A stretch of DNA of 32,804 nucleotides from Cyanobacteria bacterium SIG32. Its GTDB lineage: Bacteria; Cyanobacteriota; Vampirovibrionia; Gastranaerophilales; Gastranaerophilaceae. The stretch is from contig SUTY01000012.1 in assembly GCA_015152455.1 (NCBI GenBank), positions 1-32,804 of the forward strand. Direction: 5' to 3'. The notes beneath the pieces were generated by a model, which was given only the letters and a program-made list of their open reading frames with translations, made no database searches and was not told where the DNA came from. This document shows, in pieces, positions 1 to 32,804 of the stretch (positions are counted from its first letter, which is position 1; every line of letters starts with the position of its first letter). The translations under genes were made by a program, and so were the position numbers.

Positions 1-747
1 GGTAATGAAGTTGTTGACATGACAAAAGTTAAAACTGCTAAACACTTTGGACAAGATGAATGGGGTACAGAAATTATTGGTACACAATTTGCTAATGGTA
101 CTACTGCACTAATTGCATATAATCCTAAATGTTCTCAAGATCCTTATTCAAATACAATTACTGGTAGTGACTGTTTAGCTATTCTATACGATACAACAGG
201 ATACAAAACACCTAATACAAGTGGAAAAGATCTACGTGCAAATGGAAACGTACAATCACTTGGAGGATCATCTTGTGCTTTTGAAATAGACGGTACATGT
301 TTTGGTATGCCGTTCCAAGTTAATTCATATCATACTTGGAACGCTTGTAGTTCAAGATCATATACATCAACAGACGCAGAAGACCAAGCATACATGCAAA
401 AGTATGGACTTGACTACTGTTACCCAGGCTATGACTTTTTTGCAAAAGCAGCAGAAACATGCGGTGGCACATCTAAAATGGCACAGTTGTCAGATTTAGC
501 TACAATAGCTAATTATATTTATGGAAGAACAGACATTGATGAAAAAACAGACAACTATGACCTAACAATCTCAGTAGATCCAACTTCTCTAGGCTTTCCT
601 AGCCCTGATTTCTGGGTTTGGTCAGGCGAGGAGGATTCTACCATTAAGTACTACGCGTACGTCCGCTACTTCTACTCCGACTTTATGGTGTTGAACGACT
701 ACATCCGCGACGGCAGCGATGGGTGGGCGGTTTGCTTAGGTGATTAA
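1..747 (+). CDS. Pseudopilin-like surface protein, C-terminal part (5' end outside window), probable DGR target
   Basis: The reading frame is open from the first base, so this is the tail of a longer gene; an in-frame ATG at 19 is probably internal. The visible part is cysteine-rich and keeps the style of Gastranaerophilales prepilin-type proteins (WGTEIIGTQFANG, YNPKC, GSDCLAILYDT), ending in an aromatic-rich block with FWVWSGEE and a terminal AVCLGD. The overall shape, a conserved body plus a C-terminal W-rich segment, suits a C-type-lectin-like fold, but that is inference. Codons from about 649 to 717 differ sharply from the rest: 18 of 23 end in C and local GC is about 53%, against an AT-rich body. 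This is the pattern left by adenine mutagenesis of AAC-rich template codons. The gene starting at 32486 has the N-terminus expected for this family. A hairpin terminator follows at 812. Confidence 0.75.
   Translation, partial: GNEVVDMTKVKTAKHFGQDEWGTEIIGTQFANGTTALIAYNPKCSQDPYSNTITGSDCLAILYDTTGYKTPNTSGKDLRANGNVQSLGGSSCAFEIDGTCFGMPFQVNSYHTWNACSSRSYTSTDAEDQAYMQKYGLDYCYPGYDFFAKAAETCGGTSKMAQLSDLATIANYIYGRTDIDEKTDNYDLTISVDPTSLGFPSPDFWVWSGEEDSTIKYYAYVRYFYSDFMVLNDYIRDGSDGWAVCLGD
622..747 (+). other. Candidate DGR variable region (VR) at the 3' end of the target gene
   Basis: Seen: the last ~120 bases are GC-rich (64 of the 120 coding bases from 625) in an AT-rich gene, and codons 211-221 and 226-233 are almost all NNC: TAC repeatedly, plus GTC, CGC, TTC, TCC, GAC, ATC, GGC, AGC. 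All of these can arise from AAC by changes only at the two adenines. The conserved end GCGGTTTGCTTAGGTGAT would be the homology-initiation part. Known: DGR targets carry the VR at the C-terminus, often in C-type-lectin folds with aromatic and Asp/Ser/Asn variation. Not in the window: reverse transcriptase, template repeat or Avd gene. Confidence 0.6.
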
Positions 748-811
748 TTAACAAACTTTAAATTACAGTTGTGTTTTGTCATAAGAAATAAAATCTGCTT
801 TTATTTCGAAC

Positions 812-839
812 AGTCAGGATTAACATCCTGGCTTTTTTC
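812..839 (+). terminator. Intrinsic terminator after the pseudopilin-like gene
   Basis: A 9-bp stem (812-820 pairing with 825-833, one T-G pair) with a TAAC loop is followed directly by a T-run. It lies 65 bases after the stop codon. In some DGRs a hairpin just after the VR also promotes mutagenic homing, so a second role is possible but unproven. Confidence 0.8.
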
Positions 840-849
840 TAAAAAAAGC

Positions 850-876
850 AAAAAAAAGTTGCCTTTTGAGGCAACA
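850..876 (-). terminator. Hairpin with minus-strand T-run
   Basis: GTTGCCT (858-864) pairs with AGGCAAC (869-875) around a TTTG loop; the plus-strand A-run before it becomes a T-run on the minus strand. It would stop transcription entering the pseudopilin gene from the right, although no minus-strand gene starts between it and pilT. The rest of 748-1168 holds the 812 terminator and the pilT promoter; I see no gene in it. Confidence 0.5.
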
Positions 877-1117
877 TTAAATAAACACGAGGATATTAAG
901 AGAGAGAGTATAAAAAAAATCTTTTGTTTGCTTTGTTCTTATAAGTTCAAGAACTTTTGCATCAGTTAATATCCAATTATTAATTTTGAAATTTCCCTTA
1001 CATCTATATAAACAATTTTTCTCATGAAATATTGTCTTTTTTGCTCTAAATGTAACAAAAACTTAACATATTTTTCTAAAAGCCTTATATATCAAGGTTT
1101 TACATTTTATAAAAATA

Positions 1118-1146
1118 TTGCACTGAACATCAAAAAGTGCTATAAT
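1118..1146 (+). promoter_or_regulatory. Sigma-70 promoter of pilT
   Basis: TTGCAC (1118-1123), 17-base spacer, TATAAT (1141-1146) with a TGC extended -10. The start would be near 1153, giving a short leader with AAGGGGAG as ribosome binding site before ATG 1169. Confidence 0.8.
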
Positions 1147-1168
1147 TTTTGCGATAAGGGGAGAAAAC

Positions 1169-2248
1169 ATGTTTAATATAGTTGAATTTTTAAAACAAGC
1201 AGTATCAATCGGAGCTTCTGACGTGCATTTACATGTAGGCGATCACCCTGCAGTAAGACGTGATGGCCGAATTATAAAAATTGACATGCCTGTTCTGAGC
1301 GAACACGAAATTACCGACATCTGCAGAGAACTCGCACCTTTGCATCTTAAAAACGACATTTTGTCATTATTAGATGTTGATTTTTCTTATGAGATTAAAG
1401 GGATTTCTCGTTTCAGGGTAAATGTTTCCAGACAACTTGCACAATATGCAGTTGTAATAAGAACAATACCTTATCCGATTAAAAAAATCCCTGAATTACA
1501 CTTGCCTGATGCGATTAACCAATTCACAGAAATGGAAAACGGATTAGTTTTGGTTACTGGGCCTACAGGCTCTGGTAAATCAACTACATTAGCATCAATG
1601 CTTGATCATATTAATACTAATCAACAAAAACATATTATAACTATCGAAGATCCAGTTGAATTTATATTCCAAAATAAAAAATCAATTGTTTCACAAAGAC
1701 AGCTGCTAGTTGATACACCAACTTTTGCAGATGGTATTAAATATGCACTTCGTCAGGACCCTGACATCATATTTATCGGTGAAATCAGAGATCGAGAAAC
1801 TATGGCTAGTGCTTTAAAAGCAGCAGAAACAGGTCACTTGGTTTTTGCAACCATCCACACTAATAACGCAATCCAAACTGTTAACCGAATTATTAACATG
1901 TACACACCTGCAGACAGACCATTTGTGCGCTCTCAATTATCAGAAATCTTGAGAGGTACAATATCTCAAAAACTTGTGCCATTAGCAAAAGGGGTCGGCA
2001 GACGTCCTGCTTGTGAAATTCTTGTGGTTACTTCTACAATAAAAGATTTTATTGAAAAGAATGAACTTGAACAAATTTATGATTTGGTTAAAAAGGGATC
2101 ATTCAATCAAATGCTGACTCTCAACATGTCACTTTTTGAGATGTTGCAACAAGGCTTGATAACAGAAGATGCCGCTTTAACAGCATCTAGCAACAGAAAC
2201 GAACTACAACAAATGATTCGTGGTGTTTACCACGGAACTCGCGGTTAA
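1169..2248 (+). CDS. pilT: PilT-family type IV pilus retraction ATPase
   Basis: PilT is a hexameric cytoplasmic ATPase that drives depolymerisation and retraction of type IV pili. The 359-residue length fits the family. Visible motifs are the N-terminal PAS-like region with ASDVHLHVG, Walker A GPTGSGKST at 131-139, the Asp box IIxIEDPVEF, Walker B DPDIIFIGEIRD at 197-208, and the His box GHLVFATIHTNN. The C-terminal AIRNLIRE motif of classical PilT is only loosely represented, by QIYDLVKKG, so a PilT-like paralogue is possible. The ATG has a strong AAGGGGAG site and its own promoter. recO follows with no gap, so the two are probably cotranscribed. With the pseudopilin-like genes in this window it points to an active pilus system, although no pilB, pilC or pilQ is in view. 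Confidence 0.93.
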   Translation: MFNIVEFLKQAVSIGASDVHLHVGDHPAVRRDGRIIKIDMPVLSEHEITDICRELAPLHLKNDILSLLDVDFSYEIKGISRFRVNVSRQLAQYAVVIRTIPYPIKKIPELHLPDAINQFTEMENGLVLVTGPTGSGKSTTLASMLDHINTNQQKHIITIEDPVEFIFQNKKSIVSQRQLLVDTPTFADGIKYALRQDPDIIFIGEIRDRETMASALKAAETGHLVFATIHTNNAIQTVNRIINMYTPADRPFVRSQLSEILRGTISQKLVPLAKGVGRRPACEILVVTSTIKDFIEKNELEQIYDLVKKGSFNQMLTLNMSLFEMLQQGLITEDAALTASSNRNELQQMIRGVYHGTRG

Positions 2249-2252
2249 AAAA

Positions 2253-3011
2253 GTGAATAATTTTGTAACAGATGCTATAAACCTAAAATCTTACAACTTG
2301 TCAGAATCCGACAAGATTATTGTGATGTATTCAAAAGATAAAGGGCTTATAAAAGGCGTTGCAAAGGGTGTTAAAAAACCAAAAAGTAAACTTGGCGCAA
2401 GAATGGACTTATTAGTCGCAAATAAACTTATGCTCTATAAAGGCAAAAACCTTGACAGAATTTGCCAAGCTGACGTTTTGAACACATTTAACAAAACTCG
2501 CAGAGATATGGATAAAATTTTTTACTCCATGTATATTTCTGAAGTCGTCAACAACTTTGGAGTAGAAGATGACCCTTGTTCTGAAGAAATTTATACACTC
2601 TTATACAAAGCCCTAAATAAAATTTCCGAAGCTGAAACTAAAGAAGAAATTCTCATTGCAGTTATAAAATTTCAACTAAAAATGATGCAAATATCAGGGC
2701 TAGGAATTGAATTTGACACTTGTCTTTGTTGTCGAGAGCCTATAGAAAATGAAAATATGTATTTTTCAACCAATATGGGCGGTGTAATTTGCGAACATTG
2801 CAATGAAACCCTACACAACAAAACTCATATGCACTACAAAATAAGAGATTTTTTGAATGCACTTGTGCAATTTGATTTTGATTACAAATCAGATTACGAA
2901 GAAAAAGCAACCGAAAAGGTTTGTATGGTTTGTTTTGAGCTGCTAAAAGAATATATAAATCGTCATTCTTCAAAGAAATTTAATTCAACTAATATTTTGC
3001 AGGAAGTTTAA
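2253..3011 (+). CDS. recO: DNA repair protein RecO
   Basis: RecO loads RecA onto SSB-covered single-stranded DNA with RecR in the RecFOR pathway of gap repair. The N-terminal OB-fold is recognisable (FVTDAINLKSYNLSESDK, then YSKDKGLIKGVAKGVKKPKSKLG). The C-terminal helical part carries a CLCC...CEHC zinc-finger pattern, as in Deinococcus and Firmicutes RecO and unlike E. coli RecO. I chose GTG at 2253, five codons before FVTDAINL and just after the pilT stop. A GTG at 2220 in the same frame would overlap pilT by 29 bases and add 11 residues not typical of the family. Neither start has a strong ribosome binding site, so translation probably depends on coupling to pilT. The product is 252 residues. 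Confidence 0.9.
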   Translation: MNNFVTDAINLKSYNLSESDKIIVMYSKDKGLIKGVAKGVKKPKSKLGARMDLLVANKLMLYKGKNLDRICQADVLNTFNKTRRDMDKIFYSMYISEVVNNFGVEDDPCSEEIYTLLYKALNKISEAETKEEILIAVIKFQLKMMQISGLGIEFDTCLCCREPIENENMYFSTNMGGVICEHCNETLHNKTHMHYKIRDFLNALVQFDFDYKSDYEEKATEKVCMVCFELLKEYINRHSSKKFNSTNILQEV

Positions 3012-3087
3012 ATTATTAATTTAAAATTAAAAAAATGTGACTTTTGAAAAAATACCATTAAAATAAAAATATAAATGGAGTTTTATT

Positions 3088-5688
3088 ATGGTAGATATCA
3101 ATCGTTTTACAAACTATTCAAAAGAATTGTTGTCATCAGCAAATGCACTGGTAAATTCACACAAAAACACTGAAATGCAACCTGAGCATATTCTGCTGGC
3201 TATGATTAAAGATAATGGGATTATCAAGGATTATTTAACAGAACTAAAGTTATTGAACCAGTCTTTTATTGACAGAGTAGTGAGCGCTGTCAAAAATTTC
3301 CCAACTATTTCAGGAATACAAAATTCTCAACAATTATTTTTATCGAATGCTACGAATCAATTATTTGACAAAGCTGAAGAAGTCGCAAATGAGTTGAAAG
3401 ATGAATTTATTAGCGCTGAGGATATTTTGCTTGCTATGACTAAATTGGATAGCTCTAATATACAAAAACTGTTATCTGATTTTAGAGTTAATTCAAATAC
3501 CGTTTTGAATGTAATGAAAAAAATAAGAGGTAATAAAAAAGTGGATAATAAAAATGCAGAAGAAAATATGAAAGCATTAGAAAAATTCTCAACAGATTTG
3601 ACTATGCTTGCCAGAAAAGGTAAATTAGACCCTGTAATTGGTAGAGATGAAGAAGTTCGACGTATTATTCAGGTACTAAACAGAAGAACAAAAAATAATC
3701 CTGTTCTTATCGGTGAACCTGGCGTTGGTAAAACTGCCATTGTTGAAGGACTAGCTCAACGTATAGTTAGAGGTGATGTTCCTGAAAGTTTAAAAGAAGT
3801 TAAACTTATTTCGCTAGATATGGGTGCGTTAGTCGCTGGTGCAAAATTCAGAGGAGAATTTGAAGAACGTCTAAAAGCCGTTTTAAAAGAAGTTGAAGAA
3901 TCAAACGGTGAGATCGTTATGTTTATTGATGAACTTCACACTGTTGTTGGTGCTGGTGCTACTGAAGGTTCTATGGATGCAGGTAATCTTTTAAAACCTA
4001 TGCTTGCTCGTGGGGTTCTAAGAACAATTGGTGCAACAACAATTAACGAATATAGAAAATATATTGAAAAAGATCCCGCATTAGAAAGACGTTTTCAACC
4101 TGTTATGGTTAATGAACCTAGTGTAGAGGATACTATAAGTATTCTACGTGGATTAAAAGAAAAATATGAAGTGCATCATGGTGTAAGAATTTTAGATAGT
4201 GCTTTAATTCAGGCTGCAAAATTGTCTGACCGATATATTACAGACAGATTTTTACCAGATAAAGCTATTGATTTGATTGATGAAGCAGCATCATCTTTGC
4301 GTATTGAAATCGATTCAATGCCAGAAGAAATTGACTCTATGTTACGTCAAAAAATTCAACTTGAAATCGAACGTGAAGCATTAAAGAAAGAAGAAAGTGC
4401 CGAATCTCAAGCAAAAGTTGAAGATTTAACAAAACAAATCGAAGAACTCGAAGAAAAAGTAAACAAGATGAAAGTTCAATGGGAACAAGAAAAATCTTCT
4501 ATTATCGGTGAAGCTGCTATAAAAGAAGAAATCGACAAAGTTAAAAACAAAATAGAAGAAGCTGAACGAAATACTGACTTGCAACTTGCTGCAGAACTTA
4601 AATACGGCAAACTTTTAGAACTAGAAAAGCAATTAAAAGCCTGCGAAAACAGAGATAAAATTGACAATCAACTTCTTAAAGAAGAAATTGATGATAGCGA
4701 TATTGCAACAGTTGTAAGTAAATGGACAGGAATTCCTGTGACAAAACTTGTCGAAAGCGAAATGCAAAAACTTGTCAATATGGAAGATATTTTACACAAA
4801 CGTCTAATTGGTCAAGATGAAGCTGTTGAAACAGTTTCTGACGCAATCCGCAGAGCTCGTTCTGGTTTAAAAGATCCAAAACGTCCTATGGGTACTTTCT
4901 TATTCTTAGGCCCAACAGGTGTCGGTAAGACTGAATTGGCTAAAGCTCTTGCAGAGTTTATGTTTAATGATGAAGATGCTTTAATTCGTATTGATATGTC
5001 TGAATATATGGAAAAACATAACGTAGCAAGACTTGTTGGTGCACCTCCAGGATATGTAGGTTATGAAGAAGGCGGTCAATTAACAGAAGCTGTAAGACGT
5101 AAACCTTATTCCGTTGTTCTTTTTGACGAAATTGAAAAAGCACACCCTGATGTGTTCAATATTATGCTTCAGATTTTTGACGACGGACGTTTAACTGATT
5201 CCAAAGGCAGAGTTGTTGATTTTAAAAATACATTGATAATTATGACAAGTAATTTGGGTAGCGAAATTATCTTAGAAAAAACTCTAAATTCAATGGTTAA
5301 TCAAACTGATTTTGAAAACACAAAAGAAGAAGTTTTGACGCTTTTGAGAGGTAAATTCAAACCTGAATTTTTAAACAGAATTGATGAAATTATCTTCTTC
5401 AAAGCCTTAACTTTGCAACAACTTGGCTCAATTGTCGATATTCAAATGGATTATTTGAGAAAACTACTTGCTGATCAAGAAATTGGATTTGATATATCAG
5501 AAGAAGCAAAAGAGTTTCTGGCAACTCGTGGATTTAATCCTGTTTATGGCGCAAGACCTTTAAAACGTGTAATTCGACAGTTAGTTGAAAACCCATTGTC
5601 AAAACAAATTCTTCAACAAAAATTTATCCGTGGTGACAAATTAATAGTTGACGTAAACGACGATGAAATCCAATTTATAAAAGAATAG
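3088..5688 (+). CDS. clpB: ATP-dependent disaggregase ClpB
   Basis: ClpB is a hexameric AAA+ unfoldase that extracts proteins from aggregates together with DnaK/DnaJ/GrpE. The 866 residues show the full layout: an N-domain with its internal repeat (about 1-150), AAA-1 with Walker A GEPGVGKT at 209-216 and FIDELH, the coiled-coil middle domain (about 410-540, rich in K/E heptads), then AAA-2 with GPTGVGKT at 608-615 and the pore loop GYVGYEEGG near 654. The middle domain separates ClpB from ClpA and ClpX, and its length from ClpC. GGAG sits 7 bases before the ATG. An in-frame GTG at codon 152 (3541) with AAGAGG upstream matches the known internal start that gives the N-domain-less form in E. 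coli. No CIRCE element or clear heat-shock promoter is seen upstream. Confidence 0.97.
3525..3543 (+). promoter_or_regulatory. Internal ribosome binding site and GTG start in clpB
   Basis: AAGAGG at 3525-3530 lies 10 bases before GTG 3541-3543, which is in frame as codon 152, in the linker between the N-domain and AAA-1. E. coli ClpB has an alternative GTG start at about the same point (codon 149), and Synechococcus ClpB is also made in two forms. Expected short product: about 715 residues. Confidence 0.55.
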
Positions 5689-5809
5689 GGGTAAGTAACC
5701 ACATCATCTATTGAAGATTTTTTCAAAGAAAAATAATGTAAAACTTTTATAAGGATATTTTAATTTCTCTATTTTAATGATAATATAGATTTGAAATAGG
5801 GAGATACTT

Positions 5810-7654
5810 ATGTGCGGAATAGTAGGATATGTGGGCTTTAGATCTGTTGCTGATATTTTAGTTGATGGCTTAGAACAATTAGAATACAGAGGATATGATT
5901 CTGCAGGGATTGCTGTTAAATGCGATAGCGATATAAAAATCTATAAATCAATAGGCAAATTAAAAAATCTACGTGAAGAATTAAAAAATCACGTAGGAGA
6001 ATTTGAAAAATCTACCACAGGGATTGGACATATTCGCTGGGCAACACACGGCGCCCCAACTGTTATAAACGCTCACCCTCATACTTGCAATTGTGGTAAC
6101 CTTGTCGTCGTTCACAACGGTATTATTGAAAATTACAAAGAATTAAAAATAGAATTAGAAAAACAAGGTTGCAAGTTCAAATCCCAAACTGATACCGAAG
6201 CCGTTGCGCACTTGGTTGCTCTAAAATACAAACAAGCAAAAAACTTAACTGAAGCCGTAAGACTTGCTACTAAGGAAATTCAAGGCGCTTATGCACTTTG
6301 TGTTATGCACAATGACTACAAAAATACTGTTGTCGTAACAAAACGGAATGCTCCGCTTTTGGTGGGGATAGGAGAAGGAGAATTCTTAATTGCCTCTGAT
6401 GTACCTGCAATTATAAAATATACCAAAAAAGCAATGTACTTAAACGACAACCAAATTGCCACAATAACACCAAATTCTATGAAATTAATCGACAAAGACG
6501 GCATTGAACAAGTTCAAAAAATAGAAGTTCTTCCTTGGGAGCCTGTGGCTTTAAGTAAAATGGGCTACAAACACTTTATGCTTAAGGAAATCCACGAACA
6601 ACCAGACGTTGTTAGAAATAATTTAAGTGGTAAATTACACTCTGCAACTGAACCTGTTGTTTTGAATGAAGTTAAACTTGATAAAGAAACACTTAAAAAA
6701 CTAAACCGTATTCAAATTATTGCTTGTGGAACTTCGCTTCACGCAGCAATGATTGGAAAATATCTGATCGAAACCTTCTGCGGAATTGCAGTTGATGTTG
6801 AAGCATCAAGTGAATATATTTACAGAAGAACTGTAACAGATGAAAATACCCTTGTAATCGGAGTTTCTCAATCTGGTGAAACCGCAGATACTTTAACTGC
6901 AATCAAACAGGCAAAAGCAAGAGGTTCACATATTTTAATCATAACCAACCGTCCTGATTCATCAATGGCTAGGGAAGCTGATAGCTTAGTTCCTGTAAAT
7001 GCAGGTATTGAAGTTTCTGTTGCTGCTACAAAATCATATATCGCACAACTTATGGCTTTTTACCTATTGGCATTGTATATGGCTGAAGTTAAAGGTTCAC
7101 TAGACAATTCATTGGTACAATCTGTTAAAAATGAGTTGATGCTATTACCTCAAAAAATTGAACAAGTCTTAGCTAATACAGAAGATATTCAAAAATGTGC
7201 GAGAAAATACTCTGGAACTAAAGATTTTATCTATGTTGCTAGAGGTATTAATTTCCCAACCGCATTAGAAGGTGCTTTAAAACTCAAAGAAATCAGCTAC
7301 ATTAACGCAACAGGATACGCAGCAGGAGAGCTTAAACATGGACCTATTGCAATGCTTGATGACACCATGCCAGTTCTTTCCATACTAATGAAAGGATCAA
7401 TCTACGAAAAACTTCTTTCAAATAGTGAAGAAGCTAAAGCTCGTAATGCAAGAATGATAGCTTTAACAAATTCTACAGATGAAAAATTGAATGATTTGTT
7501 TGAAACAATAATTCGAGTACCTGATGTACAAGAATTTTTGTCACCAATTATCGCAGTAATTCCATTGCAGCTAATCGCTTACTATATCGCTGAATTTTTA
7601 GGCAAAGATGTTGACCAGCCTAGAAACCTTGCAAAATCTGTTACGGTTGAATAA
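5810..7654 (+). CDS. glmS: Glutamine-fructose-6-phosphate aminotransferase (isomerizing)
   Basis: GlmS makes glucosamine-6-phosphate from fructose-6-phosphate and glutamine, the entry step to UDP-GlcNAc, peptidoglycan and LPS. The 614 residues fit the family (609 in E. coli). The class II glutaminase domain starts with the catalytic Cys2 (MCGIVGYVG) and includes GHIRWATHGAPT and HNGIIENY. Two SIS sugar-isomerase domains follow, with IIACGTSLHAA and SQSGETADTL in the first, and the protein ends in the family's KSVTVE. AGGGAG precedes the ATG. A modest promoter (TTTTAA, 17 bases, TAATAT at 5758-5786) may serve it. The 121-base upstream gap is too short for, and does not resemble, a glmS ribozyme. 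A 50-residue ORF starts at the base after the stop codon. Confidence 0.97.
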   Translation: MCGIVGYVGFRSVADILVDGLEQLEYRGYDSAGIAVKCDSDIKIYKSIGKLKNLREELKNHVGEFEKSTTGIGHIRWATHGAPTVINAHPHTCNCGNLVVVHNGIIENYKELKIELEKQGCKFKSQTDTEAVAHLVALKYKQAKNLTEAVRLATKEIQGAYALCVMHNDYKNTVVVTKRNAPLLVGIGEGEFLIASDVPAIIKYTKKAMYLNDNQIATITPNSMKLIDKDGIEQVQKIEVLPWEPVALSKMGYKHFMLKEIHEQPDVVRNNLSGKLHSATEPVVLNEVKLDKETLKKLNRIQIIACGTSLHAAMIGKYLIETFCGIAVDVEASSEYIYRRTVTDENTLVIGVSQSGETADTLTAIKQAKARGSHILIITNRPDSSMAREADSLVPVNAGIEVSVAATKSYIAQLMAFYLLALYMAEVKGSLDNSLVQSVKNELMLLPQKIEQVLANTEDIQKCARKYSGTKDFIYVARGINFPTALEGALKLKEISYINATGYAAGELKHGPIAMLDDTMPVLSILMKGSIYEKLLSNSEEAKARNARMIALTNSTDEKLNDLFETIIRVPDVQEFLSPIIAVIPLQLIAYYIAEFLGKDVDQPRNLAKSVTVE

Positions 7655-7807
7655 ATGATTACATCAGAAATTATAAAAATAGATTTTACTAATGACAATG
7701 AAGTTATCGAGCAAGAACTACAGAAACTCGGTATTGATCCATTGCGTTGGGCTGTTGTTGAAGTGAATAAAAATGAATTGACAATAAGCGTATCATATAA
7801 TTTGTAA
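7655..7807 (+). CDS. Small hypothetical protein, 50 aa, joined to glmS
   Basis: ATG follows the glmS stop with no gap, so translation is probably coupled. The product begins MITSEIIKIDFTNDNEVIEQ, contains DPLRWAVVEV, and ends in a beta-like segment (NELTISVSYNL). It is acidic, without a signal peptide or membrane segment. The even codon use, alternating charged and hydrophobic pattern and position in an operon favour a real gene. I do not recognise a family, and no function can be assigned. Confidence 0.55.
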   Translation: MITSEIIKIDFTNDNEVIEQELQKLGIDPLRWAVVEVNKNELTISVSYNL

Positions 7808-7882
7808 TATTTCTTCATAAAATAGCAAATAACCCAAAAATAAAACCTTTATATATATAGGTTAGTAATTGGTGGTATTTGT

Positions 7883-8155
7883 ATGAAAATTATTTCAACA
7901 ATTTTGAGAAATTATAAATCTATACCAAAAACTTTTCAAGCTGGTGTAAGGTATAGCAAAGCAAATAACACAGGGGTTGTAAGAGGTTTAGCATACGGTG
8001 CAAGGAAAGCAAGCAAAAAAGTTGGAACACTCCCATTAATAACCGCAGGTCTAAGTTGCGCTTGTTGTCCAATGATACCTGGAACCGCTACTTTAGGCTT
8101 TATAGCTGGATCTATTGCGAGAGAAGCTGGTAAAAAACTTTACAGATTATTTTAA
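7883..8155 (+). CDS. Small basic hypothetical protein with a hydrophobic C-terminal half, 90 aa
   Basis: The N-terminal half is strongly basic (many K/R, e.g. YGARKASKKVG). The C-terminal half is hydrophobic and Gly/Ala-rich (LPLITAGLSCACCPMIPG, then FIAGSIAREAGKKLY), suggesting one or two short membrane-inserting segments. A CxCC cluster lies between them. The upstream site is weak (GGTGG, about 8 bases from ATG). An AACCT/AGGTT hairpin around a TA-rich loop lies in the 75-base gap before it. No family recognised; membrane-associated by inference. Confidence 0.6.
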   Translation: MKIISTILRNYKSIPKTFQAGVRYSKANNTGVVRGLAYGARKASKKVGTLPLITAGLSCACCPMIPGTATLGFIAGSIAREAGKKLYRLF

Positions 8156-8183
8156 GAATACTTAAGTAAACACGTCAAATTAT

Positions 8184-8212
8184 TTGATTTTAATTTTTTA
8201 TCGAAGTATGAT
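8184..8212 (+). promoter_or_regulatory. Promoter of metK
   Basis: TTGATT (8184-8189), 17-base spacer, TATGAT (8207-8212). The predicted start near 8219 leaves a leader of about 63 bases, almost all of which is the pseudoknot described at 8224-8273. Confidence 0.7.
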
Positions 8213-8223
8213 GTTGTCTAATG

Positions 8224-8273
8224 GCCGGGTCGGAATTAAAAACCTTACCGGCAAGTACAAATAAAAATTAAGG
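8224..8273 (+). promoter_or_regulatory. Candidate riboswitch: H-type pseudoknot burying the metK Shine-Dalgarno sequence
   Basis: Stem 1 pairs GCCGG (8224-8228) with CCGGC (8248-8252). Stem 2 pairs CCTTA (8243-8247), directly before the 3' strand of stem 1, with TAAGG (8269-8273), part of the ribosome binding site TAAGGAG. Loop 1 is 14 bases; loop 3 is 16 bases and A-rich. This is the topology of SAM-II, SAM-V and preQ1-I riboswitches, in which ligand binding closes stem 2 and blocks ribosome entry. The sequence does not match the consensus of those classes, or of the SMK box, as I remember them. The gene makes SAM, so SAM is the obvious ligand guess. Confidence 0.5.
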
Positions 8274-8281
8274 AGAAAAAG

Positions 8282-9547
8282 ATGACACCAAGAAATTTTT
8301 TATTCACTTCTGAATCAGTTACAGAAGGACACCCCGACAAAGTTTGCGATCAAATTTCAGACGCAATTTTGGACGAATTTTTAACAAAGTACCCACAATC
8401 ACGTGTTGCTGCTGAAACAACAGTTACAACAGGCATGGCACTTGTTTGTGGTGAAATTACTGCAGATTGCTACGTTGATATTCCATCAATAGTTAGAAAC
8501 ACAATCAAAAACATTGGATATGTTGGCGAAGAAGGTGGCGGATTTGATTACAAAACATGCGCAGTATTAACAAGTATTGACGAACAATCTTGTGATATCG
8601 CAGGTGGCGTAAACAAGGCACTTGAAACTCGTTCAGAAAATGCTGATACATCAGTTTCTGAAACAGAAAATATCGGTGCTGGTGACCAAGGTATTATGTT
8701 TGGTTACGCTTGTAATGAAACACCTGAATTAATGCCATTACCAATCAGTTTAGCTCACAAATTGTCTTATAAATTGGCACAAGTTAGAAAACAAGGTCAA
8801 TTAAATTACTTAAGACCAGATGGCAAATCACAAGTTACAGTTGAATATGTTGATGGAAAACCATCAAGAATACATACAGTATTAATTTCAACTCAACACG
8901 ATCCTGAAATTAACGGTATTTCTGACAACTCAAAAGTTCAAGAAATTATTAAAAACGATATTAAAAAATACGTAATTGATGCTGTATTTGCGAACGAATC
9001 GATTCAACTTGATTCTGAAACTATCATCTTAGTAAACCCATCAGGACGTTTCGTTGTTGGTGGACCTCAAGGTGATGCTGGTTTAACTGGCCGTAAAATT
9101 ATCGTTGACACATATGGTGGTTACTCAAGACACGGCGGTGGCGCATTCTCAGGTAAAGACCCTACAAAAGTTGACAGATCTGCAGCTTATGCTGCAAGAT
9201 GGGTTGCTAAAAACGTAGTTGCGGCAGGATTGGCTGACAAATGCGAAATCGAATTAGCATATGCTATCGGTGTTGCTGAACCTATTTCTATCATGGTTGA
9301 CACTTTCGGAACAGGTAAAATTTCAGATGACGAAATTTCTAAACTTGTATTTGAAAACTTTGATTTAAGACCAGCTGCAATTATCAATCAATTCGACTTA
9401 CGTGGTTTGCCAGCTAAAAATGGTGGTAAATTCTACCAATTATTAGCTGCTTATGGTCACATGGGTAGAACTGATATCAACGTTCCTTGGGAATCTGTTG
9501 AAAAAGCTGAAACTTTAAAATCAAAATCATTAGCACTTAGCTGCTAA
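8282..9547 (+). CDS. metK: S-adenosylmethionine synthase
   Basis: MetK condenses ATP and methionine into S-adenosylmethionine, the cell's methyl donor; it is a cytoplasmic tetramer. Visible signatures are TEGHPDK (14-20, ATP binding), [12 protein letters not shown] near 131, the methionine-loop region, and [19 protein letters not shown] with the catalytic lysines. At 421 residues it is somewhat longer than E. coli MetK (384), within the range of cyanobacterial-type enzymes. The start has a strong TAAGGAG site and its own promoter. The site is predicted to be sequestered by a pseudoknot in the leader, suggesting feedback control by product or a related metabolite. The gene is monocistronic, closed by a 12-bp terminator hairpin at 9573. 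Confidence 0.97.
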
Positions 9548-9572
9548 TCTAATAGATTAATAGAAACAAGAG

Positions 9573-9605
9573 AAGAGGGTGGTTCTTAAAAACCACCCTC
9601 TTTAA
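9573..9605 (+). terminator. Strong intrinsic terminator after metK
   Basis: A perfect 12-bp stem (9573-9584 with 9591-9602) around a 6-base loop, ending in a short T-run. It lies between metK and the convergent fibre gene, and the hairpin could act on both strands. Confidence 0.85.
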
Positions 9606-9629
9606 ATGACGATTCACAATATATTATTA

Positions 9630-11342
9630 TTAATCATCTTGTTCTAATTTTTCAAGACGTTTATTTATAGCATTGATTTGCTCTTTTAATAATTTATTTT
9701 CTTCTTCAAGAACTTTCACCCTGTTATCAATTCCTGAAATTCTTGCAACAATAGTTTTCACTTCAGTAATTAAATTTTGAAGAATTTTATCAAGTTGCTT
9801 AACTGCATTCAATAGTGCATACTGGATACGTTCTTGTTTAACCACCAAGTATCCGTCGCCGTTTTTCTCAACCGCTTCAGGAAGAACCTTTTGAACTTCT
9901 TGAGCGATTACACCAACTCTGACAGTTTTATCTTTGTCGTCTTTGTATGTAAAGTATTTAGGAACAATATTTCGGATTTGTTCTAGACCGTTTTTGTATT
10001 CTTCTTTGATATTTTTAAGACGTTCATCTGAATACACAGTAATAGCTGATACACCAGAGATAATTCCAGTAGTAGAACTAGATCCTAAATAGACAACGTT
10101 GGTTGTAGTTGCGTCCGTAGCTGTCGGACCTGAACCAGCTCCAATACATGTTTTATTAGAACCTGTAACATAATAACAAGCCTTATTCCCTAAAGCTGAG
10201 TTATAATTTCCAGTAGAATTACTATACAAAGAATATACACCTATGCCAGCATTGTAACTTCCAGTTGTATTAGACATAAGAGCTCTATCACCAAAAGCAG
10301 CATTATTACCACCTGTTGTATTGTAATACAATGAATAAAATCCTGTAGCCGTATTATTACTACCAGAAGTCGCACTACCTAAAGCGTACATACCAGTTGC
10401 AGTATTTTGAAGACCTGTTTTCATAGAATACAAAGCATAGCGTCCAATAGCAGTATGTCCACTACCTGTTGTATTAGAAGCAAGTGCAGAATCTCCTACT
10501 GCAACATTTCGATAACCAGTTGTATTTGCCTTTAATGCTTCATATCCTATAGCTACATTGTTATAACCAGTTGTATTAGCTTTTAAAGAATTATAACCCA
10601 ATGTTGTGTTTTTCTCACCTGTACTAGAGCCACTAACACCCAGCATTGCATTTGCACCTATAGCTGTGTTGTAGCTACCAATATGATACTTCAAAGATTG
10701 ATAACCTAATGCGCTATTTTCTTGACCAGTAGTATTTGCATACATACTTGACATACCAACACCAGTATTGTACCTACCAGTCGTATTATTGTCTAAACTC
10801 CAATAGCCAAAAGCTGAATTACTTGAACCAGTAGTATTATCTCCAAGACTTGTGTGTCCCATCGCAGTATTACTTCCACCAGTTGTATTTTTCCATAATG
10901 CAAAAGCACCAAAAGCATTATTTCCACTGCCTGAAGTAAGAGATTCTAATGCACTAGAACCATGAGAATTATTAAAACCACTTGTTTCAGTTCTTGATTC
11001 AGAAACTTCACCCAAAAAAATACTTGAACCAGCAGCTCTTAAAGGGAAAGCAGCACCATTTTCATTATTTAACACTATATGGTCAGTTGAGCTATTAGGT
11101 ATTTGTATAACTAACTTTGCGTTCTCACCTTCTGCTTTTGTTTTTGTACCGATCATTGCGGTTTGAGAATTTGCCAAACCATAATATATATCACTATTAT
11201 TCGCCGCCCAACGCCAAGGATTTTCTATATCCACTGTTTTACGTTTTGTCATTATTGGTGCAAATGCCGCCAACATTACGGTCAAAATAAGCATTACAAC
11301 CATCATTTCGGCAAGTGTGAAAGCCTTAGAATTTCTTCTCAT
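9630..11342 (-). CDS. Prepilin-anchored fibre protein with head repeats and C-terminal S74 chaperone domain
   Basis: The 570-residue product has four parts. (1) A type III prepilin signal: MRRNSKA|FTLAE, with E at +5 and a hydrophobic helix to about residue 30. (2) A linker of about 110 residues. (3) About 16 repeats of roughly 17 residues (about 141-412), pattern NTAxGxxSLxxNTTGxx, resembling YadA-type trimeric head repeats. (4) A Peptidase_S74 intramolecular chaperone domain with S438-D439 in SDERLKNIKEEYKNG, the usual self-cleavage site, then VGVIAQEVQ and a C-terminal coiled coil (about 505-570). S74 domains are known from phage tail spikes, where they trimerise and cut themselves off. 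I chose ATG 11342 because GGGGGA lies 9 bases upstream; a TTG at 11351 sits too close to that site. Probable role: a trimeric surface fibre exported through a pilus or type II machine. Confidence 0.85.
   Translation of the reverse strand: MRRNSKAFTLAEMMVVMLILTVMLAAFAPIMTKRKTVDIENPWRWAANNSDIYYGLANSQTAMIGTKTKAEGENAKLVIQIPNSSTDHIVLNNENGAAFPLRAAGSSIFLGEVSESRTETSGFNNSHGSSALESLTSGSGNNAFGAFALWKNTTGGSNTAMGHTSLGDNTTGSSNSAFGYWSLDNNTTGRYNTGVGMSSMYANTTGQENSALGYQSLKYHIGSYNTAIGANAMLGVSGSSTGEKNTTLGYNSLKANTTGYNNVAIGYEALKANTTGYRNVAVGDSALASNTTGSGHTAIGRYALYSMKTGLQNTATGMYALGSATSGSNNTATGFYSLYYNTTGGNNAAFGDRALMSNTTGSYNAGIGVYSLYSNSTGNYNSALGNKACYYVTGSNKTCIGAGSGPTATDATTTNVVYLGSSSTTGIISGVSAITVYSDERLKNIKEEYKNGLEQIRNIVPKYFTYKDDKDKTVRVGVIAQEVQKVLPEAVEKNGDGYLVVKQERIQYALLNAVKQLDKILQNLITEVKTIVARISGIDNRVKVLEEENKLLKEQINAINKRLEKLEQDD
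10107..10922 (-). repeat. Tandem ~51-base coding repeats, about 16 units
   Basis: Each unit encodes about 17 residues with conserved Asn-x-Ala-x-Gly, Ser/Ala-Leu and Asn-Thr-Thr-Gly positions. Most units are 16-17 residues; one (GVSGSSTG region) is longer. The DNA sequences have diverged, so this is an old array held by protein selection rather than a recent expansion. Confidence 0.85.
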
Positions 11343-11362
11343 ATTTAACAATCCCCCATGTG

Positions 11363-11391
11363 TTTATATTAATATTATACCTAATTTTCAA
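11363..11391 (-). promoter_or_regulatory. Promoter of the fibre gene
   Basis: On the minus strand: TTGAAA, 17-base spacer, TATAAA. It is back to back with the MFS transporter promoter at 11422-11450. Confidence 0.65.
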
Positions 11392-11421
11392 CAGAAGGGC
11401 AACATGATAAACAAAATTTAC

Positions 11422-11450
11422 TTTACTATTTTTAACGTACAAATTATAAT
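11422..11450 (+). promoter_or_regulatory. Promoter of the MFS gene, apparently leaderless
   Basis: TTTACT (11422-11427), 17-base spacer, TATAAT (11445-11450). The ATG is at 11457, 6 bases after the -10 box, so transcription should begin at or next to the start codon. No Shine-Dalgarno sequence is present. Confidence 0.7.
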
Positions 11451-11456
11451 CAGATT

Positions 11457-12851
11457 ATGACAACTACAAAAGAAATCAAATGGACAATGTTTACAGTGAC
11501 TGCAATTGGCAGTCTTATTGCCATGCTTGATTCTACAACTGTTAACTTAGCACTTTATCCTATGTCGCAAGATTTGGGAGTAAGTTTATCTCAAATTCAA
11601 TGGGTAATGGTTGGCTACATGCTTATATTAACAGTATTTTTACCATTCTTTGGAAAACTTGGTGATATATTTCCTAAAAACAAACTTTACTCTACAGGGT
11701 TTATAATTTTTGCATTAGGTGCATTATTCAGCATGCTTGCTCCAAACTTTGCAACATTAGTTTCTGCAAGATGTTTTGAAGCAATAGGCGCATCCATAAT
11801 GCTTTCAAATGCACAAGCAATTATTGCCATAATATTTAAAAATGCACGACGAGGAAAAGCCCTGGGGTTGAACGGTTGTATGGTCGCAATAGGTGGAATG
11901 ACTGGTCCTGCTCTTGGTGGACTTTTAATAAATCATTTTGGCTGGCATTCGGTTTTTGCACCTTGCATTGTCGTTGCTCTTATCGGTGCATACTATGCAT
12001 GGAGAATCCTACCATCTCACACAAATATAAACAAATCTTTTAAATTCGATTATAAAGGGTTTTTGTATTTTACTATAAGCCTTTTGTCATTATTATTAGC
12101 AATATCTGAAGGATATCAATGGGGCTGGACATCAATTAAAATAATTTCATTGGGTATAATAACTTTAGTCTTTGGAAGTTTGTTTTATATGAGAGATCAC
12201 AAAATTAATTACCCATTAATTGATTTTTCAATGTTTAAAATCCGCCAATTTACATTTGGAAACTTAGCGGTTCTGACTTCTTATATGGCAATGTTCACAA
12301 GCACAATTTTGCTTCCGTTTTACTTAATGGAAATTATGCAATTTGATGCTCTAAAAGCAGGACTGTTAATATTGCCTTATTCTGCGACGCTTACAATTAT
12401 CGCTCCTGTAAGTGGATATTTAGCTGGCAAATACGGTGGAAGATATCTTACTTTAGCTGGACCAAGTGTTTATATAATAGCTCTTATTTTATTCTCAATG
12501 TTCAATACAAACACTCAAATATGGCAAATAATTTTAGCTTCTGGAATTATGGGGATAGGTAACGGCTTATTCCAGTCACCGTCTAATACCGAAATTTTAA
12601 CCAGCGTTCAGAAAAAAGATTTGGGTATTGCAGGTGGAATTTTAGCGTTGTCAAGGAATTTAGGTAACATTTTGGGCGTTGCAGTTACCATTACATTGTT
12701 TGAAGAATTTAAAGATTTTTATATGAATATCGGTCAAAGCTACAACACCGCATTTTTAAATTCTTACCACACAACAATGGCCTTTGGTATATTATTTGGT
12801 ATCACTTGTTTAATTTTTGCGTACATTGCATACAAACCACAAAAAAAATAA
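11457..12851 (+). CDS. MFS transporter, DHA2 (EmrB/QacA-like) drug exporter family
   Basis: A 464-residue polytopic membrane protein with about 14 predicted helices, starting with IGSLIAMLDSTTVNLALYPM, the classic first helix of DHA2 proton-drug antiporters (LDxTxVNxAL). The motif A loop reads FGKLGDIFPKNKLY, and motif C-like glycines occur in GGMTGPALGGLLI. Family members export drugs, dyes or other amphipathic compounds using the proton gradient; the substrate here cannot be told, and no EmrA-type partner is adjacent. The start is fixed by the family's N-terminus. There is no ribosome binding site, and the promoter's TATAAT ends 6 bases before ATG, so a leaderless mRNA is likely. It is divergent from the fibre gene, and typA follows with its own promoter. 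Confidence 0.9.
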   Translation: MTTTKEIKWTMFTVTAIGSLIAMLDSTTVNLALYPMSQDLGVSLSQIQWVMVGYMLILTVFLPFFGKLGDIFPKNKLYSTGFIIFALGALFSMLAPNFATLVSARCFEAIGASIMLSNAQAIIAIIFKNARRGKALGLNGCMVAIGGMTGPALGGLLINHFGWHSVFAPCIVVALIGAYYAWRILPSHTNINKSFKFDYKGFLYFTISLLSLLLAISEGYQWGWTSIKIISLGIITLVFGSLFYMRDHKINYPLIDFSMFKIRQFTFGNLAVLTSYMAMFTSTILLPFYLMEIMQFDALKAGLLILPYSATLTIIAPVSGYLAGKYGGRYLTLAGPSVYIIALILFSMFNTNTQIWQIILASGIMGIGNGLFQSPSNTEILTSVQKKDLGIAGGILALSRNLGNILGVAVTITLFEEFKDFYMNIGQSYNTAFLNSYHTTMAFGILFGITCLIFAYIAYKPQKK

Positions 12852-12880
12852 TTGAAATTAATTTATTAGTGTTATAAAAT
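12852..12880 (+). promoter_or_regulatory. Promoter of typA
   Basis: TTGAAA (12852-12857), 17-base spacer, TAAAAT (12875-12880), directly after the MFS stop codon. The leader would be about 27 bases and carries AAGGGGA. Confidence 0.6.
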
Positions 12881-12913
12881 ACAAGTGTACAATTTACACC
12901 CAAGGGGAATTTT

Positions 12914-14710
12914 ATGAGTTCAAATGAAAATATAAGAAATATAGCTATTATTGCACACGTAGATCACGGTAAAACAACTATGGTTGATTGTTTATTAAAG
13001 CAAGCTGGTGCATTTAGAGAGAATCAGCACGTCGAAGAACGAGTTTTAGATAGTAATGATTTGGAAAGAGAAAGAGGGATTACAATTCTTTCCAAAAACA
13101 TTTCTATCAATTATAAAGGCACAAAAATCAATGTTGTTGATACACCAGGTCACGCTGATTTTGGTGGCGAAGTTGAACGCGTATTGGGTATGGTTGATGG
13201 CGCATTATTAATTGTTGACGCCGCTGAAGGTCCAATGCCTCAAACTCGTTTTGTGTTATCAAAAGCTCTTGAATTAGGATTAAAAATAATTGTTGTAGTT
13301 AATAAAATTGACAAGCCAGCAGGAGAGCCTTTAACAGCTCTAGACAAGGTATTTGACTTATTTACAGAATTAACCGACCGAGAAGATTTAATAGATTTTC
13401 CATTCATATTTGCAAGTAGCTTAAATGGATTTGCTATAAAAGATTTGGATGACGAAAGAAAAGATATGATTCCTCTATTAGATTGTATTATGGAAAATAT
13501 CAAAGCCCCTGAATGTGATGATACAAAACCGTTACAGTTTAGGGCTACATCATTAGATTATAACGAATACGTCGGACGTATAGTTATTGGTAAAATCGCA
13601 AACGGAAAAGTAAAATCACAAGAACAAGTATGTGTTGTTCACGCTGACGGTTCTCAAGAACGTGGTAAAATCACAAAACTATTTGGTTTTAAAGACCTTG
13701 GAAGAGTAGAAATTGAAGAAGCATCTGCTGGTGATATTGTTGGGATTGCAGGATTTTCAGAAATTCAAATTGGAGAAAGTATTTGTGATTTGAATAATCC
13801 AAATCCATTACCTTTAATTCAGGTTGATGAGCCCACTTTACAAATGAATTTTTCAGTAAATGACAGTCCTTTTGCCGGTACTGAGGGTAAATTCGTTACT
13901 TCACGTCAAATCAGAAAACGTCTTTACAATGAATTAGAAAAAAATGTGAGTTTGAAAGTAGAAGATACAGATTCTACTGATGTATTCAAAGTTTCAGGTC
14001 GTGGTGAATTACACTTAGGTATTTTGATTGAAACAATGCGTCGTGAAGGTTATGAATTTGCCGTATCAAAACCTGAGGTTATTTATAAAGAAATTAATGG
14101 CGTACATTCTGAACCTTATGAAAATTTAATAGTAGATGTTCCTGAAGAATACGCTGGCGGAAGTATTGAAAGACTTGCAGGGCGCAAAGGTGAAATGCAG
14201 GAAATGCAAAATGCTAAAGGTCGTACAACTATGACATTCCACATTCCTGCTCGTGGACTTATAGGTTTTAGAAGTGAATTTATAAGAATGACTCGTGGTG
14301 AAGGAATTATGTATCATACATTCTTGGAATACAGACCTTATGCAGGCGACATTCCTCGTCAACGTAACGGTTCAATTATTGCCCACGAACAAGGTGAAGC
14401 TATTCCTTACGCATTAGCTCAATATGAAGATAGAGGTGTATTTTTCATCACACCAAAAACAAAAGTATATCGAGGTATGATTATCGGTGAATGTAATAAA
14501 CCTCAAGATATTGTTGTTAACATCTGTAAGACTAAAAAACTAACAAACATGAGAAGTGCCACAGCAGATGTGATGGTAACACTTCAAGCGCATAGACAAA
14601 TGGCATTGGAAGAATGCTTGGAATATATTTCAGATGACGAGTTGGTAGAAATTACCCCAGAAAATGTCAGAATTAGAAAAGCAGATTTAAACAAAAAAAT
14701 ATACAACTAG
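12914..14710 (+). CDS. typA: Ribosome-associated translational GTPase TypA/BipA
   Basis: TypA (BipA) is an EF-G-like GTPase that binds the ribosome and helps 50S assembly and growth under stress such as cold. The 598 residues match the family. G1 is AHVDHGKTT (14-22), the switch I region has RERGITI, G3 is DTPGHADF, and G4 is NKIDKP. A translation-factor domain II, an EF-G C-like domain and the BipA-specific C-terminal domain (ending with MRSATADVMVTLQ and ALEECLEYI) follow. AAGGGGA precedes the ATG. The gene is monocistronic, with promoter at 12852 and terminator at 14716. Confidence 0.97.
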   Translation: MSSNENIRNIAIIAHVDHGKTTMVDCLLKQAGAFRENQHVEERVLDSNDLERERGITILSKNISINYKGTKINVVDTPGHADFGGEVERVLGMVDGALLIVDAAEGPMPQTRFVLSKALELGLKIIVVVNKIDKPAGEPLTALDKVFDLFTELTDREDLIDFPFIFASSLNGFAIKDLDDERKDMIPLLDCIMENIKAPECDDTKPLQFRATSLDYNEYVGRIVIGKIANGKVKSQEQVCVVHADGSQERGKITKLFGFKDLGRVEIEEASAGDIVGIAGFSEIQIGESICDLNNPNPLPLIQVDEPTLQMNFSVNDSPFAGTEGKFVTSRQIRKRLYNELEKNVSLKVEDTDSTDVFKVSGRGELHLGILIETMRREGYEFAVSKPEVIYKEINGVHSEPYENLIVDVPEEYAGGSIERLAGRKGEMQEMQNAKGRTTMTFHIPARGLIGFRSEFIRMTRGEGIMYHTFLEYRPYAGDIPRQRNGSIIAHEQGEAIPYALAQYEDRGVFFITPKTKVYRGMIIGECNKPQDIVVNICKTKKLTNMRSATADVMVTLQAHRQMALEECLEYISDDELVEITPENVRIRKADLNKKIYN

Positions 14711-14715
14711 AATTT

Positions 14716-14740
14716 GAGGCTCTTTTGAGCCTCTTTTTTA
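14716..14740 (+). terminator. Intrinsic terminator after typA
   Basis: GAGGCTC (14716-14722) pairs with GAGCCTC (14727-14733) around a TTTT loop and is followed by six T. The mgtE -10 box begins 17 bases later. Confidence 0.9.
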
Positions 14741-14756
14741 ATTTTTATATTTGTAA

Positions 14757-14762
14757 TATAAT
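14757..14762 (+). promoter_or_regulatory. -10 box of mgtE, apparently leaderless
   Basis: TATAAT ends 6 bases before ATG 14769 and there is no Shine-Dalgarno sequence. The context TTGTAATATAAT is identical to that before mnmG on the other strand (30122-30127). The -35 region overlaps the typA terminator T-run and is poor. Confidence 0.55.
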
Positions 14763-14768
14763 CTTATT

Positions 14769-16139
14769 ATGATCAATATTACAAACATAGTTGACAGATT
14801 CCGCGAAATGATGACTGATGAAACCATTGATCAATTAAAAGAAGAATTGAACAACTATCACGTCGCGGATATCGCAGATATATTTCTAGAAATGAAACCT
14901 GAAGAACGCCTTCAGTGCTTTAAGTTGCTGGATTTAGAAAAAGCTGCGGATTTGATGGAATATTTAACACCTCAGCTTCAAGTTGAATTATTAGGTGATA
15001 TTGATGAAGAAGTCGCATCAAAAATCATTACTAAGTTACCACACGACGCCGCTGCGGACGTTTTGGGGGATATGGAAGATGATGAAAGCGAAACTTATTT
15101 AGATCGTTTGCCACACAAGTTTTCAGCCGAAGTCAGAGAACTTTTAACATATAACGAAGATACCGCAGGTGGTATTATGAACCCTTCTGTTTTGACTGTA
15201 AATTCTGATATGACGGTACAAGATGTATTAAATCACATTAGAATTAAAGCAGAACAAGATAACATGGAATTGTATTATATTTATGTTGTTGACAAACAAA
15301 ATCACTTATTGGGCGTTGTTTCTTTACGTAGTTTGATGACATCTCCAATTACAAAAAAAATAGAAGATATAATGATTTCTGATATAGTAAAACTTCACGT
15401 TGACGATTATCAGGATTATATTGCTGATGTATTCATGAAATATCAGTACAATGCGCTTCCTGTCGTTGATTTATACAACAGACTTAAAGGTATGATTACC
15501 TGGGACGACGTTCAAGATATCGTTGAAGAAGAAACTACCGAAACAATCTACCAATCTTCAGGTATTGCGACAGAATTGGTTGATGAAGACGAAATTCTTT
15601 CTGGTAATATTTTTAACGCAATAAAAGCAAGAACTCCTTGGTTATTCATAACATTAATTGGAGAATTTATTGCGGTAAATGTTGCTCATCATTTTGATGA
15701 AACACTATCAGCCTTACCGATAGTAGCTATATTTATGCCATTATTGGCAGGTTTGGGTGGTAATATTGGGACTCAAAGTATCACTTTGATGGTACGTGGT
15801 TTATCGACTGGACAAGTTACTTTAAGCTCAGCTATGTATCACATTATTCGTGAAATGGCAATTGGATTGTGTATAGGCTTATTCTTTGGTGCAATGACAA
15901 CTCTGGTCACTTGGGGCTGGCAACACAATGTAGAATTGGGAATTGTTGTAGGTATAGCAATGACAATTAATATGACTATGGCTACAATAATTGGTACCTT
16001 CACACCTTTTGCTCTAAAAACAGTTAATATTGATCCTGCAGTAGCGTCAGGTCCAGTAATTGCAACCACAATTGACGTTATTGGATTGGCAGTTTACTTT
16101 ACTCTCGTTTCAACATTTTTGTTGAACGTAATACAATAG
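14769..16139 (+). CDS. mgtE: Magnesium transporter MgtE
   Basis: MgtE is a dimeric Mg2+ channel/transporter gated by intracellular Mg2+ through its cytoplasmic domains. The 456 residues show the acidic MgtE N-domain of helical repeats (about 1-130), two CBS domains (about 140-255, with VVDKQNHLLGVVSL and ALPVVDLYNRLKGMITWDD), and a C-terminal membrane domain of five helices. The family motif GGNIGTQS lies before the pore helices. No M-box riboswitch is possible: only 28 bases separate the typA terminator T-run from the ATG, and the -10 box fills part of that. The mRNA appears leaderless. The LCP-family gene starts 18 bases downstream and is probably cotranscribed. Confidence 0.95.
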   Translation: MINITNIVDRFREMMTDETIDQLKEELNNYHVADIADIFLEMKPEERLQCFKLLDLEKAADLMEYLTPQLQVELLGDIDEEVASKIITKLPHDAAADVLGDMEDDESETYLDRLPHKFSAEVRELLTYNEDTAGGIMNPSVLTVNSDMTVQDVLNHIRIKAEQDNMELYYIYVVDKQNHLLGVVSLRSLMTSPITKKIEDIMISDIVKLHVDDYQDYIADVFMKYQYNALPVVDLYNRLKGMITWDDVQDIVEEETTETIYQSSGIATELVDEDEILSGNIFNAIKARTPWLFITLIGEFIAVNVAHHFDETLSALPIVAIFMPLLAGLGGNIGTQSITLMVRGLSTGQVTLSSAMYHIIREMAIGLCIGLFFGAMTTLVTWGWQHNVELGIVVGIAMTINMTMATIIGTFTPFALKTVNIDPAVASGPVIATTIDVIGLAVYFTLVSTFLLNVIQ

Positions 16140-16157
16140 TTTATATAAGGTTACATT

Positions 16158-17498
16158 ATGACTCCAAATACATTAGAAGACAGAGAAAAAATGCGTAGAA
16201 AGTCTTTGGAAACATACCTAAGACACGAATTAGAAAAACAAGAAGATCAAAATTCTTTTTTTAAAATTTTGACCGCTATGACTATAATTTTTCTTGGCAT
16301 AATTCTTACTATATTTTTATTTGCAGACAATAAAAAATTTCTTGAAAATTCTTTTGGCCAAGATTCATTTATAACAAGATTATTTGTAAATTTAACAGAA
16401 AGTAAAACTCGTAAAGAAAAAGCTGAATTTACGCTCCCATTCGGGCCGAGAAAACAAAACATTCTTCTCCTTGGAATCGATTCAAACGGTTCAGAATCTG
16501 ACATTTGGGAAGGCACTCGAACAGATACAATTGTTCTTTTAAATATTGACCCCAAAACAAAAACACTAAACGCTATTTCTATTCCAAGAGATAGCAAAGT
16601 TTACCTACCTGGAGATATGGGAGTTCAAAAAATAAATGCCGCCCACGCTATCGGCGGAATTAAAACAACAATAAAAACAGTTGAAGATACTTTAGGCGTA
16701 AGGGTTGACCGATACATTATGGTCCATGATGAAGCCGTTAAGAAAATTGTAGAAGCAATGGATGGTATTGATATATACGTAGAAAAAGATATGAATTACC
16801 ACGATTATGCAGGGAAATTACACATCAACCTAAAAAAAGGTCAACAACATTTATCTCCGGAACAAGTCGTCGGATACTTAAGATTTAGACATGACGCAAT
16901 GGGCGATATAGGTAGGGCGCAAAGACAACAATGGCTTTTGAGAGGAGTTTTAGAACAACTACAACAACCAAAAACTATTGCAAAAGTCCCTCAAATCTTA
17001 GCTATAGCAAAAGAATACGTCAAAACCGATATGTCACTATATGAAATGTCACAATACGCAGCAATTGCAAAACATTTTAACACTGATAATATTGAAATTG
17101 CGACACTTCCAGGCTCACCGAACAAAAAAGGTTATACAAGTTACTGGATACTTGATCCTGACAAAACACAAGAAGTAGTAAACCGCTTAATTTACAGAGA
17201 AAATAAAAAGTCTGACAAAGTACAATATGTTGCAAGCATTATGTATTCAAATGATAATGAAAAATTAAGCAAAACAATAATACAAGACTTAGAAGCAAAT
17301 AACGTAACGGTTAAATGTATTGGAACCTCAAATGCAACACATGCTCAATTTATTGCACACTCTAAAGATGTAACAACAGATTATTACAATTGGTTAAAGA
17401 AAAAAGTTCCAAACCTAAAAGCCAAACAATTCGTATATGATCCAATTAATTTCTATTGCAGTGATACAGATTTTACAATAATTATTGCTGGTCAATAA
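16158..17498 (+). CDS. LytR-CpsA-Psr (LCP) family protein with C-terminal LytR_C domain
   Basis: LCP proteins transfer lipid-linked glycopolymers onto peptidoglycan at the outer face of the membrane. The 446-residue product has a charged cytoplasmic N-terminus, one membrane helix (about 36-56), then an LCP domain (about 97-265). That domain has ILLLGIDS, the conserved Asp/Arg stretch GTRTDTIVLLNIDP, SIPRDSKVYLP, KINAAHAIGG and VGYLRFRHD. The C-terminal ~95 residues look like a LytR_C domain. AAGG precedes the ATG, and mgtE lies just upstream. Which glycopolymer is attached cannot be told. In cyanobacteria and relatives the family is involved in envelope assembly, so a wall-polysaccharide role is the best inference. 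Confidence 0.9.
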   Translation: MTPNTLEDREKMRRKSLETYLRHELEKQEDQNSFFKILTAMTIIFLGIILTIFLFADNKKFLENSFGQDSFITRLFVNLTESKTRKEKAEFTLPFGPRKQNILLLGIDSNGSESDIWEGTRTDTIVLLNIDPKTKTLNAISIPRDSKVYLPGDMGVQKINAAHAIGGIKTTIKTVEDTLGVRVDRYIMVHDEAVKKIVEAMDGIDIYVEKDMNYHDYAGKLHINLKKGQQHLSPEQVVGYLRFRHDAMGDIGRAQRQQWLLRGVLEQLQQPKTIAKVPQILAIAKEYVKTDMSLYEMSQYAAIAKHFNTDNIEIATLPGSPNKKGYTSYWILDPDKTQEVVNRLIYRENKKSDKVQYVASIMYSNDNEKLSKTIIQDLEANNVTVKCIGTSNATHAQFIAHSKDVTTDYYNWLKKKVPNLKAKQFVYDPINFYCSDTDFTIIIAGQ

Positions 17499-17527
17499 TA
17501 GACAAAGTTAAAAAAATATGCTAGAAT
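17499..17527 (+). promoter_or_regulatory. Promoter of lemA
   Basis: TAGACA (17499-17504), 17-base spacer, TAGAAT (17522-17527) with a TGC extended -10. It starts at the base after the LCP stop codon. Confidence 0.7.
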
Positions 17528-17553
17528 AACAATGGATATTATGGAGGATTTGT

Positions 17554-18222
17554 ATGGAAAGAATAATACCTGACGTTGCGCAATCTACACTTACAAATGA
17601 ACAATTACAAGCGTTGATTGATGCTCAGGCTCAAGCGCAATTAAACAATACTATTACAACCATCTTTGTTATAATAAGTATAATTTTGATTGCACTATAT
17701 CTTGTTTATATGACATTAGTTATGAAAAAGAACAAGGTGAGAGAAGCTCTTGCTGGAATAGATGTCCAATTAAAGAAACGATACGACTTAATTCCTAATG
17801 TATTATTTCTTGCTAATAAATTCATGGAACACGAACGAGGTTTGATAGAAGATATTACAAAATTAAGAACAAAAGCTGCTAAAATCAAGTCTGATTTTGA
17901 TAATGTTAGCGAAAAAATAGCTCTAGACAATGAAATTAAAACAAAAATGGGGCAATTAATGGTTTCCGTAGAAAATTATCCACAATTAAAATCAGATCAA
18001 ACAATGATACAAGCTATGCAAACATACTCTGAAGTTGAAGAACACATTGCAGCAGCTAGAAGATTTTATAATAGCGCAGTGTTAGACTTAACAAACGCAG
18101 TAGAAATTTTGCCTAGTAAATGGTTTGCTCAGAAATTAGGTATTAAATCAGAGCTACCGTACTTTGAAATCACAGAAGAAAAAGAGCGACAAGCAGTTAA
18201 CGCTAACGAGTTCTTTTCATAA
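17554..18222 (+). CDS. lemA: LemA family protein
   Basis: A 222-residue LemA-type protein: a short N-terminal stretch, one membrane helix (about 34-56), then the long helical LemA domain starting with VREALAGIDVQLKKRYDLIPNV, and a family-like end with PYFEITEEKERQAVNANEFF. LemA proteins are membrane-anchored helical bundles of unknown biochemical function, often linked with envelope stress or paired with metalloproteases or TPM proteins; no such partner is adjacent here. GGAGG lies 8 bases before the ATG and it has its own promoter. Two tRNA genes begin 26 bases after the stop with no clear terminator between, so lemA and the tRNAs may share a transcript. Confidence 0.92.
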   Translation: MERIIPDVAQSTLTNEQLQALIDAQAQAQLNNTITTIFVIISIILIALYLVYMTLVMKKNKVREALAGIDVQLKKRYDLIPNVLFLANKFMEHERGLIEDITKLRTKAAKIKSDFDNVSEKIALDNEIKTKMGQLMVSVENYPQLKSDQTMIQAMQTYSEVEEHIAAARRFYNSAVLDLTNAVEILPSKWFAQKLGIKSELPYFEITEEKERQAVNANEFFS

Positions 18223-18228
18223 AATTAC

Positions 18229-18244
18229 GTTCGACAAATCGAAC
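18229..18244 (+). other. Small hairpin between lemA and the tRNA genes
   Basis: GTTCGA (18229-18234) pairs perfectly with TCGAAC (18239-18244) around CAAA. No T-run follows, so it is not a terminator; an RNA processing site between the mRNA and tRNA is possible. Confidence 0.4.
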
Positions 18245-18248
18245 AAAT

Positions 18249-18322
18249 GTGCCTGTAGCTCAGTTGAATAGAGCGTCGGTTTCCGAAGCCGGAGGTCATG
18301 GGTTTGACTCCCATCAGGCATA
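18249..18322 (+). tRNA. tRNA-Arg (anticodon CCG)
   Basis: The acceptor stem GTGCCTG pairs with CAGGCAT (18315-18321, one G-T pair at the end); the D stem is GCTC/GAGC. The anticodon loop TTCCGAA (18281-18287) gives CCG. The T stem ATGGG/CCCAT encloses TTTGACT, with A as discriminator. The 3' CCA is not encoded. It reads the rare CGG codon of this AT-rich genome. Confidence 0.9.
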
Positions 18323-18323
18323 A

Positions 18324-18397
18324 GGGTTCGTAGCTCAGTAGGATAGAGCAACGGTTTCCTAAACCGGAGATCGCGGGTTCGACTCCCGCCGGGCCCA
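18324..18397 (+). tRNA. tRNA-Arg (anticodon CCT)
   Basis: One base separates it from the first tRNA. The acceptor stem GGGTTCG pairs with CGGGCCC; the D stem is GCTC/GAGC. The anticodon loop TTCCTAA gives CCT, for AGG. The T stem is GCGGG/CCCGC with TTCGACT, and CCA is not encoded. The first anticodon-stem pair is an A-G mismatch. Confidence 0.9.
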
Positions 18398-18435
18398 TAT
18401 ATTTCAAATATATTATTTTTATAGGAGTTAATATA

Positions 18436-19902
18436 ATGATTTTCAAAATCTTAAATGCAATCAAAAACATTGGTTTATCAAGTATTATTGTTTTAGGCAT
18501 ACTTCTTGCGGTATTATTTACAGGATTACTTGTATTGCAAACACCTAAACAAACTTACGCTTTCCCTTCAGCTCAAGGATACGGAGCATTTACAACAGGC
18601 GGTAGAGGCGGAGTAGTTTACCACGTAAGAACTCTTAAAGATACAGGAGAACTTGGATCTTTAAGATACGCTGTTGAACAAAAAGGTCCAAGAACAATTG
18701 TTTTTGATGTTGCCGGAATTATTGAATTACAATCACCATTGGTTGTCAAAAACAACGACTTGACTATTGCAGGTCAAACTGCACCTGGCAACGGAATTTG
18801 CATTAAGAATTATCCTTTCATAGTTGACGCAGATAACGTAATAATAAGATATTTAAGATTTAGATTAGGTGACTCTATTAATGACGGTAGCTCACTTGTA
18901 GTAAAAAACAGACACGACATTATGATCGACCACTGTTCAATAAGCTGGGCTCCTGGGGATAATATCACCCTATACAACAACCAAAATTTAACAATGCAAT
19001 GGTGCATAATAAGTGAAGCATTAAATACTGGAATAAATAACGGAACTGGCGCAACTCTTGGCGGCTACAGTGCATCATATCACCACAATTTATTTGCCAG
19101 CAACAGAACAAATAACCCTACATTCTACAAGACAAATTTTGCAAATGATTTAAACTTAGAAACAGTCGATTTCAGAAACAACGTTCTATATAACTGGGCA
19201 ACATCTTCAATTGACGGCGCAGAAAGTGGGCATTACAACCTTGTAAATAATTACTATAAATTCGGACCTGCTACCAAAATTCCTTCACGAAGTCAAATTA
19301 TAGAAGTTGATGTTGTGAGAAAATTTGGTATAATTTACGTTATTGGTAATTACGTCCACACAAATCCATTACAAACAAACGACAACTGGCTTGGCGTTTA
19401 TCCAAATATGGACTACATGCAAACCTCTAAAAACCCTTTATTAACTCGCACAGAATTTGAACACCAACCTGTAACAACACATAGTGCGACAAAAGGCTAT
19501 GACAGAGTATTAGAATTTGCTGGAGCTTCCCTCAACAGAGATTTAGTGGATAATCGTATTACACAATCAGTTGAAACATACGTATCTGGAACATCTGTTG
19601 GAAACGGTATTATCACATCACCAAAAGATGTTGGTGGGTATCCTGTATATAAATATAGCCATCCATTAGTAGATTCAGATAATGATGGTATCCCTGATGA
19701 TTGGGAATTTAGCCACAATTTGAATCCATACGATCCTGGTGACGGTAAAAGCATGACTAAGACTGGTTATACAAACTTGGAAATCTACTTAAACGGATTA
19801 GTTGAACAAATAACCGAAAGACAAAATTCAGGTGCGCAACCAAGAATAGATTCATACATGTTGCTTGTCCAAGATTTAGCAAACAAATTAAAAAAATACT
19901 AA
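18436..19902 (+). CDS. Secreted or membrane-anchored pectate lyase-like polysaccharide lyase
   Basis: The 488-residue product starts with a basic stretch and a hydrophobic helix (about 13-35) followed by QTYA|FPSAQGYG, a plausible signal-peptidase site. The mature part is a right-handed beta-helix of the PL1-like pectate lyase type: TTGGRGGVVYHVRTL, GSLRYAVEQKGPRTIVFDVAG, TIAGQTAPG, IIRYLRFRLGD, DHCSISWAPGD, SYHHNLFASN, then FRNNVLYNWA and VNNYYKFGPAT. Near residue 414 is a calcium-binding-type DSDNDGIPDDWE followed by a short dockerin-like tail. Pectate lyases cut polygalacturonate by beta-elimination. The arrangement closely resembles Bacteroides/Prevotella enzymes, suggesting lateral gain in the gut. 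AGGAG lies before the ATG; no own promoter is obvious, so it may ride on the tRNA transcript. Confidence 0.85.
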   Translation: MIFKILNAIKNIGLSSIIVLGILLAVLFTGLLVLQTPKQTYAFPSAQGYGAFTTGGRGGVVYHVRTLKDTGELGSLRYAVEQKGPRTIVFDVAGIIELQSPLVVKNNDLTIAGQTAPGNGICIKNYPFIVDADNVIIRYLRFRLGDSINDGSSLVVKNRHDIMIDHCSISWAPGDNITLYNNQNLTMQWCIISEALNTGINNGTGATLGGYSASYHHNLFASNRTNNPTFYKTNFANDLNLETVDFRNNVLYNWATSSIDGAESGHYNLVNNYYKFGPATKIPSRSQIIEVDVVRKFGIIYVIGNYVHTNPLQTNDNWLGVYPNMDYMQTSKNPLLTRTEFEHQPVTTHSATKGYDRVLEFAGASLNRDLVDNRITQSVETYVSGTSVGNGIITSPKDVGGYPVYKYSHPLVDSDNDGIPDDWEFSHNLNPYDPGDGKSMTKTGYTNLEIYLNGLVEQITERQNSGAQPRIDSYMLLVQDLANKLKKY

Positions 19903-19921
19903 TAAAAGGAAAACTTAATAA

Positions 19922-20044
19922 ATGTTTAACTCAGACATACAACATTTAGCTAGACTGGGGGGGGGTAGAAACCCTCTCGTAGTCTGTGTTTTAGACAAAA
20001 GTTATGAAAAACCCAGTAAAAAACTTGGTCACTTGGTCACCTAG
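19922..20044 (+). CDS. Short ORF (40 aa) crossing a 9-G tract
   Basis: ATG 19922 has AAGG upstream; the ORF reads through a run of nine G (19957-19965) as Leu-Gly-Gly-Gly-Arg-Asn and ends inside the orphan pilin leader in another frame. A second ORF of the same design starts at 32051 with ten G. Whether either is translated is unknown; they may be uORFs or chance frames over a structured element. Confidence 0.3.
   Translation: MFNSDIQHLARLGGGRNPLVVCVLDKSYEKPSKKLGHLVT
19952..19985 (+). repeat. Poly-G hairpin element, copy A
   Basis: AGACT (19952-19956) pairs with AGTCT (19981-19985). Inside, the nine G pair with CCCTCTCGT (G-C and G-T pairs, one mismatch) around a TAGAAA loop. The same core (G-run, TAGAAAC, CTCTC, TAGT) recurs at 32081-32124 with a different but again self-complementary outer stem. 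Confidence 0.65.
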
Positions 20045-20075
20045 TCACTTGATCACTTCACAAAAACGAGGGTAA
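20004..20075 (+). pseudogene. Orphan prepilin leader (23 codons), remnant of a pseudopilin gene
   Basis: A block of about 70 bases (19997-20066) is 69/70 identical to the start region of the pseudopilin gene at 32486. It encodes MKNPVKN-LVTWSPSHLITSQK and then, instead of SAFTLAEV, reads Arg-Gly-stop. It is either a truncated copy or a mobile repeat unit that carries the leader. The stop overlaps the terminator stem. Confidence 0.65.
20022..20061 (+). repeat. TGATCA-rich dispersed repeat, third copy
   Basis: Same orientation and almost the same sequence as 32505-32543 (one base differs, making TTGGTCAC of the first TTGATCAC), inside the orphan leader. The identity extends on both sides to a block of about 70 bases. 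Confidence 0.8.
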
Positions 20076-20096
20076 ATAAAAATCCCTCGTTTTTTG
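20062..20096 (+). terminator. Bidirectional intrinsic terminator
   Basis: ACGAGGG (20066-20072) pairs with CCCTCGT (20084-20090), extended by A/T pairs, with T-runs on both strands. It separates the convergent pectate lyase region and the permease operon. Confidence 0.85.
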
Positions 20097-20106
20097 TAAT
20101 ATAAAA

Positions 20107-21636
20107 TTATTTTTTTATTTTTAATTTATCTTCCAAACGTTTCTGTTTATAGCTATACAACGCATATATTAAAATACCAATCAAAAGCCACAATGGGAAG
20201 TAAATAGATGATGTTTTTAATGATTGCATTGAATAAACCATCAAACCGCCACAAGTTAAAATTCCAAAAATTGGAAACCAAGGACAGAACGGTACTTTAA
20301 AAGGTCTTTCTCTATCGGGATCTGATTTTCTAAGAATTAATACAGCAATACAAATTATTATAAATGAAGTAAATGTTCCAAAATTACACAACTCTGCAGA
20401 TATATTCAAATCCATAAACAACGCACAAACAATAACAATTAAACCAGAAATCCAAGTTAATACATGTGGGGTTTTAAATTTTTTATGGATAACTCTCATT
20501 GATCTTGGCAAAAATCTATCACGACTCATAGCATATAAAATACGAGTTGTACCTAATTGATAAATTAAAAGTACCGAAGTCAATGCACACAAAGCGCCAA
20601 TAGAAATCAAACCAGCGAACCAATCTTTACCAATTACTCTCATTGCATGCGCTATAGGAGCTTGAATATCAATACTACCCAAAGGAACAATACCAGTTAA
20701 AACCAGCGCAACACACACGTACAAAAGAGTACAGATTGCTAATGTTCCAATAATTGCAATTGGCAAATCTCTTTGAGGATTTTCAGTTTCTTCTGCTGTT
20801 GTTGAAATTGCATCAAATCCAATATATGCAAAGAAAATTAAAAACGCACCCATAAAAATTCCCTCAAAACCGTTTGGTGCAAAAGGTGTCCAGTTTTCTG
20901 GCTTAACATAAAAAGCACCTACAATAATGAAAGAAAGTATCATAAACATATTTACGCCAACCATAACGGTTGCAACTTTTGTTGATTCTTTAATCCCTCT
21001 AATTAAAAGAATTGTTAATACAAAAACTATAAAAATAGCAGGTAAATTTATACACAACGGAATAGTGTCAAATAAATACGGTACTTTGTCGTGCATATCC
21101 CAACCATTTTTATCACACATCATTTGTATAGCTCGATAATCATATCTTAACCATATTGGAAAATCTGTCACAAAACTTGGTAAAATATGACTAAAACCTT
21201 TCAACAATTGTGTCAAATAACCAGTCCATGCACATGCAACTGTAATATTGCCGATTGCATATTCAAGCATCAAAATCCAACCAACCATCCAGGCCATAAA
21301 CTCACCCATTGTTGCGTAAGTATAAGCATAAGCACTACCTGCAACAGGAATCATAGCCGCAATTTCTGAATAACATAATGCTGAAAATATACAAGCAATT
21401 ACTGCCAAAAACATTGAAACTACAATACCAGGTCCAGCCCCAACACTTTCAGGCCCACCTTGAATTGCGGTACCAATGATTGTAAAAATACCTGTACCAA
21501 CAACCGCACCAATACCTATGATAATTAAGTCAAAGACATTAAGAGTCTTTTTTAACTCTGACTTTGAACTTGTTTTTATCATTTCGTCAGGGCTTTTTTT
21601 CTTTAGTAAATTTGTTAATACAGAATTAATACTCAT
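20107..21636 (-). CDS. Amino acid permease, APC superfamily (CAT-like), second copy
   Basis: A 509-residue polytopic protein with at least 12 predicted helices. The first carries the APC substrate-binding signature DLIIIGIGAVVGTGIFTIIG; FFAYIGFDAISTTAEETENP is typical of the cationic amino acid transporter (CAT, TC 2.A.3.3) branch. It is a close paralogue of the gene just upstream: the helices and loop FYVKPENWTPFAPNGFEGIF match nearly word for word, so they arose by tandem duplication. The start is 2 bases after the upstream stop without a good ribosome binding site, so translation is probably coupled. Substrate unknown; uptake or exchange of amino acids is inferred from the family. Confidence 0.9.
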   Translation of the reverse strand: MSINSVLTNLLKKKSPDEMIKTSSKSELKKTLNVFDLIIIGIGAVVGTGIFTIIGTAIQGGPESVGAGPGIVVSMFLAVIACIFSALCYSEIAAMIPVAGSAYAYTYATMGEFMAWMVGWILMLEYAIGNITVACAWTGYLTQLLKGFSHILPSFVTDFPIWLRYDYRAIQMMCDKNGWDMHDKVPYLFDTIPLCINLPAIFIVFVLTILLIRGIKESTKVATVMVGVNMFMILSFIIVGAFYVKPENWTPFAPNGFEGIFMGAFLIFFAYIGFDAISTTAEETENPQRDLPIAIIGTLAICTLLYVCVALVLTGIVPLGSIDIQAPIAHAMRVIGKDWFAGLISIGALCALTSVLLIYQLGTTRILYAMSRDRFLPRSMRVIHKKFKTPHVLTWISGLIVIVCALFMDLNISAELCNFGTFTSFIIICIAVLILRKSDPDRERPFKVPFCPWFPIFGILTCGGLMVYSMQSLKTSSIYFPLWLLIGILIYALYSYKQKRLEDKLKIKK

Positions 21637-21638
21637 AA

Positions 21639-23231
21639 CTATTTACATAATTCCTGTTTTCTTTGTGCAACTTTTTCTCTGTGGATTTTATTTTCATTTA
21701 AACGATTTCTTACAAAACCATAAAGAAGATAAATTAATGCGCCGATACCCAACCAAATTGGGAATAATACCGCAGAACCTGATGGTTGCATTGATTTGTA
21801 AATCATAAGTCCACCGCAACAGATAATACCCAAAGACGGTACAACAGGTGAAAATGGAACCTTAAACGGTCTTGGTCTGTCCGGATCAGTTTTTCTTAAA
21901 ATTAACACAGCAACACAAACGATTATAAATGATGTAAATGTACCATAATTGCAAAGTTCAGCTGCTACATCCAAATTTAATGTCAAAATACCCAACACAG
22001 CCAAAAGTCCAACCGTCCAAGTTAATAACGCAGGAGTTTGGAATTTTGGGTGAATTTTTTGAAATTTTGTTGAAATAAAATGATCTCTACTCATAGCAAA
22101 CAAAATTCTTGTTGCCGCCATTTCTAAAACTAACAAAACTGAAGTTAAACCAGCTAACGAACCAATAGAAATCAACCCAGCAGCCCAATTTTGTTTTACA
22201 ACGGTCATACAATAAGCCATTGGCGCTTTAAGAAAATCTGGAGAAACTGCAGAAGCAGTATCCTGCATACCTGTCAAAACTAAAGCAACAAGCACATAAA
22301 CAACTGTTGTTACTAATAATGAACCAATAATACCAATTGGCAAATCTTTTTGAGGATTTTTACATTCTTCAGCCGCAGTTGCCAAAGCATCAAATCCAAT
22401 ATAGGCAAAGAATATTAAAAATGCACCTGCAAATATACCCTCTGCACCATTTGGAGCAAAAGGTGTCCAGTTTTCAGGTCTGACATAAAAAGCTCCCACA
22501 AGAACAAACAACGCAATAACTGCAAGTTTAATAAATACCATTAAACCTGCCATTTTTGTAGAGTCTTTAGTACCCTTAACTAAAATTGCAGTGATAAGTA
22601 AAACAATAACAATTGCTGGTAAATTTATACATAAAGGAATACCAAACAATGTTGGAACAGTTATTGACGGATCAGCTTCTACAAGTTTTGAAGCGGTAAA
22701 CGGATCGTTAACCAACCACACAGGCGGATTAGCCAACCAAGCAGGTAAAATATTTGCAAACCCACTCATAAATTGGACAAAATGGTTTGACCATGCACAA
22801 GCAACTGCAATAAATCCAATTGCATATTCAAGCATTAATACCCAACCAACCATCCAAGCCGCAAATTCACCCAAAGTCGCAAATGTATAGGTATAAGCAC
22901 CACCTGCCACAGGAATCATTGTCGCAAATTCTGAATAACACAAAGCAGAAAATATGCACGCAATAGCTGCAATAATCATAGAAATCATCAATGCAGGTCC
23001 TGCACCTAATGCGGAGCCGTCAACGTTTCCTGCAGCTGCTATACCTACAACTGCAAAAATACCTGAACCAATAATCGCACCAACGCCAAGGATTATTAAA
23101 TCCCAAACGCCAAGCGTTTTTGCTAAACCTTCTCCACTAGCTTCAGCTAACATAGTATCTGGATTTTTAATACGAGTAATCGTTCTCAAAAAATTGCGAG
23201 TAAATGTCGCACGGTGAAATTTTTCTGCCAT
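21639..23231 (-). CDS. Amino acid permease, APC superfamily (CAT-like), first copy
   Basis: 530 residues, with the same family marks as its neighbour: DLIILGVGAIIGSGIFAVVG in helix 1 and FFAYIGFDALATAAEECKNP in the middle, plus 12 or more helices and a charged C-terminal tail (NRLNENKIHREKVAQRK). AAGGA lies 7 bases before the ATG. It starts 11 bases after the glyQ stop, so glyQ, this permease and its duplicate form one operon. Pairing with glycyl-tRNA synthetase hints at uptake of glycine or another small amino acid, but this is inference; the CAT family also moves arginine, lysine and branched-chain substrates. Confidence 0.9.
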   Translation of the reverse strand: MAEKFHRATFTRNFLRTITRIKNPDTMLAEASGEGLAKTLGVWDLIILGVGAIIGSGIFAVVGIAAAGNVDGSALGAGPALMISMIIAAIACIFSALCYSEFATMIPVAGGAYTYTFATLGEFAAWMVGWVLMLEYAIGFIAVACAWSNHFVQFMSGFANILPAWLANPPVWLVNDPFTASKLVEADPSITVPTLFGIPLCINLPAIVIVLLITAILVKGTKDSTKMAGLMVFIKLAVIALFVLVGAFYVRPENWTPFAPNGAEGIFAGAFLIFFAYIGFDALATAAEECKNPQKDLPIGIIGSLLVTTVVYVLVALVLTGMQDTASAVSPDFLKAPMAYCMTVVKQNWAAGLISIGSLAGLTSVLLVLEMAATRILFAMSRDHFISTKFQKIHPKFQTPALLTWTVGLLAVLGILTLNLDVAAELCNYGTFTSFIIVCVAVLILRKTDPDRPRPFKVPFSPVVPSLGIICCGGLMIYKSMQPSGSAVLFPIWLGIGALIYLLYGFVRNRLNENKIHREKVAQRKQELCK

Positions 23232-23242
23232 TTATTTTCCTT

Positions 23243-24115
23243 CTACTTGCAAAGAGGGAAACCTAGTTCTTCTCTTTGTTCTACATATAATTTTGCAACA
23301 GCCGAAGCCATTGTTCTAACTCGATTTATAAAATTAATTCTTTCATCTTTACTTATTACACCTCTTGCATCAAGCAAGTTGAATGTGTGAGAACATTTCA
23401 AAACATAATCATACGCTGGTAAAACAAGTTTTGCCCCAATACAATTATCAACTTCTTTTTGATAAAGGTCAAACATTGTAAACAATGATTTTGAATCTGA
23501 AACTTCAAAGTTATATTTAGATTGTTCAATTTCATTTTGTAAGAAAATTTCACCATATTTTAATGTATCATTCCACATAATGTCATAAACAGACTCTTTG
23601 TTTTGAAGATACATTGCAATTCTTTCCAAACCATAAGTAAGCTCAAGCGCAACTGGCTTAACTTCTAAACCACCTACTTGTTGGAAATATGTAAATTGTG
23701 TAATTTCCATACCATCAAGCCATACTTCCCAACCTACACCAGCCGCACCTAAAGTAGGAGATTCCCAGTTATCTTCAACAAATCTAACATCATGTTCTTT
23801 TAGATCAATACCCATAGCTTCCAAACTTTTTAAATAAAGCTCTTGAGCATTATCAGGTGATGGTTTCAATATAACCTGGAATTGATAATAATGTCCCAAT
23901 CTGTTAGGGTTTTCACCATAACGAGCATCAGTTGGTCGTCTGCAAGGTTCAATCATAGCCGTATTCCAAGGTTCAGGACCTAGAGAACGCAAAAAGGTTG
24001 CAGGATTCATAGTTGATGCACCTTTTTCGATATCATACGGTTGTTGAATTATGCAACCATAATCTGACCAAAACTTTTGTAAATTAAATACCAATTCTTG
24101 AAAATTTAATGCCAT
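23243..24115 (-). CDS. glyQ: Glycyl-tRNA synthetase alpha subunit
   Basis: GlyQ is the catalytic alpha chain of the bacterial alpha2beta2 glycyl-tRNA synthetase, which charges tRNA-Gly. The product starts [16 protein letters not shown] and carries [56 protein letters not shown] and FTYFQQVGG, all family signatures. At 290 residues it has the normal length. I chose ATG 24115 because GGTGA lies 6 bases upstream and the protein then begins as in the family; the frame stays open further upstream to 24193. The beta subunit glyS is not in the window, so the two subunits are encoded apart here. It is the first gene of the operon with two permeases. Confidence 0.95.
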
Positions 24116-24164
24116 ATTATCACCATTATTGTATAAACTACACTTCTTATAACGTCCGAGCCTA

Positions 24165-24193
24165 ATAATACGACAGACATAGTAAAATTGCAA
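24165..24193 (-). promoter_or_regulatory. Promoter of the glyQ-permease operon
   Basis: On the minus strand: TTGCAA, 17-base spacer, TATTAT. Leader about 43 bases. Its -35 is 5 bases from the -35 of the divergent promoter at 24199. Confidence 0.65.
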
Positions 24194-24198
24194 TAATT

Positions 24199-24227
24199 TT
24201 GTTTAAAAATATTAAGTATGTTATAAT
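24199..24227 (+). promoter_or_regulatory. Promoter of the kinase gene
   Basis: TTGTTT (24199-24204), 17-base spacer, TATAAT (24222-24227) with a TGT extended -10. The transcript would begin at about the ribosome binding site, a leader of only ~10 bases. Confidence 0.75.
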
Positions 24228-24243
24228 AATTCCAGAGGTGAAT

Positions 24244-24756
24244 ATGGCAAACAAAATAATATTCTTTTCAGGTAAACAATATTCAGGCAAAGATACTGTT
24301 GCAAAAATCATGCTTAATGCAATGACTGATTTTAAACGTTGCGCAATGGGCGATATAATAAAACTTACATACGGAAAAGAAAAAGGTCTTACATACGACG
24401 AAATAGAAAAGAACAAACCGTTGTACCGCCAAGATTTAATAGATTTGGGCAATTGGGGGCGTTCTCAGGATCCTGATTACTGGCTAAAAAAGATTATTGA
24501 ACAAGACGGCAACATTATGGTGACAGATGTTCGAGTTCCACACGAATATGAAGTTTTCAAAAATGCTGGAGCAATATCCATACGAGTTGAAGCATCTAGA
24601 GAAATTCGTTCTCAACGAGGTGAATTAGTTGGAGAATCTGATATTACTGAAATCGGATTAGACCATATCACAGACTGGGATTACGTAATTACAAACGAAT
24701 CCGACTATGAAACTCTTGTCCAAAACGTAGAAAAACTTATCGAGGAATTAAAATAG
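24244..24756 (+). CDS. P-loop kinase of the phosphomevalonate kinase / dNMP kinase-like family
   Basis: A 170-residue soluble kinase. The P-loop is FSGKQYSGKDT (residues 8-18), with the SGKD typical of animal-type phosphomevalonate kinase and phage-type deoxynucleoside monophosphate kinases. Further family-like stretches are YRQDLIDLGNWGRSQDPDYW, TDVRVPHEYEVFKNAG (Walker-B-like), RVEASREIRSQRG and GLDHITDWDYVI. The latter strongly recall animal PMVK (ADP-forming phosphorylation of mevalonate-5-phosphate). Gut Melainabacteria are expected to make isoprenoids by the MEP route, so a nucleotide or other phosphate acceptor is more likely; the acceptor cannot be told from sequence. ATG 24244 has AGAGGTG upstream; the frame continues upstream to 24199 but through the promoter. 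Confidence 0.75.
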   Translation: MANKIIFFSGKQYSGKDTVAKIMLNAMTDFKRCAMGDIIKLTYGKEKGLTYDEIEKNKPLYRQDLIDLGNWGRSQDPDYWLKKIIEQDGNIMVTDVRVPHEYEVFKNAGAISIRVEASREIRSQRGELVGESDITEIGLDHITDWDYVITNESDYETLVQNVEKLIEELK

Positions 24757-24917
24757 TGGCTGGAGATTACAAAAAATTACTCAACAAAAAGAAAAAAGTT
24801 TATTGTGATACAAGAACAATGGGTGTAAATATTGATAAAAACGAATATTATGAAATTATTTTATCAAATTCAGCTCAGCCTGAAAAAATCAACACTAAAA
24901 ACAATTCTAAAATGTAA
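24756..24917 (+). CDS. Small lysine-rich hypothetical protein, 53 aa
   Basis: A GTG start overlaps the kinase stop by one base and has GAGGA 9 bases upstream, so it is well placed for coupled translation. The product is basic and polar (MAGDYKKLLNKKKKVYCDTR, then NIDKNEYYEIILSNS), without membrane segments. I recognise no family. The good ribosome binding site and the stop-start overlap argue that it is real. Confidence 0.55.
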   Translation: MAGDYKKLLNKKKKVYCDTRTMGVNIDKNEYYEIILSNSAQPEKINTKNNSKM

Positions 24918-24933
24918 AATTTCTTAACACCAC

Positions 24934-24962
24934 TTGCATTAAAAACATATTTCAGATACTAT
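24934..24962 (+). promoter_or_regulatory. Promoter of the rplS-rbgA-rnhB operon
   Basis: TTGCAT (24934-24939), 17-base spacer, TACTAT (24957-24962). The predicted start near 24969 leaves a leader of about 100 bases before rplS. Confidence 0.7.
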
Positions 24963-24980
24963 GGAGAATACGAACGTGCG

Positions 24981-25020
24981 TCGACGGATTTTTTTGTGGA
25001 AGAAATTATTTAAACGTCGA
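24981..25020 (+). promoter_or_regulatory. Hairpin in the rplS leader, possible L19 autoregulatory site
   Basis: TCGACG (24981-24986) pairs perfectly with CGTCGA (25015-25020) in an otherwise AT-rich leader. Ribosomal protein leaders for L19 are known in other phyla, but I see no match to their consensus, so the role is inference from position. Confidence 0.35.
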
Positions 25021-25070
25021 TTAAGGAATTAAAAACTAAGTACTAAAAGAAATATAAAGGAAAAGCGAAA

Positions 25071-25424
25071 ATGAACCCTATTATTAACGAATTAGAAAAA
25101 CCTTATTTAGAAAAAGAATTACCAGAATTAAATCCTGGAGATACTGTAAAAGTTTTCGTTAGAATTATCGAAGGAAACAAAGAAAGAACTCAGGCTTTTG
25201 AAGGTACAATTATCAAAGATCATGGTTCTGGTATCAACAAAACTATTACTGTTAGAAAAGTATTCCAAGGCGTTGGCGTAGAAAGAGTATTCTTGGTACA
25301 CTCACCAAGAATCGAAAAAATCACTGTTTTAAGACGTGGTGACGTTAGACGTTCTAAATTATACTACTTGAGAGAACGTTCAGGTAAAGCAACTCGTATC
25401 AAGGAAAAAATTGAAAAAAGATAA
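25071..25424 (+). CDS. rplS: 50S ribosomal protein L19
   Basis: L19 sits at the 30S-50S interface (bridge B6 region). The 117-residue product shows the family's core: FNPGDTVKV-like LNPGDTVKVFVRI, EGNKERTQAFEGTII, TVRKVFQGVGVERVFLVHSPRIEKI and RRGDVRRSKLYYLRERSGKATRIKE. An AAAGGAAAA site precedes the ATG. It heads rplS-rbgA-rnhB, a gene order also found in Bacillus (rplS, rbgA/ylqF, rnhB). A leader of about 100 bases with a hairpin suggests control at the RNA level. Confidence 0.97.
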   Translation: MNPIINELEKPYLEKELPELNPGDTVKVFVRIIEGNKERTQAFEGTIIKDHGSGINKTITVRKVFQGVGVERVFLVHSPRIEKITVLRRGDVRRSKLYYLRERSGKATRIKEKIEKR

Positions 25425-26259
25425 ACTTCACATTCACTGGTATCCAGGACATATCGCCAAAGCTGAGCGAAAATTAAAAGAACAGTTGTCATTAGTGGAT
25501 GCTGTGATAGAAGTTATTGATGCGAGACTGCCATATTCAAGCAGTTATGATAATATTACGAGGCTTTTAGGTGAAAAGCCTCGTTTAATTTTACTTAATA
25601 AATCAGATTTAACAGAAAAATCCGAATTAAAAGCATGGATAAAAAAAATAGAAACCGAAACTGGATTTCCTGTTGTCTTAACTGATGCTAAAAATTCAAA
25701 AGATCTATCTAATATTGTAAAAAAAGCCGTTGAATTGTCAGAACCAAGAATACAGGCTCTGATGGCTAAAGGACTTTTAAGACGACCTGCAAGAGTCATG
25801 GTAGTAGGTATGCCAAACGTTGGCAAATCCAGCGTTATTAACAAATTAACTAGATCTTCAAAAACCAAAACTGGAGCAAAAGCAGGTGTTACTCGTCAAC
25901 AACAATGGGTTAGAATTAACCCACAACTTGAACTTCTAGACACCCCTGGTATTATTCCAATGAAACAGGATAATCAAGAAGTTGCAAAGAAATTAGCATT
26001 TGTAAATTCCATTTCTGAAAACGCTTATTCTAATGAAGCGGTTGCTATCGAACTTTTAGACATGCTAAACGAAAAATATCCTCAAATTGTAAAAGACTAC
26101 TACAAAGTTGAAGATATAACTTTAGAAAATATTGCGACTGCAAGAAACTGGATAATTTCGGGTGGAAATCCTGATACTGCTCGTACTGCGGTCTATATTT
26201 TAAGAGATTTTAGAGAAGGTAAAATAGGGAAATTCATTTTAGATGACATCACAGAATAA
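25411..26259 (+). CDS. rbgA: Ribosome biogenesis GTPase RbgA (YlqF)
   Basis: RbgA is a circularly permuted GTPase needed for late assembly of the 50S subunit. The permutation is visible: the G4 motif LLNKSDL (near 62) comes before G1 GMPNVGKSS (133-141) and G3 LDTPG (near 177). The N-terminus HIHWYPGHIAKAERK is the family's signature, and a C-terminal ANTAR-like RNA-binding tail follows. The start is TTG at 25411, with AAGGA 5 bases upstream; it overlaps the rplS end by 14 bases, so the two are translationally coupled. Length 282 residues, normal for the family (282 in B. subtilis). Confidence 0.95.
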   Translation: MKKDKLHIHWYPGHIAKAERKLKEQLSLVDAVIEVIDARLPYSSSYDNITRLLGEKPRLILLNKSDLTEKSELKAWIKKIETETGFPVVLTDAKNSKDLSNIVKKAVELSEPRIQALMAKGLLRRPARVMVVGMPNVGKSSVINKLTRSSKTKTGAKAGVTRQQQWVRINPQLELLDTPGIIPMKQDNQEVAKKLAFVNSISENAYSNEAVAIELLDMLNEKYPQIVKDYYKVEDITLENIATARNWIISGGNPDTARTAVYILRDFREGKIGKFILDDITE

Positions 26260-26902
26260 TATTTTAAACCTATTTGAATTTGATAATCAATTTAATAAAT
26301 TAATTATTGGCACTGATGAAGCTGGCAGAGGGCCTGCCGCTGGTGGAGTATTTGCAAGTGCAGTATATTTTCCTAAAAAAACTGATACCTTGATAAATGA
26401 ACTTTCAATTCTAAATGACAGTAAACAACTTTCAAAGAAAAAACGTGAAAGTTTGTACGATATTATCAAAAATGAAACAATAAACTCAACAATCTGTATT
26501 GAAGTTAACGAAATAGAAGAAATAAACATTCTGAATTCTTCTTTAAAAGCAATGCGTTTAGCTTGTGAAAACGTTGTTTCTGGAATAAACAATGACAAAG
26601 TTTTAGTTCTGGTTGACGGTAACAGGCTTGTCAAAAATTTAACTTATCCGCAAAAATTTATAGTAAAGGGAGATGCAAAATCTGCATCAATAGCTGCTGC
26701 AAGTATATTAGCAAAAGTTACTCGAGATAGGTACATGGAAGAATTAGATTTAAAATATCCACAATACGGCTGGGCAAAAAATGCAGGTTACTTAACAAAA
26801 GAACATCTTTCTGCTATTGATAAATACGGCTTAACCCCCCATCATAGACCTTCATTTCTTAAAAAACATTTTGCTAAACAAGAACAATTAAGTTTATTTT
26901 AG
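26243..26902 (+). CDS. rnhB: Ribonuclease HII
   Basis: RNase HII removes ribonucleotides from DNA and RNA-DNA hybrids. The 219-residue protein has the catalytic start GTDEAGRGPAAGGVFASAV (Asp25, Glu26), LVDGN near 125, the SIAAASILAKVTRDRYM block with the last catalytic Asp, and the substrate-fitting end YGWAKNAGYLTKEH. The ATG overlaps the rbgA stop by 17 bases; only a distant AGGGA is seen, so translation is probably coupled. There is no terminator before the next promoter at 26906. Confidence 0.95.
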   Translation: MTSQNNILNLFEFDNQFNKLIIGTDEAGRGPAAGGVFASAVYFPKKTDTLINELSILNDSKQLSKKKRESLYDIIKNETINSTICIEVNEIEEINILNSSLKAMRLACENVVSGINNDKVLVLVDGNRLVKNLTYPQKFIVKGDAKSASIAAASILAKVTRDRYMEELDLKYPQYGWAKNAGYLTKEHLSAIDKYGLTPHHRPSFLKKHFAKQEQLSLF

Positions 26903-26905
26903 GGC

Positions 26906-26934
26906 TTGCACTATTTAATAATATGTTATAGAAT
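26906..26934 (+). promoter_or_regulatory. Promoter of the M48 protease gene
   Basis: TTGCAC (26906-26911), 17-base spacer, TAGAAT (26929-26934). Transcription would begin near 26941. Confidence 0.75.
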
Positions 26935-26944
26935 AACATATTAT
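26918..26944 (+). promoter_or_regulatory. Probable operator: 12-bp perfect inverted repeat over the -10 box
   Basis: The left arm (26918-26929) and right arm (26933-26944) are exact reverse complements around AGA; each arm holds TAATATGTTAT or its complement. It covers the -10 hexamer and the predicted start point, where a bound repressor would block transcription. The regulator is unknown and not next to it. Confidence 0.55.
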
Positions 26945-26955
26945 AAGGAGTTATT

Positions 26956-28248
26956 ATGAAAAAGAGTATTTTAGCAATTTTATTAGTGTTAGCAATCCAG
27001 ATTCCAGCTTTGGCAGATTCTTATATTGATAAACAACTCAAAGAATCTAAGAAAAATACCAAATACAGCACAATGAAAAAGCATACCGCTAAACACGATA
27101 TAGGAAAAAAAGGAACACTTAACGAGATAAGAGATCCAAAATTAATAACTCTCTCAGAAATAAAGCCAGTAGATGAAGCAAAATACCAAGCTAAGATTGC
27201 TAAAGATAATTTAATTTACGAATCGCAAATTAAAAAAGAAATTCAAAAAAAACTAAAAACCGTTAACATTCAGCCTGCAGATGTTGATTTTTACAATGTA
27301 TATAGGATTTCAGAACGCTTAATCAGAGCAAATAATCTTGGATACATGAATTGGCGTATAGCAATAAGAAAATCTGAAGATACAGTAAATGCTGCAAGTA
27401 CAGCTGCTAACTTCATTTGGGTATATACAGCGCTATACGACACATTCTATACCAACGAAGATGCTTTAGCTTTTGTTATCGCACATGAAATGGCTCACCA
27501 CATTTTAGGTCATTCTCAAAGAAAAATGGAATTAGCATACAGATTAAGCCGACTTTCTATAAAAAGTGGTGCCGGATATGAATTAGCCGATTCAGTTGGG
27601 GAATTAGCAGCATTTGCACAAAAGAAAAGACTCCTTGCTGAATCAAGAAAAATGGAATACATGGCAGATATAGAAGGTGCCATCTTATTAACCAGAGCTG
27701 GGTATGATATGGATAAAGCTATGGAAGCTCTAAACTTTTTTAATGCACTTCCTAATGTAAAAACTTTGAATGATACTCATCCAATTCCTAAAAAAAGGAT
27801 TGAAAGCATGAATGAAAATCGTCAAACATTTATAGACGAATGGGTTAATGAAGGTAAAAATAACATCATGAATTCAAACGTTCTATCTTGCAAAAAGTCG
27901 TCTGATAGGGTTTCTATCGTTATCAACAAAGATCCAAACGTAAAAAAATATTATGAACCTGAAACTTTAGAAACAAAATTAACCAGAATTGCATATAAGA
28001 GCTATAAAAACGGTAATTTCAAAGATGCTATAAAATACTTTGAAAAATTAAATGACATTACTGAAAATTACGCAAATTATTTGTACATTTCATATGCAAA
28101 TGAGTATCTATACGACGAAACTCAAAATGATAAATATTTGAAAGCCGCTCTGGAAAATGCAAAAAAAGCGAACACATTAAATGCGGAAGATAAATATTCC
28201 GCTGAACAAATAGAGAATATAACTACTCAGTTATCGTCTTTGCTATAG
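26956..28248 (+). CDS. Secreted M48-family metalloprotease with C-terminal TPR-like region
   Basis: The 430-residue product begins with a clear signal peptide (MKKSILAILLVLAIQIPALA|DS), so it acts outside the inner membrane. A basic region follows, then the M48 peptidase domain with H177-E-M-A-H181 and the third zinc ligand E234 in RKMEYMADIEGA. The last ~90 residues (about 335-430) look like TPR/Sel1-type helices (YKNGNFKDAIKYFEKLND). This is the BepA/LoiP-like arrangement: periplasmic protease plus TPR, which in Gram-negatives guards outer-membrane protein assembly; an equivalent envelope role is inferred. AAGGAG lies before the ATG. The promoter carries a strong palindrome. Its 3' end overlaps mnmG by 26 bases, tail to tail. 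Confidence 0.88.
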   Translation: MKKSILAILLVLAIQIPALADSYIDKQLKESKKNTKYSTMKKHTAKHDIGKKGTLNEIRDPKLITLSEIKPVDEAKYQAKIAKDNLIYESQIKKEIQKKLKTVNIQPADVDFYNVYRISERLIRANNLGYMNWRIAIRKSEDTVNAASTAANFIWVYTALYDTFYTNEDALAFVIAHEMAHHILGHSQRKMELAYRLSRLSIKSGAGYELADSVGELAAFAQKKRLLAESRKMEYMADIEGAILLTRAGYDMDKAMEALNFFNALPNVKTLNDTHPIPKKRIESMNENRQTFIDEWVNEGKNNIMNSNVLSCKKSSDRVSIVINKDPNVKKYYEPETLETKLTRIAYKSYKNGNFKDAIKYFEKLNDITENYANYLYISYANEYLYDETQNDKYLKAALENAKKANTLNAEDKYSAEQIENITTQLSSLL

Positions 28249-30115
28249 AATGTCTGTCTAACATAACCATCAAAACAGAAATATCAGCTGGTTTTACACC
28301 CCCAATACGTGAAGCCTGAGCTAACGTTTTAGGACGGATCTTTGATAATTTATCACGAGTTTCAGATGAAATATGTTCAAGTTTTGAATAATCAATATCA
28401 TCAGGAATTCTGTATTTTTCGAGTTTAGAACCTTGTTCAACCTGATATTCTTGACGTTTTAAATATCCATCATATTTTATTAGAATTTCAACCTGCTCAT
28501 AAACATCTCGAGCTACATTCAATTGAGCAGTTTCGCTATCAAGTTCTTTTAAAATTTTATAATCAATATTTGGGCGTTTTAACAATTCGCCTAATTTCAT
28601 ACCTCGCTCAATATTTTCGTTATACTTAGCCAAAATCGAATTAACCTCATCAGTTGCAGAAACTTTTGTTTCCATCAATCGTTGTTGTTCTCTTAAGATT
28701 GCCTCTTGCTTATCAGTAAAAATTTTATACTGCGTATCATCAATAAGCCCTATTTTATGCCCGATAGGCGTCAAGCGCGCATCTGCATTATCCTGACGCA
28801 ACAACAGTCTGTATTCAGAGCGAGAAGTCAACATTCTGTAAGGATCTTCAATATCTTTTGTTACTAAATCATCAATTAATGTACCAATATAAGATGAACT
28901 TCTTGAAAGCTCTAGCATTTCAGACCCATTCAAATAATTAACTGCGTTAATACCGGCTATCAAACCTTGAGCTGCAGCTTCTTCGTATCCACTTGTACCA
29001 TTAATCTGACCACCGAAGAAAAGTCCTTTTACATCTTTAGACATCAATGAATGCAGAGTTTGAACAGCTGGGACATAGTCATACTCAACCGCATAAGCCG
29101 GTTTTATAACATGAGCTTTTTCTAACCCTGGAAGGCTTCTAAGCATTTGAAGTTGTACATCTGCTGGTAAACTACTTGAAAACCCTTGAATATACACTTC
29201 ATAAGTTCCCAAACCTTCAGGCTCAATAAAAATATGATGGGAAGGGTTTTCAGAAAATCTAACTATTTTATCTTCGATTGATGGGCAGTATCTTGGTCCC
29301 ACACCATGAATCAAACCTTGAAACATTGGTGATTTATCCAAGTTTGCCTTGATTATTTCGTGCGTTTTTTCGTTTGTTCTTGTTAGATAGCAAGGATACT
29401 GAGGGCGAATTGGTCTGTTTGGTTTAAATGAATAAAAATTCAATTCATCATCACCAGGTTGTATTGTCATCTTTGAATAATCAATTGTTCTTTTATCAAC
29501 ACGAGCAGGGGTACCTGTTTTCAATTTTTTTGTTTGAATTCCAAGTTTATTCAAACTTTCAGAAAGTCCAATTGCAGCTTTTTCGCCCAAACGACCAGCT
29601 GAATAAGAACGAAGCCCTACCCAAATTCGACCTTCTAAAGATGTTCCTGTAGTTAAAACAACCGCTCTGGCAGAATACTCAATACCAAACTCATCAACGG
29701 CGCCACAAACCGCACCATCTTTGACTAATAATTCTGTAATACAACATTGTTTTAAGTAAATATTATCATTATTTTCGATAATATTTCTCATATAATTCAT
29801 ATATTCTTTTTTATCAGATTGAGCTCTCAAAGCTCTGACTGCTGGTCCTTTAGAAGAATTTAACATTTTCATTTGAATATAAGTCGCATCAGCAACTTCA
29901 CCCATAACACCGCCTAAAGCGTCAATTTCTCTAACTAGAGTAGATTTAGCAGGACCACCAATTGCAGGATTACAAGGCATTAAAGCGATATTATCAACAT
30001 TTAAAGTACACAAAAGCACTTTGCAACCCAGTTTTGCAGCAGAGATCGCAGCTTCACAACCAGCATGACCTGCTCCAACAACAATAATATCAAATTTATT
30101 ATTCAAGTAATCCAT
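28223..30115 (-). CDS. mnmG: tRNA uridine-5-carboxymethylaminomethyl modification enzyme MnmG (GidA)
   Basis: MnmG, with MnmE, adds the carboxymethylaminomethyl group at U34 of tRNAs that read NNA/NNG codons; it binds FAD, NADH and methylene-THF. The 630 residues have the N-terminal FAD fold IIVVGAGHAGCEAA, the PCNPAIGGPAKS motif with its catalytic-region Cys, LRAQSDK, the GTPARVD and PQYPCYLT motifs, and the C-terminal DRHSIAKT-like helical domain ending IGGVKPADISVL. The mRNA seems leaderless: TATAAT (30122-30127 on the minus strand) ends 6 bases before ATG and no Shine-Dalgarno sequence exists. The 3' end overlaps the M48 gene by 26 bases. Confidence 0.97.
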   Translation of the reverse strand: MDYLNNKFDIIVVGAGHAGCEAAISAAKLGCKVLLCTLNVDNIALMPCNPAIGGPAKSTLVREIDALGGVMGEVADATYIQMKMLNSSKGPAVRALRAQSDKKEYMNYMRNIIENNDNIYLKQCCITELLVKDGAVCGAVDEFGIEYSARAVVLTTGTSLEGRIWVGLRSYSAGRLGEKAAIGLSESLNKLGIQTKKLKTGTPARVDKRTIDYSKMTIQPGDDELNFYSFKPNRPIRPQYPCYLTRTNEKTHEIIKANLDKSPMFQGLIHGVGPRYCPSIEDKIVRFSENPSHHIFIEPEGLGTYEVYIQGFSSSLPADVQLQMLRSLPGLEKAHVIKPAYAVEYDYVPAVQTLHSLMSKDVKGLFFGGQINGTSGYEEAAAQGLIAGINAVNYLNGSEMLELSRSSSYIGTLIDDLVTKDIEDPYRMLTSRSEYRLLLRQDNADARLTPIGHKIGLIDDTQYKIFTDKQEAILREQQRLMETKVSATDEVNSILAKYNENIERGMKLGELLKRPNIDYKILKELDSETAQLNVARDVYEQVEILIKYDGYLKRQEYQVEQGSKLEKYRIPDDIDYSKLEHISSETRDKLSKIRPKTLAQASRIGGVKPADISVLMVMLDRHSIAKTITE

Positions 30116-30121
30116 AAGAAT

Positions 30122-30127
30122 ATTATA
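30122..30127 (-). promoter_or_regulatory. -10 box of mnmG, apparently leaderless
   Basis: TATAAT on the minus strand ends 6 bases before ATG 30115. The preceding TTTGTAA matches the mgtE box context exactly. The -35 region is weak. Confidence 0.55.
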
Positions 30128-30242
30128 TTACAAAGATAAATTAATAAATCGACTAATACATTCAGAGGATATTTTCAATAATTATTAAAGATGAAATATT
30201 TAACTCCGACAAAACATGCACACACATTTATTGGAGCTCATA

Positions 30243-31895
30243 ATGTCAGAACAGATTTTAATGCCGATTGGTAATAATAGTGAAAAAGCGCTAAATTCAT
30301 TAGAAAAAGCAAGAGAAGCACACGAAAGATATTTAATCCGTCAACAAAATAGCGACCTACAAGAAGCCATAGAACATTATGTTGATGCGGTCAAATTAGA
30401 CCCAACGCTACCTGAGAGTTATTACAGGTTAGCATGTTTAATGTGGGAACAAGGACAAATTAGTCTTTCAACAGCTATTGAACAATGTAAAACAGCCTGT
30501 TCTCTAGCACCTACTAATATGAACGCCCACATGTACACAGGATTTTTCATGAAACTTGCAGAAGATTACCAAGCTGCAGAAAAAGAATTCAAATCAGCAA
30601 TCAAAATGAGTAAATTAAAATCAGCTCGACCAAGATTGATTTTATCTCAAGCGATTTTGCAAAAAATCAACGCTAAAGACGGCAATATTGGCGACTATGC
30701 AAACTTTTTATATTATTTCTTATCAGGCAGTCTGATGCTTGCATGGGACAAACCTTCCATCAAGATGTTTTACAAAAACATTTCAGATGATTTATCGGTA
30801 TTCAAATACAACACGTTAGGTAAATTTTTAGAAAAATTCAAAATGTTACCAGCTGCTGAAAACATTTACAAGAAAGCAGTTGACGAAATTGATCATGGTG
30901 AAATTTTCTTTAACCGAATGGGTGATATTGCATTAAAAAATAAAGAATTTGAAATTGCAGTAGATAGCTACAAAAAAGTATTAGACGTAAATCCGTTAAA
31001 TCGAGATGTTTGGGCAAAATTGGCAACAGTTTTACAGACATATTTCCCTAATTCGCAAGATGAAACCATCGACTGCTACGAAAAATTACTTGAATTTGAC
31101 GAAAACAAAGCCCCAATTTACTATGAACTTGGGCACTTGTATATGTCAAAAGATGACAGAATAAATTCAATTAGCGCATTCAAGTTGGCAACTGAATTAG
31201 ATCCTGAAAATCCATTCTACAACAATTCACTTGCTTATGCTTATTCCAAAGCTGAATTATTTGAAGATGCTATTAATCATTATCAAAAAGCAATTGACAT
31301 AAATCCTGATAAAGAGTGGACTTCAATTGTTTGCCATGCACTTGGAGCGTTATACGCAGAAGTTAATGGTAATATCGAAGCCGCAGTTGCAACATATCAA
31401 GCAGGGTTAATCCTTGATCCTAATAACTATGATTTATACTTAGCGTTGGGTGATATTTATATGGCAGATTATGATTTAGACAAAGCAATACGATCATATT
31501 GTGATGCTATAACACTTAACCCAAACGACTTCAGAGGGTACTCAAAAGCAGGTATCGCTCTTTGGGAAAAAGATTTTCTAGAAGAAGCGCTAGTTGCATA
31601 TCACAAAGCAGTTGAATTAAATCCTGAAAACGAATATGCACATAATAATTTAGGCATATTGTATTTAGACGGTTTAATGGATGCAGAACAAGCATTAGAA
31701 TATTTTGAAGAAGCAATTGAACTTAACCCTAGCTACACATTAGCATATTTCAATGCTGCAAGAGCATCTGAAAAAATGGAATTTACTAATGATGCTGCAA
31801 ATTACTATCAAATGGCAATTGACCTAAACAAAATAACAAACGATCTTGATGAAGCAGATATTAGAGATAGACTTCACAAACTATTTGAACTGTAA
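30243..31895 (+). CDS. Large TPR-repeat protein
   Basis: A 550-residue soluble protein made almost wholly of tetratricopeptide repeats. At least ten repeats are visible, with the W-LG-Y-A-F-A-P pattern (e.g. IEHYVDAVKLDPTLPESYYR, AVDSYKKVLDVNPLNRDVWA, ALVAYHKAVELNPENEYAHN). No signal peptide, membrane segment or catalytic domain is seen, so it is probably a cytoplasmic scaffold for protein-protein contacts; the OGT-like arrangement lacks a transferase domain. The start is ATG 30243 with TTGGAG just upstream; an earlier ATG at 30216 has no such site. It is divergent from mnmG and ends in a terminator at 31895. Partner unknown. Confidence 0.88.
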   Translation: MSEQILMPIGNNSEKALNSLEKAREAHERYLIRQQNSDLQEAIEHYVDAVKLDPTLPESYYRLACLMWEQGQISLSTAIEQCKTACSLAPTNMNAHMYTGFFMKLAEDYQAAEKEFKSAIKMSKLKSARPRLILSQAILQKINAKDGNIGDYANFLYYFLSGSLMLAWDKPSIKMFYKNISDDLSVFKYNTLGKFLEKFKMLPAAENIYKKAVDEIDHGEIFFNRMGDIALKNKEFEIAVDSYKKVLDVNPLNRDVWAKLATVLQTYFPNSQDETIDCYEKLLEFDENKAPIYYELGHLYMSKDDRINSISAFKLATELDPENPFYNNSLAYAYSKAELFEDAINHYQKAIDINPDKEWTSIVCHALGALYAEVNGNIEAAVATYQAGLILDPNNYDLYLALGDIYMADYDLDKAIRSYCDAITLNPNDFRGYSKAGIALWEKDFLEEALVAYHKAVELNPENEYAHNNLGILYLDGLMDAEQALEYFEEAIELNPSYTLAYFNAARASEKMEFTNDAANYYQMAIDLNKITNDLDEADIRDRLHKLFEL

Positions 31896-31930
31896 AAAGT
31901 TTATTTAAGAAATATAAATAAACTTTTGTA
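31895..31930 (+). terminator. Intrinsic terminator after the TPR gene
   Basis: A 12-bp A/T-rich stem (31895-31906 with 31916-31927, one G-C pair) around a 9-base loop; the right arm itself ends in TTTT. Starts at the last base of the stop codon. Confidence 0.65.
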
Positions 31931-31966
31931 AATTTCGTTAAAAACTATAAAAAAAATGGTATATTG

Positions 31967-32004
31967 GTGAAGTGATCAAGGTTTTAGTGACCAAGTGATC
32001 AAGT
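31967..32004 (+). repeat. TGATCA-rich dispersed repeat, left inverted copy
   Basis: GTGAAGTGATCAAG plus GTGACCAAGTGATCAAGT, separated by 6 bases, is the reverse complement of 32505-32543 (inside the pseudopilin leader) apart from the middle; a third copy lies at 20022-20061. Each contains two TGATCA palindromes and one GGTCAC-like unit. Confidence 0.8.
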
Positions 32005-32017
32005 AATATATTTTAAG

Positions 32018-32032
32018 GTTGGAAAATCCAAC
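32018..32032 (+). other. Small hairpin before the 32051 ORF
   Basis: GTTGGA (32018-32023) pairs with TCCAAC (32027-32032) around AAA, in the leader of the short G-tract ORF. No T-run follows. Confidence 0.35.
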
Positions 32033-32050
32033 AGAATAGGAGATCGTATT

Positions 32051-32116
32051 ATGTTAAAAAATGAAGCTATGACTAGCTTTAAGACCTTAGGGGGGGGGGT
32101 AGAAACGCTCTCCTAG
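32051..32116 (+). CDS. Short ORF (21 aa) crossing a 10-G tract
   Basis: ATG 32051 has AGGAG 10 bases upstream. It reads MLKNEAMTSFKTLGGG, then in the ten-G state Val-Glu-Thr-Leu-Ser-stop. With nine G the frame would continue as LGGGRNALLVRLS, matching the LGGGRNPLVV of the ORF at 19922. The tract length therefore sets the frame, as in phase-variable genes; function unknown. Confidence 0.35.
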   Translation: MLKNEAMTSFKTLGGGVETLS

Positions 32117-32124
32117 TAAGGCTT
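32081..32124 (+). repeat. Poly-G hairpin element, copy B
   Basis: Ten G (32090-32099), TAGAAAC, CTCTC and TAGT match copy A at 19952. The outer stem is different (AAG-CCTTA with TAAGG-CTT, one bulged A) but pairing is kept, which suggests the structure rather than the sequence is conserved. Confidence 0.65.
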
Positions 32125-32152
32125 TCGGCGATTTGTTCAAAATCGTACCGTC

Positions 32153-32173
32153 ATCCTGAATTTATTTCAGGAT
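32153..32173 (+). repeat. Palindromic intergenic repeat (ATCCTGAA type)
   Basis: ATCCTGAA pairs with TTCAGGAT around 5 bases. A related unit, ATGCTGAA-N5-TTCAGCAT, lies at 32303-32323: the C-G to G-C exchange at one pair keeps the stem. These belong to a widespread intergenic palindrome type that, when translated, gives HPELVSGS-like peptides. Confidence 0.7.
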
Positions 32174-32192
32174 CTATTAATATAAAATTTGA

Positions 32193-32228
32193 AAGGTTGT
32201 TAACAAGAATTAGATCTTGTACAACCTT
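32193..32228 (+). repeat. Long imperfect palindrome
   Basis: AAGGTTGT (32193-32200) pairs with ACAACCTT (32221-32228), with an inner CAAGA/TCTTG stem. GTTTTG follows, so it could also act as a weak terminator. Confidence 0.55.
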
Positions 32229-32249
32229 GTTTTGTTATATAGAAAATTT

Positions 32250-32430
32250 AAGTCCTCCCTTGCTAGGGAGGATTTAGGTGGGTGGTTATTATTAAAAAAT
32301 AGATGCTGAAACAAGTTCAGCATGACAGCACGGTTGTTGTTCAGAATGACGCTTGAATAAGGTTCATAATGACACGACGATAATAAAAGCTCACCCACCC
32401 CAAGCCCCTCCCTAGCGAGGGAGGGGAGTA
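32250..32430 (+). mobile_element. MITE-like element with long terminal inverted repeats
   Basis: The left end (32253-32285: palindrome TCCTCCC/GGGAGGA, then GGTGGGTGG) and the right end (32391-32427: CACCCACC, then CCCCTCCCT/AGGGAGGGG) are inverted copies of each other with a few mismatches. The ~105 bases between them hold the ATGCTGAA palindrome and three TTCAnnATGAC units. There is no ORF, so it would be non-autonomous. Together with the repeats at 31967-32228 it fills the 31896-32485 gap, which otherwise holds only the short G-tract ORF. Confidence 0.6.
32303..32323 (+). repeat. Palindromic intergenic repeat (ATGCTGAA type), inside the MITE-like element
   Basis: ATGCTGAA pairs with TTCAGCAT around ACAAG. 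It is related to 32153-32173 by a compensated base pair. Confidence 0.65.
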
Positions 32431-32485
32431 CAGCTCAGTAATAAAAAAATAGTAGTATATATAAAAAAATGAAAGGAAAAAAGTT

Positions 32486-32804
32486 ATGAAAAACCCAGTA
32501 AAAAACTTGATCACTTGGTCACCTAGTCACTTGATCACTTCACAAAAATCCGCATTTACTTTAGCTGAAGTCCTAATCACCTTAGCAATTATTGGCGTGG
32601 TTGCTGCAATGACAATACCAACTCTTGTTGCAAATTACCAAGAAAAATCTTGGGGTACTGCAGCTACTGTTTTTGAAAGAAAACTAACTGAAGCATTAAA
32701 AGTTATGAACGTTCAAGGAACTTTGGCTGGTTACCAAACTACTGAGAGTTTTGTGGAAGAATTAAGTAAGCACTTCAAAACAACTAAAATATGTGCTAAC
32801 GATA
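32486..32804 (+). CDS. Pseudopilin-like protein, N-terminal part (runs off window end)
   Basis: ATG 32486 has AAGGA 8 bases upstream. The first 23 residues (MKNPVKN, ITWSPSHLITSQKSA) form the prepilin leader; cleavage is expected between A23 and F24 in SA|FTLAEVLI. A typical pilin helix (LAIIGVVAAMTIPTLVANY) follows, then a soluble domain (KSWGTAATVFERKLTEALKVM). E at +5 is present, and the residue before the cut is Ala rather than the usual Gly. The family matches the C-terminal fragment at the window start, so the product is likely a surface protein exported by a type II or type IV pilus-like system. Most of the leader is encoded by a TGATCA-rich repeat also found at 20022 and, inverted, at 31967. 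The window ends in codon 107. Confidence 0.85.
   Translation, partial: MKNPVKNLITWSPSHLITSQKSAFTLAEVLITLAIIGVVAAMTIPTLVANYQEKSWGTAATVFERKLTEALKVMNVQGTLAGYQTTESFVEELSKHFKTTKICAND
32505..32543 (+). repeat. TGATCA-rich dispersed repeat, copy inside the prepilin leader
   Basis: Two TTGATCAC units and one TTGGTCAC unit, the reverse complement of 31967-32004. It encodes leader residues of about 7-20 (LITWSPSHLITS). The repeat lies wholly before the predicted prepilin cleavage site. Confidence 0.8.

Follow-up and report, generated by a model that had tools for sequence, protein, structure and literature searches.

At least 22 prepilin-like genes as probable targets of a cellular DGR in the genome of Cyanobacteria bacterium SIG32

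What has altered the 3' end of the first gene of this locus, and with which machinery, is the question raised by the 32,804-nucleotide stretch of DNA analysed here (the window), which is contig C41 of a 1.71-Mb genome assembled into 98 contigs and about 90% complete. The gene occupies positions 1–747 of the forward strand and was assigned as a type IV prepilin-like target of a diversity-generating retroelement (DGR) from the ORF list, the family alignment and the N_methyl domain of full-length members. Its 5' end is removed by the start of the contig, leaving 248 visible residues, while the mature full-length paralogues have approximately 339–368 residues. An exact recount of the codons at 649–717 resulted in 18 C-ending codons out of 23, as claimed in the initial annotation; with 13% of C-ending codons among the 207 upstream codons of the same ORF, the binomial P of this value was ~2e-12. 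The GC contents of 1–621, 622–747 and 649–717 were determined to be 0.369, 0.516 and 0.536, respectively, and the ~53% GC reported earlier for the gene end thus holds for 649–717, the value of 622–747 being nearer to 52%. By raw count of C at the third codon position (C3), 649–717 is the top 23-codon stretch in the 32.8-kb window. Because counts of 16–17 out of 23 are reached by a few other stretches of the same window, the C3 bias alone is suggestive, not decisive. On sequence grounds, the proof of a variable repeat (VR) in the window gene is the comparison of paralogues, not the composition.

The DNA search of the genome with the window 3' end revealed many further copies, the translations of which have long conserved stretches common to all and differing 3' ends. 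With the family profile, 87 matches were obtained in the genome, 33 of them above 200 bits. VR-type 3' ends were detected in at least 22 genes (the window copy and 21 others), which fall into three classes. Class 1 (n = 8) consists of the genes on C41 (window), C92, C49, C95, C83, the end of C29, C58 and C48; class 2 (n = 6) of those on C84, C53, C59, C74, C88 and C40, C59 and C74 being placed there by alignment only; and class 3 (n = 8) of those on C66, C36, the start of C29, C60, C91, C17, C69 and the start of C49. The VR class of C33 was ambiguous. Because the assembly is fragmented, the target counts are minimum values; a few of the genes, short and located at contig ends, are represented by partial sequence. 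The action on several paralogues, suggested from the window sequence, is in line with this number of VR-bearing genes. One more pilin-family copy, an N-terminal part cut by the contig end, was found in the ORF list at 32486–32803 of the forward strand (family match C41:32555–32803); its 3' end falls outside the window.

In the VR genes for which it was computed, the GC3 was 0.57–0.80 in the last 40 codons versus 0.15–0.25 upstream. C47, C56 and other paralogues have the homologous domain without a VR and retain AT-rich codons (GC3 0.15–0.33); they are an internal control. The rise of GC and C3 at the 3' end of the gene would also fit with an ordinary shift in codon usage, with a surface loop under positive selection or with a newly acquired GC-rich domain. 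However, the non-VR paralogues stay AT-rich, and the third positions of the VR codons are fixed while the first and second positions vary. In sister species, moreover, an A-rich non-coding template that matches the VR is located next to the RT and Avd genes, and by this match these explanations are in practice refuted.

The class 1 VR of the window gene was mapped to 609–747 (forward strand) by alignment with 14 paralogues and three sister-species template repeats (TRs), supported by a TR-like match in the sister species. Within it, the adenine-directed hypervariable core extends over 634–722, as judged from the variable columns on the adenines of the TR of sister species G014 and from their distribution over codon positions. 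The core is followed by a constant 3' end at 724–747, TGGGCGGTTTGCTTAGGTGATTAA, which did not vary among the seven class 1 VRs that were compared and is situated at the place of the IMH; the corresponding end of the G014 C19 TR is GGTAATGA. By the precedent of BPP-1, this constant end may act as the IMH. The hypervariable segment had originally been set at 622–747; its core is real and its bounds are shifted, since the variation among the paralogues runs from ~634 to ~722 and 724–747 is constant.

The seven ungapped class 1 VRs had 46 variable columns, of which 21, 22 and 3 were at codon positions 1, 2 and 3, respectively. In comparison with the G014 TR, 33 of the 46 A columns were variable versus 12 of the 76 non-A columns (Fisher p = 6e-10), and the variable columns of class 2 compared with the adenines of a sister-species TR gave p = 4e-11. 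The minority of class 1 variable columns lying off the sister-TR adenines (12 of 45) is expected if the TR of the present genome differs from that of the sister species. Pairs of copies differed in 20–26 of 96 bases in the VR versus 3–5 of 106 bases in the adjacent upstream flank, indicating that the mutations are targeted and, compared with the flanks, recent; this difference suggests recent retrohoming activity. Gene conversion or recombination among the pilin paralogues, i.e., a silent-cassette-like antigenic variation without a retroelement, could draw on numerous homologous pilin-like genes whose N-terminal parts are nearly identical. Yet the shuffling of blocks predicts neither an adenine bias nor a bias towards codon positions 1 and 2, and the observed TR-adenine bias, the distribution over codon positions and the restriction of the altered codon usage to the VR render such an origin highly improbable.

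Two reverse transcriptases (RTs) were found in the genome. The first one, encoded at C80:14486–15604, is an uninterrupted ORF of 372 aa with the motifs GLPIGNLTSQ (the DGR form, IGNLTSQ) and YVDD. Its top PDB sequence match was 8ub7 (E = 1.4e-35), which we take to be the Bordetella DGR RT (bRT), and group II RTs followed at 4e-14; the match with phrog_1423 had an E value of 4e-98. Judging from these matches, the C80 RT can be assigned to the DGR clade. The genome search therefore located on C80 the DGR RT that had been expected outside the window, and with it and the adenine-directed pattern the proposed DGR footprint at the 3' end of the window gene stands. Neither a TR nor an Avd gene was found beside the C80 RT in its 16-kb contig, an A-tolerant scan included. 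The RT gene is preceded by a gene reading as a lytic transglycosylase, and a toxin-antitoxin-like pair (Gp49-type and HTH addiction-module antidote; L009:2440–3092, reverse strand) is situated directly downstream of this lone RT.

A 69-residue C-terminal piece of a bAvd protein, encoded by the 3' part of avd, was detected at the start of contig C5, where the contig boundary truncates the gene. The truncated piece matched with E = 4e-9 and 37.4 bits against the Pfam cut-off of 40. As a separate observation, a repeated element of ~130 bases (CCACCCACCCCCAGCCCCTCCC ... GGTGGGTGG) adjoins both the RT and the avd fragment, its copies being located at L011:16317–16446 and at L093:210–345 and 745–870. 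The second RT is part of a phage-type DGR on C9 (L010:1129–2837, corresponding to about 13856–15564 of G000:C9), with the TR at 2411–2528 and the VR at 2720–2837 in L010 coordinates and with 12 of 12 TR/VR mismatches at adenines. This prophage-type DGR was rejected as the template of the pilin VRs, as its TR is unlike them and pairs with its own adjacent VR.

Complete loci were found in sister species. G014, which is about 99% complete, has two loci, on C19 and C8, each with an RT, an Avd and a TR. The search of G014 with its own two TRs resulted in 19 and 10 target genes, respectively (29 in all), spread over many contigs. In the case of the C19 TR, 254 of 308 VR mismatches were at TR adenines, which constitute 36% of the template (ungapped alignment, limited to VRs having no more than 6 non-A mismatches); in the case of the C8 TR, the corresponding values were 124 of 144 (ungapped) and 28%. 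In this mismatch table, the row of the VR adjoining the C19 TR is an alignment of the TR with itself; the actual VR had 15 of 15 mismatches at adenines. In G003, the TR is situated just upstream of the RT. The sister-species templates are A-rich, non-coding and next to the RT and Avd genes. The adenine-directed change proposed for the window gene agrees with these counts as well as with the Fisher p value given above.

Among 40 genomes, bAvd scored above the cut-off in four (G003, G014, G024 and G032), and a strong match to the C80 RT was present in all four of them; the avd fragment of the present genome, being just under the cut-off, is not counted here. The pilin-like family had at least 23–54 matches in each sampled member of the genus, with the RT present or absent. 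Since the family is large also without the RT, the DGR appears to have taken over a part of an older, pre-existing expansion of the pilin family. The GTDB contig scan, which may omit near-identical records, returned no relatives with the pilin query and one MAG with a lone RT, RUG13924, with the RT query.

Besides the RT, a template matching 649–747 had been sought in the rest of the genome. With the adenine-restored consensus sequences of classes 1 and 3 and a sister TR as queries, no such TR was detected in the assembly (98 contigs, 90% complete). Weak matches to the class 3 consensus at C45:22611 and C2:2413 were rejected as TRs, as they look like glutamine-rich coding repeats. The simplest account would be that the TR was dropped at a repeat-caused assembly break, because the contig breaks hit the pilin repeat family, including both ends of the window, and avd, where the TR would be lost: on G014:C8 the TR lies directly upstream of avd, and in the present genome the contig is broken inside avd.

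The absence of a TR from the assembly would also be in accordance with the VRs being relics of an inactive DGR, with the RT and Avd kept and the TR lost. Comparable relics have been reported in some Treponema denticola isolates, which retain target genes but neither RT nor TR (PMC4891356), and in G004, G009 and G010 VR-like matches were present with no RT match. In contrast, the C80 RT is an uninterrupted ORF with its catalytic motifs, the VRs differ strongly between copies with near-identical adjacent flanks, and the assembly breaks are located where a TR would vanish. A relic state is thus considered unlikely, though less so than gene conversion, and a functional DGR is preferred. The C80 RT matched the RT of G014:C8 at 59% and that of G014:C19 at 50%, but it is the TR of G014:C19 to which the class 1 VRs are similar; the RT–TR pairing in the present genome is therefore ambiguous. 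The assembly may also lack a second RT, lost at the breaks like the TR.

As to the nature of the target proteins, C34 and G014:C19, both of full length, scored above the cut-off of N_methyl (PF07963), and the prepilin N-terminus FTLAEVLITLAIIG opens other full-length family copies. The window copy is truncated before that point, and its pseudopilin-like character, stated in the initial annotation, is visible in the full-length paralogues and not in the copy itself. The AlphaFold2 model of the C49 paralogue was of moderate quality (mean pLDDT 65), the C-terminal domain being its best part. With this model, Foldseek gave no match at E <= 0.001, and VIA-align of the model residues 182–343 gave C-type-lectin-like chains at Z 4.7–8.3, including intimin, the Bd2740 fibre domain (Bdellovibrio, 8oks) and the Treponema DGR target TvpA (2y3c). 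The C-terminal VR-bearing domain is accordingly predicted, on the basis of VIA-align, to have a C-type-lectin-like fold; transferred from the C49 paralogue to the window copy, its bounds are 259–744 (forward strand), enclosing the VR. Class 3 had a weak match to Lcl_C, below the cut-off; DUF1566 (Lcl_C) is a frequent DGR target domain (PMC6642488). The target proteins would be displayed on the surface and would bind ligands.

The window target gene is followed by a gene of a PilT-like type II/IV secretion ATPase (1169–2248, forward strand; T2SSE PF00437, E = 1.3e-48), which belongs to the context and is not a part of the DGR. At 9630–11351 (reverse strand), the window also encodes a 573-aa protein, which has a prepilin motif at its N-terminus (N_methyl, E = 1e-6), contains numerous NTTGxxN-like repeats and ends in a Peptidase_S74 chaperone domain (E = 7.5e-14). 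It thus combines a pilin signal with a self-processing end of the tailspike type. An AT-rich inverted repeat, AAAATGGTAAACCATTTT, was detected right after the stop codon of eight VR genes (L014, L015, L016, L018, L019, L020, L185 and L186), among which each of the three classes is represented. Being similar in position, it was tried as a target hairpin of the BPP-1 type (PMC3240598) and rejected; because it is also present after the non-VR C56 (L021) and missing at the window copy, it was kept out of the evidence.

According to these results, it is very probable that a cellular DGR with the C80 RT and Avd rewrites at least 22 prepilin-like genes, including the VR at 609–747 of the window. RNA from the genome's own TR would be reverse transcribed by the C80 RT with its Avd partner (C5), bases would be misinserted opposite the template adenines, and the 3' end of a target gene would be exchanged for the cDNA. 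At least 22 unlinked genes, distributed over the three VR classes, would be written by this machinery, and more than one TR is probably involved. The random residues would land in the C-terminal lectin-like domain of the type IV prepilin-like proteins, which would give the cell a changing array of binding proteins displayed via the pilus or a type II export system. The mechanism as such is already known and common to all DGRs. With a slight preference over the contrary, we favour the broader proposal that in this 1.7-Mb genome more than 20 unlinked, prepilin-exported, hypervariable lectin-like proteins are rewritten in trans by few RT/TR units, the RT maybe being apart from Avd and the TR, and that combinatorial surface recognition is the outcome.

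In comparison with known systems, the TvpA-type DGR of T. denticola is similar in being chromosomal and in having lectin-fold surface targets, several of them far from the RT–TR core. The remote targets there number 2–7 per isolate and are described as lipoproteins (PMC4891356), whereas at least 22 prepilin-like targets were found here and 29 targets in sister G014. Thiohalocapsa PB-PSB1, with nine DGR loci and 15 targets termed exceptional, resembles the present genome in the large number of its chromosomal DGR targets, part of which are probably diversified in trans (PMC10907252). The targets of PB-PSB1 are tied to putative immune sensors, while the present ones are more numerous, belong to one pilin-like family and are probably served by few RT/TR loci. 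In Bacteroides, a gut bacterium, DGRs are reported to diversify type V pili at their tip pilins (Macadangdang et al. 2024, as cited in the review PMC12632263). A pilus protein is thus diversified by a DGR in both cases, but the type V pili are lipoprotein-derived, and here numerous targets have the type IV prepilin motif. The DGR of Bordetella phage BPP-1 (Mtd, bRT, Avd) shares with the present one the RT homology, an accessory protein of the bAvd family, the adenine-directed transfer from TR to VR and the C-type lectin fold in the target; in contrast, it is phage-borne and has one adjacent target. As DGRs with dozens of TR–VR pairs exist according to a survey (PMC6642488), an absolute record in target number is not claimed. 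The literature search found no paper joining DGRs with Melainabacteria or Gastranaerophilales.

The standout feature is the scale, 22–29 exported, unlinked targets per genome compared with 15 in PB-PSB1 (PMC10907252). If true, the number of targets would exceed that of the chromosomal DGR repertoires for which the compared papers give a detailed description, and a known mutagenic machine would now be tied to an expanded pilin-like family. It is predicted that one RNA template keeps about 10–20 scattered surface genes in flux together. The approximately 50 VRs over the two related genomes constitute a natural set for studying the mutation spectrum and the constraint of the lectin-like fold. Two questions become testable: how retrohoming locates many unlinked targets, and whether the diversified pilin-like proteins track changing partners, phages or surfaces.

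Follow-up and report, generated by a model that had tools for sequence, protein, structure and literature searches.

How is the S-adenosylmethionine (SAM) synthetase gene of this gastranaerophilalean bacterium controlled, and does the very short leader in front of it take part? We analysed a window of 32,804 nucleotides, the whole stretch of DNA under study, in which metK is identified by TIGR01034 (E 2e-162) and by the N, M and C domains of Pfam S-AdoMet_synt. Only about 63 nt separate a promoter-like site from the metK start codon, and the transcript is expected, from the position of this site, to begin near 8219. Similar −35 and −10 boxes are also found 5' of the corresponding element in related leaders. 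The parts of the locus are listed in the table below. Downstream of metK, the minus strand encodes a protein (9630–11351) of unusual composition: its N terminus has a methylation motif like that of type IV pilins, repeats of the NTTG type are numerous, and an endosialidase chaperone domain (Peptidase_S74) forms the C terminus.

Table. Features of the metK locus (window coordinates)
Feature	Position	Strand	Sequence, evidence or remarks
Promoter-like site	8184–8212	+	TTGATT-17 nt-TATGAT; consensus match only, 9 of 12 positions
Stem P1, 5' arm	8224–8228	+	GCCGG; pairing and compensatory changes across 128 unique leaders
Loop L1	8229–8242	+	GTCGGAATTAAAAA, 14 nt; core GUYGGA nearly invariant
Pseudoknot helix, 5' arm	8243–8247	+	CCTTA; CTTA invariant except for one A-to-G change (L046), first base C or A
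Stem P1, 3' arm	8248–8252	+	CCGGC; abuts the pseudoknot arm, linker of 0 nt
Loop L3	8253–8268	+	A-rich; about 8–88 nt in relatives, some with an extra hairpin
Pseudoknot helix, 3' arm	8269–8273	+	TAAGG; inside the Shine-Dalgarno region AATTAAGGAG
metK	8282–9547	+	methionine adenosyltransferase (SAM synthetase), the controlled gene; TIGR01034 and Pfam

The complementary pairs GCCGG/CCGGC and CCTTA/TAAGG interleave between 8224 and 8273, and the second pair makes use of the metK ribosome-binding site. This topology is rare by chance, since 20,000 dinucleotide shuffles, in which TAAGG was kept in place, produced an equivalent interleaved pair only 33 times. Plain nested folding energy was uninformative (z −1.07) and was set aside as evidence. 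The predicted fold also contains an inner GG/CC pair, which was likewise rejected: the first base of CCTTA is A in 39 of 128 leaders, so the pair is not conserved. We looked for a terminator at the leader and found none, so control should be exerted at translation. The decisive evidence for the element is comparative: it is present before metK in more than 100 related genomes. The original prediction of a minimal structured metK leader with interleaved stems is therefore borne out by the coordinates, by the shuffles and by more than 100 related leaders, and its assignment of the ribosome-binding site to one arm of the second stem also holds, TAAGG lying within the Shine-Dalgarno region.

We built a covariance model on 34 homologous leaders, and it matches 131 of the 191 genomes of family f1, in 28 of its 41 genera, normally once per genome; metK itself was found in 185 of the 191. 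The matches lie almost always directly 5' of metK, and the strong matches whose position was checked adjoin the gene. When 386 genomes of the phylum were searched with the model, all of the matches listed fell in family f1, and a search of viral contigs gave no match. In many genera the leader runs in the order GCCGGGTYGGAATTAAAARMCTTACCGGC, a variable stretch, AATTAAGGAG and ATG. A pattern scan of species-level genomes recovered at least 98 metK leaders; among the matches listed there were also three leaders that end at a sequence edge (L126, L213 and L227), two extra copies (L119 and L140) and a further 12 matches in unrelated surroundings that are put down to chance, P1 being absent from 11 of them. 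Since 60 of the 191 genomes of family f1 (about 30%) have no model match, this control is evidently dispensable. In the hairpin-less genera of the family that were examined (e.g., L239–L251), SAM-I was not detected at metK.

A few copies depart from this arrangement. In genome G132 (RUG770), a second copy (L102:659–704, minus strand; the L119 site) precedes a 75-aa helix-turn-helix gene with a sub-threshold Pfam HTH_17 match, near a contig end and possibly on mobile DNA; its P1 is changed to GTGG/CCAC, CUUA is kept and UAAG lies in the ribosome site. L104:2540–2583 (G278:C4) is a degenerate copy that has no ribosome-site arm, and L107:2662–2701 (G019:C105), which matches weakly ahead of what looks like a murQ-like gene, does not contain CUUACC and is probably due to chance. 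An extra hairpin in L3 (about TTGACGGTGATAAGGTTYGCCG) is conserved in several genera (L003, L006, L007, L012, L016, L030 and L034).

Covariation establishes P1 as an RNA stem. All of the 128 unique leaders can form pairs 1–4, and 91% can form pair 5; pair 3 is C-G or U-A and pair 4 is C-G, U-A, G-C or U-G. Double changes from C-G to U-A or G-C occur in at least six genera: g3 (L042), g10 (L020), g21 (L036 and L049), g22 (L284), g24 (L061) and g29 (L062). In the 34 leaders, we counted 19 cells with both sides changed, compared with 7.7 in shuffles, and the covariation score of 0.145 (0.068 when shuffled) was reached by none of 500 shuffles. Sliding the P1 partner by one to three positions reduces pairing in the same set from 90% to 13–57%. 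A conserved, structured leader with a covarying stem is thus found on a gene of SAM and methionine metabolism.

The 22-nt core is 94.1% identical in pairwise comparisons of 126 leaders, compared with 34.3% just upstream and 42.3% at fourfold-degenerate metK sites. Loop L1 is shortened in L046, L111 and L112, and the GUYGG (AUUGG in L046) and CUU(A/G)CC ends are kept; these three leaders lie outside the model-building set and are nevertheless matched by the covariance model. A 14-nt loop is geometrically far longer than is needed to span a helix of 4–5 bp. Because of this excess length, and because it lies within the most conserved part of the element, we propose L1 as the likely ligand pocket.

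The second helix tells a different story. Covariation in both stems had been proposed as a test, and P1 passes it, but CUUA/UAAG is invariant and hence shows none; the sole change in CUUA, A to G in L046, converts an A-U into a G-U pair. ATTAAGG precedes metK in all 98 hairpin-bearing leaders among the matches listed, compared with two of the 191 other genes on these contigs that have a Shine-Dalgarno sequence, and it is absent from those hairpin-less metK leaders of family f1 that were read. This coupling, the absence from hairpin-less leaders and the G-U pair of L046 together argue for the second helix. The pseudoknot arms alone are calculated to pair at about −3.0 kcal/mol, and at −1.3 kcal/mol in leaders whose 5' arm starts with A, whereas pairing of the leader with the anti-Shine-Dalgarno sequence amounts to −8.2 kcal/mol. 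The arms are weak by this comparison, so repression would need a stabilizing ligand or protein.

To compare the element with known RNA families, the window leader and ten relatives were searched against Rfam 15, both at the gathering thresholds and at E values up to 10, which returned only implausible chance matches. The search with known SAM riboswitch models, suggested at the outset, was also negative at the leader. At E ≤ 10, the SAM/SAH model (RF01727; gathering threshold, 40 bits) finds nothing at the metK leader, its best score in the genome being 18 bits elsewhere, and whole-genome searches with the SAM-II (SAM_alpha, RF00521; 36 bits) and SAM-V (RF01826; 41 bits) models gave none at the metK leader either. 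The view that the leader matches no known class withstands all of these searches. The SAM-I riboswitch (RF00162), which takes this place at metK in sister families f3, f50 and f51, is larger (its model has 108 positions) and resembles the element neither in sequence nor in fold. The preQ1-I riboswitch has a similar minimal H-type layout that uses the ribosome site, but the context here is SAM synthesis and not queuosine, and a preQ1-I match was absent from the Rfam search at E up to 10.

The closest counterpart in layout is the SAM/SAH riboswitch, a small H-type pseudoknot before metK that holds the Shine-Dalgarno sequence in its pseudoknot helix and switches translation off (PMC7367207, PMC2864571). 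As judged from complementarity and comparative data, the element described here shares with it the H-type layout before metK and a second helix that includes the Shine-Dalgarno sequence, a likeness of layout only. The two differ in conserved sequence (here GUYGGA...CUUACC), in the linker between pseudoknot arm and P1, which is absent here, and in host range (Rhodobacterales there, Gastranaerophilales here). SAM-II and SAM-V, the latter of which acts on translation (PMC6061858), are also H-type pseudoknots, and here too a loop strand might be accommodated in the second helix's groove, but their conserved sequence is another one and the present element controls metK alone, normally once per genome. 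It would thus appear to behave like the small pseudoknot SAM riboswitches, yet by the tests run it is a member of none. The core sequence was not found in the open literature, nor was a riboswitch mentioned in those open papers naming Gastranaerophilales that were listed; unpublished or subscription-only work may exist.

Sister families indicate what kind of control this position hosts. In two genomes each of f3 and f50 and in one of f51, a canonical SAM-I riboswitch lies directly before metK; a terminator-like hairpin, read by eye, comes after it, and control there is apparently transcriptional. In the genomes seen of families f2, f48 and f49, neither SAM-I nor the new element is present at metK. 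When the hairpin label is mapped on a 99-row tree of metK proteins, it requires four changes, compared with a shuffled mean of 27.6; the hairpin is carried by one large clade and by part of another, and their neighbours are without it. This pattern implies a small number of gains or losses. The presence of SAM-I at metK in the sister families points to the replacement of one SAM sensor by another. The genome of the window itself contains an above-threshold SAM-I match (G000:C35:30606–30689, L295), situated before a 105-aa ORF that is not a methionine gene. Such a match occurs in only three of 16 genus members searched, and this copy may be carried by mobile DNA or be a variant that recognizes a different ligand.

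That the element is a metK-regulating RNA is nearly certain. Its best explanation, and quite probably the correct one, is a translational SAM-OFF riboswitch of a new candidate class, an H-type pseudoknot so far seen only in Gastranaerophilales. Counting against it are the invariance of the pseudoknot helix, the family genomes that do without the element and the copy in G132, whose helix-turn-helix neighbour is no methionine gene. Here, we infer that the pseudoknot forms in vivo, that the switch works in the OFF direction and that the pocket lies where we have placed it. Stem P1 would fold first. When SAM is abundant, it would bind a pocket made of the conserved L1 and the junction of P1 with the pseudoknot, stabilizing the weak CUUA/UAAG helix, so that the Shine-Dalgarno sequence would be hidden and less SAM synthetase made. 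When SAM is scarce, the helix would open and the ribosome could bind. The logic is the same as that described for SAM/SAH and SAM-V, in which the ligand locks the pseudoknot and the Shine-Dalgarno sequence is masked.

The ligand is probably SAM. The presence of SAM-I in the same slot of sister families suggests that the metK slot hosts SAM feedback and is the best indirect evidence for this ligand; combined with the near-exclusive association with metK, it gives strong indirect support to SAM product feedback as the putative function. The same RNA switch might instead respond to another ligand of the methionine cycle (SAH, methionine or methylthioadenosine), or to SAM and SAH both. Association with metK does not by itself fix the ligand, and the SAM/SAH class, although metK-bound and pseudoknotted, does not discriminate SAM from SAH (PMC7367207). 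However, SAM is the direct product of metK and SAM-I is the sensor that fills this slot in the sister families, which makes a different ligand unlikely. Association with a gene has been a misleading guide in the past: the SAM-Chlorobi motif lies before metK or ahcY, and preliminary in-line probing showed binding of neither SAM nor SAH (PMC2864571). SAM therefore stays an inferred ligand here.

A little less likely again is a protein-binding mRNA operator, in which MetK or a regulator would bind the hairpin and repress translation. Translational autoregulation, too, typically involves a small conserved hairpin over the ribosome site, and a single target per genome would suit it, but the conserved part consists of the long L1 and the Shine-Dalgarno-complementary arm, which is the layout of ligand pseudoknots. 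In addition, some genomes within genera g3 and g27 are without the element, and we know of no precedent for RNA binding by MetK. A ligand-free translation attenuator, static or thermally melting, would agree with a weak pseudoknot helix placed on the ribosome site; since it would not need a core conserved to 94% with a 14-nt loop, we consider it very improbable. Two last readings are scarcely credible: that P1, an inverted repeat just 3' of the promoter, is a transcription-factor operator in the DNA, or that the leader encodes a conserved peptide (ATG 8222 opens a 16-codon frame through P1). The P1 sequence changes while its pairing stays, promoter spacing varies, and neither reading explains the coupling to the ribosome-site sequence; the peptide was rejected because only 46 of 128 leaders have an upstream frame of 12 codons or more.

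Returning to the SAM-OFF riboswitch, we think there is a good chance that the leader represents an undescribed SAM riboswitch class, an H-type pseudoknot of about 50 nt whose sequence is unlike known SAM aptamers and which has taken over from SAM-I at metK in a single family of non-photosynthetic relatives of the cyanobacteria. An RNA of about 60 nt is easy to synthesize, probe and crystallize. Several unrelated RNA folds already sense SAM, and, if this reading is true, another very small one, from a gut lineage, would be added to them; the family would then show directly how one sensor can take the place of another in front of the same gene.
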